Source: Psychrobacter vallis (lineage in GTDB: Bacteria; Pseudomonadota; Gammaproteobacteria; Pseudomonadales; Moraxellaceae). Taken from it: a DNA stretch of 64,000 bases. The first letter of the stretch is position 1; each line of letters starts with the position of its first letter. This document shows positions 1 to 64,000 of the stretch, one piece after another. A program made the position numbers and the translations under genes. A model generated the notes under the pieces. The model was not told the origin of the DNA and did no database searches. It saw only the letters and a list, made by a program, of their open reading frames with translations. The stretch covers positions 1-64,000 of the forward strand of contig NZ_CAJHBU010000018.1 in assembly GCF_904846715.1 (NCBI RefSeq), in the 5' to 3' direction.

Positions 1-215
1 AAAATAATATAAAAGAGTAAGAATAAATAGAATAATAAGAAATATTAAATAATAAAAACTATAAAAATTATTAGACAAAAAAATAAATATAATGATTGTC
101 AAATATGAATATAACTAAAAGAAGTAATATTTTCTATACATAATAATTATAAATAAAAAATAATCAGAAGAATTAACCCATTTACTAATAATTCATTAAT
201 AGAAGAAGATATATT
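1..215. other. AT-rich upstream region
   Basis: Very AT-rich DNA at the window edge with no coding potential that I can support. It holds the leader of the DJ-1/PfpI gene. A purine-rich stretch (agaagaaga) lies just before that ATG and may act as a weak ribosome binding site. No clear promoter hexamers were assigned. Confidence 0.4.
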
Positions 216-740
216 ATGAAAACGATCGCTTTTTTATTACACAATAACTTTGAACAAGCAGAATATGAAGACGTTAATAACCAGTTAAAAGAGAAAGGTT
301 ATAAGACTATTCTCATCACTACCAATAAAGAAAAAGAAGTTCAGGCAATGAAGCAAGATGTAGATAAAGGCGATACCTTTACTGCTGATATCTTTGCAAC
401 AGAGGCCAATGTTAATAGTTATGACGCGTTAGTATTACCGGGTGGCACTGTCAATGCTGATACAATTCGCGGTAATGAGCAGGCACATAATATTGTTAAG
501 GCTATTTACGAAGCAGGCAAACCACTGGCTGCGATATGCCATGCGCCTTGGATACTTATCAATACGGGAATTGCCAAAGACAAAACATTGACTGCCTATA
601 ACTCTCTCCAAACTGATTTAGAAAACGCTGGGGCAAATTTTGTGGATAAGACTGTACAAGTTGATGGTAATTTAATTACTTCACGTAATCCAGACGATAT
701 CAAAAACTTCGTTGAAGCTATCGACAAAGCTTTATCGTAA
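216..740 (+). CDS. DJ-1/PfpI family protein (class I glutamine amidotransferase-like)
   Basis: A 174-residue single-domain protein of the DJ-1/PfpI superfamily. The flavodoxin-like fold is visible as a beta strand at the N-terminus (KTIAFLL), the LVLPGG motif near residues 72-77, and the nucleophile elbow AAICHAPW with Cys108-His109. Length matches the YhbO/PfpI/YraA group (about 170-190 residues), whose members are linked to stress resistance and proposed as deglycases or proteases; activity is debated in the literature. Glu18 in EQAEYED lies where the family has its conserved acidic residue. The gene stands alone, and the two tiny acidic ORFs that follow may be further stress genes. Family is confident; the precise reaction cannot be told from sequence. 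Confidence 0.9.
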   Translation: MKTIAFLLHNNFEQAEYEDVNNQLKEKGYKTILITTNKEKEVQAMKQDVDKGDTFTADIFATEANVNSYDALVLPGGTVNADTIRGNEQAHNIVKAIYEAGKPLAAICHAPWILINTGIAKDKTLTAYNSLQTDLENAGANFVDKTVQVDGNLITSRNPDDIKNFVEAIDKALS

Positions 741-814
741 ATTTTTAATATTTTTCAACCAATAAATTAGCATATCAACGCAATTTATTTATAACTAAAA
801 CTAAGGACAATATC

Positions 815-976
815 ATGGCAAACTCTAATCCAAACGATACCAAAATTGAACAACAGCGTTCTGAGTCAGCAAAAGCTGCACTGAAGAGTCAAACTGAAAA
901 CAATCACACAGAAGATTCTGATGCAGCAGCAGATCGCCTTGCTGATAATCTAGAAAATGCAAAAAAAGATAAGTAA
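815..976 (+). CDS. small acidic hydrophilic protein (53 aa), unknown
   Basis: A 53-residue ORF starting MANSNPNDTK and ending NAKKDK. It is preceded by a good Shine-Dalgarno (ctaAGGAcaatatc). It is almost free of hydrophobic and aromatic residues, rich in Asn, Asp, Glu, Ala and Lys, and probably intrinsically disordered. It has no Cys, Trp, Tyr or Phe. A second ORF of similar size and composition follows at 1101-1274. It resembles in style the short hydrophilic stress proteins of other bacteria, but I do not recognise a family. The clear ribosome binding site and intact frame support it being real. Confidence 0.55.
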   Translation: MANSNPNDTKIEQQRSESAKAALKSQTENNHTEDSDAAADRLADNLENAKKDK

Positions 977-1100
977 CGTATTTTGTGAAAGAGTAGTTTT
1001 AACTCTTTATTAGTGTGGTTTTCTATCAAGGCCACACATTTATATTGGTTATATAAATAGTAGTAACCAATATGAGAATTAAATAAAAATAGGAATTACT

Positions 1101-1274
1101 ATGAGCAATGTATCGAACAATAAAGACGAACAAGAACAAAAGATCGAGACACTTGTAGAAGATATCAATCCTAGTGAGGATGCCACTCCTGATAGTCTGG
1201 CTGAAGCAACGACAGCCCCTCTTGCTGACGATGCGCTTGGTGGTAATGCCAATGAAGATAATGTCAAAAAATAA
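1101..1274 (+). CDS. small acidic protein (57 aa), unknown
   Basis: A 57-residue ORF beginning MSNVSNNKDEQEQK, with a ribosome binding site (aatAGGAattact) eight bases before the ATG. It is strongly acidic, rich in Asp, Glu, Asn and Ala, with no Cys or aromatic residues and no membrane segment. The N-terminal third could form a short amphipathic helix (KDEQEQKIETLVEDI). The pattern ...LADxxLxxNxxxxxxKK near the end is shared loosely with the 53-residue ORF upstream (LADNLENAKKDK), so the two may be diverged copies. An intrinsic terminator follows about 70 bases downstream. Function unknown. Confidence 0.55.
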   Translation: MSNVSNNKDEQEQKIETLVEDINPSEDATPDSLAEATTAPLADDALGGNANEDNVKK

Positions 1275-1341
1275 ATCATTATGTGTGGCATTGAAATTAA
1301 AATCTTTGATAAGCGCTGATGACATCTATAAAACTATTACG

Positions 1342-1370
1342 AAAAACTGCTGCTAGTTCAGCAGTTTTTT
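1342..1370 (+). terminator. Rho-independent terminator after small acidic ORFs
   Basis: Inverted repeat aaaaactgctg / cagcagttttt (1342-1352 and 1359-1369) with a six-base loop and a T-run. It separates the stress-like small ORFs from the rpsO transcription unit. Confidence 0.8.
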
Positions 1371-1660
1371 GTTATAATGCCGTCACCTTTAAATTGGATT
1401 TTAGATTAAGCGTTTTAGTTAATTTCATGGCATCAATCAGATGAGTTAATAGATATTTCGCGTGTCTCTGTCCTATTTTTAAGTAATTGTTTTTTAAATG
1501 ATTGTTACAACAACTGATTAAGCTTGGCGTACACTAGGTCAACTCTAGTAATGCAGGGTTGTCCTGAATGACGTCTAAGTTACTCTATTTATTATTCTAC
1601 TGTTTTTAAGGCTACTCATTTGGGTATCCCTTAGAGCTTTTAGCATTGCCGGAGATATTT

Positions 1661-1927
1661 ATGCTAACTAATACCGATCGTGAACAAATCATTTCTCAAT
1701 ACCAGCGCGGCGAGAACGACACTGGTTCTCCAGAAGTTCAAGTGGCTCTATTGAGTGCTCGTATCAATGATTTGCAGAACCATTTTAAAGCGCACAAAGC
1801 GGATCATCATAGCCGTCGCGGTCTTATCCGTATGGTTAACACCCGTCGTAAATTGCTTGATTACCTAAAAGGTAAAGACCTTGGTCGTTATACCACTCTT
1901 ATTAGCCAGTTAGGTCTACGTCGTTAA
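1661..1927 (+). CDS. rpsO: 30S ribosomal protein S15
   Basis: Ribosomal protein S15, an 88-residue primary binder of the 16S rRNA central domain. The start is the ATG at 1661 (MLTNTDREQ), preceded by GGAG at 1651-1654; an in-frame codon 15 bases upstream would add MPEIF, which the family lacks. Characteristic segments are the GSPEVQVA turn, the [11 protein letters not shown]-binding helix and the C-terminal [13 protein letters not shown]. The gene precedes pnp as in many gamma-proteobacteria, but here a 618-base gap with a terminator lies between them. S15 autoregulates in other species; no specific leader structure was proven here. Confidence 0.97.
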
Positions 1928-2545
1928 TTTAGCGGCAATAGTGCGAGTGGTTGTTGAAACAAAAAATGCCATCATATGGCATTATCTCGGAGTTTTTGCT
2001 AGACCACTTGGAACTTGCTTGCTGATATTGAGAAAATAGATTTCTTCTAAAAACGGTGTGGAATAGTTTCACGCCGTTTTTTTATGCTTATTAATATTGA
2101 CGCTGATTTCCCTAAAACCAAATGCTAGGGGTTGATATAGCAGTGATTGGTAATTCATTGGTCAACGCTTGCAAATCACTGTAAAATAATATCTCGTGAT
2201 TTTTACAGCAAGGTCATTGTTTAGATAATGATTAACTATGAAGTGGTAGTGATAAATACCACTATTTTTAGACGTCAGAGACACCGTATATTTATGACTT
2301 TCCCCATCTGATAGATGTATAGTAAAGCCGATATTGAGCGATTAAGTACATACAATAGATAGTAAGATACTTTTTATAGAGAAAAAGCTACAGAGAAAAA
2401 GATAAATCATAAGATTGATCGTAATTGACATGATTTTTAGCAGAAAGCGTATCGATTCGCGATTATATACAAAGAATTTTAATGACAGATATCAGCTTTT
2501 TTTGATGCTGATATTACTTTTGTCAGTCAACATTAGGAATATTAT
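1928..2545. other. rpsO-pnp intergenic region and pnp leader
   Basis: A 618-base gap. It contains a short hairpin at 1965-1983 (aatgccat / atggcatt) just after rpsO, a terminator at 2050-2083, and AT-rich DNA that probably carries the pnp promoter. A hairpin at 2489-2514 (atatcagc / gctgatat, 10-base loop) lies about 30 bases before the pnp start. No ORF was supported. Confidence 0.5.
2050..2083 (+). terminator. Rho-independent terminator of rpsO
   Basis: Inverted repeat aaacggtgtg / cacgccgttt (2051-2060 and 2070-2079, one G-T wobble) followed by a T-run. It is placed to end the rpsO transcript, so pnp is likely expressed mainly from its own promoter. Confidence 0.75.
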
Positions 2546-4648
2546 ATGACAATGTTTAATACCATCAAGCGTGAATTTCAATATGGCAATCAGCAGGTTG
2601 TTATCGAAACAGGCCGTATCGCTCGTCAAGCCAATTCTATTTTAGTACATATGGGCGGTGTAACGGTGCTAGTAGCGGCTGTTGTAAAATCAGACGCCAA
2701 AGAAGGCCAAAATTTTTTTCCGCTAACCGTAAACTATCAAGAAAAAATGTACGCTGCTGGTAAAATTCCAGGTGCCTATGGCAAACGTGAAGGCCGTGCG
2801 AGTGAGTTTGAAACTTTGACCTCACGCTTGATTGACCGTCCGATTCGTCCGCTGTTTCCTGAAGGCTATGTTAATGAAATCCAAATTACTGCGACAGTTG
2901 TGTCATCAGACAAGACTCAGTCTGCAGATATCGCGGCACTCATTGGTGCCTCAGCAGCATTGGCTATCTCTGATGCGCCATTCAATGGTCCAGTCGCAGC
3001 TGCCCGTGTTGGCTTCCTCAATGGCGAGTACGTCCTGAACCCAACGATTGAGCAGCTTAAAGAGAGTGACCTTGACTTGGTTGTGGCTGGTACTAAGTCT
3101 GCCGTACTAATGGTTGAATCTGAAGCGGCAGAGCTATCAGAAGATCAAATGCTAGGTGCCGTACTATATGGTCATCAGCAACAGCAAATCGTTATTGATA
3201 ACATTGCTTCGATGGCAGCAGAAATCGGTACCGCTAAGCAGCAGTATAATGCCCCTGAGCGTGATCAAGCGCTTACCAGCAGCATGAAAGAGCAGTTCGG
3301 TGCGCAAGTGGCTGATGCTTATACTACTACCAATAAGCAAGAACGCTACACTAAGCTTGACGAGATTAAGCAATCAATTATCGATGCGCTTGCTGGTGAT
3401 GCAGAGGCAGAAAATTATGCTGATACCGTATCTGAGCTTAAAGAAATCTATAACGACCTTAAATATCGTACCGTTCGTGACAATATCTTGTCAGGTAAGC
3501 CGCGTATTGATGGACGTGATCTTGAGACCGTTCGTGCCCTTGATGTACAAGTTGGTGTATTGCCATATACGCATGGTTCAGCATTGTTCACACGCGGTGA
3601 GACGCAAGCATTGGTTACGACCACGCTTGGTAACAGCCGCGACGTCAACATGATTGACTCACTAGGTGGCACTATCCGTGACCATTTCATGCTGCATTAT
3701 AACTTCCCGCATTTCTCAGTTGGCGAAACAGGTCGTGAAGGTATTCCAAAACGTCGTGAAATCGGCCATGGTCGTCTAGCACGCCGCGGTGTACAAGCGA
3801 TGCTACCGGATAGCGAACGCTTCCCGTATGTCATCCGTGTGGTATCAGAGATTACTGAATCAAATGGTTCATCTTCTATGGCGTCTGTTTGTGGTGCAAG
3901 CTTGGCATTGATGGATGCTGGTGTACCATTAAAAGCACCAGTTGCTGGTATCGCGATGGGTCTGGTTAAAGAAGGCGAGCGTTTTGCGGTATTGTCAGAT
4001 ATCTTGGGTGATGAAGATCATCTTGGCGATATGGACTTTAAAGTTGCTGGTTCTAAAGACGGTATTACTGCGCTGCAGATGGACATCAAAATCGAAGGCA
4101 TTACGCCTGATATCATGGAGCAAGCGCTTAAGCAAGCCCATGCTGGCCGTATCCATATCTTAGATGCGATGAACAAAGTATTGCCATCAAGCCGTACTGA
4201 AATTAATGCCCATGCTCCTAACTATGCCGTTATCGAAATCAATCCGGACAAAATCCGTGACGTAATCGGTAAAGGCGGTGCAATGATTCGCCAGCTAACA
4301 GAAGAAACTGGTGCGGTTATCGATATCGATGATGGTGGCACGATTCGTATCTTTGGTGAAAACAAAGCGGCGACTAAAGCGGCTATTGGCAGAATCGAAG
4401 CATTAACGGCGGAAGTTGAAGTCGGCAAAACTTATGAAGGTACCGTCGCTCGTATCGTAGACTTCGGCGCTTTTGTTAACGTTTTACCGAACACTGATGG
4501 CCTAGTACATATTTCACAAATCGCAGAAGAGCGCGTAGAAAATGTATCAGACTATCTAAAAGAAGGTCAGATCGTGAAAGTATTCGTTCAAGACGTCGAC
4601 AACCGTGGTCGCATTAAGTTGACTATGAAAGGTATCGAGCAAAACTAA
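2546..4648 (+). CDS. pnp: polyribonucleotide nucleotidyltransferase (PNPase)
   Basis: PNPase, a trimeric 3'-5' phosphorolytic exoribonuclease and degradosome component. At 700 residues it has the usual length. Order of domains: first RNase PH-like domain (about 1-215), helical linker, second RNase PH-like domain (about 310-550) with [15 protein letters not shown] and the catalytic-region [15 protein letters not shown], then KH ([15 protein letters not shown], about 565-580) and S1 ([18 protein letters not shown], to the end). AGGA at 2535-2538 lies seven bases before the ATG. Cold-adapted and other bacteria rely on PNPase for mRNA turnover. The gene ends at a strong terminator. Nothing is missing or truncated. 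Confidence 0.98.
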
Positions 4649-4675
4649 TTTTTATCTATTAGTTTGGTCTAGATA

Positions 4676-4727
4676 TGAAAAAACCGCTTTGAGACGCTCA
4701 TTATGAGTGCTCAAGGCGGTTTTTTTA
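4676..4727. terminator. Rho-independent terminator of pnp
   Basis: A thirteen-pair stem, aaaccgctttgag (4681-4693) with ctcaaggcggttt (4710-4722), followed by a T-run. On the minus strand it also carries a T-run, so it could stop transcription arriving from the macro-domain gene. Confidence 0.9.
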
Positions 4728-4760
4728 TGCACTAAAAAAAGTCGAAATAAGCGCTTGGTT

Positions 4761-4907
4761 TATATAGTTAGGTCAATATAAAACAGAGTCAGCGAAACTG
4801 GGATAAATTTTGCTTGCTTGCTGTGCCTACGTAGCTCGATGCTACAAATTTATCCCAGTCTCACATTATAATGTCGTGTATCTATTTTATTTAGTATCGA
4901 CTATATA
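4761..4907 (+). repeat. short interspersed repeat, copy 1 (MITE/REP-like)
   Basis: A 147-base element. Left end tatatagttaggtcaatata and right end ttagtatcgactatata form an imperfect terminal inverted repeat. Inside lies a long hairpin, actgggataaatttt...aaatttatcccagt, around a core gcttgctgtgcc. Similar copies occur at 21165, 25950, 27163, 40960 (inverted) and 43266 (truncated). The right end contains the stop codon of the minus-strand macro-domain gene (4901-4903). No transposase is encoded. Confidence 0.7.
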
Positions 4908-5467
4908 TTGATGTCTTTAGGAAGGTGAATATCGATATGAAGCTTGGGTACGTCTTGTAGCTGCTGTGTCAACAAAGGTAAGACGTCAACATACCAATCT
5001 AAAGGAACCAATTTTGCTGTTGTATTGGCAGTATCGTTGGCATTGTTTTGCGCATTATGCAAAATAAGTGGGCGCGCGAGTAGGGCGGCTCTGCGGATAC
5101 CTTGATAGCGAATGAGTGGGACAAGTTGTTGTTGCAAATCCATTAAAGCGCTACTAAGCCCGCGTAATCGTACTGGATGATAAGGATGATCTGAGACAAC
5201 AAGATTGGCAATATAAATTGGTTGGTTGCCATTACCACTGATACCAAGGCCTGCTCGTTCAAGCGCGCGTTTATGCAATAAACAACTGCCCACGTTTAGA
5301 CTGCCATCACGACAAGCGCGATAATAACGTTGATAATTATCAGGAAATAAAGTCTTAGCGCGTATCAGCACAGCATCTAGAACCACGCCTGCGGTATTAA
5401 CTGGTAGGATAAGCAGCTGTGCGCTACTATTTAATATAGGGGTGTGTGTTAGTTGCAGAGTTGCCAT
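4901..5467 (-). CDS. divergent macro-domain protein, DarG-like
   Basis: About 188 residues. Macro domains bind ADP-ribose and some remove ADP-ribose from targets. The pattern fits the DarG type. LILPVNTAGVVLDAVL aligns with the N-terminal VN..G.MGKGLA loop. TLFPDNYQRYYRACRDGSLNVGSCLL aligns with the FP.nf..Y..aC..g.l..G segment (read as two pieces). IYIANLVVSDHPYHP stands in for the inFPTK.hWR strand, RLRGLSSALMDLQ for the following helix, and LDWYVDVLPLL for the GLDW..v segment near the end. The usual MGKG and the GLGG phosphate loop are not conserved, so binding or catalysis may be altered. ATG at 5465-5467 has AGGGG seven bases before it; a GTG lies one codon upstream. No DarT toxin gene is adjacent. 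It follows the coiled-coil gene by about 30 bases, so they are probably co-transcribed. Confidence 0.6.
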   Translation of the reverse strand: MATLQLTHTPILNSSAQLLILPVNTAGVVLDAVLIRAKTLFPDNYQRYYRACRDGSLNVGSCLLHKRALERAGLGISGNGNQPIYIANLVVSDHPYHPVRLRGLSSALMDLQQQLVPLIRYQGIRRAALLARPLILHNAQNNANDTANTTAKLVPLDWYVDVLPLLTQQLQDVPKLHIDIHLPKDINI

Positions 5468-5496
5468 CACTAGCCCCTTTATAAAAAATGATACGT

Positions 5497-6051
5497 TTAT
5501 TCTACGGAAGTCTCGTCAGTATTATTCGTTTCTAGTTGTGCAATTTGTTTTTCGAGTAAGGCAATTTGTTCGGCCTTCATATTAGTCAATTCTTTATTCA
5601 TAGCCAATTGTTCAGCCGCCAATTTTTCTTGTTCGGCCAAGCGCTTACGCTCATCTTCTAAGCGATCAATTTCTTCTTTAGCTAGGCTGTCTGTTTCTGG
5701 CAAAGGAGCATTTAGGATGGCCTTAGGATCTAGTGTCTGAGTGCTTGAAGCAGTCAAAGGATCTGTGCCCTCGTTTAATGCATTTTCATTTAACGCGCTT
5801 TGATTGAATGCCGCATCATTTGTCTCATTATTTAATGGCACCGAAGCAGATGGTTCGGCAGTGATTGGTTCTGTTATCGTTGCTGGGTTTTCGGTAGCAC
5901 GAGTCTCCGTGTCAGGGGAGATACTTCTCCAAACCAAGTAACCAATCAATATCGCTGCCAAAATAACAGCTAACCACCATTTTTGGTGGAATTTCGCAGA
6001 CTGCTTTTTTGATGATTTGGTGGATAAAGGACGCATTTTTTTACGATTCAT
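5497..6051 (-). CDS. membrane-anchored coiled-coil protein, unknown
   Basis: 184 residues. A Lys/Arg-rich N-terminus (1-24) precedes one hydrophobic segment at about 26-43 (WWLAVILAAILIGYLVW), which suggests a type II anchor with the rest in the periplasm. Residues 45-115 are low-complexity, rich in Asn, Thr, Ala and Glu. Residues about 120-175 form a predicted coiled coil (KEEIDRLEDERKRLAEQEKL and onward) ending in a heptad-like ALLEKQIAQLE. The family was not recognised. It lies upstream of the macro-domain gene on the same strand, with a gap of about 30 bases. A terminator at 6108-6140 separates it from yheV, so it probably has its own promoter. Confidence 0.75.
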   Translation of the reverse strand: MNRKKMRPLSTKSSKKQSAKFHQKWWLAVILAAILIGYLVWRSISPDTETRATENPATITEPITAEPSASVPLNNETNDAAFNQSALNENALNEGTDPLTASSTQTLDPKAILNAPLPETDSLAKEEIDRLEDERKRLAEQEKLAAEQLAMNKELTNMKAEQIALLEKQIAQLETNNTDETSVE

Positions 6052-6107
6052 ACGAGGGTCAATTTATGTCAGAAATATAAGTAGACATACTATAACAAAC
6101 TCAAAAT

Positions 6108-6140
6108 AAAAAGCCTATCTATTGATAGATAGGCTTTCTT
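6108..6140 (-). terminator. Rho-independent terminator of prlC-yheV
   Basis: A near-perfect palindrome, aagcctatctat (6111-6122) with atagataggctt (6125-6136). On the minus strand it is followed by TTTTTATTTT. It ends the prlC-yheV unit. Confidence 0.8.
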
Positions 6141-6164
6141 TTGGATAAGTGACATTACTGCATT

Positions 6165-6422
6165 TTAGGGTTTGAATTTTACGGTACCACTGGTGCCAGT
6201 AATCATCGCGTCACGAATCAGTTCATCCTCAAGATGGTTTTTTGCACTGATTGCATCAGGGTCAGGGCGATGCTCTGTATGTCCACACTGGGTACATTTT
6301 ATATATTCATCAGGCGCTGGCGTGGCAATATTCACTTGCACTACTGCATCCATCGTTTGACATTTGGGGCAGCGAACCCCTGCTAAGAATTGCCGCTTGG
6401 GACGTGACGACTGATAACGCAT
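6165..6422 (-). CDS. yheV: YheV family putative zinc-ribbon protein
   Basis: 85 residues with two Cys pairs, Cys18-x2-Cys21 (VRCPKC) and Cys43-x2-Cys46 (IKCTQCGH), set as a zinc ribbon. The N-terminal RQFLAGVRCPKC and the pattern through IKCTQCGH match the YheV/DUF2387 family. Its role is not established. The ATG (6420-6422) directly follows the TAA of prlC (6423-6425), so the two genes are translationally coupled. Weak points are only the biochemical role and the exact C-terminal boundary, which is longer and less conserved than in E. coli YheV. Confidence 0.85.
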   Translation of the reverse strand: MRYQSSRPKRQFLAGVRCPKCQTMDAVVQVNIATPAPDEYIKCTQCGHTEHRPDPDAISAKNHLEDELIRDAMITGTSGTVKFKP

Positions 6423-8615
6423 TTAAATCACCTCATGCGTCGTTTGCGCATTTGCTGCATCGATCTTTTTAGTATTAGCAAAACCACTGTGGCGCAATAG
6501 GGCATCGATACTGGCACTACGACCACGGAAGTTCTCAAAGTTGGTTTTGGCTGGGAAGCTACCACCAACTGAGAGAATAGTGTCACGGAACGCTTTACCC
6601 GTTACTGGATTAAAAATACCGTCTTCTTCAAACTTACTAAAGGCGTCTGCCGAGAGCAGCTCTGCCCATTTATAAGAGTAATAACCTGCGGCATAACCAC
6701 CGGCAAAGATATGGCTAAAACCATTGGCAAAGCGGTTATAGTCGGGCGTCTGCATAATGGCGATGTCGCTACGTACTGTGTTTAAGGTCGCTAAAATACC
6801 TTCGTAATCAAGTGCTGGCGTATGCGCGTGAATTAATAAATCAAACAATGCGAGCTCGATTTGACGCAGCGTTTGCATGCCACTTTGGAAATTTTTCACT
6901 GCCAATAGTGCATCGAGCTTGTCTTTAGGCAATGCCTCACCAGTTTCGACATGACTGCTGATAAGCGCAATACCTTCGGCATCCCACGCCCAGTTTTCCA
7001 TAAATTGACTCGGTAACTCGACCGCATCCCACTCAACACCATTGACACCAGCGACATCACCGACGGTCACTTGCGTCAGTAAATGATGCAGACCGTGACC
7101 AAATTCATGGAACAAGGTCAGCACTTCATCATGGGTTAATAAGCTGGGTTTGCCATCCAGTGCTGGCGTAAAGTTGCCAACCATAAAGCAAACAGGCAGT
7201 TGCTGATGCGCTTGTTCGTCATAACTATAACGCGACTGAAAGCCATTCATCCATGCGCCGCCCCGTTTACCACTACGGGCAAATAAATCAAAGTAAAAAC
7301 CACCGAGCAGGTTGTCGTCAGCATCAAATAATTGATAAAAGCGTACGTCGTCATGCCAGCGCGATAGCTCTCTATCATCGTTGGTTTGTTCTTTCACCTT
7401 GATATCGTATAGACGCTCTACAATCGCAAACAAGCCATTAATGACTGTTGGCAAGGGAAAGTAAGGACGGATTTCTTCTTGCGACAAGTTAAATTTACTT
7501 TGCTTTACTTTTTCAGCGATATAAGCGCTATCCCACGGTTGTAATTCATCGATGCCGTAAGCATCCGCATACTGTTTCAGTTGCGCCAAATCTTGCTCAG
7601 CTGTGGGCGTTGCTTGCGCTGCTAAATCACGCAAAAAGGTTTCAACCTCTGCCACGCTATCTGCCATTTTTTTCGAGAGTGATACGGCTGCATAAGCAGT
7701 AAAACCTAATAGCTTGGCTTTTTGCTCACGCAATTGCAGGATTTTGCTCATGATATTGGCGTTGTTTAATGACTCACCTTTGGCATTGGTATGCGTATCG
7801 AACTCAGAAGCACGGGTGACATAGGCTCGGTACAGTGTCTCACGCAGATTGCGATCGTCTGCATAGGTCATGATAGCCAAATAAACAGGGATATTTAAAC
7901 TGGCGACATAATAAGGAGTCGATAATGCATCAATGTCTTCTTGCGTGAGTGTGCCGCTGGCAAGCATGCGCGCTTTGTATTGTGCGCCTGCATCTGCTAA
8001 GAGCGCCAGACCACTTTCTGTCAAACCTGCCAGTTGTTCATCTTTCAGCGGTAACGCATAGGCTTGGGTGGCATCCAAAATATGATCAGAAAAAGTCGCT
8101 GATAAGGTAGACAGCTCGCTTTGAATCGCTGCAAATTTTTCTTGTTCAGTTTTGGCTAATGCCACGCCCGACAGCTCAAAGCTTCGTAGCGCAAGCTCAA
8201 TAGCACGTGCCCGCGCAGGTTCGAGTGCGGCAAAAAATGCCTCATCATTTACGACAGCTTGGTACCGACTAAAAAGCGGCTGATATTGTCCCACTCGCGT
8301 GCCATAAGCGGAGAGCTTAGGCAGCAGTTCATGATGGACATGACGAATCTCATCGTTGCTCGTTACGCTATTTAAATGCGACAAAACACCCCAGCTACGA
8401 TCCAGTGCCAAGTTCATATGGTCAAACGCCATGACATCTGCCAAGGCTTGTTCGGCGCTCATGTCAACAGAATGATCATCCTTGTTTGTCGTTCTGGTCA
8501 TGTCATCCAAAAATGCATTGGCAGTATTGATAGCGTTCAGAACTTCGTTCTGTAAGGTGCTTGGCGATGCACTGGCAAAGTCAATAAGGTGTAAGTCTGG
8601 AGAAATAGAGGTCAT
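6423..8615 (-). CDS. prlC: oligopeptidase A (M3 family metallopeptidase)
   Basis: Cytosolic zinc oligopeptidase that degrades short peptides, including cleaved signal peptides. The M3 signature FHEFGHGLHHLL is at about residue 500, with the third zinc ligand region GVEWDAVELPSQFMENW shortly after. Near the C-terminus are YNRFANGFSHIFAGGYAAGYYSY (read as adjacent pieces) and PFxGR-like ENFRGRSASIDALLRHSGF. The start chosen is ATG 8613-8615 (MTSISPDLHL), giving 730 residues; a longer frame adds 19 residues that look unrelated. GGAT ten bases upstream is a weak ribosome binding site. It is followed without gap by yheV. Confidence 0.95.
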   Translation of the reverse strand: MTSISPDLHLIDFASASPSTLQNEVLNAINTANAFLDDMTRTTNKDDHSVDMSAEQALADVMAFDHMNLALDRSWGVLSHLNSVTSNDEIRHVHHELLPKLSAYGTRVGQYQPLFSRYQAVVNDEAFFAALEPARARAIELALRSFELSGVALAKTEQEKFAAIQSELSTLSATFSDHILDATQAYALPLKDEQLAGLTESGLALLADAGAQYKARMLASGTLTQEDIDALSTPYYVASLNIPVYLAIMTYADDRNLRETLYRAYVTRASEFDTHTNAKGESLNNANIMSKILQLREQKAKLLGFTAYAAVSLSKKMADSVAEVETFLRDLAAQATPTAEQDLAQLKQYADAYGIDELQPWDSAYIAEKVKQSKFNLSQEEIRPYFPLPTVINGLFAIVERLYDIKVKEQTNDDRELSRWHDDVRFYQLFDADDNLLGGFYFDLFARSGKRGGAWMNGFQSRYSYDEQAHQQLPVCFMVGNFTPALDGKPSLLTHDEVLTLFHEFGHGLHHLLTQVTVGDVAGVNGVEWDAVELPSQFMENWAWDAEGIALISSHVETGEALPKDKLDALLAVKNFQSGMQTLRQIELALFDLLIHAHTPALDYEGILATLNTVRSDIAIMQTPDYNRFANGFSHIFAGGYAAGYYSYKWAELLSADAFSKFEEDGIFNPVTGKAFRDTILSVGGSFPAKTNFENFRGRSASIDALLRHSGFANTKKIDAANAQTTHEVI

Positions 8616-9106
8616 AAAGATATCCAATTTGAATGAATGATGGGTGGGCAAGTGAGGCGATCTACAGAGCACTAGCGTGCCGCTGAAACAGACGATTTAG
8701 GGTAATGTTAATGTTTTAAGTATTTTATGGTTTATATGGGATATCTAAAAGATGGGTTCATTTGGTAAAAATGCAACCTGATTTATGACTATCTGGTGAT
8801 AGAGTGATTGTTCTAGTAAACTCAGAAAAGATAAAACGACTTTTTAGCAATATAAAGTGTTTTACTTACAAAGCGCTATCATTTGCTTGCAAATTAACCC
8901 TACAGCAGGTTAGGTTCAACTGATAGCATCATTGTAATGGAATAGAGAAATTTTTCTGTAAATCGACAGTTTCTCTAGTATTAAATCCATAATTAACTTG
9001 CTGATGCTAAAAATAAAAAAGATAACAGGGGTTAGTTTTTTTAATAAACCAATTAATTAGCAAATGCCAAATTAATAGTGAATGATAATAAAACAAGGAG
9101 CAATCT
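8616..9106. other. divergent promoter region prlC / Balon-like gene
   Basis: A 491-base AT-rich gap between divergent genes. It must hold both promoters. The only feature that can be assigned firmly is AAGGAG at 9095-9100, six bases before the ATG of the downstream gene. No ORF, hairpin terminator or repeat was supported. Confidence 0.45.
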
Positions 9107-10219
9107 ATGAAAGCGACTCTCAAAAGTTTACGCCAAACCAAAGCCAATCCTGCGGTCAGTATTTTTGTTAAAACACATCGTGCGCATCCCGCTAACGATC
9201 AAGATCCCATTGCCCTAAAAAACCAATTAAAAGTAGCCGAAGAACGCTTAACCAATGAATATGATAAGCGTACCGCGACCACTATTTTGGACAATATTCA
9301 CGCCAAGACCAATGAGCTTAATCATAATTATAATCTTGATACCTTAGCGATATTTGCTAGTACTGACGACGTACAGATCATTCGTATGCCAATTGATACG
9401 ACCGAACGTGTGGTTATCTCAACAAGCTTTGCGACTCGTGATTTGGTTCGTGATATGGCAAGTGCGGTGCATTATTATACGGTAGTGCTTACCCGTGAGA
9501 ACGCTCGTTTGATCGAAGCTTCTAATGATCGTGTCATCAAAGAATTCGATAAAGATGATGATGGCCAAAACAATATGGACAATATTCCTTTCCCTATCGA
9601 AAATAACGGTCTGTATATGACTGGTGATGGTGGTTCGGATCGTTCATCGAACAATGAAAGCAGTTATCTAAACGAGTTCTTTAACCAAGTAGACAAAAGT
9701 GTCCAAGAGCTGTGGGGTGAGCATAAAATGCCTCTGGTTATCGTGGGTGATGCTAAAAATATTGGCTACTACAAAGAAGTCTGTGATCGTCCAGATAACA
9801 TCATTGCGACAGTCTCAAATGCGACCAATCTAGAAGATGGTAGTGCCCAGCATATTATTGATAGTGTTCAAGAGGCGGTAGAAGAGTATCGCACGTCGCT
9901 ACATAAAGCAGCCATGGGTGAGATTGATAAAGCGCGCGGTGCCAATATGTTGCAGACCGATTTACAAGAAGTCTATCGCAGTGCCTTCCAAGGTGCAGGT
10001 GAAACGCTTTATGTCCGCCGTGGATATATCCAATCTGCCAAGATTGATGAAAAAGCGCAGACATTGAGTCTTGCGGATGATGCTGCCGTAGAAGGAGTCA
10101 CCGATGACGCCATTGGCGAAATCATTGAGCATGTGATTCATAATGGCGGTGAAGCGGTATTTATGCCACAAGACATCATGGGCGAAGATCAGCCGATTGC
10201 TTTGGTGACTCGCTACTGA
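9107..10219 (+). CDS. Balon-like ribosome hibernation factor (eRF1/Pelota-related, baeRF family)
   Basis: 370 residues, with a strong AAGGAG ribosome binding site. I recognise it as the bacterial archaeo-eukaryotic release-factor-like (baeRF) family that includes Balon, found on cold-shocked ribosomes of Psychrobacter urativorans (locus AOC03_06830) bound in the A site together with EF-Tu. Visible order: N-terminal domain (1 to about 125; KSLRQTKANPAVSIFVKTHR and TLAIFAST), central domain (about 130-255; YTVVLTRENARLIEA, LVIVGDAKNIGYY), C-terminal domain (about 270-370; DLQEVYRSAFQGAGETLYVRRGYIQ, read as pieces, and VIHNGGEAVFMPQDIMG), which is typical of Pelota/eRF1 C-domains. No GGQ tripeptide is present, so it should not release peptides. 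Monocistronic, with its own terminator. Family is confident; function here is inferred. Confidence 0.85.
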   Translation: MKATLKSLRQTKANPAVSIFVKTHRAHPANDQDPIALKNQLKVAEERLTNEYDKRTATTILDNIHAKTNELNHNYNLDTLAIFASTDDVQIIRMPIDTTERVVISTSFATRDLVRDMASAVHYYTVVLTRENARLIEASNDRVIKEFDKDDDGQNNMDNIPFPIENNGLYMTGDGGSDRSSNNESSYLNEFFNQVDKSVQELWGEHKMPLVIVGDAKNIGYYKEVCDRPDNIIATVSNATNLEDGSAQHIIDSVQEAVEEYRTSLHKAAMGEIDKARGANMLQTDLQEVYRSAFQGAGETLYVRRGYIQSAKIDEKAQTLSLADDAAVEGVTDDAIGEIIEHVIHNGGEAVFMPQDIMGEDQPIALVTRY

Positions 10220-10292
10220 TTGATGAATGCTGTCTGTTGATCATAGTCATTTACAGACGAGGCATTAATAGAAAATAGTGAGACATACTGTA

Positions 10293-10328
10293 AAAGCATT
10301 GATTCGATAAGAATCAATGCTTTTTTTT
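10293..10328 (+). terminator. Rho-independent terminator of the Balon-like gene
   Basis: A perfect twelve-pair stem, aagcattgattc (10294-10305) with gaatcaatgctt (10311-10322), loop gataa, then a T-run. Confidence 0.92.
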
Positions 10329-10685
10329 GGTTATTCATATTTGGTTATAAAAATATGATGCACAGTTAGCAATATTGAGTGGTTTAGAATAGGGCAGTAT
10401 TTATCATTGTGGTGCATGGTGTTCTACGATAGTGCGCGTGCCAATTCGATTAATCGCCACTTCAGAAGTTACTTGTATGGCTGTGACATGCCCTAGCGGT
10501 AGTCGGTGTTAAGAGAGATACTGGTTTTATTGAAAGTCACTACAGCCTATGCCTATCGGTAGATGTAGTGAATGATGCAATTATCTTTTATAAAGAACTA
10601 AACGACTACTATCATTGCCACTTTTACGGGCAGATTTTATTTTTAGCGAAGCGTAGGCCATAAATTGATCGTAATAATTTTTGGC

Positions 10686-10701
10686 TGGCATAAGGCTTGC
10701 A
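10686..10701 (+). promoter_or_regulatory. candidate sigma-54 (RpoN) promoter of the guanidine locus
   Basis: TGGCAT, five bases (aaggc), then TTGCA. This matches the -24/-12 consensus TGGCAC-N5-TTGCA with one mismatch and exact spacing (GG at 10687-10688, GC at 10699-10700). Transcription would start near 10712, about 40 bases before the riboswitch. An overlapping sigma-70 reading, TTGCAC-N17-TAACTA (10697-10725), is also possible. One NtrC-like half site TGGTGCA lies at 10410-10416. Confidence 0.55.
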
Positions 10702-10751
10702 CAATGATTAGTACACGGTTAACTACCGTCATATTACTAATCTAAGAGCTA

Positions 10752-10872
10752 AAAAATGCCGTCTAGGGTTCCGATATAGTAAGGGAATAATACTTTCCAA
10801 CACTATATGACTGGTCCGAGAGATGGCGGTTCGAAAGAACTACACGGAGGGATAAAAGCCCGGGAGACTCTA
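10752..10872 (+). ncRNA. guanidine-I riboswitch (ykkC class, subtype 1)
   Basis: Matches the conserved guanidine-I aptamer in order: ctaGGGttCCG near 10763-10773, ACTGGTCCGAGAG near 10810-10822, then ACACGGAGGGATAAAAGCCC and GGGAGA through 10866. The class senses guanidinium and commonly controls guanidine carboxylase/urea-carboxylase-type operons and their ABC transporters, as here. A hairpin follows (taagtga / tcactta, 10871-10890) ahead of GGAG and the start codon, so ligand control may act on translation or on a weak terminator; which one is not clear. Confidence 0.93.
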
Positions 10873-10914
10873 AGTGACACTGCTCACTTAAGCTCATAAC
10901 TGTGGAGTTTTTTT

Positions 10915-11679
10915 ATGTCATCATTTCCAATCACTACATCAGACAGCTCGTCTTCAGCCCATTTCAGCATACCTTTATCCGGTGGTCACCATTGGTGCGG
11001 TCGAATCAACAAACATCATGTGCTAACCCTCAAGTCACTCGCCGCCAATGCCAATGCTAGTCTATATGTGGTCAATGCTGATGAGAAGCTTGAACGCTTC
11101 AACATGCCAGACAGCCTAAAAGCGCAACACACATTATACCTGTCCAAAGGTCACGTGCTCTATTCCGATATGGGCCGAGTATTGGCTTCTATCATCAGTG
11201 ATGACCATGGCTGGAATGATGCCATTTGTGGCCCTAGTAATGCTGCTATGATCAGCAGTCAGTACGGCAAAAAAACCTTTCAAGATGCTCGCAATGATCG
11301 CTATCAAAACGGTCTTGATGGGTTACTCACCGAAATGTCGAAGTTTGCTCTAAATACGAGTGATCTGACCGCAACCCTGAATCTATTCTCTAAAGTCACC
11401 CCTGATGTCCAAGGACAGCTGTCTTATGTGACTGCCGACAATACCGACCAATCTGTTTCCTTACGCTTTGAGATGAATTGCTTAGTGTTCATTTGCAATG
11501 CGCCGCATCCGCTTGACCCATCAGACGTTTATGATCCGGCTGACATTGAGCTAACCGTTCAGGCTGCAGCGCCGATGGTGCCAAAGACTGAGTTTGATGT
11601 CTGCCGCGATTCTTGTGAGCAAAACCAGCGCGGCTTTGAGAACAATGCTCGCTATTTTGGTGACTACGCAAACGTATAA
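10915..11679 (+). CDS. DUF1989 protein, urea carboxylase-associated protein 1 type (probable carboxyguanidine deiminase subunit)
   Basis: 254 residues. It matches the UAAP1 group of DUF1989: HHWCGRINKHHVLTLKSL, the long ERFNMPDSLKAQHTLYLSKG (20 residues), HVLYSDMGRVLASI, the ARNDRYQNGLDGLL segment and NCLVFICNAPHPLDPS near the end. In characterised loci (CgdAB in Pseudomonas) the two DUF1989 proteins form a heteromeric carboxyguanidine deiminase that turns carboxyguanidine into allophanate. GGAG lies eight bases before the ATG. It is the first gene after the guanidine riboswitch and is followed by the second DUF1989 gene. Confidence 0.85.
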   Translation: MSSFPITTSDSSSSAHFSIPLSGGHHWCGRINKHHVLTLKSLAANANASLYVVNADEKLERFNMPDSLKAQHTLYLSKGHVLYSDMGRVLASIISDDHGWNDAICGPSNAAMISSQYGKKTFQDARNDRYQNGLDGLLTEMSKFALNTSDLTATLNLFSKVTPDVQGQLSYVTADNTDQSVSLRFEMNCLVFICNAPHPLDPSDVYDPADIELTVQAAAPMVPKTEFDVCRDSCEQNQRGFENNARYFGDYANV

Positions 11680-11743
11680 ATAACGTTTGATCGTCGCAGA
11701 TGCTTATCAAGAGATGCCTCATTTTAATCAAGGGAACCAGATC

Positions 11744-12448
11744 ATGACTATTAATAACGAAATTCAAAAAAAAGATAACTATGTAGATAATGTAGAGAGT
11801 GTAGAGAGTGTAGATGCAATCGATTCTAAGAATATTCAGCTGCGCGAGATATGTGCCGCTGGAGAGGGATGGATGGCAGAGGTCAAAAAAGGTCAGACGT
11901 TACGCATTATAGATAGTGAAGGCAATCAGGCAGTCGACACCTTGTTTATAAGCTGTGCTGACATTGCCGAACGTTATAGCGCCACCGATACATTGGCGCA
12001 GAATCAGAAGTTATTTTTGGAAATGGGCAGCCAGCTTTTTACGAATAAAGGCCGCGTCATCGCTACTATCACAGAAGATACTTGTGGTCGCCATGACACG
12101 TTGGGCGGTGCGTGCTCATGCGAGAGCAATACCGTACGTTACGCTCACGATACCTATCCCATGCACAGCTGTCGAAACAACTTTATGCATACCCTAGCGA
12201 CCCATCCGATTGCTCAAAAGCATGGTCTGACGCTACGCAATATCGGACCAAATATCAATTTCTTTATGAATGTGCCCATCACCCCTGATGGCAGCTTGGC
12301 CTTCGACGATGGTATCTCAGCCCCTGGTAAATATGTCGATATCACCGCTCAAATGGACATGATTGTGCTCATTTCAAACTGTCCTCAGCTCAATAATCCC
12401 TGCAATGGCTACAACCCAACGCCAATTGAGCTTGTGATCTATGAGTGA
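11744..12448 (+). CDS. DUF1989 protein, urea carboxylase-associated protein 2 type (probable carboxyguanidine deiminase subunit)
   Basis: 234 residues from the ATG at 11744, preceded by AAGGGA; an in-frame codon at 11687 would add 19 residues without a ribosome binding site. The UAAP2 pattern is clear: KKGQTLRIIDSEGNQAVDTL, DTCGRHDTLGGACSCESNTV, INFFMNVPITPDGSLAFDDG, and VLISNCPQLNNPCNGYNPTP. The Cys/His cluster CGRHDTLGGAC is the likely metal site. The first 30 residues are extra and repetitive (VESVESVDAID). Partner of the preceding protein. Its stop overlaps a GTG of the next ORF, so coupling is tight. Confidence 0.87.
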   Translation: MTINNEIQKKDNYVDNVESVESVDAIDSKNIQLREICAAGEGWMAEVKKGQTLRIIDSEGNQAVDTLFISCADIAERYSATDTLAQNQKLFLEMGSQLFTNKGRVIATITEDTCGRHDTLGGACSCESNTVRYAHDTYPMHSCRNNFMHTLATHPIAQKHGLTLRNIGPNINFFMNVPITPDGSLAFDDGISAPGKYVDITAQMDMIVLISNCPQLNNPCNGYNPTPIELVIYE

Positions 12449-12507
12449 GTGCGACGTTTGCAGATAAGACGACACGATCTATTAATAAGAAAGCTGAGGA
12501 AATTGTG

Positions 12508-15500
12508 ATGTTCAAAAAAGTATTGATTGCCAATCGTGGTGCTATTGCTTGTCGAATTATACGTACCTTAAAACAAATGGGTGTGGCTTCAGTTGCCGTT
12601 TATACCGATGTGGATCGCGGATCCTTGCACGTCAGTGAGGCTGATGAAGCCATAAAAATAGGCACTGGTCCTGCCAGTGACAGCTATCTGAATATGGACA
12701 AAGTGCTGCAAGCAGCTATTGATTCAGGTGCTGAGGCGATTCATCCGGGTTATGGGTTTTTGTCAGAAAACGCAGCATTCTGTGATCGCTGTGCGGCAGC
12801 TGGTATTGCCTTTATTGGACCAACCTCAGAGCAGTTGCTCAGCTTTGGACTCAAACACACAGCTCGTAAACTGGCCATTGAAAGCCAAGTGCCATTATTA
12901 CCCGGTAGCGATCTACTACAGGACGTTGATGAGGCATTAGGTGAGGCTGAGCGTATTGGCTACCCTGTCATGCTAAAAAGTACGGCGGGCGGCGGCGGTA
13001 TTGGTATGCGTCTCGTCTGGAACGAAGGTGAGCTTAAAGACGCTTACGAATCCGTGCATCATTTGGCACAAAGTAACTTTAGCGACGCAGGTCTTTATCT
13101 TGAGAAATTTGTAGAGCATGCCCGCCATATCGAAGTTCAAGTCTTCGGTGATGGTATGGGTAATATCATTACCTTAGGGGAGCGCGATTGCTCTATCCAG
13201 CGGCGCAATCAGAAGGTGATCGAAGAGACGCCAGCACCGCTACTATCAGATGCTCAACGACAGAATCTGCAACAGGTGGCTACTCAGTTGATGCAACAGG
13301 TTAACTATCGCTCTGCGGGTACGGTTGAGTTTGTGATGGATGTCTCGACACAGGCGTTTTATTTCTTGGAGGTCAATACGCGCTTACAAGTGGAGCATGG
13401 CGTCACCGAAGAGATTTACCAAGTAGATTTGGTGCGCTGGATGATTGAGCTGGCCGCAGGGGAGTTTGTATTACCAGCGTTGCCACTACAGGCATCAGGT
13501 CATTCGATTCAGGTTCGTTTATATGCTGAAGATCCGGTCAAAAGCTTCCAGCCAAGTACTGGCATTTTAACGGATGCCTATTTTGATAAAGAAGCGCGCA
13601 TTGAGACTTGGATAGAAACAGGCAGCGAGATATCTGCTTTTTATGATCCGATGCTGGCGAAAATTATCGTCACTGCCCCTGACCGTACTCAAGCATTGGC
13701 AAAGATGAGCAAAAGCTTGGCAGTGTCTCGCATGGCAGGTCTGGAAACCAACCTCGAATATTTACAGCAAATAGTGGCCTCAGATACGTTTCATAAAGGC
13801 GCGCAGACCACAAGGTTTTTGAATACCTTCACGTGGCTCAGTCAAAAGATTGAAGTGATACAGTCAGGTGTGCAGACTGCGGTACAAGATGTACTCGGTC
13901 GACAAGGCTATTGGGATGTGGGGGTGCCGCCATCGGGTGCGATAGATGGTTTGAGTCTCAATACCGCCAATCAGCTGTTGGGCAATCCATTCAACACAGC
14001 AGGTCTTGAGTGTGTGGTCACTGGACCGACGTTACTGTTTCATTGTGACAGTCAGATTGCCATCACTGGCGGCACAATGAGTTGCCTGTTGGATGGTGAA
14101 GCGCAACCAATGTGGCAAACCATCACCGTACGTAAAGGTCAGACACTTGCGTGTGGCAATATCACATCGGGCTGTCGCAGCTATATTGCCATCAAAGGTG
14201 GAATAGATGTGCCTGAGTATTTAGGCAGTCAAGCAACCTTTAGCTTAGGGCAGTTTGGTGGTCACGCTGGTCGTAATTTGCTAATCGGGGACATGCTACC
14301 GATTGAGCGATGTGATACACCTAGCGCGACCAAAACCTTACCCGTGGCACAGCGTCCAGAGTTTAGCGGGTTATGGCAAATAGCCGTCATGTATGGACCA
14401 CATGGTGCGCCAGATTTCTTCACGGACAATGACGTATCGCAGTTCTTTGGGCACGAGTGGGACGTTCATCATAATTCTAGCCGTACTGGCATCCGCCTGG
14501 TTGGCCCCAAGCCTGAATGGGCGCGTGAAGATGGCGGCGAAGCAGGTCTACATCCTTCAAACATCCATGACAATGCTTATGCCGTTGGCGCGATCGATTT
14601 CACTGGTGACATGCCAATTATTTTGGGGCCAGATGGACCAAGCTTAGGCGGCTTTGTTTGCTTGAGTGTCATCGTCGCAGGTGAGCGTTGGAAAATGGGA
14701 CAGCTCAAAGCGGGTGATCGAGTTCAGTTCGTACCTGTCAGCTACGAGCAAGCCGCGCAATTACATCAGCGCTACGATGACATGCTGCGAGCTGATGACT
14801 GTCGTTTGATTGATTACCGCTTACCAGTCACTACCGATAAGGCTACTTTGCAGAGCGCCATACTAGAGTCACTACCTATCAATGATATCCGTCCAAAAGT
14901 GGTATATCGCCCCGCAGGAGATAGCTATATATTGATTGAATACGGCGAGCAGGTGCTGGATTTGCAACTGCGCTTTCGTGTTCAGGCATTGATGGAGTGG
15001 CTACAAACGCAGCAGATCGATGCCATTATCGATTTGACACCCGGTATTCGCTCGTTATTAGTCCACTATCATTCATTAAAGCTATCACAGCCAACCCTGC
15101 TAGCGATGCTCAAGCAAGCGGAAAGCGCCTTGCCTGATATTAAAAACATGCAAGTACCTTCTAGAATTGTCCATCTACCAATGGCATGGGCGGATTCGCA
15201 AACCAAGCTCGCGACAGAAAAGTATCAGCAGTTGGTACGCCCCGATGCGCCGTGGTGTCCTGATAATATCGAATTTATCAGACGTATCAATGGTTTGGCT
15301 TCGGCTCAAGCGGTCAAAGACATTGTCTATGATGCCAGTTATTTGGTCATGGGACTGGGTGATGTGTATTTGGGCGCGCCCGTTGCCACGCCACTCGATC
15401 CCAGACATCGTCTCGTCACCACCAAATACAATCCTGCCAGAACATGGACACCAGAGAATGCCGTGGGCATCGGCGGCGCTTACATGTGCATCTATGGTAT

Positions 15501-16143
15501 GGAAGGCCCAGGCGGTTATCAATTCGTGGGCAGAACGCTACAAATATGGAACCGCTATCGCTCGCATCCAAGCTTTGAAGCTGAAAAACCATGGCTGCTA
15601 CGATTCTTTGATCAAATTCGTTTTTATGAAGTCAGTGAAGAAGAACTGTTATTGATGCGAACCGCCTTTAAAGCGGGTGAGCTATCGATTGAGGTTGAAG
15701 ATAGTGTGTTAAACCTCGCTGAGTATTACGACATGCTAAGTGAGAACAAAGACAGTATTCAGACGTTCAAAGATCAGCAACAAGCCAGTTTTGAGGCTGA
15801 ACGTCAGCGTTGGAAGCAGCAAGGGATTGATCAATACGTTGGTGAAAATATTGAGGCGGTAGAGGTTTCATCAGACGTCACTGTACCTGAGGGCGGCATA
15901 GTCGTCAAAGCTCATATGATGGGTAGTGTCTGGAAAATCGCTTGTGCCGTAGGCGATGTGGTCGATGAAGGACAGACGCTAGCGATTATAGAAGCAATGA
16001 AAATTGAAATACCCATTATGTCGCCAGTGGCGATGCAGGTGGTGAGTATTGAGATTGAAACTGGCATGACAGTGAAATCTGAGCAGCCTTTATTCGTACT
16101 GGCACCGATCACCGTTAGCGAATCAACGACGACAATAAAGTAA
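12508..16143 (+). CDS. biotin-dependent guanidine carboxylase (urea carboxylase family)
   Basis: 1211 residues from ATG 12508 (MFKKVLIANRGAIACRII), with GAGGA seven bases upstream; a GTG at 12445 would add 21 residues. Order: biotin carboxylase with ATP-grasp (1 to about 450; KSTAGGGGIGMRL, QVFGDGMGNIITLGERDCSIQ read as pieces), carboxyltransferase halves of the KipA/AHS2 type (about 470-780) and KipI/AHS1 type (about 800-1040), then a biotinyl domain with EAMKIE, biotin lysine near residue 1165. It carboxylates guanidine or urea using ATP and bicarbonate. The riboswitch and the two DUF1989 genes argue for guanidine as substrate; sequence alone does not settle it. Allophanate hydrolase follows. 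Confidence 0.88.
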   Translation: MFKKVLIANRGAIACRIIRTLKQMGVASVAVYTDVDRGSLHVSEADEAIKIGTGPASDSYLNMDKVLQAAIDSGAEAIHPGYGFLSENAAFCDRCAAAGIAFIGPTSEQLLSFGLKHTARKLAIESQVPLLPGSDLLQDVDEALGEAERIGYPVMLKSTAGGGGIGMRLVWNEGELKDAYESVHHLAQSNFSDAGLYLEKFVEHARHIEVQVFGDGMGNIITLGERDCSIQRRNQKVIEETPAPLLSDAQRQNLQQVATQLMQQVNYRSAGTVEFVMDVSTQAFYFLEVNTRLQVEHGVTEEIYQVDLVRWMIELAAGEFVLPALPLQASGHSIQVRLYAEDPVKSFQPSTGILTDAYFDKEARIETWIETGSEISAFYDPMLAKIIVTAPDRTQALAKMSKSLAVSRMAGLETNLEYLQQIVASDTFHKGAQTTRFLNTFTWLSQKIEVIQSGVQTAVQDVLGRQGYWDVGVPPSGAIDGLSLNTANQLLGNPFNTAGLECVVTGPTLLFHCDSQIAITGGTMSCLLDGEAQPMWQTITVRKGQTLACGNITSGCRSYIAIKGGIDVPEYLGSQATFSLGQFGGHAGRNLLIGDMLPIERCDTPSATKTLPVAQRPEFSGLWQIAVMYGPHGAPDFFTDNDVSQFFGHEWDVHHNSSRTGIRLVGPKPEWAREDGGEAGLHPSNIHDNAYAVGAIDFTGDMPIILGPDGPSLGGFVCLSVIVAGERWKMGQLKAGDRVQFVPVSYEQAAQLHQRYDDMLRADDCRLIDYRLPVTTDKATLQSAILESLPINDIRPKVVYRPAGDSYILIEYGEQVLDLQLRFRVQALMEWLQTQQIDAIIDLTPGIRSLLVHYHSLKLSQPTLLAMLKQAESALPDIKNMQVPSRIVHLPMAWADSQTKLATEKYQQLVRPDAPWCPDNIEFIRRINGLASAQAVKDIVYDASYLVMGLGDVYLGAPVATPLDPRHRLVTTKYNPARTWTPENAVGIGGAYMCIYGMEGPGGYQFVGRTLQIWNRYRSHPSFEAEKPWLLRFFDQIRFYEVSEEELLLMRTAFKAGELSIEVEDSVLNLAEYYDMLSENKDSIQTFKDQQQASFEAERQRWKQQGIDQYVGENIEAVEVSSDVTVPEGGIVVKAHMMGSVWKIACAVGDVVDEGQTLAIIEAMKIEIPIMSPVAMQVVSIEIETGMTVKSEQPLFVLAPITVSESTTTIK

Positions 16144-16176
16144 AAAATCAATATCACAACATCAGGTCATTAGACG

Positions 16177-16210
16177 CTTTTATTAGCGCATGACTTTTAT
16201 TAGCGCATGA
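16177..16210 (+). repeat. exact 17-bp tandem duplication
   Basis: cttttattagcgcatga occurs twice back to back (16177-16193 and 16194-16210) in the gap before the allophanate hydrolase gene. It looks like a recent slippage or duplication event; no function is evident. Confidence 0.9.
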
Positions 16211-16253
16211 TTTTATTTTAAAAATGGTGATAAAAACGATAGGGAGAGCGATT

Positions 16254-18062
16254 ATGCAGATGAATTGGACGATCAAAGATTGGCAACGTACTTACGCTGA
16301 GGGAGATATTCAGCTCAATGATCTACTGGATTACGTTGCGGGTATCAGCAATGACAACAATGCTTGGATTGAGATTGCTACTTCTGAACAAGTAACCCAA
16401 CAACTCGAAATCATCAACGCCCAAAACCCCGAAGACTTACCTTTATATGGCATACCGTTTGCGGTGAAAGACAATATCGATGTGGCAGGCTTCCATACCA
16501 CAGCGGCTTGTTCAGCCCCTTTATATTTGGCTGAAACAGACGCGCATGTGATTGCCAAGCTCAAGTCAGCTGGGGCTGTGGTCATTGGTAAAACCAATCT
16601 CGACCAATTTGCGACAGGACTGGTGGGAACGCGATCGCCTTATGGCGCGGTGACCAATAGTTTCAATCCCGATTATATCAGTGGCGGCTCAAGCTCAGGC
16701 TCTGCGGTCAGTGTTGCCAATGGCACGGTGCCGTTTGCGCTTGGGACAGATACAGCAGGATCTGGGCGAGTGCCTGCTTCACATAACAATATAGTGGGTT
16801 TGAAGCCGACGAAAGGGTGGCTATCCACCACGGGTCTCATTCCTGCTTGCCGTCTGCATGACGTGATTTCTATTTTTGCGCTTGGTGTTGATGAGGCGTG
16901 GCAAGTGGCTCAGGTAATGAAAGGCTATGATGCAAAAGATGATTACAGTCGCGCTCATCCGAACACCGCACCAGTTGCCTTTAGTCTTGGCAAAATCGCT
17001 ATCCCTGATACCTTGGAATTTTATGGTGATACCCAATCAGAACGGGCTTTTGAGGTGGCACTTACACAACTTGAGGCTATGGGCTATGACGTCACACCGA
17101 TAGATTTTACAGTTTTTAACGAGTTAGCCGATGCGCTCTATAACGACAGCTGGGTCAGTGAGCGTGCTTTTGCGATTGACCAGTTTGTCAGTCGTGATGA
17201 GCTTTTGTCCATTACCCGCCAAATTATTAGCCAAGCTGACAATTATAGTGCCGTCGATGCGATGAGCGCGGAGTATACACGCGCCGCATTCAGCCGTCAT
17301 ATTCAACAAGTGCTATCTGAGTTTGATGCGTTGATGGTACCAACAGCACCGACCATTTACACCATTGACGCTGTCAATGCCGACCCATTGACCAAAAACA
17401 GTCACATGGGCGCGTATACCAATTTTGTGAATTTAGCAGATTTGTCCGCATTGGCCTTACCAAATGTAATCGCTGATGATGGCTTACCGCGCGGCGTGAC
17501 CTTTATTGCCATGACTTGGCACGATGAAGCCTTGGCCAATTTTGGTCATCAATGGCAAGCCGCTTTGAAAACACCAATGGGAACGTCACAGCATCATTAT
17601 CAATCTGACAAATCACAATCACTGATTCCTCTTAGTACCAAATTTGATAATGATAGTAGCGTTGAGCTGGCTGTGGTTGGTGCGCATTTAAGTGGTATGC
17701 CGCTCAATTATCAGCTGACGGATCGAGGTGGCGTATTGTCTGAAAAAACTCAAACGGCCGCGACCTATCAGCTCTTTGCATTGGCAGGATCAACACCAGC
17801 CAAACCCGGGCTTAAACGCCAGAGTGGCGGGCGCGCTATTGCGGTAGAAGTCTGGCGTATTCCTAAAGCAAGATTTGGTGAAATCGTTAATGAGGTGCCG
17901 TCCCCATTAGGCATTGGCAATGTTGAATTGGCAGATGGGCGCTGGGTTAAGAGCTTTATTTGCGAAGAGTATGGGTTTGCAGACAGTACAGATGTCACAC
18001 ATTTTGGTGGCTGGAAAGCGTACATAGACTCGCAATCAGCGCCAGTCACTGCTGCCACATAA
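16254..18062 (+). CDS. atzF: allophanate hydrolase
   Basis: 602 residues from ATG 16254, with GGGAG seven bases before it; an upstream in-frame ATG at 16224 lacks this. The N-terminal amidase-signature domain (about 1-440) has the lysine region PFAVKDNIDVAG and the GGSSSGSAVSVANG serine motif, with FALGTDTAGSGRVPA carrying the nucleophile. The C-terminal AtzF-type domain (about 460-600; QLFALAGSTPAKPGL, GGRAIAVEVW, IGNVELADGRWVKSF) is the half needed for full allophanate breakdown. It converts allophanate to ammonia and CO2, the last step of the locus. It lies 110 bases after the carboxylase gene. Confidence 0.95.
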   Translation: MQMNWTIKDWQRTYAEGDIQLNDLLDYVAGISNDNNAWIEIATSEQVTQQLEIINAQNPEDLPLYGIPFAVKDNIDVAGFHTTAACSAPLYLAETDAHVIAKLKSAGAVVIGKTNLDQFATGLVGTRSPYGAVTNSFNPDYISGGSSSGSAVSVANGTVPFALGTDTAGSGRVPASHNNIVGLKPTKGWLSTTGLIPACRLHDVISIFALGVDEAWQVAQVMKGYDAKDDYSRAHPNTAPVAFSLGKIAIPDTLEFYGDTQSERAFEVALTQLEAMGYDVTPIDFTVFNELADALYNDSWVSERAFAIDQFVSRDELLSITRQIISQADNYSAVDAMSAEYTRAAFSRHIQQVLSEFDALMVPTAPTIYTIDAVNADPLTKNSHMGAYTNFVNLADLSALALPNVIADDGLPRGVTFIAMTWHDEALANFGHQWQAALKTPMGTSQHHYQSDKSQSLIPLSTKFDNDSSVELAVVGAHLSGMPLNYQLTDRGGVLSEKTQTAATYQLFALAGSTPAKPGLKRQSGGRAIAVEVWRIPKARFGEIVNEVPSPLGIGNVELADGRWVKSFICEEYGFADSTDVTHFGGWKAYIDSQSAPVTAAT

Positions 18063-18180
18063 ATTGACTCACTACTTAAAACAGTAATACAAGCAACGCC
18101 ATTTTATCTCATCGCACTACATCACCCTCATCAGCAGGCATTTCCATAGGGGAACTGTCTTTATTCAAGGAGTAAGACTC

Positions 18181-19212
18181 ATGAATCGACGCTTATTTAC
18201 TTTTGCGATTTTTTCAAGCTTTATGCTGTTTGGCTGTGACAATACCGCCACAGTCCCGATGCCTGAAGGGGAGGCGACAACAGACAAAGCCGCGGCTGCA
18301 AACGATGAGCCAATCTCTATCGGTTACAGTGATTGGCCGGGCTGGGTGGCTTGGCAGATTGCGATTGACAAAGGCTGGTTTGAGGAAGCAGGTGTGAATG
18401 TCGAGTTTAAGTGGTTTGACTATTCTGCGTCCTTATCTGCTTTTGCTTCCAATCAATTAGATGCCATTTCTGTGACGAATGGCGACAATTTGGTCAACGC
18501 TGCGGGCGGTAGTGAAGGCATCATTATTTTGGTCAATGATTATTCTGCAGGAAACGATCAAATCATTGCCAAGCCCGGTATGACTAGTGTCGCGGATTTA
18601 AAAGGCAAGTCGATTGGGGTCGAAAAAGGACTGGTCGATCATCTTTTGCTCAATAGTGCGCTGGCTGATAACGGCTTGAGCGAAGCGGATGTGACCTTGG
18701 TAAATGCCACCACCAATGAGCTGCCGCAAGTGTTTACCAATGATAGCATTGACGCCGTTGCTATTTGGCAACCCAATGCCAACCAAGCTTTAAAAAATGT
18801 GCCCAGTGCAAAAGCCATTTATACCTCAGCGGACAAACCCGGTCTGATTTATGACACGTTAGCTGTCAGTCCTGCCAGCCTATCTGCTCACAAGGCCGAG
18901 TATGCCAAAATCATTCAAGTTTGGGGCAAAGTCGTCAACTACATCAATGATCCTGCGACTCGAGACGATGCCATTAGCATCATGTCCAATAAGGTAAACG
19001 TCCCCGCAGATCAATACAGTACTTTTTTGAATGGCACCAAATTGATGAGTTTAGAAGACAACAAAAAGGTCTTTGCCAAATCTGATGAGCTGAGCTCTAT
19101 TTATGGGTCGAGCTACCATGTCAATCGGTTCAATATCGACAATCAAATTTATACGCAAACAATTGATATCGATAAATTAATCTACCCTGATTTGATTACT
19201 CAGAACGATTAA
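18181..19212 (+). CDS. ABC transporter substrate-binding lipoprotein (probably guanidine/urea-type substrate)
   Basis: 343 residues. The N-terminus MNRRLFTFAIFSSFMLFGC ends in a lipobox with Cys19, so it is lipid-anchored. The mature part is of the NMT1/nitrate-taurine type: ISIGYSDWPGWVAWQIAIDK, NQLDAISVTNGDNLV, DLKGKSIGVEKGLVDHLL, VFTNDSIDAVAIWQPNA. AAGGAG lies about eight bases before the ATG. It sits in the guanidine locus ahead of a matching permease and ATPase, so guanidine is the best guess for its ligand; the fold alone would allow nitrate, sulfonates or aminopyrimidines. Confidence 0.85.
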   Translation: MNRRLFTFAIFSSFMLFGCDNTATVPMPEGEATTDKAAAANDEPISIGYSDWPGWVAWQIAIDKGWFEEAGVNVEFKWFDYSASLSAFASNQLDAISVTNGDNLVNAAGGSEGIIILVNDYSAGNDQIIAKPGMTSVADLKGKSIGVEKGLVDHLLLNSALADNGLSEADVTLVNATTNELPQVFTNDSIDAVAIWQPNANQALKNVPSAKAIYTSADKPGLIYDTLAVSPASLSAHKAEYAKIIQVWGKVVNYINDPATRDDAISIMSNKVNVPADQYSTFLNGTKLMSLEDNKKVFAKSDELSSIYGSSYHVNRFNIDNQIYTQTIDIDKLIYPDLITQND

Positions 19213-19278
19213 TAGCGACTGTGTTCATTGCAAAGACAAAGGTTGTAGCGTCTTTATCACCATTTTATAGAGAAGCCT

Positions 19279-20220
19279 ATGAGTCATATCAATCAGTATT
19301 TAACCAAAAAGACCACCATTGGGTTAAATGTACTTTCATTTTTGATTCCGATCTTAATATGGTGTGCGGTGAGCTATCTGCCTTTTATTTGGCATCCACA
19401 AGTTGAGATTACCGATGCAGGAAGCAGTACGTATCTACAAGAAGGCAGTCGCATTGAAAAGGCGGTATTTTACCAAGAAGCACAGGATGCTATGGCATCA
19501 AATGCTGTACCGCCGCAAGGAAAACTGGTCAATCCAATCTACTTGCCAGCGCCTGATGAGGTGGCGACAGCGATGGTCACCGCTTTTGTCACACCGCCTG
19601 CGCAAGCTGATGGCCCATGGTTGCACGAGAGTCTGTGGCAAAGCGTTCGCACGGTATTTATTGCTTTCTTTATCTCATCGATTATCGGTATACCGCTAGG
19701 ATTATTATGCGGATTTTCTCAAAAAATCGCGCAAATTACGCAGCCGTTTGTGGAGTTTTTTCGTTACTTACCCGCGCCAGCCTTTGGCCCTTTGGTTGTG
19801 GCGGTACTGGGTATTTATGATGGGCCAAAAATTGCCATTATCGTGATTGGTACTTTGTTTCAACAAATTCTAATCATTGCCAATACCACGCGCACGATGG
19901 ATTTAGGACTTATTGAGGCAGGATATACTTTAGGCACTAATAAGCTCAAAAGCTTCTTTTATGTGTTGTTGCCTGCTGTCTTGCCCGATGTCTATCGAGA
20001 TTTGCGGGTTTTATTGGGCTGGGCATGGACATATTTGATTGTTGCTGAACTCATCGGCACCACCTCAGGCATCACTTGGTTTATTGTGCAACAAGCCCGT
20101 TACCAGCATTTTGATAATGTCTACGCTGGGATTCTTCTCATTGGGTTTATCGGGTTGGGGACAGATATCTTACTGTACCAGCTGGGTAAAAAACTCTTTA
20201 AATGGAAAGCGAGTATTTAA
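19279..20220 (+). CDS. ABC transporter permease (nitrate/taurine type)
   Basis: 313 residues with an N-terminal membrane segment (about 13-35), a periplasmic stretch (about 38-105) longer than in SsuC/TauC, and about six further membrane segments (for example TVFIAFFISSIIGIPLGLL and TDILLYQLG at the end). The ATPase-contacting EAA loop is visible as IEAGYTLGTNKLKSFFYVLL. Its stop codon abuts the ATG of the ATPase gene with no gap. It forms the channel of the importer together with the preceding lipoprotein. No strong ribosome binding site is seen (agagaag). Confidence 0.88.
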   Translation: MSHINQYLTKKTTIGLNVLSFLIPILIWCAVSYLPFIWHPQVEITDAGSSTYLQEGSRIEKAVFYQEAQDAMASNAVPPQGKLVNPIYLPAPDEVATAMVTAFVTPPAQADGPWLHESLWQSVRTVFIAFFISSIIGIPLGLLCGFSQKIAQITQPFVEFFRYLPAPAFGPLVVAVLGIYDGPKIAIIVIGTLFQQILIIANTTRTMDLGLIEAGYTLGTNKLKSFFYVLLPAVLPDVYRDLRVLLGWAWTYLIVAELIGTTSGITWFIVQQARYQHFDNVYAGILLIGFIGLGTDILLYQLGKKLFKWKASI

Positions 20221-21147
20221 ATGATGACTCATGATATTGCCTCTTCAGTCGCTGTAAACAGTGCTCATACCAACCATCAGCAAGTCATTGATGATTACTT
20301 CAAAGCACTGTATCAACGAAATGTGGTGCTAAAAGTGGATAATTTGACACAATCGTTTGACCAAGGCGGTAGCCGAAAAGTCATACTAAAAGAGGTCAGC
20401 CTACAAATTCATGAACGCGAGTTTGTCTGTGTGATCGGGCCGTCTGGTTGCGGAAAATCGACATTGGGACGTATTATTGCTGGTTTAGATGCTTATCCGA
20501 GCGGTGAGGTCATCGTTGATAACGAACGAGTGAAAGGCCCAAGTGCCAGTCGCGGCATGGTTTTTCAGGGCTATACTTTGTTTCCTTGGAAAACCGTCAA
20601 AGAAAACGTCATGTTTGGTCCCATCATGGAAGGTCGTAGTAAGTCGAATGCTGAGCGTAGCGCCCGTGAGTGGCTCGATATCGTCGGTCTTACCAAATAC
20701 GAAAACCATTATCCGCATCAGCTGTCAGGTGGCATGAAGCAGCGGGTAGCCATTGCAAGAGCACTGATTAATGAACCCAAAGTATTGATTATGGATGAAC
20801 CCTTTGGCGCGCTTGATCCTTATACCCGTCAAAAAATGCAAAAGCATTTGCTGGATTTGTGGCGCAATATTGACATCACTATTGTGTTTATTACGCACGA
20901 TATGGATGAGGCGGTACTGCTCTCAGACCGCATCGTCGTTCTCAAAGCCAATCCTGGTGAGGTTCAAGATATTATTGAAGTGCCACTTGCACGGCCTCGT
21001 CATCCTGACATCGTGACGGACAGTCAGTTTTTGCAATTAAAAGCGCGCATCAATAGTATCGTTCACAACCCACAACCTGAGATTGATCCTGCCTTGGTTG
21101 AGATGCCAGACATTCCACGTATGACACCTTTAGACACCTATAAATAA
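20221..21147 (+). CDS. ABC transporter ATP-binding protein (nitrate/taurine type)
   Basis: 308 residues. Walker [11 protein letters not shown]-loop GMVFQGYTLFPWKTV, signature LSGGMKQRVAIARAL, Walker B VLIMDEPFGALDP and switch histidine FITHDMDEA all intact. About 45 extra residues precede the ABC domain. The final gene of the guanidine locus, directly abutting the permease gene. Energises import of the same substrate. A hairpin-bearing repeat follows and may act as the operon's end. Confidence 0.92.
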   Translation: MMTHDIASSVAVNSAHTNHQQVIDDYFKALYQRNVVLKVDNLTQSFDQGGSRKVILKEVSLQIHEREFVCVIGPSGCGKSTLGRIIAGLDAYPSGEVIVDNERVKGPSASRGMVFQGYTLFPWKTVKENVMFGPIMEGRSKSNAERSAREWLDIVGLTKYENHYPHQLSGGMKQRVAIARALINEPKVLIMDEPFGALDPYTRQKMQKHLLDLWRNIDITIVFITHDMDEAVLLSDRIVVLKANPGEVQDIIEVPLARPRHPDIVTDSQFLQLKARINSIVHNPQPEIDPALVEMPDIPRMTPLDTYK

Positions 21148-21164
21148 ATATCTAATCATCAATA

Positions 21165-21290
21165 AAAGAGAGTCAGTAAGACTGGTACAAATTTTTCGTA
21201 GCTTGTTTTCCGTAACTTCTTTTTCGTAGCCGCTAGTAGTAACGGCACAGCAAGCACCGAAAATTTTTACCAGTCCCACGCCTCATAACG
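21165..21290 (+). repeat. short interspersed repeat, diverged copy
   Basis: Contains gagtcagtaagactggtaca, then an inverted repeat actggtacaaatttttcg (21181-21198) with cgaaaatttttaccagt (21258-21274) around a variable centre with ggcacagcaagc. This matches the hairpin of copies 1, 2 and 3, but the TATATAGT ends are not preserved. It lies just after the guanidine importer and could double as a terminator. Confidence 0.55.
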
Positions 21291-21397
21291 TGTCAATCTT
21301 CTGCCCTTCATATCACACCCATTACCGATTAAATGCTGCTGATAAATACGACTGCTGTTATACTCAATAGCGTATTCCTCTGTATACCGATCTTTTT

Positions 21398-22168
21398 ATG
21401 ACTAATAAAATTATGACCACCTCTTCTTTTGTTCTGACCAGCTATAACATTCATAAAGGTATGTCGCCTTTAAATCGCCAAGTAAAAATGCAGGGTATTG
21501 CCCAAGCACTCGATATCATTGGCTCAGACGTGCTGTGTCTGCAAGAAGTACAAGGTCAAAATCTCAAGCGCAATTTGCAGTATAACGAATACCCCGACCA
21601 ATCACAGCATGAGTGGTTTGGCGAATATCTACAGCTGCAAAACAGTTATGGCAAAAACTCAGAATATGAAAATGGGCATCATGGCAATGCGGTACTTAGC
21701 CGATTTCCACTGGATCCAAAACACAATGTGAATATTACGGTCAATAAACTTGAGCAGCGCGGCGTGTTGCACTGCGAAGTACAGCCAGCAGGTTGGGAGA
21801 TGCCCGTTGTCGTGTTATGCGCCCATCTGAACTTGTTTGAGCGCGATCGTATCAAACAATACGAAGCGATCGCTAATTATGTTCGCAATGAAATTGCCTC
21901 CGATCAACCATTGATTTTGGCGGGTGATTTTAATGATTGGAAAAAAATGTCTTGTGACAAGCTTGCTACCAGTTTAGGTATGATTGAGGCCTTTAAGCAC
22001 TTCCACGGCAAGCTGATGCCAACGTTCCCAGCCAAAATGCCTGTGCTCAGTTTAGATCGTATTTATGTACGTAATTTAAAGATTAAAGACGCTTGGGTAC
22101 ATACGGGCAAACCATGGTCAACATTATCAGATCATTTGCCCATCAGTGCAGAGCTGATGTTGCCGTGA
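21398..22168 (+). CDS. endonuclease/exonuclease/phosphatase family protein
   Basis: 256 residues of the EEP (DNase I-like) fold. Motifs in order: SYNIHKGM (Asn17 region), DVLCLQEVQ with the metal-binding Glu, HGNAVLSRFPL, VVLCAHLNL, LAGDFNDWK (catalytic Asp/Asn) and LSDHLPISAEL with the C-terminal catalytic His. No signal peptide, so cytosolic. The substrate (DNA, RNA cap, phospholipid or other phosphodiester) cannot be told. No good ribosome binding site precedes either of the two nearby ATGs (21398 and 21413), so the start is uncertain. It stands alone. Confidence 0.88.
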   Translation: MTNKIMTTSSFVLTSYNIHKGMSPLNRQVKMQGIAQALDIIGSDVLCLQEVQGQNLKRNLQYNEYPDQSQHEWFGEYLQLQNSYGKNSEYENGHHGNAVLSRFPLDPKHNVNITVNKLEQRGVLHCEVQPAGWEMPVVVLCAHLNLFERDRIKQYEAIANYVRNEIASDQPLILAGDFNDWKKMSCDKLATSLGMIEAFKHFHGKLMPTFPAKMPVLSLDRIYVRNLKIKDAWVHTGKPWSTLSDHLPISAELMLP

Positions 22169-22219
22169 TATATTGACCACTACAAGTGAGTAATCAACCA
22201 AATATAAGGATATTCTACT

Positions 22220-23248
22220 ATGGTGATGTCATCTACTACTGCTCAGACTGAGCAAGCCACTGCCCAACTGCCAACTGCCCAACATGCTGTCCTCATACGC
22301 GAATTTGGCGAACCTGAAGTAATGAAATATCAGGATGGGGTCGATATGCCCAAGTTACAGGACGATCAGGTATTGGTAAAAGTTGCCTACGCTGGCATCA
22401 ATCCTGTCGATTACAAAACCCGTCAGGGCAAAGGCTGGGGCGCAGAAAATATTCGTAAAGAAAAATTCGACAACGACCAACCAGCAATTTTGGGGTTTGA
22501 CGTATCCGGTGAAGTGGTCGCCAGTCATAGCGATCAATTTGCTATTGGTGATAATGTCGCGGCTTTGACTTTTAATGGCGGCTGCTATGCAGAGTACGTG
22601 GTGGTCGATGCCAAACTGCTGGCGAAAGTGCCAGCGGCTGTTACTTTAGAGCAGGCAGGGGCGTTGCCTTGTATCGGACAAACCGCGATCCAGTTTGCGG
22701 AGTTTGCCGATATTAAAGAGGGCGAGCATGTGGTCATCAATGCGCCAGCGGGCGGTGTCGGTCACTTATTGATTCAGCTATTAATGAAGAAAGTAACAGC
22801 AAATAATATCAAGGTAACGGTTATTTGTTCGCCAGAAAAATATGCCAAGCTCGATGAGCTGATAGATATCAGTAAACTGGCTGGTTGGATTGATTATACC
22901 AAAGATGAGGATTTTACTGAGCTGCAAGCCGATGTGTTGCTTGATTTGGTTGGAGATGAAGCGGGCGTACGCGCGCTGAGTGTACTCAAATCTGGTGGGC
23001 GAGTAAATGTGCTACCCACTATTTGGGTTGATAAACTAAAAGAAGCAGGCGAGCAAAAAAGCTTGGAAGTAGCCGGTTATAAAGCGCAGCGTAGTGGTGA
23101 AGACATGGCGCGAGTTTTACAGCTCGTGGCTGATGGCGAGCTGACTTTACGTATTCAGCAGACATACCCATTAGCAGAAGTGGTTGCTGCGCATCATGAG
23201 CTACAAAAAGGCGATGCTTTTGGTAAGATTGTTTTAAAAGTAAGCTAA
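22220..23248 (+). CDS. NADP-dependent oxidoreductase, zinc-independent MDR (quinone reductase-like)
   Basis: 342 residues of the medium-chain dehydrogenase/reductase superfamily. GroES-like N-terminal part (YAGINPVDYKTRQGKG, ILGFDVSGEV), then the nucleotide-binding core HVVINAPAGGVGHLLIQL with an AxxGGVG motif as in quinone oxidoreductases. The Cys/His set for catalytic zinc is missing, so it is probably a quinone/enone reductase using NADPH. AAGGA lies nine bases before the ATG. It converges with the AlkB-like gene, leaving six bases between the stop codons. Substrate unknown. Confidence 0.88.
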   Translation: MVMSSTTAQTEQATAQLPTAQHAVLIREFGEPEVMKYQDGVDMPKLQDDQVLVKVAYAGINPVDYKTRQGKGWGAENIRKEKFDNDQPAILGFDVSGEVVASHSDQFAIGDNVAALTFNGGCYAEYVVVDAKLLAKVPAAVTLEQAGALPCIGQTAIQFAEFADIKEGEHVVINAPAGGVGHLLIQLLMKKVTANNIKVTVICSPEKYAKLDELIDISKLAGWIDYTKDEDFTELQADVLLDLVGDEAGVRALSVLKSGGRVNVLPTIWVDKLKEAGEQKSLEVAGYKAQRSGEDMARVLQLVADGELTLRIQQTYPLAEVVAAHHELQKGDAFGKIVLKVS

Positions 23249-23254
23249 CAGGCG

Positions 23255-23872
23255 TTAATTGGCTGGCATGTGCCGAAACGTTAGGCTAATGCGCCCATCT
23301 GAGATGGTTTTCGTCTTAGTGATGGTATGTTTCCAAAAGGTTTGTGTGTCGCCATGCATGACAACAAGCTGACCTGACTCAAGATAAAGCGCGACTTTAT
23401 CTTGAGTTTTTTTGTGTTTGAAGACAAACTTTCGTGTGGCACCGAGCGAGAGGGAGGCGATGATTGGCTGATGCCCAAGCTCTTTTTCATCGTCAGCGTG
23501 ATAGCCCATACCGTCAGCGCCAGACGGATAGTAATTGAGCAAGCAAGTATTGAAATCAACGATGATGCCGATACTTTTCAACGCTAGCTCGACAGATTGT
23601 TTCACGTGAAACACCGCATCTGACCATGGAATAGCCTGACGCGTCTGTCCTGAATAGTGGTAGGGAGTATTGTTTTCACCCATCCAGACGATCTGGCGAG
23701 TAGTGATGTGAGTTTGTCCAAACAGCGTCACGATATCAGACTGCCAAGGTAGCTCTGCGAAAAGGGTTTCGTACTGTTCATTAGGGTTATCAATAATGAT
23801 ACCCAAGTCATTCACCTTACCATCGTAAGGCAATAAATTATCTGTAGGCGCTGGGGCGAAGAGATCGGTCAT
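23255..23872 (-). CDS. AlkB-like 2-oxoglutarate/Fe(II)-dependent dioxygenase
   Basis: 205 residues. The AlkB-family core is complete: NYYPSGADGMGYHADDE gives the iron ligands His125 and Asp127, WKHTI gives the distal His182, and RISLTFR supplies Arg194 and Arg200 for 2-oxoglutarate. The family removes alkyl groups from DNA or RNA bases by oxidation. Its short N-terminus and the YPSG..GYHADDE pattern resemble the ALKBH2/3-like bacterial group more than E. coli AlkB. It starts 16 bases after the ABC exporter gene, so the two are probably co-transcribed. Confidence 0.92.
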   Translation of the reverse strand: MTDLFAPAPTDNLLPYDGKVNDLGIIIDNPNEQYETLFAELPWQSDIVTLFGQTHITTRQIVWMGENNTPYHYSGQTRQAIPWSDAVFHVKQSVELALKSIGIIVDFNTCLLNYYPSGADGMGYHADDEKELGHQPIIASLSLGATRKFVFKHKKTQDKVALYLESGQLVVMHGDTQTFWKHTITKTKTISDGRISLTFRHMPAN

Positions 23873-23888
23873 GGTTGCGCCTATTTAT

Positions 23889-25790
23889 TTAACTGTCTTC
23901 ACCCAAGAATCCACCACTTTGACGATGCCACAATCTTGCATAGACGCCATGTAGTGCCAGTAGTTCGTCATGGCTGCCTTGTTCGATAATCTGACCTCGA
24001 TCCATGACCACCAAGCGATCTAGTGCTGCAATGGTAGAGAGGCGATGCGCAATTGCGATGACGGTTTTGCCTGTCATGATGTCATTCAAGCTTTCTGTAA
24101 TGGCAAACTCAATCTCTGAGTCAAGCGCACTGGTTGCTTCGTCTAATAGCAAAATGGGCGCATTTTTTAGCATGACACGTGAGATAGCGATACGCTGACG
24201 TTGCCCGCCAGAGAGCTTGACGCCGCGCTCACCCACTTGCGTGTCAAGACCTTTATTGCCTTTATCATCATACAAGTCTTTGATAAAGTCCCACGCTTGC
24301 GCTTGCTTCGCCGCCGTCATAATCTCTTCATCGGTAGCATTTGGGCGACCGTATGCGATATTCTCACGTACCGTACGATGTAATAAAGAAGTGTCTTGGG
24401 TCACCATACCGATCTGTTGGCGTAAAGACTCTTGCGTAACGTCGTCAATGGCTTGTCCATCAATCAAGATTTTGCCGCTATCCACATCAAAAAAGCGTAA
24501 TAACAAGTTCACTAAGGTTGATTTACCTGCACCTGAGCGCCCAACCAAGCCTATTTTTTCGCCCGGCTTGATATCTAAATAGAAGTCATCGAGCAGTTTG
24601 ATGGTAGAAGGTGCTGGCGCGTTTATTTCGTCTATATTTTTACCTTCAATATCGTCGTTATCATTTTCATAGCTAAAATCAACATGATCGAATATGATAC
24701 GTCCTTCGGTAACTTTTAAGGCAGGGGCATTTGGTTTATCAATGATCTTTTGCGGCGCTGATAACGTGCGCATACCGTCTTGTACCGTACCGATACTTTC
24801 AAATAGACTGGCAGTTTGCCACATAATCCAGTGAGTCAGACCATTTAAACGCAGTGCCATCGCGGTTGCAGCAGCAATTGCACCAACACCAACGGCGCCT
24901 TGTTGCCATAAATACAAACCTATACCAGCCGTGCTACTGACTAAAATAATACTAATAAGATGAGTCGATACTTCTAAATAGCTGACCCAGCGCATTTGCG
25001 CGTGTACTGTACCCAAAAATTGACCCATGGCGTTTTTGGCATAGCTCAGCTCACGGCGCGAATGGCTGAACAGCTTGACGGTCATGATATTGGCGTAAGC
25101 GTCTGTAATGCGGCCCGTCATGAGCGCCCGTGCATCCGCTTGTACAACGGCCGTTAGTTTGAGTTTGGGAATAAAGTACCAAATGGCCAGTGTAACCAAG
25201 ACCAGCCAAATAACAAATGGAATCAGCAATAGGCTGTCTAGGTTAAATAGAATAATACCTGAGGTTATAAAATAAACGGCGACATACATAAACATGTCGG
25301 TGACGGTCATGACGGTATCACGCACTGCCAGCGCAGTTTGCATCACCTTTGCAGAGACGCGTCCTGAAAACTCATCTTGATAAAACTGCATCGATTGCCC
25401 AAGCATGCGTTGATGAAAGCGCCAGCGCATTTGCATCGGAAACACGCCTTGCAACGTCTGAAAATGAACAAGCGATGACAGCGCAATCCATACGGGACTC
25501 ACTATCATGACTGCCAGCATTAAGAGCAGCATGTCGCCCTTTTCTAACCATAAATTCTCTGGCGTATAAACGCCCAACCAATCGACGATATTGCCAATCC
25601 AAGCAAACAGCATGGCCTCGTAGATACCGATGCCTGCTGATAGAATCATAAACAGTAGCAACCAGCCGCGCAGACCATAGGTACACGCCCACATAAATTT
25701 AAGCATGCCATCACGTGGTGAGGGCAGCGGCATAGGCGTCTCAGGAAAAGCGGGTAGGCGAGTTTCGAAAAAGCGAAATAGAGCATTCAT
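23889..25790 (-). CDS. ABC transporter, fused membrane and ATPase domains (exporter type)
   Basis: 633 residues. The N-terminal half carries six membrane segments (about 30-320; for example GWLLLFMILSAGIGIYEAML and LISIILVSSTAGIGLYLW). The C-terminal half is a complete ABC domain: Walker A GLVGRSGAGKSTLV, Q-loop IGMVTQDTSLL, signature LSGGQRQRIAISRVML, Walker B PILLLDEATSALDS, switch IAHRLSTI. A short acidic insert (NDNDDIEGKNIDEINAPAPS) interrupts the start of the ABC domain. Homodimeric exporter of the MsbA/MdlB group; cargo unknown. It heads a two-gene unit with the AlkB-like gene. Confidence 0.92.
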   Translation of the reverse strand: MNALFRFFETRLPAFPETPMPLPSPRDGMLKFMWACTYGLRGWLLLFMILSAGIGIYEAMLFAWIGNIVDWLGVYTPENLWLEKGDMLLLMLAVMIVSPVWIALSSLVHFQTLQGVFPMQMRWRFHQRMLGQSMQFYQDEFSGRVSAKVMQTALAVRDTVMTVTDMFMYVAVYFITSGIILFNLDSLLLIPFVIWLVLVTLAIWYFIPKLKLTAVVQADARALMTGRITDAYANIMTVKLFSHSRRELSYAKNAMGQFLGTVHAQMRWVSYLEVSTHLISIILVSSTAGIGLYLWQQGAVGVGAIAAATAMALRLNGLTHWIMWQTASLFESIGTVQDGMRTLSAPQKIIDKPNAPALKVTEGRIIFDHVDFSYENDNDDIEGKNIDEINAPAPSTIKLLDDFYLDIKPGEKIGLVGRSGAGKSTLVNLLLRFFDVDSGKILIDGQAIDDVTQESLRQQIGMVTQDTSLLHRTVRENIAYGRPNATDEEIMTAAKQAQAWDFIKDLYDDKGNKGLDTQVGERGVKLSGGQRQRIAISRVMLKNAPILLLDEATSALDSEIEFAITESLNDIMTGKTVIAIAHRLSTIAALDRLVVMDRGQIIEQGSHDELLALHGVYARLWHRQSGGFLGEDS

Positions 25791-25949
25791 AGGCAGTCAT
25801 AAAACATCAATAGCAGTACGCCAAAACCAACGATATCACTCGTTATTTTGAATCTTTACTGTTGTTATTAGGAGTGCGCACTATTTTAACAAACTTCACC
25901 ATGAGAGCTGCATGCTAATTGTAATTTCACCGTCACAGGGGCTATTTGT

Positions 25950-26115
25950 TATATAGTCAATCTCAAATGAAACAGACCTATTATGTTGCAACGCGGAACT
26001 GGTATAAATTTTTCTGGCTTGCTGTGGCTTCGCAGTCTCGATGCGGCGAAACTTCTCGTTTAAAGATAAGCATTCCAGTCACGCTGGCTCTTTTTTATGC
26101 TGAACTCACTATATT
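25950..26115 (+). repeat. short interspersed repeat, copy 2
   Basis: A 166-base element from tatatagtcaatc to ctgaactcactatat. The core gcggaactggtataaatttt and gcttgctgtgg, and the segment gcggcgaaacttctcgttta, are almost identical to copy 3 at 27163-27326, in the same orientation. The two copies flank the DMT transporter gene. Confidence 0.75.
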
Positions 26116-26204
26116 ATTGATCTATCATAAAGCCATTTAATTTCTTATTTTTGCTGTATAAATAACAGTCATATAAAAGTCGCAAGCTAAAAAGGTAAAC
26201 GTGC

Positions 26205-27053
26205 ATGATGTATTTAACGATCGCGGTGCTTTGTAGTGTCGCCGTTTCAGTATTGCTCAAGGTATTACGACAAAAAAATATAGACATTCGCCAAACCATC
26301 GTTGCTGGTTATCCCGTGGCATTTTTGCTGACTTGGGTTTTGCTAAAGCCAGAGATCAGTGAAGTGAGTACGCTCAATGACGAATGGGGAATCATTATCG
26401 CGCTTGGTGTGCTCTTACCAGCCGTATTTATCCTACTTGGGCGTGCCATTGAAGCGGTCGGTATGGTCGCCACCGATGCCGCGCAGCGTTTGTCATTAAT
26501 CATTCCGATTGTCGCCGCTTTTTTATTATTCGGTGAAGTGCTAACGGGTATGCGCATATTCGGATTGGCATTGGGATTTTTGGCATTGGCGGCTTTAATT
26601 TATCGTCCACAGCACACTGACGTTAGCAAACAAACCCAGCTGACGCCTCTTTGGTTATTTGGTGTGTGGGTAGGTTATGGCATTATCGACATCTTATTTA
26701 AGCAAGTGGCCAAACATGGTACTGCCTTTCCACTCACGCTATTTGTCAGTTTTGGTTTGGCAGGATTGTTGTTATTTATCTATCTGCTGGTCACGCGAGT
26801 GCGCTGGCAGGGCAATGCGCTGATGGCAGGATTGTTATTGGGTGCGCTGAATATGGGAAATATCTATGCGTATGTGCGCGCGCATCAAGTGTTATCAGAC
26901 TCGCCAAGTATTGTCTTTACGGGTATGAATGTCGGCGTCATCGCTGTTGCCACATTGATCGGGGTCGGTGTGTTCAAAGAGTCACTTAATCGCATGAATA
27001 TATTGGGTTTATTATTAGCGATTGGTTGTGTGGCAGTGTTGTTTTTGACGTGA
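26205..27053 (+). CDS. EamA/DMT family transporter
   Basis: 282 residues, about ten hydrophobic segments arranged as two EamA repeats (first half about 1-135, second about 145-282). Typical features are the GRAIEAVGMVATDAAQRLSL loop in the first repeat and the TGMNVGVIAVATLIGVGVF segment with FKESLNRMNILGLLL in the second. The family exports small metabolites or imports similar compounds; the cargo is unknown. AAAGG lies nine bases before the ATG. It is bracketed by two near-identical direct repeats about 1.2 kb apart. Confidence 0.88.
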   Translation: MMYLTIAVLCSVAVSVLLKVLRQKNIDIRQTIVAGYPVAFLLTWVLLKPEISEVSTLNDEWGIIIALGVLLPAVFILLGRAIEAVGMVATDAAQRLSLIIPIVAAFLLFGEVLTGMRIFGLALGFLALAALIYRPQHTDVSKQTQLTPLWLFGVWVGYGIIDILFKQVAKHGTAFPLTLFVSFGLAGLLLFIYLLVTRVRWQGNALMAGLLLGALNMGNIYAYVRAHQVLSDSPSIVFTGMNVGVIAVATLIGVGVFKESLNRMNILGLLLAIGCVAVLFLT

Positions 27054-27162
27054 GTTTTTGACCAAAAGAGTGACGTGTAATGAGAATTTACAAAAGCTTT
27101 AACGTATTGTATATAGGCAGGTCAAGTCTCCTATGATAAGGTTATCCACGAGCAGCAACGCT

Positions 27163-27326
27163 TATATAGTAGATTCTAAATAAAACAGAACCATTATATT
27201 GCAACGCGGAACTGGTATAAATTTTTCTGGCTTGCTGTGCCTTCGCAGATCGATGCGGCGAAACTTCTCGTTTAAAGATCAGCATTCCAGTCCCGCTGAT
27301 TCGTTTTATACTGAACGCACTATATA
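27163..27326 (+). repeat. short interspersed repeat, copy 3
   Basis: A 164-base element from tatatagtagattc to ctgaacgcactatata. Nearly the same as copy 2: gcaacgcggaactggtataa, gcttgctgtgccttcgcag, gcggcgaaacttctcgttta, agcattccagtcccgctg. The ends form an imperfect inverted repeat. Confidence 0.75.
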
Positions 27327-27392
27327 AACGAGTAAAAAGCGATTTACTTTGTGATATTTGACTTTAATAAATAAAAATAGGAAGCCCTTTCA

Positions 27393-28283
27393 ATGGAATA
27401 CAACAAGCAATTACAACGCATAAAAAACAGTTCAGGTTTCATTGCCGCATTGGATCAAAGTGGTGGTAGTACGCCAAAAGCATTAGAGAACTATGGCATT
27501 TATGCAGATGACTATGACAGTGATGAAGCCATGTTTGATTTGGTGCATGAGATGCGTGCGCGTATCATGACTTGTGAGGCTTTTGATAGTGAGCGGGTGC
27601 TGGGAGCGATTTTATTTGAAGACACAATGGAACGTGAGGTCAATGGAAAATCTACAGCCAACTATCTTTGGGAAGACAAAAATATTGTCCCATTTTTGAA
27701 AGTAGATAAGGGTTTGGCGGAGCAAATGAGCGGTGTGCAAGTCATGCGTCCCATTCCAGATTTAGATGTGTTATTAGATAAGGCAAAAAACTATCCCGTA
27801 TTTGGCACCAAAATGCGCTCCGTTATTTATGAGCCAAACGTCGATGGTATCGAGTTGGTTGTACAGCAGCAGTTTGATGTAGCAAAACAAATACTCTCAA
27901 AAGGTTTGATGCCTATCGTCGAGCCAGAAGTGGATATCAATAGTGCTCAAAAGCATGAGTGTGAGCTGATACTCAAAACCAGTATTTTGCATAATTTGGA
28001 TCGTTTAACTGACGATCAGCAAGTGATGCTAAAACTGACCTTGCCAGAAGAGGCAGGCTTTTATCAAGAACTGATTGATCATCCAAAAGTGCTAAAAGTA
28101 GTCGCATTATCCGGCGGTTATAGTCGTAACGAAGCGTGCGCTAAACTCAAACAAAACCCAGGTATGATTGCAAGCTTCTCACGCGCCTTTACCGAAGGCT
28201 TGAGTCGTCAGCAGAGCGATAAAGAATTTGCTGATATGATTGATACGTCAATCCAAGAGATTTATGAGGCGTCGAAGGTTTGA
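27393..28283 (+). CDS. fructose-bisphosphate aldolase, class I
   Basis: 296 residues of the class I (Schiff-base) aldolase family found in Staphylococcus and many gamma-proteobacteria. Signatures: FIAALDQSGGSTPKALENYG near residues 15-34, AILFEDTMEREVNG, LMPIVEPEVDI, VMLKLTLPEE with the likely Schiff-base lysine, and VVALSGGYSRNEAC. It catalyses reversible cleavage of fructose 1,6-bisphosphate in glycolysis/gluconeogenesis. AGGAAG precedes the ATG. Stands alone after repeat copy 3. Confidence 0.95.
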   Translation: MEYNKQLQRIKNSSGFIAALDQSGGSTPKALENYGIYADDYDSDEAMFDLVHEMRARIMTCEAFDSERVLGAILFEDTMEREVNGKSTANYLWEDKNIVPFLKVDKGLAEQMSGVQVMRPIPDLDVLLDKAKNYPVFGTKMRSVIYEPNVDGIELVVQQQFDVAKQILSKGLMPIVEPEVDINSAQKHECELILKTSILHNLDRLTDDQQVMLKLTLPEEAGFYQELIDHPKVLKVVALSGGYSRNEACAKLKQNPGMIASFSRAFTEGLSRQQSDKEFADMIDTSIQEIYEASKV

Positions 28284-28390
28284 GGTTTAGAGTATTATAG
28301 GGTTAGTTTATGATCTCAGCGGGCTTGTTGCTTACTGAGATTTTTTAATGATATACATGAAATTTTTGCTGTTACTTGTCAAGGTGCACT

Positions 28391-28927
28391 ATGCTCTCTA
28401 TTAACTCTAAGCTCATTAAAGTAGCCTTAGTAACATCTCTATATATTCCTTGCACACTTAATGCTAGTGTCCATGAGCCAATATCCAATCCATTTACTAG
28501 AGAGCTTGCAAGTATTAACTTAGCGACAATTAATTATGAATTACTACAAGCTAACTTTATGTATTTTACCATTAATGCTTTTGTTAATAGCTGTGAAAAA
28601 AATGCTCCAGATTTGAGTCATGAAATAGCTGCCACTGGAGAAGAAATTTTCGAAAATAACCCTAAATTAACTGAAAGTTTAGAGATAACGAAAGAACTTT
28701 GGAGGGAGGTTAGCTTAAGTGATGATGCAGGTCACTTGAACGCTCAACAAATAGATACTTTGAATATGATTAGTGGAGCAAATATGATATTACGCGGTGA
28801 CAATAGTCAAATACCTGCAAAAGAATGCTTAGGATTTTTGAAGAATATTCAAAATGTACCCAATCGGGAACAATTCTGGGATAACTACCTACGTCAAGCA
28901 ATCCCTGTAATTATAGAGTCTTCGTAA
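28391..28927 (+). CDS. exported protein of unknown function
   Basis: 178 residues from ATG 28391, with AAGG six bases upstream (a TTG at 28376 would add five). The first 25 residues look like a cleavable signal peptide (KLIKVALVTSLYIPCTLNA before S). The mature part is mostly helical, Asn/Glu/Leu rich, with three Cys, including SCEKN and KECLGF, which may pair. No family recognised. Codon use is more AT-rich than in neighbouring genes, which suggests recent acquisition or low expression. A bidirectional terminator follows. Confidence 0.7.
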   Translation: MLSINSKLIKVALVTSLYIPCTLNASVHEPISNPFTRELASINLATINYELLQANFMYFTINAFVNSCEKNAPDLSHEIAATGEEIFENNPKLTESLEITKELWREVSLSDDAGHLNAQQIDTLNMISGANMILRGDNSQIPAKECLGFLKNIQNVPNREQFWDNYLRQAIPVIIESS

Positions 28928-28948
28928 TTCTAATAGAAAATCAACTTA

Positions 28949-28987
28949 AAAAAGCCTAGCAACTATTAATAGCACTAGGCTTTTTTA
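28949..28987. terminator. bidirectional terminator between exported protein gene and thiC
   Basis: Stem aaaaagcctag (28949-28959) with ctaggcttttt (28975-28985), T-run on both strands. It can end both the plus-strand gene and thiC on the minus strand. Confidence 0.88.
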
Positions 28988-29007
28988 TGAGAATAATCAG
29001 GCAGTTT

Positions 29008-31199
<2,192 letters not shown>

Positions 31200-31309
31200 G
31201 ACTTCCCTGCGTCGGTACTAACCGCATCAGGTTCGGCGGGTGATCTCTCAGCGAATGTATCAAAGCGACTACTTTAAAAAAGTAAGTCAATAATACACCG
31301 CACCCCGAG
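31200..31309 (-). ncRNA. TPP riboswitch (THI element)
   Basis: Read on the minus strand: CGGGGTGC at the 5' side, CTGAGAGATCACCCGC, GAACCTGATGCGGTTAGTACC and GCAGGGAAG (split pieces of the conserved THI box). These are the diagnostic elements of the TPP aptamer. It lies upstream of thiC in the right orientation, so thiamine pyrophosphate would repress thiC. Confidence 0.95.
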
Positions 31310-31470
31310 TCTGTCAGTGTTGTAAATCTTCTTTATACTAGCAAAATTCTACACTGACGGCTAACGATATTTCGGCATGAGTAGCACGTTTTAAAGATGA
31401 TGGTTGTATGCACTCCGCTTTTTTTCAAAATAATTCGTTAGCAGTCGTTGAAAACGAAAGATTAAGAGTG

Positions 31471-31500
31471 CTGTCATTAAACTGTCATAAAAACTTGTCA
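31471..31500 (+). promoter_or_regulatory. Pho box (PhoB binding site) upstream of pstS
   Basis: Direct repeats ctgtcattaaa, ctgtcataaaa and acttgtca, matching CTGTCAT-like PhoB half sites spaced by 11 bases. It lies about 60-90 bases before the pstS start, where PhoB activates the promoter under phosphate starvation. Confidence 0.85.
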
Positions 31501-31561
31501 ATATAGCTCGCATGTCACAAACAATGTTTTTTGTATCGTTGTTAAACTTCAGGAGTCTTAC

Positions 31562-32737
31562 ATGCGTTATTCGTTATTAGCAGTGGCCGTCAGCTGTACC
31601 TTAGTACTTACGGCGTGTAATAAATCGACCGACACGGCAGAGCCAGCTGCGGATAGCAGTAGCGCTGTCACAACTACTGAAACAGCCGGTAATGCTACTA
31701 CCAGTACCACCCCTGCTGCTGGCACAGGTTTTACCTCTGCTGAAAATATCGCCATGAACATCACTGGTGCCGGCTCTTCATTTGCACAGCCTATCTATGC
31801 TAAGTGGTCTGCTGATTACAATGCTGACACTGGTGGTCAAGTCAACTACCAATCAATCGGTTCTTCTGGTGGTATCAAACAGATTCAGTCAAAAACTGTA
31901 GACTTTGGTGCGTCTGATGCGCCTTTGACACCTGAAGAGCTTGAAGAATCTGGTCTTATTCAGTTTCCGACTATCATCGGCGGCGTCGTACCTATTGTCA
32001 ACATTGACGGTATCGAGCCAGGTGCGTTGAAATTGGATGGTGAAACCTTAGCCAACATTTATTTAGGTAAAATCAACAACTGGAACGATCCTGCTATCAA
32101 AGCAATGAATCCAGACTTGACTCTACCTGATGCCCAAATCACCACCGTATTCCGCTCAGACGGTTCAGGTACTACTTTTAACTTCACAGATTATCTAGCT
32201 AAAGTGTCAACTGACTGGAAAGATACAGTTGGTGTTGATAAAACCGTTAAATGGCCAACGTCTGCCACTGGTGCAGGTGGTAAAGGTAATGAAGGCGTTT
32301 CAAGCTACGTTAACCGTATGAAAAACTCTATCGGCTATGTTGAATACGCTTACGCTAAACAGAACGAAATGTCGCATACCGCACTTAAGAACGCGGCTGG
32401 TAACTTCGTACAGCCTTCTGCAGAGACATTTGCCGCGGCAGGTGACATCGACTGGTCACAGCAAGAAGGTTTTTACAAAGTTATTACTGACTCTGAGACT
32501 GAGCAAGCATGGCCAATCGCTGCTACTACCTTCGTTTTAATACATAAGCAGCCAGAGAATCCTCAGCAAGTGGCTGGCGTATTGAACTTCTTTGACTGGG
32601 CTTATAGCCAAGGTGATGAAGATGCGATGGCACTAGACTACGTCCCTTTCTCTGATAAAGCAGTGGCATTATTCAAAGAAAAATGGAAGGAAGTAAAAGG
32701 TAGCGATGGACAACCTGTTTATAAGCCTGCGCAGTAA
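31562..32737 (+). CDS. pstS: phosphate ABC transporter substrate-binding lipoprotein PstS
   Basis: 391 residues. A lipobox (VLTAC, Cys19) makes this a lipoprotein; residues 20-60 are Thr/Ser/Ala-rich linker. The phosphate-binding part is typical: ITGAGSSFAQPIYAKWSADY, SIGSSGGIKQI, DFGASDAPLTPEEL, VFRSDGSGTTFNFTDYL and GVSSYVNRMKNSIGYVEYAY (20 residues). AGGAG lies seven bases before the ATG. It is first in the pst operon and is followed by a strong stem-loop that would lower transcription into pstC, fitting the higher need for the binding protein. Confidence 0.96.
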   Translation: MRYSLLAVAVSCTLVLTACNKSTDTAEPAADSSSAVTTTETAGNATTSTTPAAGTGFTSAENIAMNITGAGSSFAQPIYAKWSADYNADTGGQVNYQSIGSSGGIKQIQSKTVDFGASDAPLTPEELEESGLIQFPTIIGGVVPIVNIDGIEPGALKLDGETLANIYLGKINNWNDPAIKAMNPDLTLPDAQITTVFRSDGSGTTFNFTDYLAKVSTDWKDTVGVDKTVKWPTSATGAGGKGNEGVSSYVNRMKNSIGYVEYAYAKQNEMSHTALKNAAGNFVQPSAETFAAAGDIDWSQQEGFYKVITDSETEQAWPIAATTFVLIHKQPENPQQVAGVLNFFDWAYSQGDEDAMALDYVPFSDKAVALFKEKWKEVKGSDGQPVYKPAQ

Positions 32738-32777
32738 TTGGTTTATTTCAGCCACTGATTAGTCGTTTTCCAATTAC

Positions 32778-32820
32778 CCTCTCAAATCACTATTCTCCGG
32801 TAGTGGTTTGAGAGGTTTTA
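32778..32820 (+). terminator. attenuating stem-loop between pstS and pstC
   Basis: Fifteen-pair stem cctctcaaatcacta (32778-32792) with tagtggtttgagagg (32801-32815), then tttta. Located straight after pstS, so likely a partial terminator within the pst operon. Confidence 0.7.
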
Positions 32821-32858
32821 TCACAACAAATTTAAAGGTCATTTTAAGTTTGTTGTGA
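32821..32858 (+). other. second long hairpin in the pstS-pstC gap
   Basis: tcacaacaaatttaaa (32821-32836) pairs with tttaagtttgttgtga (32843-32858) over sixteen positions with one wobble and a six-base loop. It begins right after the preceding stem-loop and has no T-run. It may protect or process the mRNA. Confidence 0.6.
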
Positions 32859-32917
32859 TGAAACCGCATTCACGCTTCTAATATTTTGACTTGATTCTAT
32901 TCAACGCTGAGACACTT

Positions 32918-33871
32918 ATGAATGATTTAAGGTCCCAACTGGCTAAACAAAAACGTTACGACATGCTGTTTGTTAATGCAACCAAGGCTTTTGCCATCCT
33001 TGTGCTTCTGTCCTTGGGCGGTATTTTGGTTTCTTTAACCATCGGGGCTTGGCCAAGCATCCAAGAATTTGGTTGGAGCTTTTATACCAGTAATAACTGG
33101 GATACAGTAGGCAATGAATACGGTGCGCTAGCGCCTATCTACGGCACGCTAGTGACATCGTTTATTGCCATTATGATTGCCGTACCAATCAGTTTTGGTA
33201 TCGCGATATTTTTGACTGAGATGTGTCCAAAGTTTTTAAAGAAGCCACTTGGCATCGCCATCGAATTGTTGGCGGGCATTCCCTCTATCATTTATGGTAT
33301 GTGGGGATTGTTTGTGTTTGCGCCTTTTTTTGGTGATCACATTCAGCCATGGTTTATTGAGCATGTGGGCCCTTTACCTATTATCGGTAAACTGTTTACG
33401 GGTGCGCCAATGGGGCTGGGTATGTTTACAGCCTCGCTGGTACTTGCCATCATGATTATCCCTTTCATCGCTGCTACCATGCGAGATGTTTTTTCCGTTG
33501 TGCCAGATTTGCTGAAAGAATCGGCTTACGGTATGGGCGCTACGACATGGGAAGTCATGTTTAAGATCATCTTGCCTTATACCAAAGCGGGTGTCGTCGG
33601 TGGTGTCATCTTGGGGTTAGGTCGCGCACTGGGTGAGACGATGGCGGTTACTTTCTTAATCGGTAACGCCTTTAATATTAGTCCAAGTCTATTTACGTCT
33701 GGCGTTACGATTACCTCGGCCTTAGCCAATGAATTTGCAGAAGCTTCTAATGAGCTACATCTGTCTTCTTTATTACATTTAGGCTTAATCCTATTTGTCA
33801 TTACTTTCATTGTGTTATCTCTGGCTAAGCTGATGCTGATGCGTATGGATCAAAAAGCAGGCAATCGATAG
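32918..33871 (+). CDS. pstC: phosphate ABC transporter permease PstC
   Basis: 317 residues from ATG 32918 ([13 protein letters not shown]); a TTG at 32891 would add nine. Six membrane segments. PstC-type pieces: [48 protein letters not shown]-like [19 protein letters not shown], the EAA loop [20 protein letters not shown] and [18 protein letters not shown]. It forms the phosphate channel with PstA. The ribosome binding site is weak (ctgaga). Confidence 0.95.
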
Positions 33872-33937
33872 CTGTTCGGTTACCTCGGTAAATTTTGATG
33901 GTTATGGGTACTGATAAAAATACGGGAAACAAGTTTT

Positions 33938-34852
33938 ATGCCTTCTAACAATGCTACCAACGCAATCAATGCGCCGTTACCAGCGAAGACGAACTTTGAA
34001 GGTCGTTATAACCAAAGCCTATATAACAAGCGCCGCTGGGCCAATAAGCTTGGCCTAGGGTTTGCGATGTCAGCGATGGTTTTTGGTTTGTTTTGGTTGT
34101 TTTGGATTTTGTTTACACTGTTTATCGAAGGCTTCCAAGGCATCGTGCAACTGCCTGTATTTACGGCCGATACACCACCGCCTATGAGCGTAGGTGGTTT
34201 GCGAAATGCGATTGTCGGTTCGGTGATGTTGGCATTTTCAGGATTATTTATCGGAGCGCCCATCGGTCTGATGACGGGTATTTACTTGTCTGAGTTCTCT
34301 CAGGGTAGTATGCTTGGTAAAGTAACACGTTTTTTGAATGACATTTTGCTGTCTGCACCATCGATTGTTATTGGTCTATTTATTTATGCGCTGATGGTAA
34401 AAGGTGAAAGCTTCTCTGGTTGGGCGGGCGCGTTGGCTTTGGCATTAATTGTTATTCCTGTGGTTGTGCGTACGACAGAAAATATGCTCAATCTGGTTCC
34501 CAATAGTATTCGCGAAGCCGCCTACGCATTAGGTACGCCTAAGTGGAAAATGGTGACGCAAGTAACTATTAAGGCGGCAAAAGCGGGGCTTACGACAGGG
34601 GTGTTATTGGCATTTGCTAGAATCACAGGTGAGACGGCACCGTTGCTATTTACGGCGCTGAACAATCAGTACTTCAGTACCGATATGAGTCAACCAATTG
34701 CTAACTTACCCAATACCATCTATCAGTTTGCGATGAGCCCTTATGATAACTGGCATGCCCTGGCATGGGCCGCGGCACTTCTTATCACTAGCTCTGTTCT
34801 GGTATTGAATATTTTGGCCAGATTCATTGGCGGTAGAGGTCAGCCCAAATAA
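33938..34852 (+). CDS. pstA: phosphate ABC transporter permease PstA
   Basis: 304 residues with six membrane segments after a hydrophilic N-terminus of about 35 residues. PstA signatures: GGLRNAIVGSVMLAFSGLFI, GAPIGLMTGIYLSEFSQ, LLSAPSIVIGLFIYAL, the EAA loop REAAYALGTPKWKMVTQVTI and GVLLAFARITGETAPLLFTA. Partner of PstC. GGGAAA lies upstream of the ATG. 66 bases after pstC, same operon. Confidence 0.95.
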   Translation: MPSNNATNAINAPLPAKTNFEGRYNQSLYNKRRWANKLGLGFAMSAMVFGLFWLFWILFTLFIEGFQGIVQLPVFTADTPPPMSVGGLRNAIVGSVMLAFSGLFIGAPIGLMTGIYLSEFSQGSMLGKVTRFLNDILLSAPSIVIGLFIYALMVKGESFSGWAGALALALIVIPVVVRTTENMLNLVPNSIREAAYALGTPKWKMVTQVTIKAAKAGLTTGVLLAFARITGETAPLLFTALNNQYFSTDMSQPIANLPNTIYQFAMSPYDNWHALAWAAALLITSSVLVLNILARFIGGRGQPK

Positions 34853-34936
34853 GGGCTGACGTCAAAGCACATCACATCACATCAAGCGTTTACTTAAACG
34901 CACATGAATTTTAATTAAGCTAGGTTGGATAACACT

Positions 34937-35857
34937 ATGAATGACGTTATAAGCAAAGTCCGCAAGAAAAAGACTGTTGATAACTTCAAAGAGACCACAG
35001 ATAGTCTATTGAATAGACCTATGTCTACTAGCACGCAGATGGGACAACCAGATACTGCTACTCTGACCAAGCAAACGCGCGATGATATTCCTAAAAACAT
35101 GCCAGCGGCAAAAATGGAAATTCGCGACCTAAGTTTTTATTATGGTGATTTTCAGGCGTTGAAGAATATCAATATTGATATCCCTGATAAAAAAGTCACC
35201 GCTTTTATCGGTCCTTCAGGGTGCGGAAAATCTACACTACTGCGTACGTTTAATCGTATGTACGATCTGTATCCCGGTATGCGTGCAGAAGGCAATATCA
35301 ACCTCGATGGCAAAAACATCTTGGGCAAAGACATCGATGTCAATTTGCTCCGCGCCCAAGTCGGTATGGTATTCCAAAAACCCACGCCGTTTCCGATGTC
35401 GATTTATGACAATGTCGCTTTTGGTGTACGTTTGTATGAAAAAATGTCCAAAGCAGAGCTTGATAACCGTGTGGAATGGGCGCTAAAAAAAGCGGCGTTG
35501 TGGCCAGAAGTGAAAGACAAGTTAAAAGCATCTGGATTGTCGTTGTCAGGTGGACAGCAGCAGCGTCTTTGTATCGCGCGTAGTGTCGCAACCAAGCCTG
35601 AAGTACTGCTACTTGATGAGCCAACCTCAGCACTTGATCCTATCTCAACGGGCGCTATCGAAGATTTGATTGAAGATTTAAAAAACGACTATACCATTGC
35701 GATTGTCACGCATAACATGCAGCAAGCAGCACGAGTATCAGACTATACCGTTTATATGTATTTGGGCGATATGATTGAGATGGGCGAGACGGATCAGATA
35801 TTTACCAAGCCTTTGCAAACCGCGACGGAAGACTATATTACGGGTCGTTATGGTTAA
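34937..35857 (+). CDS. pstB: phosphate ABC transporter ATPase PstB
   Basis: 306 residues from ATG 34937 (AGGttGGAT upstream); a TTG at 34925 adds four residues. ABC motifs: Walker [37 protein letters not shown], signature [16 protein letters not shown], Walker [14 protein letters not shown], and [14 protein letters not shown]. About 60 extra residues precede the ABC domain compared with E. coli PstB (about 257). Energises phosphate import and takes part with PhoU in PhoR signalling. Confidence 0.96.
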
Positions 35858-35975
35858 CGCAACATTTGAGCAGGCACGGAATGCTCGATACGTTTCATAA
35901 TATATCATGAGCTGATTCGTTCGGCTCACACAGCACACCGCGCTACCAAAATATGGATTTTAGGGAATTACTCTT

Positions 35976-36758
35976 ATGCCAAGCGATAAGCATATCTCCA
36001 AAAGTTTCGATCAAGATCTTGACGAAGCCATCCGCCTATTTTTACACATGGGTGATAGTGCCGCCAATCAAGTTGCCAAAGCCATCCATGCGCTTATTGA
36101 TAAAAATGAAGAACTGGCGCAAGAGGTCATTGATCTGGACTTCGAAATCAATCGAATGGAAGTAGAGCTGGACGAGCATATTTTATTGTTGGTTGCCAAA
36201 CGCCAGCCAACGGCCAATGATTTACGTCTGGTCATGTCCATTAGTAAAGGCGTGGTTGATTTAGAGCGTATCGGAGATGAAGCCGTCAAAATTGCTCAGA
36301 TGGCCAATAAAATTGCGGCACAAGGCAAGTTGTCTTATGGCTATGCAGAAGTTCAGCATCTAAGCAATCAGGTGCGTCTGATGTTACATAATGCGCTAGA
36401 AGCTTTTAGTCAATCGAACGCTGAGCAAGCGTTTGAAGTCATACGCAATGATAGCGTGGTTAATGATGAATACCAATCGGCCATTCGTGCTTTGATGACC
36501 TATATTATGGAAGATTCACGGCACGTGTCAAAAGTGATTAATATCATGTGGGTATTGCGAGCACTTGAGCGTATTGGCGATCATGCCCAAAACGTGGCCG
36601 AGCTAGTGATTAACTATATCAGTGGTCAAGACGTTCGCCATTCAGACTATACGTTGGTTGAAAAAGCAGTACAAAAAGCCAATGACCGTATGGCAGCTCG
36701 TCAGGTTAGCACTATGTCAGTCACTGATTTTGAATCATCCGACAGCGGTGAAGGTTGA
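35976..36758 (+). CDS. phoU: phosphate signalling protein PhoU
   Basis: 260 residues, all helical, with two PhoU repeats. The metal-binding signatures E-x3-D-x2-E show as VDLERIGDEAVKIAQMA in the first repeat and LRALERIGDHAQNVAELV in the second. PhoU restrains PhoR and the Pst importer when phosphate is plentiful. It ends the pst operon, 118 bases after pstB, and is followed by a strong terminator. No phoB or phoR is in the window. Confidence 0.96.
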   Translation: MPSDKHISKSFDQDLDEAIRLFLHMGDSAANQVAKAIHALIDKNEELAQEVIDLDFEINRMEVELDEHILLLVAKRQPTANDLRLVMSISKGVVDLERIGDEAVKIAQMANKIAAQGKLSYGYAEVQHLSNQVRLMLHNALEAFSQSNAEQAFEVIRNDSVVNDEYQSAIRALMTYIMEDSRHVSKVINIMWVLRALERIGDHAQNVAELVINYISGQDVRHSDYTLVEKAVQKANDRMAARQVSTMSVTDFESSDSGEG

Positions 36759-36783
36759 TAAAAACCAAAAACCGATTATCAAT

Positions 36784-36816
36784 AAAAACGCGCTATATTG
36801 ACATAGCGCGTTTTTA
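36784..36816. terminator. terminator after phoU (probably bidirectional)
   Basis: Stem acgcgctat (36788-36796) with atagcgcgt (36803-36811), flanked by A-run and T-run. It can end both phoU and the minus-strand yggX. Confidence 0.9.
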
Positions 36817-36844
36817 TTAAGTGTTAGACAAAGAAAAATGACGA

Positions 36845-37135
36845 CTAGGCTTCGGGCGTCCAGCCTTGTGCACGCTCATAGTCTTCGTTATCCAAAAACT
36901 TATCACGCTGCTCGGTTAAGAACTTTTTGGCGGCAGGATCCATCATGCTCAAGTGGTTTTCATTAATGAGCATGGTTTGTTGTTCAATCCACTCTTTCCA
37001 CGCTTTATCAGAGACCGTTTCTTGCAGCTCTTGACCTTTTTTGTTCGGGAAAGGCGGATGCGGCATTTTTGGCAATTCTTGCTGATATTTACGGCAAAAC
37101 ACCGTATTGGCTTGCGGGTTAAATGTCTCAGTCAT
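36845..37135 (-). CDS. yggX: Fe(2+)-trafficking / oxidative damage protection protein YggX
   Basis: 96 residues. Family pattern is clear: [20 protein letters not shown] with the single conserved Cys, [20 protein letters not shown] (20 residues), [20 protein letters not shown], and [16 protein letters not shown] at the end. Cytosolic protein that protects Fe-S clusters from oxidative damage. Single gene on the minus strand, ending near the phoU terminator. In other genera yggX often follows mutY, which is not here. Confidence 0.96.
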
Positions 37136-37255
37136 AAAGCGTTCCTCATTTATTATATTAAGGTGTCAAATCGAATGGTTGTATTCACCTATGATAACGG
37201 TCTTGGCAGATTTAGCAAAGGGTATCTGGTATAACCTGTGATAGCGTGACTGCCA

Positions 37256-37292
37256 ATAAAAAAACATCCGCTACTGAAACGGATGTTTTTTA
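37256..37292 (-). terminator. Rho-independent terminator of argH
   Basis: Stem aaaacatccg (37261-37270) with cggatgtttt (37280-37289), T-run on the minus strand. It ends argH ahead of yggX. Confidence 0.85.
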
Positions 37293-37325
37293 TACAAAGA
37301 TAGAGCAGACTGCATGATCAATATT

Positions 37326-38828
37326 TTAAGCAAACGCTTTTAAGCGCGTGCGACCATTAGCCACCGCTTGCTTGACTTGGTTGGGGGCAGTGCCGCCTAA
37401 ATGGTCACGTGCTGCCAATGAGCCTTCGAGGGTTAGATAATCAAAGACATCATCACCAATGGCATCGCTGAACTGTTTTAGCTGTGCCAAAGACAAATCG
37501 CTTAAATCAACGCCCTCGGCGATACCTAGCGCGACAGCGTTGCCTACCACTTCATGTGCATCACGGAAAGCAACGCCTTGGCGCACCAGATAATCTGCTA
37601 AGTCGGTCGCAGTGGCATAGCCTTTCATCGTGGCGGCACGCATGTTTTCTTTATTAGGCGTGATATTCGGTAGCATATCAGCGAAGGCAAGTAGCGAGCC
37701 TGTCAAGGTATCGACGCAATCAAATAGTGGCTCTTTGTCTTCTTGGTTGTCTTTGTTATACGCCAGTGGCTGGCTTTTCATCAGGCTGAGCAAGGTCATG
37801 AGTTGACCAAATACACGTGCCGCTTTACCGCGTACCAGTTCAGGCACATCAGGGTTTTTCTTTTGCGGCATTATCGATGAGCCAGTACAGAAGCGATCGG
37901 GTATCTGCACAAAGTTAAACTGTGCTGACATCCAAAGAATAATCTCTTCGCTCATGCGTGACATGTGCATCATAAGAATAGAGGCGGCTGAGGTAAACTC
38001 AATGGCAAAGTCACGGTCTGAGACCGCGTCGAGTGAGTTTTGGCAAATACCTTCAAAACCCAGTAGCTCAGCGGTGATGGTGCGATCGATTGGGAACGTC
38101 GTGCCAGCCAGTGCTGCGCTACCAAGCGGCATCTGATTGATACGGCGACGTGCGTCAACCAGACGTTCGGTATCACGATACAGCATCTCAAACCACGCCA
38201 TCACATGATGACCAAAACTGACAGGTTGCGCGGTTTGCAAATGGGTAAATCCTGGCATGATAGTATCAGTATGTTGGTCAGCCAGATCAAGTAAGCCGCT
38301 TTGTAAACGTACCAATAGTGCGATGATATTATCTGTCTCTTCACGTAGCCATAGACGAATATCAGTCGCTACCTGATCGTTACGACTACGACCGGTATGA
38401 AGCTTTTTACCAACCGCACCTATGATATCAGTCAGGCGGGATTCGACGTTCATATGCACGTCTTCAAGCGCGATTGACCAATTGAATTCGCCTGCTTCAA
38501 TTTCGAGCAACACTTGCTGAAGACCATCGACGATAGTGGCAACTTCATCAGCAGTTAAAATGTCACACTTTTCAAGCATGGTCGCATGAGCAATCGAGCC
38601 TTGAATGTCATGACGGGCAAAACGTTGATCGAAACCAACTGATGCAGTAAAAGCAGCAACGAAACTATCGGTTGCTTCACTAAATCGTCCACCCCACATC
38701 TGCTGACCCTGACTACTTGTCGGGCTGTTTTGTGAAGCATGGTTTATCAAAGCATCTGTGCTAGAATCAGAGGCAGATGAATTCATATTTGATTCGGGAT
38801 TACTAGGGTTTGAAAAATTGGCATTCAT
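37326..38828 (-). CDS. argH: argininosuccinate lyase
   Basis: Last enzyme of arginine synthesis: argininosuccinate to arginine and fumarate. Start taken at ATG 38826-38828 ([10 protein letters not shown]), giving about 500 residues; a second ATG at 38786 would remove 14 more. The Asn/Ser-rich first 45 residues are not part of the family and precede the conserved [14 protein letters not shown]. Signatures: [39 protein letters not shown] and the [20 protein letters not shown] lyase loop (20 residues). The gene diverges from algZ with overlapping or abutting 5' ends, as argH/algZ do in Pseudomonas. Confidence 0.96.
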
Positions 38829-39961
38829 ATCGGCACAAGACAAGTCAGGAGAATAAGAGCTCAAGTATAGCAAAGGATGAGGTTGCCTTACTAGCGGAGC
38901 GCTTAGAGTTTTTTATACCCAAGCTCATGGAAGTCCTGAAGCCTTGGCAGTGGATGTTGTACATTTTTTTTTGGTCGTTGTTTTTGACGGTGATGGAGCG
39001 CCACGGCTTAGCAACTTGGCCAGAATTTCTGATTCGGTTCTTAAGCAGCTTTGTCCAAAACACGCTTATCGTTATCCCCTCATTGTATCTGGTCGATTAT
39101 CTACGCCCTATTTTTAAAAACGCCAGCATCCCAAGTGTAAGCGTGCATATCGTACTGCTGATGATGTTTGCTTCGATTATCTCTTTGACTCTGGTGATGC
39201 TTATCATGGTCAATTTTGGCTGGATTGAGTACGACCATCACGCGTTTGTGGCAGACTTACTGTTTGATACGTTGATGACTGCTGGTTTTACGCTGGTATT
39301 TTTACTGTATTTTTTGCGTCATCATCGCGAGCTCAATGCCCTTAAATCATCGTTTGAGTATAAGTTAACGGCAGAAAACGATATGATCAAGGCGCGTATG
39401 GCTCCGCATTTTTTCTTTAATACTCTGAATACGCTTGTCTCACTTATTGAGTCCAATCCGCCAAAAGCCGCCTCTTTATTGCAGCACATTTCCGCGCTAT
39501 TTCGTGCCAGTTTTAATGGTGCGCATGAAATTAGTTTTGAAGAAGAGATTGCGCTTTGTGAGCATTACTTGGCAATTGAGACCAGTCGTCTAGCAGACAA
39601 GCTTGAGGTGAGTTGGCAGCTCCCTGACGAAGATATCATGTATGACATGGTGATTACTGCTTTCACTTTACAAAGCGTGTTGGAGAGGATGCTACTGAAT
39701 GTGGTTGAGATGACCACTGAAACGATCCATGTCACTATCAAAGTGACTTGGCAACAGCATTGGGTAGCGATTACCCTTACTATTGAGCTTCCTAAAAATA
39801 CTTTGATAATCAATCATGATTTGCGTCAGCATATGGATTTCCATGTTCAAGCGGAGCGTTTACGAGCCTATTTTGGGCAAAGCGCTGATATTAAAAGTAA
39901 AGTGACCCGTACTCAGGCTGTGACTATCATTCATTACTCACTTTATGATGCGGGTTTATGA
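38810..39961 (+). CDS. algZ: AlgZ/FimS-like sensor histidine kinase (LytS type)
   Basis: 383 residues if the TTG at 38810 is used, or 344 from ATG 38927; neither has a convincing ribosome binding site. Four or five hydrophobic segments (about 45-165), then the His_kinase domain [20 protein letters not shown] with the phospho-acceptor His. The ATPase part is poorly conserved: the usual LQPLVENA motif reads LQSVLERML and no GxGL box is visible. P. aeruginosa FimS/AlgZ is also unorthodox there. Followed by algR, then hemC and hemD, as in Pseudomonas. Confidence 0.85.
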
Positions 39962-40093
39962 CGGCTTTTTTGTCATCGTAAGCTTTTCCTATTTATCGTA
40001 TTATTTCTGCTCACTTTTTTAAATACAGAAGCATGGCATACTTATTGCATTCTACTAAAAATATATCAAGTCTGTCCTAACATGGGAGTTCGC

Positions 40094-40831
40094 ATGCGTA
40101 TTGTAGTTTGTGATGATGAGCCACTCGCACGCGAGCGTTTGGTCAGAATTGTACAAGAATCAGGTCATCAAGTAGTGGCGCAAGCGACAACAGGCGCAGA
40201 AGCCATTGTCGCTGTACAAATGCAGCAGCCAGATATTATTTTGTTAGACATTCGGATGCCTGAGATGGATGGGGTACGCTGTGCCCAAGAGCTTGCCAAA
40301 CTTGAGCATCCACCAGCGATTATATTTGTTACCGCTTATGACCACTATGCGATAGCAGCGCTAAAGGCCAACGCGATTGGCTATTTATTGAAGCCTGCCA
40401 ATAAAGATGAGTTATTGGAAGCACTAGATAAAGCGAAAAACCTAAACGCCGCGCAGTTAAATGAGATCCGTAAGCTTGAAGATCCGACCGCTCGGCCAGT
40501 ACGCGAACACATCGCTGCTCGTACACACCGGGGTGTCGAGCTGATTAAACTCAAAGACATCTATTATTTTACGGCAGATCAAAAGTATGTCAAAGTACGT
40601 CACAAAGATGGCATTGTACTTATCGATGACACACTAAAAGAGCTGGAGCAAGAGTTTGGCGATCGTCTCTTTCGTGTGCATCGTAATGCCATCATCAACC
40701 TCAGTTTTCTAGACTTTTTAGAGACGCTAGATGCTGGACAGTATCAGGTACGTTTTAAAGGTATCAATGAGATATTGGCAGTTAGCCGTCGTCACTTGCC
40801 AGCATTACGTGATAAGATTCAAAGTATGTAA
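40094..40831 (+). CDS. algR: LytTR response regulator, AlgR-like
   Basis: 245 residues from ATG 40094, with GGGAG five bases upstream; an ATG at 40082 would add four. Receiver domain 1-120 with acidic pocket CDDEP, phospho-acceptor Asp52 (ILLDIRMPEMDG), FVTAYDHYAI and lysine LLKPANKDEL. LytTR DNA-binding domain from about 145 (HRGVELIKLKDIYYFTADQK and LFRVHRNAIINLSFL). In Pseudomonas AlgR controls alginate, type IV pili and virulence genes; the local regulon is unknown. Paired with the preceding sensor. Confidence 0.92.
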   Translation: MRIVVCDDEPLARERLVRIVQESGHQVVAQATTGAEAIVAVQMQQPDIILLDIRMPEMDGVRCAQELAKLEHPPAIIFVTAYDHYAIAALKANAIGYLLKPANKDELLEALDKAKNLNAAQLNEIRKLEDPTARPVREHIAARTHRGVELIKLKDIYYFTADQKYVKVRHKDGIVLIDDTLKELEQEFGDRLFRVHRNAIINLSFLDFLETLDAGQYQVRFKGINEILAVSRRHLPALRDKIQSM

Positions 40832-40959
40832 CCTGCTGTGTCGTGCCAAACGCAAAATAATCACGCCATATCATCAAACCCTTATTTATGCTTAAATAGG
40901 GGTATTTTTTTGCGTCAGCATGGACTATATGTCATTTGTATCGACCATTTCTTATGGTA

Positions 40960-41098
40960 AATCCACTATGAAACAAAGACAGTGCTGCGAGGATAAATTT
41001 TCGTAGCATCGAGACGGCGCAGGCACAGCACGCAAGAAACTATTATCCTAGCAGTACGTTATTATGGTTGTACCGCTTTTATTTAGGATCAACTATAT
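40960..41098 (-). repeat. short interspersed repeat, inverted copy upstream of hemC
   Basis: In reverse orientation relative to copy 1: the complement runs atatagttgatcctaaataa, then tgctgtgcctgcgccgtctc and gatgctacgaaaatttatcc. It keeps the hairpin (aggataa...ttatcct) and one TATATAG-like end at 41098; the other end (ccactatgaaac) is degraded. It lies 33 bases before the hemC ATG, so it is in the hemC promoter/leader region. Confidence 0.6.
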
Positions 41099-41130
41099 CA
41101 AACACAGTATTGAACTTATCGAGGCCTTTT

Positions 41131-42165
41131 ATGAGCAATCTGCAGCAACCTGCTTTGACTACTTTAACCATCGCCACGCGTCAGAGTCCTTTGGCGCTAT
41201 GGCAAGCTGAACATATTCGTGCTCGCCTACTGGATCTCTATCCTGAATTGACGATTCACTTACTAAAAATTGTCACTAAAGGTGACAAGATTTTGGACAC
41301 ACCTTTGGCAAAAATCGGTGGTAAAGGGTTGTTTGTTAAAGAACTTGAGCAGGCGCTGTATGACAAACAAGCAGACATTGCGGTACATTCATTGAAAGAT
41401 GTACCGATGCAATTGCCGGAAGGTTTGACGCTTGGCGTTTATTGCAAACGCGCTGCACCGACGGATGCTTTTGTCTCTAATACGTATCATAGTATGGATG
41501 AGTTGCCTCAAGGCGCGGTCGTTGGAACCTCAAGTCTACGCCGTCAGTGCCAAATCAAAGCGTATCGCCCAGATCTACAAATCAAAACCTTGCGCGGCAA
41601 CGTTGGCACTCGTTTGGGTAAGCTGGATGCGGATGAGTATGATGCCATTATTTTGGCGACCAGTGGGCTACAGCGTATTGAGCTGGATGCGCGCATACGC
41701 GGTGAGCTGGATATTAATGCTTGTTTACCAGCGGTTGGCCAAGGCGCATTGGCGATCGAATGCCGTGAAGGCGATGATGAGGTATTAAAGTTATTGGCAC
41801 CGCTCAATGATGATAAAGCGCGTATTCGTCTCATCGCTGAGCGTGCCCTAAACCGTCACTTAGACGGTGGTTGCCAAGTGCCTATCGCTGCCTATGCCGT
41901 TTTGCAAATGGCGGATGAAACAGAAACCAATAATGACAACAACGGCGACCATGGCAATAACGATAATGGCAACGTCTTATGGCTACGTGGCCGAGTGGGT
42001 CAAGCCGATGGTAGCAAGCTGTTAAAAGCAGAAAAACGGGTGACGTTGCTTGGCACACAAGATGAAAAAGAAGCACAGGCCAATCAGCTTGGTATTGATG
42101 TTGCAAAAATGCTGTTAGCCAATGGTGCGGGTGCTATTTTAGCTGCGATTTATCATCCTGAATAA
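41131..42165 (+). CDS. hemC: hydroxymethylbilane synthase (porphobilinogen deaminase)
   Basis: 344 residues from ATG 41131, with GAGG seven bases upstream; a longer frame from 41068 runs into the repeat and is not used. Signatures: [69 protein letters not shown] and the cofactor-binding [10 protein letters not shown] cysteine. It makes hydroxymethylbilane for haem synthesis. A hydrophilic insert ([18 protein letters not shown]) lengthens the third domain relative to the usual 310-320 residues. Confidence 0.96.
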
Positions 42166-42261
42166 TGCAAGAGCGGTAAAATTATTTGGGTAATAAAGCA
42201 ATAGCTACCCATATTCATCTATCACTCAGCCAGCTTATAAGCCTTTTGCCATGGTAATACT

Positions 42262-43266
42262 ATGTCATCATCGATAGATTTTAACGCGACTGATAAAAAT
42301 CAACCTGAGGGCAATGGTGCCTCACTACCGCAAATCGTCATCAATACTCGGCCAGTAGAGCGCGCCGCGCCGCTAACGCAGCATCTACAAGCAGCAGGTC
42401 TGACAGTAGTTGAGATGCCAATGTTGTCACTACAATCACGGCAAGTGACTGACGCTGACAGGGTATTGATGCGGCAATGGCTAGCAGGTGATTATAAGGC
42501 GCTGGTAATCGTTAGCCCAACCGCTGCCGCTTCAGGCTTGGCAGTCTGGCAAGCGCTTGCGCGTAAGCATGAAGCACAGGACAGTAATAATGAGCAAACA
42601 GAAACAGTATTTGAGATTTTGGCGGCACCAAGCCCGCTTATTGCGGTTGGTGAAGCGACCGCAGCGGTATTGAATAATGCAAAGACAGCAGCAGCCTGCT
42701 ATCAAGTATGTCAGCCCAAAACGGCCAATAATGAAGGTATGCTAGCAATGCCTGAAATTGAGCGTTTGCAAGCAGGTGATAAGTTACTGATCTGGCGCGG
42801 CCTTGGTGGGCGACGATTGTTGGTCGACACGTTACAAGCGCGCGGTGTGCATATCGACAGTATTGCTTGGTACGAGCGCACAATGCCCAGCGATGCACTG
42901 GCGCAGTATCAGCAATGGCTAAAAGGTTTTTTAGCACAAAATACCACTTGGAACAAAACAGCTTCAAAGCCGTCAAAACCCATTGTTGTGATCAGTAGCG
43001 GCGCGGCTTTTGAGCATTGGACGAATATCGTCAAAGAAGTATCAAAGCAAACCTCAACGCTCTCAATGCCAATGAAAACGAAAATGGCAGATAGTTTGAC
43101 AGCGAGCAAGATAAACCATCCCATAACGCTTATGTTGTCAGATTTTGCCTATGTCGTATTGGGTGAACGCTTAACCAATATGGTGGCAGAGCAGCAGCTA
43201 AACTACTGGCGTGTGGATGACTTGGCACCCGAAACCATTCTTGCTGCTATTGGCTCGAAAAATTAA
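42262..43266 (+). CDS. hemD: uroporphyrinogen-III synthase
   Basis: 334 residues, longer than the usual 250-270 because of inserts around 110-120 and 225-285. The family is poorly conserved, but INTRPVERAAPLTQHLQAAG, VIVSPTAAASGL, LLIWRGLGGRRLLVDTLQAR (20 residues) and YERTMPS are typical. It closes hydroxymethylbilane to uroporphyrinogen III. Position directly after hemC supports the call. The stop codon abuts the end of a truncated repeat copy. Confidence 0.9.
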   Translation: MSSSIDFNATDKNQPEGNGASLPQIVINTRPVERAAPLTQHLQAAGLTVVEMPMLSLQSRQVTDADRVLMRQWLAGDYKALVIVSPTAAASGLAVWQALARKHEAQDSNNEQTETVFEILAAPSPLIAVGEATAAVLNNAKTAAACYQVCQPKTANNEGMLAMPEIERLQAGDKLLIWRGLGGRRLLVDTLQARGVHIDSIAWYERTMPSDALAQYQQWLKGFLAQNTTWNKTASKPSKPIVVISSGAAFEHWTNIVKEVSKQTSTLSMPMKTKMADSLTASKINHPITLMLSDFAYVVLGERLTNMVAEQQLNYWRVDDLAPETILAAIGSKN

Positions 43267-43335
43267 TATAGCTAGGTCAATATAAACAAGAGTCAGCGAG
43301 ATGGTACAAATTTTTCTTACTTACTATGTTCAAAC
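43266..43335 (+). repeat. short interspersed repeat, truncated copy after hemD
   Basis: atatagctaggtcaatataa, then gagtcagcgaga and tggtacaaatttttcttact: the left half of copy 1 only. The right half is missing; the sequence runs straight into the leader of the next gene. A clear example of a partial copy. Confidence 0.65.
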
Positions 43336-43357
43336 CTACCAATAATGGTAATGTCTT

Positions 43358-44302
43358 ATGTCAATAAATTCTGAATCATTATCTGAAGGCCCTTCTACTA
43401 TTCAGCAGCGCCGACAAGCAACAGTGTTTTTGTTGCGGCTGCAGTGGCTGGTGATTTTTTTGCTTATCGCCGCATTATTATGGCTGTATGTCAGTCAGCA
43501 GCGGTTTCAGCATCACGTTAACGAGCGTTTGCAAAGCCATGAGCAAGTCGTTAGCCGACTGGATGAGATGGACGATCGCTTATTTGCGCTGAGTCAACAA
43601 ACGCTACCAGAGTCTAGCGCTGCCGCCAGTAGCCAAAGCCAAGCCCAAAACCAGCTGGATTTATTGCGTATTCAAATGCAAGCGGCTGACAGGTTGTTGG
43701 CAGACAATAATGATAGCGCAGCCATTGATTTGTTACGAGGTCTACATTGGCAGCTGTCACAAAGCAGCAATGAGATTGCCCCAGCACTTACTCTCGTGAT
43801 TAAGCAAAGCTTGGTGAAAGACATTGAACGCTTGCAGGCAAGAAGCGCTCAGCCCAGTCCTTGGCAGCTACAAAACTTGGCCATTCAAAACATTCAAGAT
43901 TTTTTGCACAGCCATGAGCAGGCCATGAATGCTAGCGAACAGAGCAACAATACCAGTTTAACGCGTAGACAACTTGCGATTCACGAAGTCATCATGACAT
44001 TGAATCTAGCGAGCCAAGCCAGCAACATGCGTGAGCAAGAGCAATTGATTGGTTATTTGAGACAAGCACGAAAACAGCTGCAAACCCTTACACCTCAAAC
44101 ATTGTCACCGCAGACATTGGCACCACAAGAGTCAGCATCACCAGCTGCCACAGCACAAACGTCTAACGACAATAATGTACAAACCAAATCCTCTCCTACA
44201 AACATACCAGAAGTCATAGACCGGCTAGATCGATTGATTACCAATGCACCAAAACCCACGCCACTGTTAACCACTCAGGTTTTAGATAGTTCTCAACGTT
44301 AA
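43358..44302 (+). CDS. HemX-like membrane protein (uroporphyrinogen-III C-methyltransferase-related family)
   Basis: 314 residues. One membrane segment at about 29-46 (WLVIFLLIAALLWLYV) after a short N-terminus, then a periplasmic region of helices with coiled-coil character (QRFQHHVNERLQSHEQVVSR, ADRLLADNNDSAAIDLLRG) and a Pro/Thr/Gln-rich tail. This layout and the place after hemD match the HemX family and the Pseudomonas order hemC-hemD-hemX. Despite the family name, no methyltransferase domain is present. HemY, which often follows, is absent. Confidence 0.75.
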   Translation: MSINSESLSEGPSTIQQRRQATVFLLRLQWLVIFLLIAALLWLYVSQQRFQHHVNERLQSHEQVVSRLDEMDDRLFALSQQTLPESSAAASSQSQAQNQLDLLRIQMQAADRLLADNNDSAAIDLLRGLHWQLSQSSNEIAPALTLVIKQSLVKDIERLQARSAQPSPWQLQNLAIQNIQDFLHSHEQAMNASEQSNNTSLTRRQLAIHEVIMTLNLASQASNMREQEQLIGYLRQARKQLQTLTPQTLSPQTLAPQESASPAATAQTSNDNNVQTKSSPTNIPEVIDRLDRLITNAPKPTPLLTTQVLDSSQR

Positions 44303-44353
44303 TGACCGTTGTTTGAAAGATTTATTGATCCAAAAAATAAGAGAAATGAAGTT

Positions 44354-44845
44354 ATGGATAGTTCGAGTCAACCATCAAATTTAACACCTGCTATCTCAGA
44401 TACCATGCACCCTGACGCATTGGCTAGCTATCCCATTATTCATCATCAGCCGATTCATTGGGGTGAGATGGATGCCTTCAATCACTTAAACAATGTGGTT
44501 TATTATCGTTATGCTGAGTCAGCGCGAATTGGCTATTTGCAGGCATTAGGAATGTTTGATGGCAGTATGGTCACGGTATTGGCGCAATCAAGCTGCCAAT
44601 ACTTACGTCCAGTGACTTATCCTGACACCCTGTTATTAGGCGTGCGTTGCCAGCGTTTGGGTAATACTAGTATCGTTATGGAGTACAGCTATTATAGCAC
44701 CGCACAAAAAGCCATTGTCGCGGCGGCCGAAGCAGTGGTGGTACGTTTAGCCAGTAATGGCAAAGAAAAACTGCCGTGGACAGAGGAAGAACGTGAACGC
44801 CTGTTGGCATTAGAAGCAAAAGTGGCTCACGTGCCTAAATGGTGA
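44354..44845 (+). CDS. acyl-CoA thioesterase (4HBT hotdog family)
   Basis: 163 residues from ATG 44354; the upstream TTG frame adds 15 residues. Hotdog-fold thioesterase of the YbgC/4HBT group: HWGEMDAFNHLNNVVYYRYA (20 residues) with the catalytic Asp, ESARIGYLQALGMF, and RCQRLGNTSIVMEYSYYS. It hydrolyses acyl-CoA or a related thioester; chain length is not predictable. It lies 51 bases after the HemX-like gene and ends at a strong terminator. Confidence 0.88.
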   Translation: MDSSSQPSNLTPAISDTMHPDALASYPIIHHQPIHWGEMDAFNHLNNVVYYRYAESARIGYLQALGMFDGSMVTVLAQSSCQYLRPVTYPDTLLLGVRCQRLGNTSIVMEYSYYSTAQKAIVAAAEAVVVRLASNGKEKLPWTEEERERLLALEAKVAHVPKW

Positions 44846-44890
44846 GCATGACGGACGTTTCTTTAGTCAAGGTTAGCTATAATTTGTGTT

Positions 44891-44932
44891 AAAAAAGAGG
44901 CACGCTAACATGATGTTGGCGTGCCTCTTTTA
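44891..44932. terminator. bidirectional terminator between thioesterase gene and ribB
   Basis: Long stem aaaagaggcacgctaaca with tgttggcgtgcctctttt, three-base loop, A-run and T-run on both sides. It suits convergent genes. Confidence 0.92.
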
Positions 44933-44978
44933 TGATGTGCTTATGACGGTTTCTTTGAAGCCGTTGCGCAAACAGATA

Positions 44979-46091
44979 TCAGTCTTGCGTTGGCGCATGA
45001 ACAAAATCGACAACATTTAGCTCAAAACCTGATAACGCATAAAATTTCATCGGTGATGACAATAAGTGCATATCTCGCACGCCTAGATGACGTAGTATCT
45101 GAGCGCCCACACCGATGCTGCGGTATGGCTGCTGGGTAATGGTCGATAGCGACTGATTGTCGGAGGCTTTATCCAGCGCATCGCCCAAATCTACTGGCTG
45201 ATGACTGCCAATCCAGACCAAGACCCCACGATCTGCGGCGCTAATCTCTTTTAATGCTGATTGCACGCTCCAGCCGCCACGCCCAGTGGTGTCATTTTTG
45301 GCAGCAAATAAATCGCGCAAGGGATGGAAGCCATGGACACGTACGGTACTGACACCTTCGCTCACATCACCTTTTACCAACGCCAAATGCGTTTCCTCAG
45401 CGCCAAACTCACGGAAACGATGCAGGGTAAAAGTCCCGTATTCTGTCTCAAAAGGACGCGTTTCAATCTCTTCTACCGTTTGCTCATTGGCAATACGATA
45501 GTTAATAAGATCAGCAATCGTACCCATTTTGATACCATGTTCTTTTGCAAATATCTCAAGATCATCACGGCGCGCCATTGTGCCATCAGCATTGATGATT
45601 TCTACGATAACTGCTGCTGGCTCAAGGCCTGCCAGTCGTGCCAAATCGCAACCAGCTTCGGTGTGACCGGCACGGTGAAGGACACCGCCATTTTGTGCCA
45701 TGATAGGAAAAATATGCCCCGGCTGCACAATGTCTTCTGGTTTTGCTGAAGCAGAAACCGCTGCTTGAATGGTACGAGCACGATCGGCGGCAGAGATACC
45801 CGTAGTAACACCTTCAGCAGCTTCGATAGATACCGTAAAGTTAGTACTGAATTTTGCTTCATTGCGATCTGACATCAGCGGCAGTGCCAGTTGTTGGCAA
45901 CGCGCCTGTGACAAAGTTAGGCATACTAAACCGCGAGCGTGGGTAATCATAAAATTAATATCATCAGGGCGGACATGGGTCGCTGCCATGATGATATCGC
46001 CTTCATTTTCGCGGTCTTCATCATCCATCAAGATGACCATTTTGCCAGCACGAATGTCTTCTATAATCTCAGGAATGGTGTTTAAACTCAT
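44979..46091 (-). CDS. ribB: 3,4-dihydroxy-2-butanone 4-phosphate synthase with degenerate RibA-like domain (RibBX type)
   Basis: 370 residues from ATG 46089-46091 (MSLNTIPEII); a TTG four codons upstream is less likely. The N-terminal DHBP synthase domain (1 to about 200) is complete: MDDEDRENEGDIIMAA, ITHARGLVCL, TGISAADRARTIQAA, HRAGHTEAGCDLARLAGL. The C-terminal half aligns with GTP cyclohydrolase II in length and ends (IGVGAQILRHLGV), but the CxxE...C...RCDCG zinc site is missing (KGDVSEGVSTVRVHGFHPL instead). So it should make DHBP but not hydrolyse GTP. Riboflavin pathway. No FMN riboswitch seen upstream. Confidence 0.93.
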   Translation of the reverse strand: MSLNTIPEIIEDIRAGKMVILMDDEDRENEGDIIMAATHVRPDDINFMITHARGLVCLTLSQARCQQLALPLMSDRNEAKFSTNFTVSIEAAEGVTTGISAADRARTIQAAVSASAKPEDIVQPGHIFPIMAQNGGVLHRAGHTEAGCDLARLAGLEPAAVIVEIINADGTMARRDDLEIFAKEHGIKMGTIADLINYRIANEQTVEEIETRPFETEYGTFTLHRFREFGAEETHLALVKGDVSEGVSTVRVHGFHPLRDLFAAKNDTTGRGGWSVQSALKEISAADRGVLVWIGSHQPVDLGDALDKASDNQSLSTITQQPYRSIGVGAQILRHLGVRDMHLLSSPMKFYALSGFELNVVDFVHAPTQD

Positions 46092-46465
46092 AGTAAGTCT
46101 CAATATTTTATTATTTATAGATAAGTGTCATTTGGAATATAACGCATTATTTACCTATTGTAGCAGCAGATGGTACGAAGCGTTGTTGTGGTTAAGCAAA
46201 ATGTACTCTGATCAAAGCAAGCAACTGCAATAACCAGCGTTATAAATTATTCGCTTATTGCTCGTATATATCATGATGGGGATATTTTAACGCTTTTCAC
46301 TCAACTATGCTGCCTCATCTCTACACTATAGAGATTAGTCTTTCAAAAACAGGCATAAGTTTTATCAATGATCCGTGCGGCTGTCTTTGGTTGAATAGCA
46401 ACTTCTTCCCGCACTATCGTTTTTATACTAAATGCGCTATCTGTTTGAACAACGGGTTTCATGAT
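46092..46465. other. ribB-rarA intergenic region with a possible decayed repeat
   Basis: A 374-base gap holding the ribB promoter. No FMN riboswitch elements were found. At about 46420-46442 the sequence gtttttatactaaatgcgctat resembles the right end of repeat copies 2 and 3, and tccgtgcggctg lies before it, so a decayed copy may span roughly 46305-46442. That is uncertain. Confidence 0.35.
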
Positions 46466-47755
46466 TTAGTCATTACTTGCCGCTTGGTTTTTTAGCCAAT
46501 CCATAAACTGCTTACTGTGTTGTTCCCGCTGATTGTCTGCAAACTCGTAAAAGCTTGTGCCTGATAAGGTATCAGGTAAGTAACTTTGCGGGTAATAATG
46601 ATTGGGATAATCGTGTGGATAATTATAGTCTTGACCGTAGCCTTGTGTGCGCATCAATTTGGTCACACCATTGCGCAGATGTAGTGGTACGGGGGACGCG
46701 TCTTTTTCTGCCAGCGCCATCGCTGCATTAATGGCTTTATAAGTGCTATTGCTTTTGGCACTGGTGGCAAGATAAACCACTACTTGCCCCAAAATAATAC
46801 GCGCTTCTGGCATGCCAATTGCTTGTACGCTACGTAATGCAGCATCGGCAAGCAGCAGAGCATTGGGATTGGCATTACCGATATCTTCACTGGCCAAAAT
46901 AACCAAGCGCCGCGCGATAAAATCAGCAGGCTCACCGCCCACCAGCATTCGCGCCATCCAATATAGCGCGGCATCAGGGTCTGAGCCGCGTACGGACTTT
47001 ATCATGGCCGAGACGATATCATAGTGCTGCTCCCCGTCTTTGTCGTAACGTATCAAGGCTGTCTGCGCGACACGACCAATCAGCTCATCATCAATGACAA
47101 TGGGTGATTGCTTGGCGTCGGCAGTTTGAATGGCAAGCTCCAACAAATTCAGTGCTTTTCTTGCATCACCATGCGCCAATTGACTGATGGTTGCTTGCGC
47201 TTGTAAGTCGATGGTTAGTTTTTTGAGCACCTTGTCTTCTAAGATGGCTCGCTGTAGTACTGTATTGATTTGTTCAGGCGTTAGCGGTTCTAAGCGATAC
47301 ACTTGGCAACGGGACAACAGCGCATTATTGACACTAAAGGACGGATTTTCGGTCGTGGCACCAATCAAGGTAATATCACCAGACTCTACCGCGCCCAATA
47401 ACGCATCCTGCTGGGCCTTATTAAAGCGATGTATTTCATCGATGAACACTACAGGTGACTCAAAGCTGAGTGAATCTTTATTATCTAATACCTCGCGTAA
47501 CTGCTTGACGCCAGTATTTAGCGCCGACAGCGCATGGAAAGGTCGCCCAACTGCTTCAGCCAATAACATGGCAATGGTCGTTTTGCCGATCCCTGCTTCA
47601 CCATGCAAAATAATTGAGGACAGATGTCCTTGTTCCACCAAACGTCGTAATGGTGCGCCAGTGGCTAACAGATGCTCTTGACCAATAATGGCGGCAAGTG
47701 TGGTAGGGCGCATACGCTGTGCAAGCGGGGTATCGGCATGAAAATTGGGCGGCAT
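46466..47755 (-). CDS. rarA: replication-associated recombination protein RarA (MgsA)
   Basis: 429 residues, AAA+ ATPase of the clamp-loader-like group acting at stalled forks. Walker A HGEAGIGKTTIA, Walker B VFIDEIHRFNKAQQDALLG, sensor 1 IGATTENPSFSVNNALLSRC (20 residues), arginine-finger region SRCQVYRL, and the C-terminal RarA-specific domain SDPDAALYWMARMLVGGEPA (20 residues), DIGNANPNALLLADAA. The N-terminal PLAQRMRPTTLAAIIGQEHL is typical. Length is usual (about 440). lolA, a frequent neighbour elsewhere, is not here. Confidence 0.96.
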   Translation of the reverse strand: MPPNFHADTPLAQRMRPTTLAAIIGQEHLLATGAPLRRLVEQGHLSSIILHGEAGIGKTTIAMLLAEAVGRPFHALSALNTGVKQLREVLDNKDSLSFESPVVFIDEIHRFNKAQQDALLGAVESGDITLIGATTENPSFSVNNALLSRCQVYRLEPLTPEQINTVLQRAILEDKVLKKLTIDLQAQATISQLAHGDARKALNLLELAIQTADAKQSPIVIDDELIGRVAQTALIRYDKDGEQHYDIVSAMIKSVRGSDPDAALYWMARMLVGGEPADFIARRLVILASEDIGNANPNALLLADAALRSVQAIGMPEARIILGQVVVYLATSAKSNSTYKAINAAMALAEKDASPVPLHLRNGVTKLMRTQGYGQDYNYPHDYPNHYYPQSYLPDTLSGTSFYEFADNQREQHSKQFMDWLKNQAASND

Positions 47756-48111
47756 AGGACTCTCTATTATAAAATGAAATTGCTATCAATCTGTGATGGC
47801 AGTCGTGCTTGAAAAAAGCGCCTGAGTAAAAGCAGAACCGCTCGATAATGAGCATTAGACATCAGTGGTAGAAGTACGCTAATTTATACAGATAAAACCC
47901 ACTCGCTATTATACAGGCTAGGCTAACGCAAATTGGCGTTAATAAAAGTCAACGAAATGTACAACTTATGTCTTAATGACTTTGGTTTTTGAGTTTTTAT
48001 CCCTATTAATGGCTCATCGCCACTAACAACCATCATTCATCAAGTGCCTTTTATCGAGTGCTGTAGTGAGTGATGACAAACCGTTATTCAGCATAAGGTA
48101 AGACGTAAATA
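47756..48111. other. divergent region rarA / HExxH gene
   Basis: A 356-base gap between divergent genes. It contains GTAAGACGTAAATA before the plus-strand ATG and no clear ribosome binding site. No terminator, repeat or ORF that I can support. Confidence 0.4.
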
Positions 48112-48621
48112 ATGTCTCAATCGATTTTTAAGCAGTTAGCGAATCGCTATCAACCTATTAATAGTACAAAGCCGCAATCACGCTTTCTTACAGCTGGTGA
48201 GGTAGCATTCGCACGGTCAGTGTTTGGTGACAGTATCCGTCTTGATGAGGCTCAATTAAAAACAGCGTGGTGGGTGCTCAAAAACTACGCGGTTAGTCCC
48301 AATGGCAATATTTATTTCCATCCAGCAGATTGGCTCACGGATTTTAGCCACGCGTCACTGAGCAAACAAAGCTGGCTGATACATGAGTTAACGCACGTAT
48401 GGCAGTTGCAGCAAGGTTTGAAAGTGGTGCGCGGCGCACTTATTGATCGCCGTTATGATTACGTGTTAGAGACAGGAAAATCATTTTTTAAGTACGGTAT
48501 TGAGCAGCAAGCGCGTATGGTACAAGATTATTTTATCCGTCGTCAGCGTGGACAAGACTGTCAGGATTTAGAAGCTTGTATTCCTTTTTCAATCACACAG
48601 CCTATCGACAACACAAAGTAA
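48112..48621 (+). CDS. small HExxH putative metallopeptidase-like protein
   Basis: 169 residues. The zinc signature His91-Glu92-x-x-His95 is within IHELTHVWQLQQG, resembling the DUF4157-like/Vgr-related group of short HExxH proteins found near Rhs/VgrG genes in other genomes. FGDSIRLDEAQLKTAW and NGNIYFHPADW precede it. A third ligand is not obvious (perhaps Glu or Asp around 110-135). No signal peptide. No Rhs, VgrG or type VI gene is near here. Followed by a lipoprotein gene after 57 bases. Whether it is an active protease is unknown. Confidence 0.7.
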   Translation: MSQSIFKQLANRYQPINSTKPQSRFLTAGEVAFARSVFGDSIRLDEAQLKTAWWVLKNYAVSPNGNIYFHPADWLTDFSHASLSKQSWLIHELTHVWQLQQGLKVVRGALIDRRYDYVLETGKSFFKYGIEQQARMVQDYFIRRQRGQDCQDLEACIPFSITQPIDNTK

Positions 48622-48678
48622 TAAATTAGCGATAATTTTAGCTTTTTATGTTTTGTCTTAACAAGGATATGTACTCTC

Positions 48679-49575
48679 ATGTTTAAATTTTTGCCAGCAA
48701 ATTCTGCTATTGACGCAAGCTATAAAGCGGATACAGATATGGCTCATAATAGCTTTCTACGCCAATCACCCACCTTGCTTGCCGCCACAATCATGGGCGT
48801 ACTATTTTTAACAGGCTGTCAGCAGCAATCAGAAACACAGCCTGCGACAGAGGACAGTCAAACCCTTGAGCAAACAGATTCTGAAGACAGCAAACCGATG
48901 CCACAAAGTGATTCGGCGGCGGCTCTTATAAAGCAGCTTGAACCTATTTATGTCGTGCAAATGCAAGGACTACAACGCCGTTTGCAAGCAGAGTATGAAT
49001 CCTTGCAAGCTGCTGACGCTTCAGAAAGTGAAGACTCCTTATTATTAAACTATGCCGCTGCTACTGACACAAGTAGTGAGACTACGCCTGAACCTAATAC
49101 TGATACAGAAGGTGATATTGAGGCTGATATCAATACCAGTACGGAAGTCGGCGAGCGTGATTTAACCGTATTAAAGCGCATTAGCCTTGATCCGCGTAAA
49201 CCGATTATCCTAACGGAAGATCAAATGATTGACCGCTATCAGCAAGCCATGGATGCGCTCTATCAGCCAGTGACGACACCCCTTAGTGCAGAAGATATTG
49301 ATACGTTGATTAATATCGCGACTTTAGTGCCGGAGTTGTTTGAACATGCAGAGATTGCTGGACGCGTAAGTGCAAAAAGCCCTGCGCTGGCACGACTGAT
49401 TATTCAACATCAAGTCTGGGAGCAAATACAAGCTCAGCAAGTGAGTGACATGCAACAGATGAAACTGAATCAGCAAAAAGAATTTGAAACGCTTATGAGC
49501 AAATTTAACGAAACCATCGAAGGTTATGATGAGCAAATTGCCAAGTATGAGCAGACGTTAAGAGAGTTTCAATAG
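48679..49575 (+). CDS. putative lipoprotein with coiled-coil C-terminus, unknown
   Basis: 298 residues. A lipobox LTGC appears at Cys47; if translation starts at the in-frame ATG at 48739 (MAHNSFLRQS) the signal peptide has a normal 26 residues, so that start may be the true one, although AAGGA precedes the first ATG. The mature protein has a Glu/Asp/Thr-rich disordered stretch (50-165) and a helical C-terminus (about 190-298), ending in a coiled coil (LNQQKEFETLMSKFNETIEG, 20 residues, then YDEQIAKYEQTLREF). Family not recognised. Ends at a terminator shared with gltA. Confidence 0.75.
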   Translation: MFKFLPANSAIDASYKADTDMAHNSFLRQSPTLLAATIMGVLFLTGCQQQSETQPATEDSQTLEQTDSEDSKPMPQSDSAAALIKQLEPIYVVQMQGLQRRLQAEYESLQAADASESEDSLLLNYAAATDTSSETTPEPNTDTEGDIEADINTSTEVGERDLTVLKRISLDPRKPIILTEDQMIDRYQQAMDALYQPVTTPLSAEDIDTLINIATLVPELFEHAEIAGRVSAKSPALARLIIQHQVWEQIQAQQVSDMQQMKLNQQKEFETLMSKFNETIEGYDEQIAKYEQTLREFQ

Positions 49576-49578
49576 CGA

Positions 49579-49609
49579 ATAAAAATCCCGCACGATGGCG
49601 GGATTTTTG
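49579..49609. terminator. bidirectional terminator between lipoprotein gene and gltA
   Basis: Perfect eleven-pair stem aaaaatcccgc (49581-49591) with gcgggattttt (49598-49608), loop acgatg, T-runs on both strands. Confidence 0.92.
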
Positions 49610-49647
49610 TTGCGCGGCTAATATGTTTACTTGTTTACCACATTTGC

Positions 49648-50928
49648 TTATTTGCGGTCTTCAGCTTTGACAAAATCACGACGCGTTTCACCAGTGTATA
49701 ACTGACGTGGGCGACCGATCTTAAACGGTGCACTGTGCATCTCTAACCAATGGCTGATCCAACCAGAAGTACGAGCCAGTGAGAAGATAACGGTAAACAT
49801 TGACGTTGGGATACCAATGGCTTTTAGGATGATACCAGAGTAAAAATCAACGTTTGGATACAGATTACGCTCGATGAAGAACGGATCTTCTAAGGCGATT
49901 TTTTCTAGTGCCATAGCAAGCTCAAGCTTAGGATCGTCGATACCAAGTGCTTCTAACACCTCGTCACAAGTCTCTTTCATTACTTGTGCACGTGGGTCAA
50001 AGTTTTTATAAACACGGTGACCAAAGCCCATTAACTTCACTTCACGGCTTTTTACTTTTTCCATGAATTCAGGCACATTTTCAACTGAGCCGATTTCATC
50101 TAACATCTCAAGAACCGCTTCGTTCGCGCCACCATGTGATGGGCCCCAAAGGGCTGCGATACCAGCAGCGATACACGCATAAGGGTTTGCGCCAGTAGAA
50201 CCAGCCAGACGTACAGTTGACGTAGATGCGTTTTGCTCGTGATCGGCATGCAAGGTAAAGATTTTGTCCATTGCACGAGTGATGACGTCATTGGTTTTAT
50301 AGTCAACATCAGCCGGCGTTGCAAACATCATGTACAAGAAGTTTTCAGCATAGTTAAAGTCATTGCGTGGATACATGAACGGTTCGCCACGCGAGTATTT
50401 ATAACTCATTGCAGCAAGCGTTGGCATTTTAGCAATCAGACGAATAGCTGTGATTTCACGATGTTCTTCATTGCTCACATCTAAGTGCTCATGATAGAAC
50501 GCTGACAAGGCACCAACGACACCAACCATAATTGCCATTGGATGCGCGTCACGGCGGAAACCTTCAAAGAATTTGCGTAATTGGTCATGTACGCCTGTGT
50601 GCTTACGGATTTTTTCAAAGAAATCTGCTTTTTGCTCGCTGTTAGGTAGGTCGCCATGAATCAGCGCATAAGCAACTTCTAGATATTCTGCATTGTTTGC
50701 TAACTGGTCGATAGGGTAGCCGCGATGCAATAGCTCGCCTTTACCGCCATCAATGAAGGTAATTTTTGATTCGACAGGCGCTGTTGCCATAAAACCTGGA
50801 TCATAAGTCCAGTAGCCAGCTTGTTGGAAAGCAGCAACCTCGATTACTGACGGCCCTAAAGTGCCTTCAGTAATAGGAAGTTGGTAATCCTTACCATCTA
50901 CGGTCAATGTGGCTTGATTGTCAGCCAT
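49648..50928 (-). CDS. gltA: citrate synthase (type II)
   Basis: 426 residues, usual for the NADH-regulated hexameric type II enzyme. It condenses acetyl-CoA and oxaloacetate. Signatures: [20 protein letters not shown] (20 residues), [20 protein letters not shown] (20 residues), [17 protein letters not shown] with a catalytic His, [15 protein letters not shown] with a second His, and the Asp in the [13 protein letters not shown] region. Faces the sdh-suc cluster from the opposite strand, as in Acinetobacter/Pseudomonas relatives. Confidence 0.97.
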
Positions 50929-51948
50929 AATTTAATCTCCATTGTTTTAGCTTGTTAGAATAAAATTGCTACAGACGCATACCCTCGCGTCATGGTTAGT
51001 CAAATGGATTAAATGAATTTAACTCATTTGATACGCAGGGTATCTTAGCAGCAATTCTTTATGATTTGAAAAGACTTTTATCAACCAAGCCGCCAATTGG
51101 CACGTCTTAGTTGTGTTTATTCACTGTAATTTTTGTATCAAAATATGTCAGATTGGTTATTTTGCTTAAAAATCTACTTTTTTTGAGAATATAGAGAAGG
51201 CTAATATCAACAGGATTTTCAGATGATTTTTATAGAATAATGAAATAGGTTTTATCAATATTTGCACTAAAAACAGATAGAGTGTGCGTAACGGACTGAT
51301 AGAAAGACACCCAAATCCTGATATAGGTGGGCGGTTGAGAAACATGAGCATGACTTGGCACTGTTTATTTGTTAATCAAATGTTCCTCTTTTATTACTTA
51401 GGGGATAAATTTGTAATTATCGCCCAGTCATTTTATAATTAGAGGAACGTAACTGACATTATTAGCTTTGTGCGAATTGATAAGTGATCATGATATAGTA
51501 TCATCTGGAGCCTTATCTACTGATACATGGTTACGACTCATCAGTGTCTTGATAGACAAGAACTGCAATATATGGTTCGACTGTTCTTGTTAACTGTTCT
51601 ATTTTTAAGTATTTACCATAAGGTCTGTCTCAATAATAAATAGCCGTATAGCGTTATTTATTATTGAGACAGACCAGTAAAAATAGACTAGTTAATCGAT
51701 CTTACGTATGTTTATTTTCTATGTTGTATAATAGATGGGTCGCTCTATAGACCAGATGGTTTGACGAGCAATCTTAAACAGTTTATCAATACCTTGTACC
51801 ATATGATCGTCTCTTCTTATTTAGCGCAAACTAAACGAAGTCAGCTAGCTCTTCCTTACTTTATTCGTCTCGTGTGTTGCTCAACGCCTAATCGACACAG
51901 TTTATGTCAAGCGTTGATAGCAGATACAGGAGTATAACCGCAAAAAGG
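50929..51948. other. gltA-sdhC intergenic region (about 1 kb)
   Basis: AT-rich divergent region holding the promoters of gltA and of the sdh-suc cluster. The one striking structure is a 21-pair perfect inverted repeat at 51622-51675. A weak palindrome ggtc...gacc lies near 51738-51753. The short minus-strand frame at 51166-51351 has no ribosome binding site and is probably spurious. Confidence 0.5.
51622..51675. repeat. perfect 21-bp inverted repeat (IS-end-like or MITE)
   Basis: ggtctgtctcaataataaat (51622-51641) continues to 51642 and pairs perfectly with 51655-51675, ending gagacagacc; loop gccgtatagcgt. An outer inverted repeat ctattttta (51599-51607) with taaaaatag (51678-51686) extends it. 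The terminal GGTCTGTCTC looks like an insertion-sequence end, so this may be a minimal relic with both ends joined. No transposase. Confidence 0.7.
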
Positions 51949-52335
51949 ATGCCCGCTGTGAAAAGCAACCGACCTATAGATCTGCCTTTAAGCCAAGTGA
52001 TTAGCGTTAATCGCTCACCGATTGCGATAGCCTCAATTTTGCATCGTATCTCTGGCATTATTTTATTTTTATTGATTCCTGTCATGTTGTGGTTACTACA
52101 GAACTCTTTGGCGTCGCCTGAGAGTTTTGCCACCGTATTTGACAACGTACTCGTGCGCTTTTTGGCATGGATTTTTGTTGCAGCGATTGCCTATCACTTT
52201 GTGATGGGTATCAAGCACTTATTTGCTGATATGGGCATGAACGAAGAGCTAAAATCTGGCCGAACTGCTTCTATGGTCAGTTTTGTGATTGCAGCGATTC
52301 TAATTGTCGCGTCATTTGTATGGGTGATGTTCTAA
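51949..52335 (+). CDS. sdhC: succinate dehydrogenase cytochrome b556 subunit
   Basis: 128 residues from ATG 51949 (MPAVKSNRPIDL), the start used by relatives as I recall; AGGAG at 51928-51932 is 16 bases away, while a GTG at 51958 has AAGG nine bases before it, so the start could be either. Three membrane segments. SdhC signatures: NRSPIAIASILHRISGIILF (20 residues) and the haem-ligand region YHFVMGIKHLFADMG. Anchors complex II and binds quinone. Its TAA overlaps the sdhD ATG (TAATG). Confidence 0.93.
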   Translation: MPAVKSNRPIDLPLSQVISVNRSPIAIASILHRISGIILFLLIPVMLWLLQNSLASPESFATVFDNVLVRFLAWIFVAAIAYHFVMGIKHLFADMGMNEELKSGRTASMVSFVIAAILIVASFVWVMF

Positions 52336-52742
52336 TGATCAAAAATAATTCAGGAATCAAAAGTGCGACTGGTCTAACAGGCTCAGGTTCACGCGATTGG
52401 ATTGTCCAGCGCATCAGTGCTGTCGTTTTAGCTGTTTATAGTGTGGTGTTACTGGGATTCTTTTTGATTCATGGTGATGTTACTTATCTTGAATGGTCAT
52501 CTTTTATGACCAGTTTGCCGATGCGCTTATTTAGCTTAGTGGCTGTACTGGCATTAGCTGGTCATGCTTGGGTTGGCATGTGGACGGTATTTACCGATTA
52601 TATTACGTCTGGCAAGATGGGTGAAAGTGCGCCAAAATTGCGTTTGGTATTACAGACTTTAATGATTATCGCCATCTTGGTGTTTCTATTTTGGGGCATC
52701 ATGATTTTTTGGGGTACAGGTTTCGCTGTGGTTGCTGTTTAA
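52335..52742 (+). CDS. sdhD: succinate dehydrogenase membrane anchor subunit
   Basis: 135 residues from ATG 52335, overlapping sdhC by one base. Three membrane segments. SdhD features: GSGSRDWIVQRISAVVLAVY (20 residues), HAWVGMWTVFTDYI with haem/quinone-site residues. Second anchor of complex II. The upstream ATG at 52320 lies inside sdhC and is not needed. An unusual 309-base gap follows before sdhA. Confidence 0.93.
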   Translation: MIKNNSGIKSATGLTGSGSRDWIVQRISAVVLAVYSVVLLGFFLIHGDVTYLEWSSFMTSLPMRLFSLVAVLALAGHAWVGMWTVFTDYITSGKMGESAPKLRLVLQTLMIIAILVFLFWGIMIFWGTGFAVVAV

Positions 52743-53051
52743 CAGTCTGGCAACCCTAATCGTAATACCTTTATCTTTTTAATGACCGACTGTTAAGTCA
52801 GCTTTATTTATGGCTTGTGCCTTTAAATGCAGTTGGTCAGCAGTCATATAAGATTCATCCGATGATGCTCATTGAATGTCAGAGTGAACACAACATCATG
52901 GTGAATATGCAAATTTTAGTAAGTGGTTGCAGATTGTCTCAATAATGACAGTCGAGATGCTTGGGTGATTGTCAATATATGGCGTCACACGAGCAGGATG
53001 ATTGATTCAGGCAATTCTTGTATTTACTTCACAGGCATTAGGAAAACCGTA
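52743..53051. other. sdhD-sdhA gap
   Basis: 309 bases between genes that are usually contiguous. An in-frame extension of sdhA runs back to 52923 but has no family similarity. No repeat copy or terminator with a T-run was found; a weak inverted repeat (aacagtc near 52741 with gactgtta near 52789) is present. Possibly a promoter or processing site. Confidence 0.35.
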
Positions 53052-54902
53052 ATGGCAACAAGACAAGATAATACCATTAGCAATATTAAAACCCTCAACT
53101 ACGATGCAGTCATCGTTGGTGGCGGCGGGTCAGGTATGCGTGCTTCATTGCATTTAGCGGAAGCGGGCATGAAAGTTGCAGTTCTGACCAAGGTATTCCC
53201 AACACGTTCGCATACGGTTGCCGCTCAGGGTGGTATCGGTGCAAGTTTGGGTAACATGAGTAATGACAACTGGCATTTCCACTTTTATGACACCGTTAAA
53301 GGGTCAGATTGGTTAGGCGACCAAGACGCCATCGAATATATGTGCCGTGAAGCGCCAAAAGTGGTCTATGAGCTTGAGCACATGGGCATGCCGTTTGACC
53401 GCAATGAAGATGGTACGATTTATCAGCGTCCATTTGGTGGTCATACCTCAAACTATGGCGAAAAAGCCGTACAACGTGCTTGTGCTGCTGCTGACCGTAC
53501 AGGTCACGCATTGCTACACACGCTATATCAGAAAAACTTGGAGCAAGGCACTGAGTTCTTTATCGAGTGGATCGCGCTTGATTTGATTAAAGACGAAGCT
53601 GGTAACATCAACGGTGTTATCGCACTTGAGCAAGAGACTGGTACCGTTGCAGTATTCCAATCACCGATTACTGTTTTAGCGACTGGTGGTGCGGGTCGTA
53701 TCTTTGCAGCTTCCACCAATGCTTATATCAATACTGGTGACGGTATTGGCATGGCGGTTCGTGCTGGCATTCCATTGCAAGACATGGAATTTTGGCAGTT
53801 CCATCCAACAGGTGTACATGGTGCAGGCGTACTATTGACCGAAGGTTGCCGTGGTGAAGGCGCTATCTTACGTAACAAAGATGGCGAAGCATTCATGGAG
53901 CGTTATGCGCCAACCGTTAAAGACTTGGCACCACGTGATCTAGTGTCACGTTCTATGGACCAAGAAATTAAAGAAGGCCGTGGTTGTGGCCCCAACGCTG
54001 ATCATATCGTCATGGATATGACGCATTTGGGTGTAGAGACCATCATGAAGCGTCTACCGTCAGTATTTGAGATCGGTAAAAATTTCGCTAACGTTGATAT
54101 CACCAAAGAGCCTATCCCAGTTATCCCAACCATTCACTACATGATGGGCGGTATTCCGACGACGATTCATGGTCAAGTAATCAAGCCTGACCTAGAAGCT
54201 GGTACGGATGAAGATGGTCTATATGCTAAAGGCAATGTTGTTAAAGGTCTTTATGCAATCGGTGAGTGTGCTTGCGTGAGTGTCCATGGTGCCAACCGTC
54301 TAGGTACCAACTCACTACTTGATCTATTAGTATTTGGTCGTGCAGCGGGTAAGCATATCGTTGACGAATTCCATCATGCTGATCACAACTATAAGCCGCT
54401 TGATCCTCGCGTACTTGATTTCACGGTTCGTCGTCTAGACAAACTGCAACAGTCAACTGAAGGCTATAACGCGCAAGATGTTGCGGATGAGATCCGTGCC
54501 ACTATGCAGACACATGCGAGCGTATTCCGTACGCAAGCAATGATGGACGAAGGCGTTGCGAAGATTTTAGCGCTAGGCGATAAGATCGAGAAAATCCATT
54601 TGGGTGATAAATCACAAGTGTTTAATACAGCACGTATTGAAGCGTTCGAAGTTGCTAATTTATATGAAGTAGCCAAAGCGACAATGATATCAGCTGCTAT
54701 GCGTCACGAAAGTCGCGGCGCGCACAGTGTGTCAGATTATGATCGTCCAGAAGATGATGACTATGCGCCAAACGGCCGTAATGATCATGATTGGATGAAA
54801 CATACCTTATGGTATTCTGAAGGCAACCGCATCATTTATAAGCCTGTTCGCAAAGTGCCATTAACCGTTGATTATATTGAACCAAAAGTTCGTGTTTATT
54901 AA
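53052..54902 (+). CDS. sdhA: succinate dehydrogenase flavoprotein subunit
   Basis: 616 residues from ATG 53052, with AGGA eight bases before it. FAD-binding VVGGGGSG-type motif (AVIVGGGGSGMRASLHLAEA, 20 residues), the covalent FAD histidine in TRSHTVAAQGGIGASLGN, FHPTGVHGAG, and GLYAIGECACVSVHGANRLG (20 residues) with the catalytic-region residues. It oxidises succinate to fumarate in the TCA cycle. C-terminal RHESRGAHSVSDYDRPEDDD is typical. Complete. Confidence 0.97.
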   Translation: MATRQDNTISNIKTLNYDAVIVGGGGSGMRASLHLAEAGMKVAVLTKVFPTRSHTVAAQGGIGASLGNMSNDNWHFHFYDTVKGSDWLGDQDAIEYMCREAPKVVYELEHMGMPFDRNEDGTIYQRPFGGHTSNYGEKAVQRACAAADRTGHALLHTLYQKNLEQGTEFFIEWIALDLIKDEAGNINGVIALEQETGTVAVFQSPITVLATGGAGRIFAASTNAYINTGDGIGMAVRAGIPLQDMEFWQFHPTGVHGAGVLLTEGCRGEGAILRNKDGEAFMERYAPTVKDLAPRDLVSRSMDQEIKEGRGCGPNADHIVMDMTHLGVETIMKRLPSVFEIGKNFANVDITKEPIPVIPTIHYMMGGIPTTIHGQVIKPDLEAGTDEDGLYAKGNVVKGLYAIGECACVSVHGANRLGTNSLLDLLVFGRAAGKHIVDEFHHADHNYKPLDPRVLDFTVRRLDKLQQSTEGYNAQDVADEIRATMQTHASVFRTQAMMDEGVAKILALGDKIEKIHLGDKSQVFNTARIEAFEVANLYEVAKATMISAAMRHESRGAHSVSDYDRPEDDDYAPNGRNDHDWMKHTLWYSEGNRIIYKPVRKVPLTVDYIEPKVRVY

Positions 54903-55114
54903 TCTTCTGTTAGGCAGCTGATATATAACAGCAGTATTAATGTTTTATCCTTTATTAATTTCTTAAAAAGGTGACCGCCAGCTACATGCACATAGCAGCG
55001 CTATGGCACTATGAATCAGCCTTTGATATTGCTTATCATCACTGATTCATAGTGAGCGCAAATATGTTGCAATCTTTGTATGCCCGCCATCACCTACGTG
55101 TGGAGTTTAGCATT

Positions 55115-55825
55115 ATGAGCCGAGGTACTCGCACCATCGAAATCTATCGCTACGATCCTGATCTGGACGCAGCGCCACGCATGCAAACGTATACGATTGA
55201 GCTACTTGATTCAGACCGTATGTTGCTTGACGTGTTATTACGCCTAAAAAAGGAAGATGAAACACTTACCTTCCGTCGCTCTTGCCGTGAGGGCATCTGT
55301 GGCTCTGATGGTATGAACATCAATGGCAAAAATGGTCTGGCGTGTCTAATCAACATGAATACTTTGCCAGAAAAAGTCACCGTTCGTCCATTACCGGGTT
55401 TGCCAGTGGTTCGTGATTTGGTTGTCGATATGAACCAATTTTATGAACAGTATGAAAAAGTACACCCGTACTTGATCAATGATCAACCAGCACCGCCAAC
55501 AGAGCGTTTGCAATCTCCTGAGCAGCGTGACAAGTTAAATGGTCTGTACGAATGTATTCTATGTGCGTGCTGTTCAACCAGCTGCCCATCGTTTTGGTGG
55601 AACCCTGATAAGTTCTTAGGGCCATCAGCACTATTACATGCCTATCGCTTCGTTGCTGATAGCCGTGATGGTGACACGCAAGCTCGTTTGGCTCGTTTAG
55701 ATGATCCGTTTAGTCTATTCCGTTGCCGCGGTATCATGAACTGTGTATCAGTTTGTCCAAAAGGCTTGAATCCAACCAAAGCAATTGGTCATTTGCGCAG
55801 TATGTTACTGGATCAAGCAGGTTAG
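55115..55825 (+). CDS. sdhB: succinate dehydrogenase iron-sulfur subunit
   Basis: 236 residues from ATG 55115 (MSRGTRTIEIYRYDP), with GGAG nine bases upstream; a GTG at 55052 would add 21 unrelated residues. The [2Fe-2S] site CREGICGSDGMNINGKNGLAC is read in pieces (CREGICGSDGMN, then GLAC). The [4Fe-4S] and [3Fe-4S] sites are CILCACCSTSCPSFWWN and CRGIMNCVSVCPKGLNP. Passes electrons from SdhA to quinone. A strong terminator follows, so sucA has its own promoter. Confidence 0.97.
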   Translation: MSRGTRTIEIYRYDPDLDAAPRMQTYTIELLDSDRMLLDVLLRLKKEDETLTFRRSCREGICGSDGMNINGKNGLACLINMNTLPEKVTVRPLPGLPVVRDLVVDMNQFYEQYEKVHPYLINDQPAPPTERLQSPEQRDKLNGLYECILCACCSTSCPSFWWNPDKFLGPSALLHAYRFVADSRDGDTQARLARLDDPFSLFRCRGIMNCVSVCPKGLNPTKAIGHLRSMLLDQAG

Positions 55826-55865
55826 TGGTCTATAGTTGCGTTTTTTAAAATGAACTGGCCATAGT

Positions 55866-55900
55866 AAAAAAACACCACCTAATCAGGTGGTGTTTTTTTT
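55866..55900 (+). terminator. Rho-independent terminator of sdhCDAB
   Basis: Fifteen-pair stem ending in caccacct (to 55880) with aggtggtg (from 55885), loop aatc, A-run and T-run. Confidence 0.93.
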
Positions 55901-55904
55901 TGAT

Positions 55905-56649
55905 AAAATTCTGAGACTATTTTTCAGCTTGAGACAGGATGGACGTAATATAAATAATCAAATGTGCATCTGTACTAACGATACGTTGGTCATATGTAAG
56001 AATGCATGATATATAAACAATCAATCTATATAATTGGTCTAGAAAAATGCATTCATTAAGAGATATTGAACACGTTAAATGTTAGAATATAGCACAGTTG
56101 TATACGTCGAATATTTTGATTGGCCAATATCAGTTATTGATGCTCAGATTTGATTACAACCATGTGTCATAGCAGCCTATAAACGATGACAATACGCTTA
56201 ATGATTGTAGTTATTCATTACGTAAATACCTAGTATTGAACAAACAAACTATGTCATAAAAAGTAGGCATGCTATGCTATATAGCAATGTATGCTTGACC
56301 AAAAGTGAATCGTATTTTAGAAATAACAAAACATTCATGGTCAATTTTTCATGAACGAATTGGTTATGATTAATAGCAGTATATATAAATTAATTTTGTG
56401 AAACGAGTCAGATCAGAAAACTGAACGTTCACAAATAAGTATTTTTTGATAAAAGTATTGCAATGACACTTACTGCTACTATTTAGCATCAATCGTTGTG
56501 ATAAGTAAGATACTCATTTGCTCATAACGGTAGTGAGTTTTGCTAAGTAGTTAATGGTATAGAACGAAGTGTCAAAATGGTCAACATACAACACATTTCA
56601 CAATAATAAGCACAATTCCATTCATTTATCTATCAAATAGACGATTATT
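55905..56649. other. sdhB-sucA intergenic region
   Basis: 745 bases of AT-rich DNA with no supported ORF or repeat. It separates the sdh terminator from sucA and must hold the sucA promoter. No good ribosome binding site precedes the sucA ATG (atagacgattatt). Nothing else distinct is seen. Confidence 0.45.
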
Positions 56650-59520
56650 ATGAATAGTATAACGAAAGAAGCAGCGAGCCTAGGACATACAGAGTTGGCT
56701 GCGGATAACGCCAGCTATATAGAAGCTCTTTATGAGCAATACCTAATTGATCCTAATAGCGTTGATACAGATTGGCAAACGTATTTTAAGCAATACCAAT
56801 CGCCAAACGATGCACAGCATAATGCTATTAAAGACCAGTTTTTGTTGCTTGCTCGCAATCAGACTGCAAACAAAGGTAGTATTCAAGCTACTGACTCAAA
56901 TATTAACAGTTCATCAGCAAACTGTGCTGACCCTAAACAAATGGGTGTACAGCAACTGATTTCTGCCTATCGTCGCCGTGGCCATCGCCGCGCCAAGCTT
57001 GATCCTTTAGAGCTACATCCTCGCGCTGAAGTTGAAGACTTAACGCTTTCTTATCATGGTCTATCAGAAGCTGACCTAAATACTGTATATCCCACTAGTG
57101 ATTTAAGTATTGGTAAAGCAGAAGCGCCACTCCGTGAGATTATTGAAATCATGGAGCGTATTTATTGCCGCTATATTGGCGTGGAATATATGCATGTGAC
57201 CACCAGTGTTGAAAAACGCTGGATGGAGCAATATCTTGAGAGCAACTTAGGTTATATCAAATTTGATGAAGAAAAGCGTTTATCGATTCTTGAGCGCCTA
57301 ACAGCCGCAGAAGGGTTAGAAAAGTATCTAGCTCGTAAATATACGGGTGTGAAACGTTTTGGTTTAGAAGGTGGCGAGAGCTTTATTCCTGCGCTTAATG
57401 AAATCATTCAACGTGCTGGTGGCTATGGTACCAAAGAGATGGTCATTGGTATGGCGCACCGTGGGCGCTTGAACCTACTGGTCAACGTTCTAGGTAAAAA
57501 TCCGGCAGATTTGTTTGATGAATTCGATGGCAAAGTACAGCCAGAAAAAGGCTCGGGTGACGTTAAATACCATAATGGGTATTCATCTAACGTCATGACA
57601 CCAGGTGGCGAAGCGCATTTAGCATTGGCTTTTAACCCGTCGCATTTAGAAATTGTTTCGCCAGTATTAGAGGGTTCTGTACGCGCTCGCCAAGTTCGTC
57701 GTCACGATACCACTGGCAATTTAGTATTGCCAATTGTTGTACATGGTGATGCTGCATTCGCGGGTCAAGGCGTGGTGCAAGAAACTTTCCAGATGTCGCA
57801 AACCCGTGCTTATACCACTGGTGGCACACTACATATTGTCATTAATAACCAAGTGGGCTTTACGACCAGTCGTCAGGAGGATGCTCGTTCAACTGAATAC
57901 TGTACTGACGTCGCAAAAATGGTACATGCCCCTATTTTACACGTAAATGGTGATGATCCTGAGTCTGTCGTATTTGCCGCACAGTTGGCACTAGACTATC
58001 GTCACAAATTCGGCAAAGACATTATTATTGATTTGTTTTGCTATCGCCGTAATGGTCATAACGAAGCAGATGAGCCGTCAGCCACTCAGCCACTCATGTA
58101 TGCTGTCATCAAAAAATTACCGACCACTCGTGCACTTTATGCGGACAAACTGATTGAAGCAGGTATTATTAGCAGCGCTGAAGTAACTAAGTACGAAGAT
58201 GATTATCGCGAATCACTTGATCGCGGCGATTATGTGGTTAATTCTTTAGTCCTTGAGCCAAGCACAGATTTATTCGTGGATTGGACACCGTATTTAGGTC
58301 ATGATTTGGTTGATGATTGGGACACCAGCGTCGATATCGAAAAGTTAAAAGCTTATGGTCGACGTATGGCAGAACTCCCAGCCGGCTTTAAATTGCAACG
58401 CCAAGTACAAAAAGTGGTAGAGCAACGTCTGGCCATGCAAACTGGTGAAGAACCTTTGAACTGGGGCGCCGCTGAAAATTTAGCGTATGCCACACTGGTA
58501 GATAACGACGAAGTGCTAGTGCGTATCACTGGTGAAGACGTTGGTCGTGGGACGTTCTCACATCGTCATAGTGAATTGTTCAATATTGACGATGGCAGTA
58601 TGTATGTACCATTGGCGCATATGAGTGAAACACAAGCCCGTTTTGCGACTTATAACTCATTGTTATCAGAAGAAGCGGTATTGGCCTTTGAATATGGCTA
58701 TGCAACCACCGTACCAAACGCATTGATCGTTTGGGAAGCGCAGTTTGGTGACTTCGTTAACGGTGCTCAGGTAGTAATCGATCAATTTATATCGAGCGGC
58801 GAAACCAAATGGCAACGTGTTTGTGGTCTGACTATGCTGTTACCGCACGGTTTTGAAGGTCAAGGTCCTGAGCATTCTTCAGCTCGTCTTGAACGCTTCT
58901 TACAGTTATGTGCTGAAGACAACATGCAAGTCATTACACCGACCACACCTGCGCAAATTTATCATGCACTGCGTCGTCAAGCCGTACGCCCAATTCGCAA
59001 ACCATTAATTGTCATGTCACCAAAAAGCTTGTTGCGTCATAAGTTGGCAACGTCGAATTTGGAAGAGCTGGCTAATGGTAAGTTTGAAACCGTACTGCCA
59101 GAGATGGATGACCATAACGCAGACAAAGTAACTCGTATGGTGCTATGTGGCGGCAAAGTTTATTACGATTTACTCGAGCAGCGCCGTGCATTAGGTTTGG
59201 ACCATGTTGCTATCGTTCGTATTGAGCAGCTCTATCCCTTACCAGAGAAGCGTTTGATTGCTGAGATTGAAAAATATAGTAACTTAGCAGAGATTGTATG
59301 GACGCAAGAAGAGCCGCTCAATCAAGGCGCTTGGTACTATTTGGCACCGCATATGTTCCGTATTGTCGTACCACACCCAACCAAGGCAAAAGTCATGGAA
59401 CCGGTGGCACGTCCTGCTAGTGCAGCACCTGCGACAGGTTCACCAAAACTCCATGCGCAGCAGCAGCAAGCGTTGATCGCTGGTGGTCTTGGCATCAGTG
59501 TCGATGAGTTGTCTAAGTAA
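56650..59520 (+). CDS. sucA: 2-oxoglutarate dehydrogenase E1 component
   Basis: 956 residues, usual for OdhA/SucA. Thiamine-diphosphate enzyme that decarboxylates 2-oxoglutarate and passes the succinyl group to SucB. N-terminal E2-binding segment (YIEALYEQYLIDPNSVDTDW, 20 residues), GYRRRGHRRAKLDPL-like AYRRRGHRRAKLDPL, ThDP-site pieces VIGMAHRGRLNLLVNVLGKN (20 residues) and HGDAAFAGQGVVQETF, and the C-terminal EEPLNQGAWYYLAPHM. Intact. Heads sucAB-lpd. Confidence 0.97.
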   Translation: MNSITKEAASLGHTELAADNASYIEALYEQYLIDPNSVDTDWQTYFKQYQSPNDAQHNAIKDQFLLLARNQTANKGSIQATDSNINSSSANCADPKQMGVQQLISAYRRRGHRRAKLDPLELHPRAEVEDLTLSYHGLSEADLNTVYPTSDLSIGKAEAPLREIIEIMERIYCRYIGVEYMHVTTSVEKRWMEQYLESNLGYIKFDEEKRLSILERLTAAEGLEKYLARKYTGVKRFGLEGGESFIPALNEIIQRAGGYGTKEMVIGMAHRGRLNLLVNVLGKNPADLFDEFDGKVQPEKGSGDVKYHNGYSSNVMTPGGEAHLALAFNPSHLEIVSPVLEGSVRARQVRRHDTTGNLVLPIVVHGDAAFAGQGVVQETFQMSQTRAYTTGGTLHIVINNQVGFTTSRQEDARSTEYCTDVAKMVHAPILHVNGDDPESVVFAAQLALDYRHKFGKDIIIDLFCYRRNGHNEADEPSATQPLMYAVIKKLPTTRALYADKLIEAGIISSAEVTKYEDDYRESLDRGDYVVNSLVLEPSTDLFVDWTPYLGHDLVDDWDTSVDIEKLKAYGRRMAELPAGFKLQRQVQKVVEQRLAMQTGEEPLNWGAAENLAYATLVDNDEVLVRITGEDVGRGTFSHRHSELFNIDDGSMYVPLAHMSETQARFATYNSLLSEEAVLAFEYGYATTVPNALIVWEAQFGDFVNGAQVVIDQFISSGETKWQRVCGLTMLLPHGFEGQGPEHSSARLERFLQLCAEDNMQVITPTTPAQIYHALRRQAVRPIRKPLIVMSPKSLLRHKLATSNLEELANGKFETVLPEMDDHNADKVTRMVLCGGKVYYDLLEQRRALGLDHVAIVRIEQLYPLPEKRLIAEIEKYSNLAEIVWTQEEPLNQGAWYYLAPHMFRIVVPHPTKAKVMEPVARPASAAPATGSPKLHAQQQQALIAGGLGISVDELSK

Positions 59521-59676
59521 AAGATTGTTTAATCAGAAGACTATAGAAGATAAATGAATCAGGCGATAACAGTCAGTATAATTTAATACAATTTAGGTAA
59601 TATTATCTAAGACAGTACTGACTGCTTATCACGACTTAACAATATATATAAATATCCAAATCTAAGGAGTATATCG

Positions 59677-60918
59677 ATGGCTGATATCAAAGCCCCCGTT
59701 TTTCCAGAATCGGTTGCCGATGGCACAATCGTTGAATGGCATGTGACTGAAGGCCAACAAGTAAATCGTGATGACTTATTGGCTGAAATTGAGACCGATA
59801 AAGTGGTATTAGAAGTGGTCGCGCCTGACAATGGTGTTGTTACCAAAATCGTTAAACAGGTTGATGATACTGTTTTGTCTGACGAGCTTATTGCTGAATT
59901 TGAAGCGGGTGCAAGCGCCAGTACAGATGCGGCTCCTGCCGTAGATCCAGATCAACCAGCAGCGCCTGTGCAAGCAAAACAAGCAACCGATGGCGGCGAG
60001 CCTGTGCAAGCGACAGATAAAAAAGACGAAGCCGATCATAAAGATCAAAGCCCAGCAGTTCGTAAAGCAGCTAAAGAAAGTGGCGTAGACCCTAAAGAAG
60101 TGGAAGGTAGCGGCCGTGGTGGTCGTGTGACCAAAACGGATATGGCCAACCCAACATTGAAAGCGGACAGTAGCATCAAGTCTGATAGCGGTCGTCCAGT
60201 TGCTGAATCAACGGGTGAGCGTACGGAAAAACGTGTTCCTATGACACGCCTTCGTAAAACAGTCGCGAATCGTTTGCTAGCAGCTTCTCAAGAAACGGCG
60301 ATGCTAACGACGTTCAACGAAGTGAACATGAAGCCATTAATGGACATGCGCGCTAAATATAAAGACCAGTTCGAAAAACGTCATGGCGTACGTTTAGGCT
60401 TTATGTCACTGTTCGTGAAAGCGGCAACCGAAGCACTTAAGCGCTTCCCAGCAGTAAATGCTTCACTAGACGGTGATGACATTGTTTATCATGGTTTCTA
60501 CGATATCGGTGTTGCTGTATCATCTGACCGTGGTTTAGTTGTTCCAGTACTACGTGATACCGATCGAATGAGCATGGCTGATGTTGAAAGCCGTATCCGT
60601 GAGCTTGGTGGCTTGGCTCAGAAAGGTAAGCTTGGTCTAGATGACATGACTGGTGGTACGTTCACGATTTCAAACGGCGGTGTATTTGGCTCATTGATGT
60701 CAACGCCTATTTTGAACCCACCACAAACGGCTATTCTAGGCATGCATGCGATCAATGACCGTCCTATGGCTGTTGATGGTAAAGTTGAAATTCTACCAAT
60801 GATGTACCTTGCATTGTCTTATGACCATCGTATGATTGATGGTAAAGAAGCGGTACAGTTCTTAGTCACTATCAAAGAATTGGTTGAAGATCCAGCCATG
60901 TTGTTACTAGACCTGTAA
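59677..60918 (+). CDS. sucB: dihydrolipoyllysine succinyltransferase (E2 of 2-oxoglutarate dehydrogenase)
   Basis: 413 residues. Lipoyl domain 1-75 with lipoyl Lys42 in [17 protein letters not shown]; Ala/Pro/Glu linker; subunit-binding domain about 125-160 ([20 protein letters not shown], 20 residues); catalytic domain from about 185 with the His-Asp motif [16 protein letters not shown] near the end. Forms the 24-mer core and transfers succinyl to CoA. AAGGAG precedes the ATG. Followed by a hairpin terminator and then lpd. Confidence 0.97.
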
Positions 60919-60924
60919 GCTTTT

Positions 60925-60960
60925 AAGCTTGTATTGGCAACCGCTGATACAAGCTTTTTA
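60925..60960 (+). terminator. stem-loop terminator after sucB
   Basis: Ten-pair stem aagcttgtat (60925-60934) with atacaagctt (60947-60956), followed by ttta. The short T-run suggests it may be partial. Confidence 0.65.
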
Positions 60961-61096
60961 ACTTTAGTCTAAACAGTGGTGATAGTTGTTTATTAATAAA
61001 TAAGAATGTTTCGCTGATGTGGTGTATTTACCGTAAAGTGAAAAAATTGAACCAAAACATGGCTTATTTATTAACGAGATAATCCTCAGTTTAAAC

Positions 61097-61143
61097 GATA
61101 TTTACAATTAGAATGATATTTACAATTAGAACGATAATTAGAA
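61097..61143 (+). repeat. 18-bp tandem repeat before lpd
   Basis: gatatttacaattagaa occurs at 61097-61113 and 61115-61131, and a shortened third unit gataattagaa at 61133-61143. Period 18. It lies just upstream of the lpd ribosome binding site. Confidence 0.85.
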
Positions 61144-61147
61144 ATAG

Positions 61148-62611
<1,464 letters not shown>

Positions 62612-62682
62612 GTAGTTGGTTTGATAAGTACTGACTTATAACCTGATCATGGCGCTGCTACTGAAGCGGTTGCTATGATCAT

Positions 62683-62730
62683 AAGTGCGCCAGAGGTACG
62701 TCTAACATGTACATAGGGCGCACTTGTTTT
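62683..62730 (+). terminator. stem-loop terminator after lpd
   Basis: aagtgcgcc (62683-62691) pairs with ggcgcactt (62717-62725), then gtttt. A second inverted repeat tgatcatggc / gctatgatca lies just upstream (62644-62682 area). Together they separate lpd from sucC. Confidence 0.65.
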
Positions 62731-62768
62731 CACTTTTTATTAATTGTAAAAAATAAAGGATACAATCA

Positions 62769-63935
62769 ATGAATTTACATGAGTATCAAGCAAAAGAGCT
62801 ATTAAAAAGCTACGGACTGCCTATCCAAGAAGGCATCATTGCCTATAATGGTGACGAAGCTGCAGCAGCTTTTGATAAAACGCCAACGGACATTGCGGTT
62901 ATTAAAGCGCAAGTACACGCTGGTGGTCGCGGTAAAGCGGGTGGCGTAAAGCTGGTTAAAACTCGTGAAGAAGCCAAGCAAGTGACGGAAGAGCTTATCG
63001 GTACTAACCTAGTAACGTACCAAACTGATGCCAATGGCCAACCAGTGAACTTCGTATTGGTTGCAGAAGATATGTACCCAGTACAAACTGAGCTATATCT
63101 TGGTGCCGTTGTAGATCGCGCTACTCGTCGCGTGACCTTCATGGCATCAACCGAAGGTGGTGTTGATATCGAAGAAGTGGCTAATAACACGCCAGAAAAA
63201 ATCTTCAAAGTAAATGTTGATCCTTTAGTTGGTCTAATGCCTTTCCAAGCGCGCGACGTCGCGTTCAAGCTAGGATTAGAAGGCAAGCAGATCAATCAAT
63301 TCGTTAAATTGATGACGGGTGCTTATCAAGCGTTTATCGAAAACGACTTTGCTTTAATGGAAATCAATCCATTAGCCGTACGTGAAAATGGCGAAATCGT
63401 TTGTGTTGATGGCAAAATCGGTATTGACTCAAATGCACTATATCGTTTGCCTAAAATCGCAGCGCTACAAGACAAGTCACAAGAAAACGAGCGTGAGCTT
63501 AAAGCGGCTGAGTTTGACTTAAACTATGTTGCTCTAGAAGGCAACATCGGTTGTATGGTTAACGGCGCTGGTCTTGCAATGGCTACGATGGACATCATCA
63601 AATTGTACGGCGGCAAGCCTGCTAACTTCTTGGACGTTGGCGGCGGGGCAACCAAAGATCGCGTTGTTGAAGCGTTCAAAATCATTCTAGAAGACAGCAG
63701 TGTTGAAGGCGTTCTCATCAACATCTTCGGCGGTATCGTACGTTGTGACATGATTGCAGAAGCTATTATCGCTGCTATCAAAGAAGTAGACGTAAAAGTA
63801 CCAGTTGTTGTTCGTCTAGAAGGTAACAACGCTGAGCTAGGTGCAAAAATTCTAGAAGAATCTGGTCTGAAATTGATCTCAGCTCAAGGCTTATCTGATG
63901 CTGCTCAAAAAATTGTCGATGCTGTAAAAGCTTAA
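62769..63935 (+). CDS. sucC: succinyl-CoA synthetase beta subunit
   Basis: 388 residues, exactly the usual length. ATP-grasp N-terminus ([20 protein letters not shown], 20 residues; [17 protein letters not shown]) and C-terminal CoA-ligase domain ([20 protein letters not shown], 20 residues; [34 protein letters not shown]). Makes ATP or GTP from succinyl-CoA with SucD. AAGGA precedes the ATG. sucD should follow beyond the window. Confidence 0.97.
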
Positions 63936-64000
63936 TATATTTAAAGCAAAGTTCTATAAATATAGTTGCTTAAACATAGTATTCAGAGCGTAATAGCAGC

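Follow-up and report, generated by a model that had tools for sequence, protein, structure and literature searches.

A conserved promoter-like block upstream of the gene for the ribosome hibernation factor Balon in Psychrobacter

The question raised by this locus is how cells of Psychrobacter switch on Balon, a matter on which the portions covered of the paper describing the protein (PMC10901736) are silent; the word "promoter" is absent from its main text. Cryo-EM structures and knockouts of Balon have been published in this genus (PMC10901736). In late-stationary Psychrobacter urativorans the protein was found in the A site of practically all ribosomes, and it was also found there after ice shock; its binding does not depend on mRNA, can go together either with RaiA or with mRNA plus tRNA, and includes a contact to EF-Tu-GDP (PMC10901736). 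Balon-deficient Psychrobacter arcticus grew slightly faster than normal under optimal conditions, and showed a first-day growth defect when recovering from three months of dormancy (PMC10901736). A literature search for a Balon promoter in Psychrobacter returned no relevant paper among the sources covered, which left out most subscription papers and bioRxiv preprints, and the block reported below may have been described in print elsewhere. The window analysed here is a stretch of 64,000 nucleotides from Psychrobacter vallis, part of a genome assembly of 3.22 Mb in 56 contigs.

The open reading frame in question (Table 1) exists as originally described, running from an ATG to a TGA, and its predicted identity as Balon, within the eRF1/Pelota-related baeRF proteins, is supported by several kinds of comparison. 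A phmmer search against solved structures aligned residues 1-370 with residues 1-369 of P. urativorans Balon (8rd8_B; E 1.3e-203) with one gap. The NCBIfam equivalog model for the AOC03_06830-family ribosome hibernation factor (NF052287) was passed at 523.4 bits against a cut-off of 330, and Pfam baeRF_family3 (PF18845) at 109.4 bits against a gathering cut-off of 31.5, while baeRF_family7 barely passed its own (29.5 against 27.2). Structure prediction had been proposed as a check, and here too Balon itself was the best structural match: Foldseek placed 8rdv, 8rdw, and 8rd8 at ranks 1-3 (E 8.7e-53 to 5.2e-52, 81-82% identity over 366 columns). The AlphaFold2 model, built with 29 sequences, has a mean pLDDT of 74.2 and a pTM of 0.59; the N-terminal third is weakest, with eight of the first twelve ten-residue blocks below 60 pLDDT. 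Superposition of the model on the Balon chains gave TM scores of 0.66-0.68 and an rmsd of 5.8-5.9 Å, and such a high rmsd with a middling TM probably reflects misplaced domains in a model of moderate quality. The next matches after the Balon chains were two Msmeg1130 chains and then aRF1/eRF1 chains, with Rv2629 at rank 13, so that Foldseek recovers a three-domain aeRF1-like fold, the model being moderately confident in its N-terminal third. Because the sequence tests and the fold search alike return Balon as best match, the best structural match of the protein is not an unrelated fold. It is very probable that this gene encodes a full-length orthologue of the P. urativorans protein.

The only HP dipeptide in the protein, H27-P28, is invariant in all 29 aligned rows from Psychrobacter, Moraxella, and Lysobacteraceae, and we infer that it corresponds to the published HP motif of Balon. 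The middle domain, where Balon has its lasso loop and bL27 trap region, aligns to 8rd8_B without gaps, and low-confidence stretches of the model fall there (for example, residues 173-176); the C-terminal EF-Tu-hairpin region has model strands at 311-314 and 319-322 and aligns to 8rd8_B with one gap. GGQ, the catalytic motif of an active aeRF1-type release factor, is absent from the reading frame, as had been claimed, and neither GGQ nor NIKS is present in any of 70 copies from the genus, this one included. Compared with P. urativorans Balon (AOC03_06830; PDB 8RD8, 8RDV, 8RDW), the protein has the same length to within one residue, has HP at the same place, and differs as an ordinary species orthologue would, with nothing found that predicts another function. 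The mycobacterial proteins Msmeg1130 and Rv2629 (PDB 8V9J, 8V9K, 8V9L; Foldseek ranks 4, 5, and 13) have the same three-domain fold but only 13-15% identity to it; they also bind the A site, and their genomic context differs from that of Balon (PMC10901736). The aRF1/eRF1 and Pelota/Dom34 proteins share the superfamily fold at about 9-15% identity, but aeRF1 carries both GGQ and NIKS and the Psychrobacter protein has neither. The closest named orthologue by tree path is that of Psychrobacter aquaticus, with 94% protein identity. The protein is a routine orthologue of a described family, in the genus of its discovery. The suggestion that older annotation calls such proteins hypothetical was only partly right: a dedicated NCBI hibernation-factor model exists, and the PDB molecule name of the solved chain 8rd8_B is "Methyl-accepting chemotaxis protein", a misleading annotation.

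It might be argued that the protein is a Pelota/Dom34-like ribosome-rescue factor of the baeRF clade and not a hibernation factor. The Pfam match is generic to this clade, for which either relief of stalled ribosomes or shutdown of translation has been proposed (PMC6514570); however, the protein passes the equivalog model for AOC03_06830, and it is more than 80% identical to a protein that is bound, independently of mRNA, to practically all stationary P. urativorans ribosomes (PMC10901736). A role in rescue is therefore very unlikely. As a catalytically dead relative of aeRF1, the hibernation factor would shut the ribosome off while leaving it able to restart, and the same A-site mechanism is to be expected by orthology, from the P. 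urativorans structures. It could act together with RaiA, which is also encoded in the genome.

Among the other factors searched for in this genome, there is one RaiA/HPF-type gene, RMF was not found, and the RpoS model has two matches, both below its cut-off, one of which is RpoH. The HPF/RaiA-type gene and rpoH lie within about 1 kb of each other on contig 17 (L189, 195-575 and 1477-2532), a different contig from that of Balon. Balon itself is matched in all 100 genus genomes searched, this one included, and in 97 of them it is single, uninterrupted, and full-length; in two it is interrupted and found in several pieces (G058, G076) and in one only residues 1-173 are matched (G031). Frames broken by stops or shifts, either through sequencing error or real loss, are seen in Psychrobacter sp. 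WY6 (L166) and JCM 18901 (L179) as well as in G058 and G076. In the family as a whole, 61 of 149 genomes have a match above the curated cut-off and 64 have one at E 0.001, with matches in 5 of 16 genera.

Table 1. Positions in the window of the Balon gene, its divergent neighbor, and the signals around them
Feature	Position	Strand	Evidence or remark
Oligopeptidase A (PrlC)-like M3 peptidase, divergent neighbor	6423..8615	-	below NCBIfam oligopeptidase A cut-off
Upstream repeat CTTACAAA, proposed activator half-site 1	8865..8872	+	alignment, site model, alignment-free scan
Downstream repeat CTTGCAAA, proposed activator half-site 2, 21 bp from the first	8886..8893	+	alignment, site model, alignment-free scan
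Predicted -35 hexamer TACAGC (17-nt spacer), within the conserved CCcTAyAG box	8901..8906	+	
Extended -10 TGATAGCAT (TGnTAnnnT)	8921..8929	+	conserved spacing from repeats
Predicted 5' untranslated leader, ~171 nt	8936..9106	+	predicted start near 8936
Ribosome-binding site AAGGAG	9095..9100	+	6 nt before the Balon ATG; conserved in upstream alignment and alignment-free scan
Balon gene, very probable orthologue (baeRF family 3; AOC03_06830-family ribosome hibernation factor)	9107..10219	+	370 aa
Intrinsic-terminator-like hairpin, 14-pair stem, then T run	10292..10324	+	simple scan

The original prediction of a strong ribosome-binding site and of a terminator belonging to the gene holds at the sequence level (Table 1). 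By chance, the simple scan that located the hairpin would give 1.5 such sites in the region; among 70 loci, 57 have a terminator-like hairpin within 260 nt 3' of Balon, a figure that was not set against shuffled sequences. The divergent region was given as 491 bases (8616-9106), which is correct provided that translation of the oligopeptidase begins at the ATG at 8615; the region is shorter if it begins at the GTG at 8672, which opens the longer mechanical reading frame. The ATG was chosen here, and matches to the resulting protein begin at residue 1 in most related loci. An oligopeptidase A-like gene is found upstream of Balon on the opposite strand in 70 of 70 genomes, with gaps of approximately 414-778 nt (tblastn starts). 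Two riboswitches were also observed in the window. A Guanidine-I riboswitch (10752-10868, + strand; 84.3 bits, gathering 63) lies just 3' of Balon and is followed by genes for the urea-amidolyase-associated proteins UAAP1 and UAAP2 and a urea carboxylase-type enzyme (10915-16143), which together with it probably form a guanidine-degradation operon; a TPP riboswitch is present at 31187-31317 (- strand; 59 bits, gathering 54.3).

That regulation of this gene might be studied in isolation was a useful remark, since a single promoter-like block is conserved in the divergent region. Upstream regions were compared in 70 genomes: this genome with the 29 best matches after it, and 40 genomes picked for diversity from the 70 others of the genus. 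In an alignment of the 51 non-redundant regions, one block stands out as conserved; apart from it, only the ribosome-binding site and some isolated columns are. Within the 65 bases of the block (8865-8929), two CTTRCAAA repeats, spaced 21 bp, are followed by a poor match to a -35 and by an extended -10 directed towards Balon; the consensus of 35 non-redundant sites is CTTACAAAGCGYYATCATTTGCTTGCAAA, followed by a box around CCcTAyAG and by TGnTAgnnT. The block occurs in 63 of the 70 genomes, 62 having both repeats at no more than two mismatches within 600 nt and one (L059) having a one-base deletion. The P. urativorans loci L149 and L165 carry it. A third, degenerate repeat (TAGCAAT, 8845-8851) lies 21 bp further upstream of the pair, and TAACAAT, which resembles it, is found in the closest kin of the window but not throughout the genus; the sequence between the two main repeats bears what we take to be a weak resemblance to an IHF site.

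Conservation was also assessed without an alignment, by searching 24-mers taken every 6 bases from the 430 nt before the ATG, within 4 bases, in 39 of the 51 non-redundant loci, with Markov-shuffled sequences as a control; these 39 come from the second, 40-genome set and have approximately 90% protein identity or less. The 24-mers starting at 8863, 8869, 8875, and 8881 were matched in 19-25 of the 39 divergent loci versus none of the 39 shuffled ones, that at 8887 in 7, and that at 9079, which covers the ribosome-binding site, in 14, with a few single matches elsewhere. From 8893 onward, where the 24-mers cover the -10, matches were near chance. Clear conservation in the 430 nt scanned is therefore limited to the repeat half of the block and the ribosome-binding site, and since the scan backs the repeat half only, the case for the -10 comes from the 35-site model and from the spacing count in 62 sites.

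That count is informative in that the sites were chosen by the two repeats alone, the -10 element having played no part in the choice. All 62 sites have TGnTAnnnT at the expected distance from the repeats, give or take 1 nt, whereas the 27,370 positions of the same regions contain the pattern 109 times; the 62 are not independent trials, because related genomes share ancestry. The recurrence of an element that was not used in picking the sites is why the block is read as the promoter of Balon, which we consider likely, its anatomy being drawn from conservation. The -35 hexamer, taken at a 17-nt spacer, agrees with TTGACA at only two of six bases in 52 sites and at three of six in 10. A conventional promoter scan did not report the proposed promoter, and chance would give about as many matches as the nine that it returned. 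The predicted leader ranges from 89 to 318 nt across the sites, with a median of 144. The two loci with in-frame stops (L166 and L179) were kept in the site count and excluded from the tree described below, and one locus (L143) was excluded from the count, its site lying beyond the 450 nt scanned; the matching genome (G016) has a model match.

The block is also specific to Balon, as far as the patterns searched can tell. The exact pair TTRCAAA-N14-TTRCAAA occurs once in the 3.2-Mb genome, at Balon, while the pair with up to one mismatch occurs in five places, compared with 11 for a reversed control pattern. A site model of 83 positions was built from 35 of the 62 sites, and the best 120 candidates per genome were scored. 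Of 25 genus genomes, 21 gave one strong match (E 4.1e-14 or better), which in every case lies upstream of Balon; in the genome of the window no second match was better than E 0.296 among the best 120 candidates, and in 13 genomes of other families in the order, whose Balon content was left unchecked, none was better than E 0.005 among the best 120. No regulon sharing the block was detected in the genome of the window, a search in which looser sites could be missed.

Position does not by itself assign the block to Balon. Its left end is approximately 250 nt from the start of the prlC-like oligopeptidase and 242 nt from the Balon ATG; in all 70 genomes these genes point away from each other, as might be expected if the block served the oligopeptidase, or both genes, instead of Balon alone. 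However, the extended -10 points towards Balon with the same spacing, to within 1 nt, at every one of the 62 sites, the distance of the block to each gene varies, and no comparably conserved element directed at the oligopeptidase was seen in the upstream alignment. Service to the oligopeptidase is accordingly improbable, and the reading as Balon promoter is retained.

If the block is the Balon promoter, then transcription would start near 8936 from a weak extended -10 promoter, which would need an activator on the two CTTRCAAA repeats, 21 bp or two helical turns apart. Activator-dependent promoters usually have this layout, in which a poor -35 and an extended -10 go with repeats on one face of the helix, here at about -71 to -43. 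That a putative activator binds the repeats has a somewhat better than even chance of being correct; the signal that it would answer is presumed, and the start site is a prediction. The repeats could instead be a repressor operator that keeps Balon off during growth. Activator sites are usually upstream of the -35, repressor sites more commonly lie across the -10 or beyond it, and the repeats lie upstream of the poor -35, at about -71 to -43 from the predicted start, which argues against an operator. A palindrome, TTTGC-TT-GCAAA, does overlap the second repeat, and repression during growth would make sense because Balon-deficient P. arcticus grew slightly faster under optimal conditions (PMC10901736). 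Repression is considered unlikely, and activation is the preferred reading.

Other kinds of control were considered and set aside. The leader together with the first codons (8934-9140) folds like shuffled sequences (z = 0.01), the leader is unconserved in the alignment-free scan apart from the ribosome-binding site, and a conserved, structured thermosensor is therefore unlikely; within the divergent region, no Rfam family scored as high as its gathering threshold. The tandem repeats suggested an OmpR-type regulator such as BfmR, but the literature search found no comparable motif, including in the portions of PMC4888885 that it covered, and so no regulator is named. RpoH-type spacing, judged by eye, does not fit the block.

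The block is absent from 7 of the 70 genomes, all of which keep Balon, and one of these has a partial match (L063; E 0.0017). Among the named Psychrobacter loci, 68 of 74 have the site at no more than two mismatches within 450 nt; the six without it are Psychrobacter phenylpyruvicus, Psychrobacter piechaudii, Psychrobacter pasteurii, Psychrobacter lutiphocae, and two metagenome bins. Outside the genus, three Moraxella and two Lysobacteraceae loci gave no model match at E 1, and Moraxella caprae and Moraxella lacunata have CTTACAAAC, which is like the first repeat, with four and three mismatches to the pair, respectively. On a Balon tree from a quick search, in which 24 of 68 inner branches are weakly supported, presence and absence of the site need four changes. 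A five-member phenylpyruvicus/lutiphocae group stands beside Psychrobacter coccoides, which has the site, and deep branches such as Psychrobacter pygoscelis carry weaker versions of it, so loss of the site in this group is plausible. P. pasteurii, P. piechaudii, and P. phenylpyruvicus retain a core resembling ACCcTATAG...TTGGTAATAT, which looks like a promoter without the repeats. An association of site loss with the warm-growing "flexible" ecotype was considered from the portions of PMC8546975 covered, but Psychrobacter faecalis and Psychrobacter pacificensis are flexible and keep the site; loss therefore follows lineage, not ecotype.

Taken over the genus, it is possible, though it can be put forward only tentatively, that in most Psychrobacter Balon is under a dedicated single-gene activator site through which hibernation would be switched on, and that the phenylpyruvicus/lutiphocae/pasteurii lineage lost the site and kept the gene, the wiring having changed and not the protein. 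With ribosome-bound structures and a deletion of Balon already available from this genus, the protein described here adds little, and what is new is the conserved, proposed control site. Being short, conserved, present once, and set at a constant distance from an extended -10, the site offers a direct handle for finding a regulator, in a genome without any match above the RpoS cut-off.
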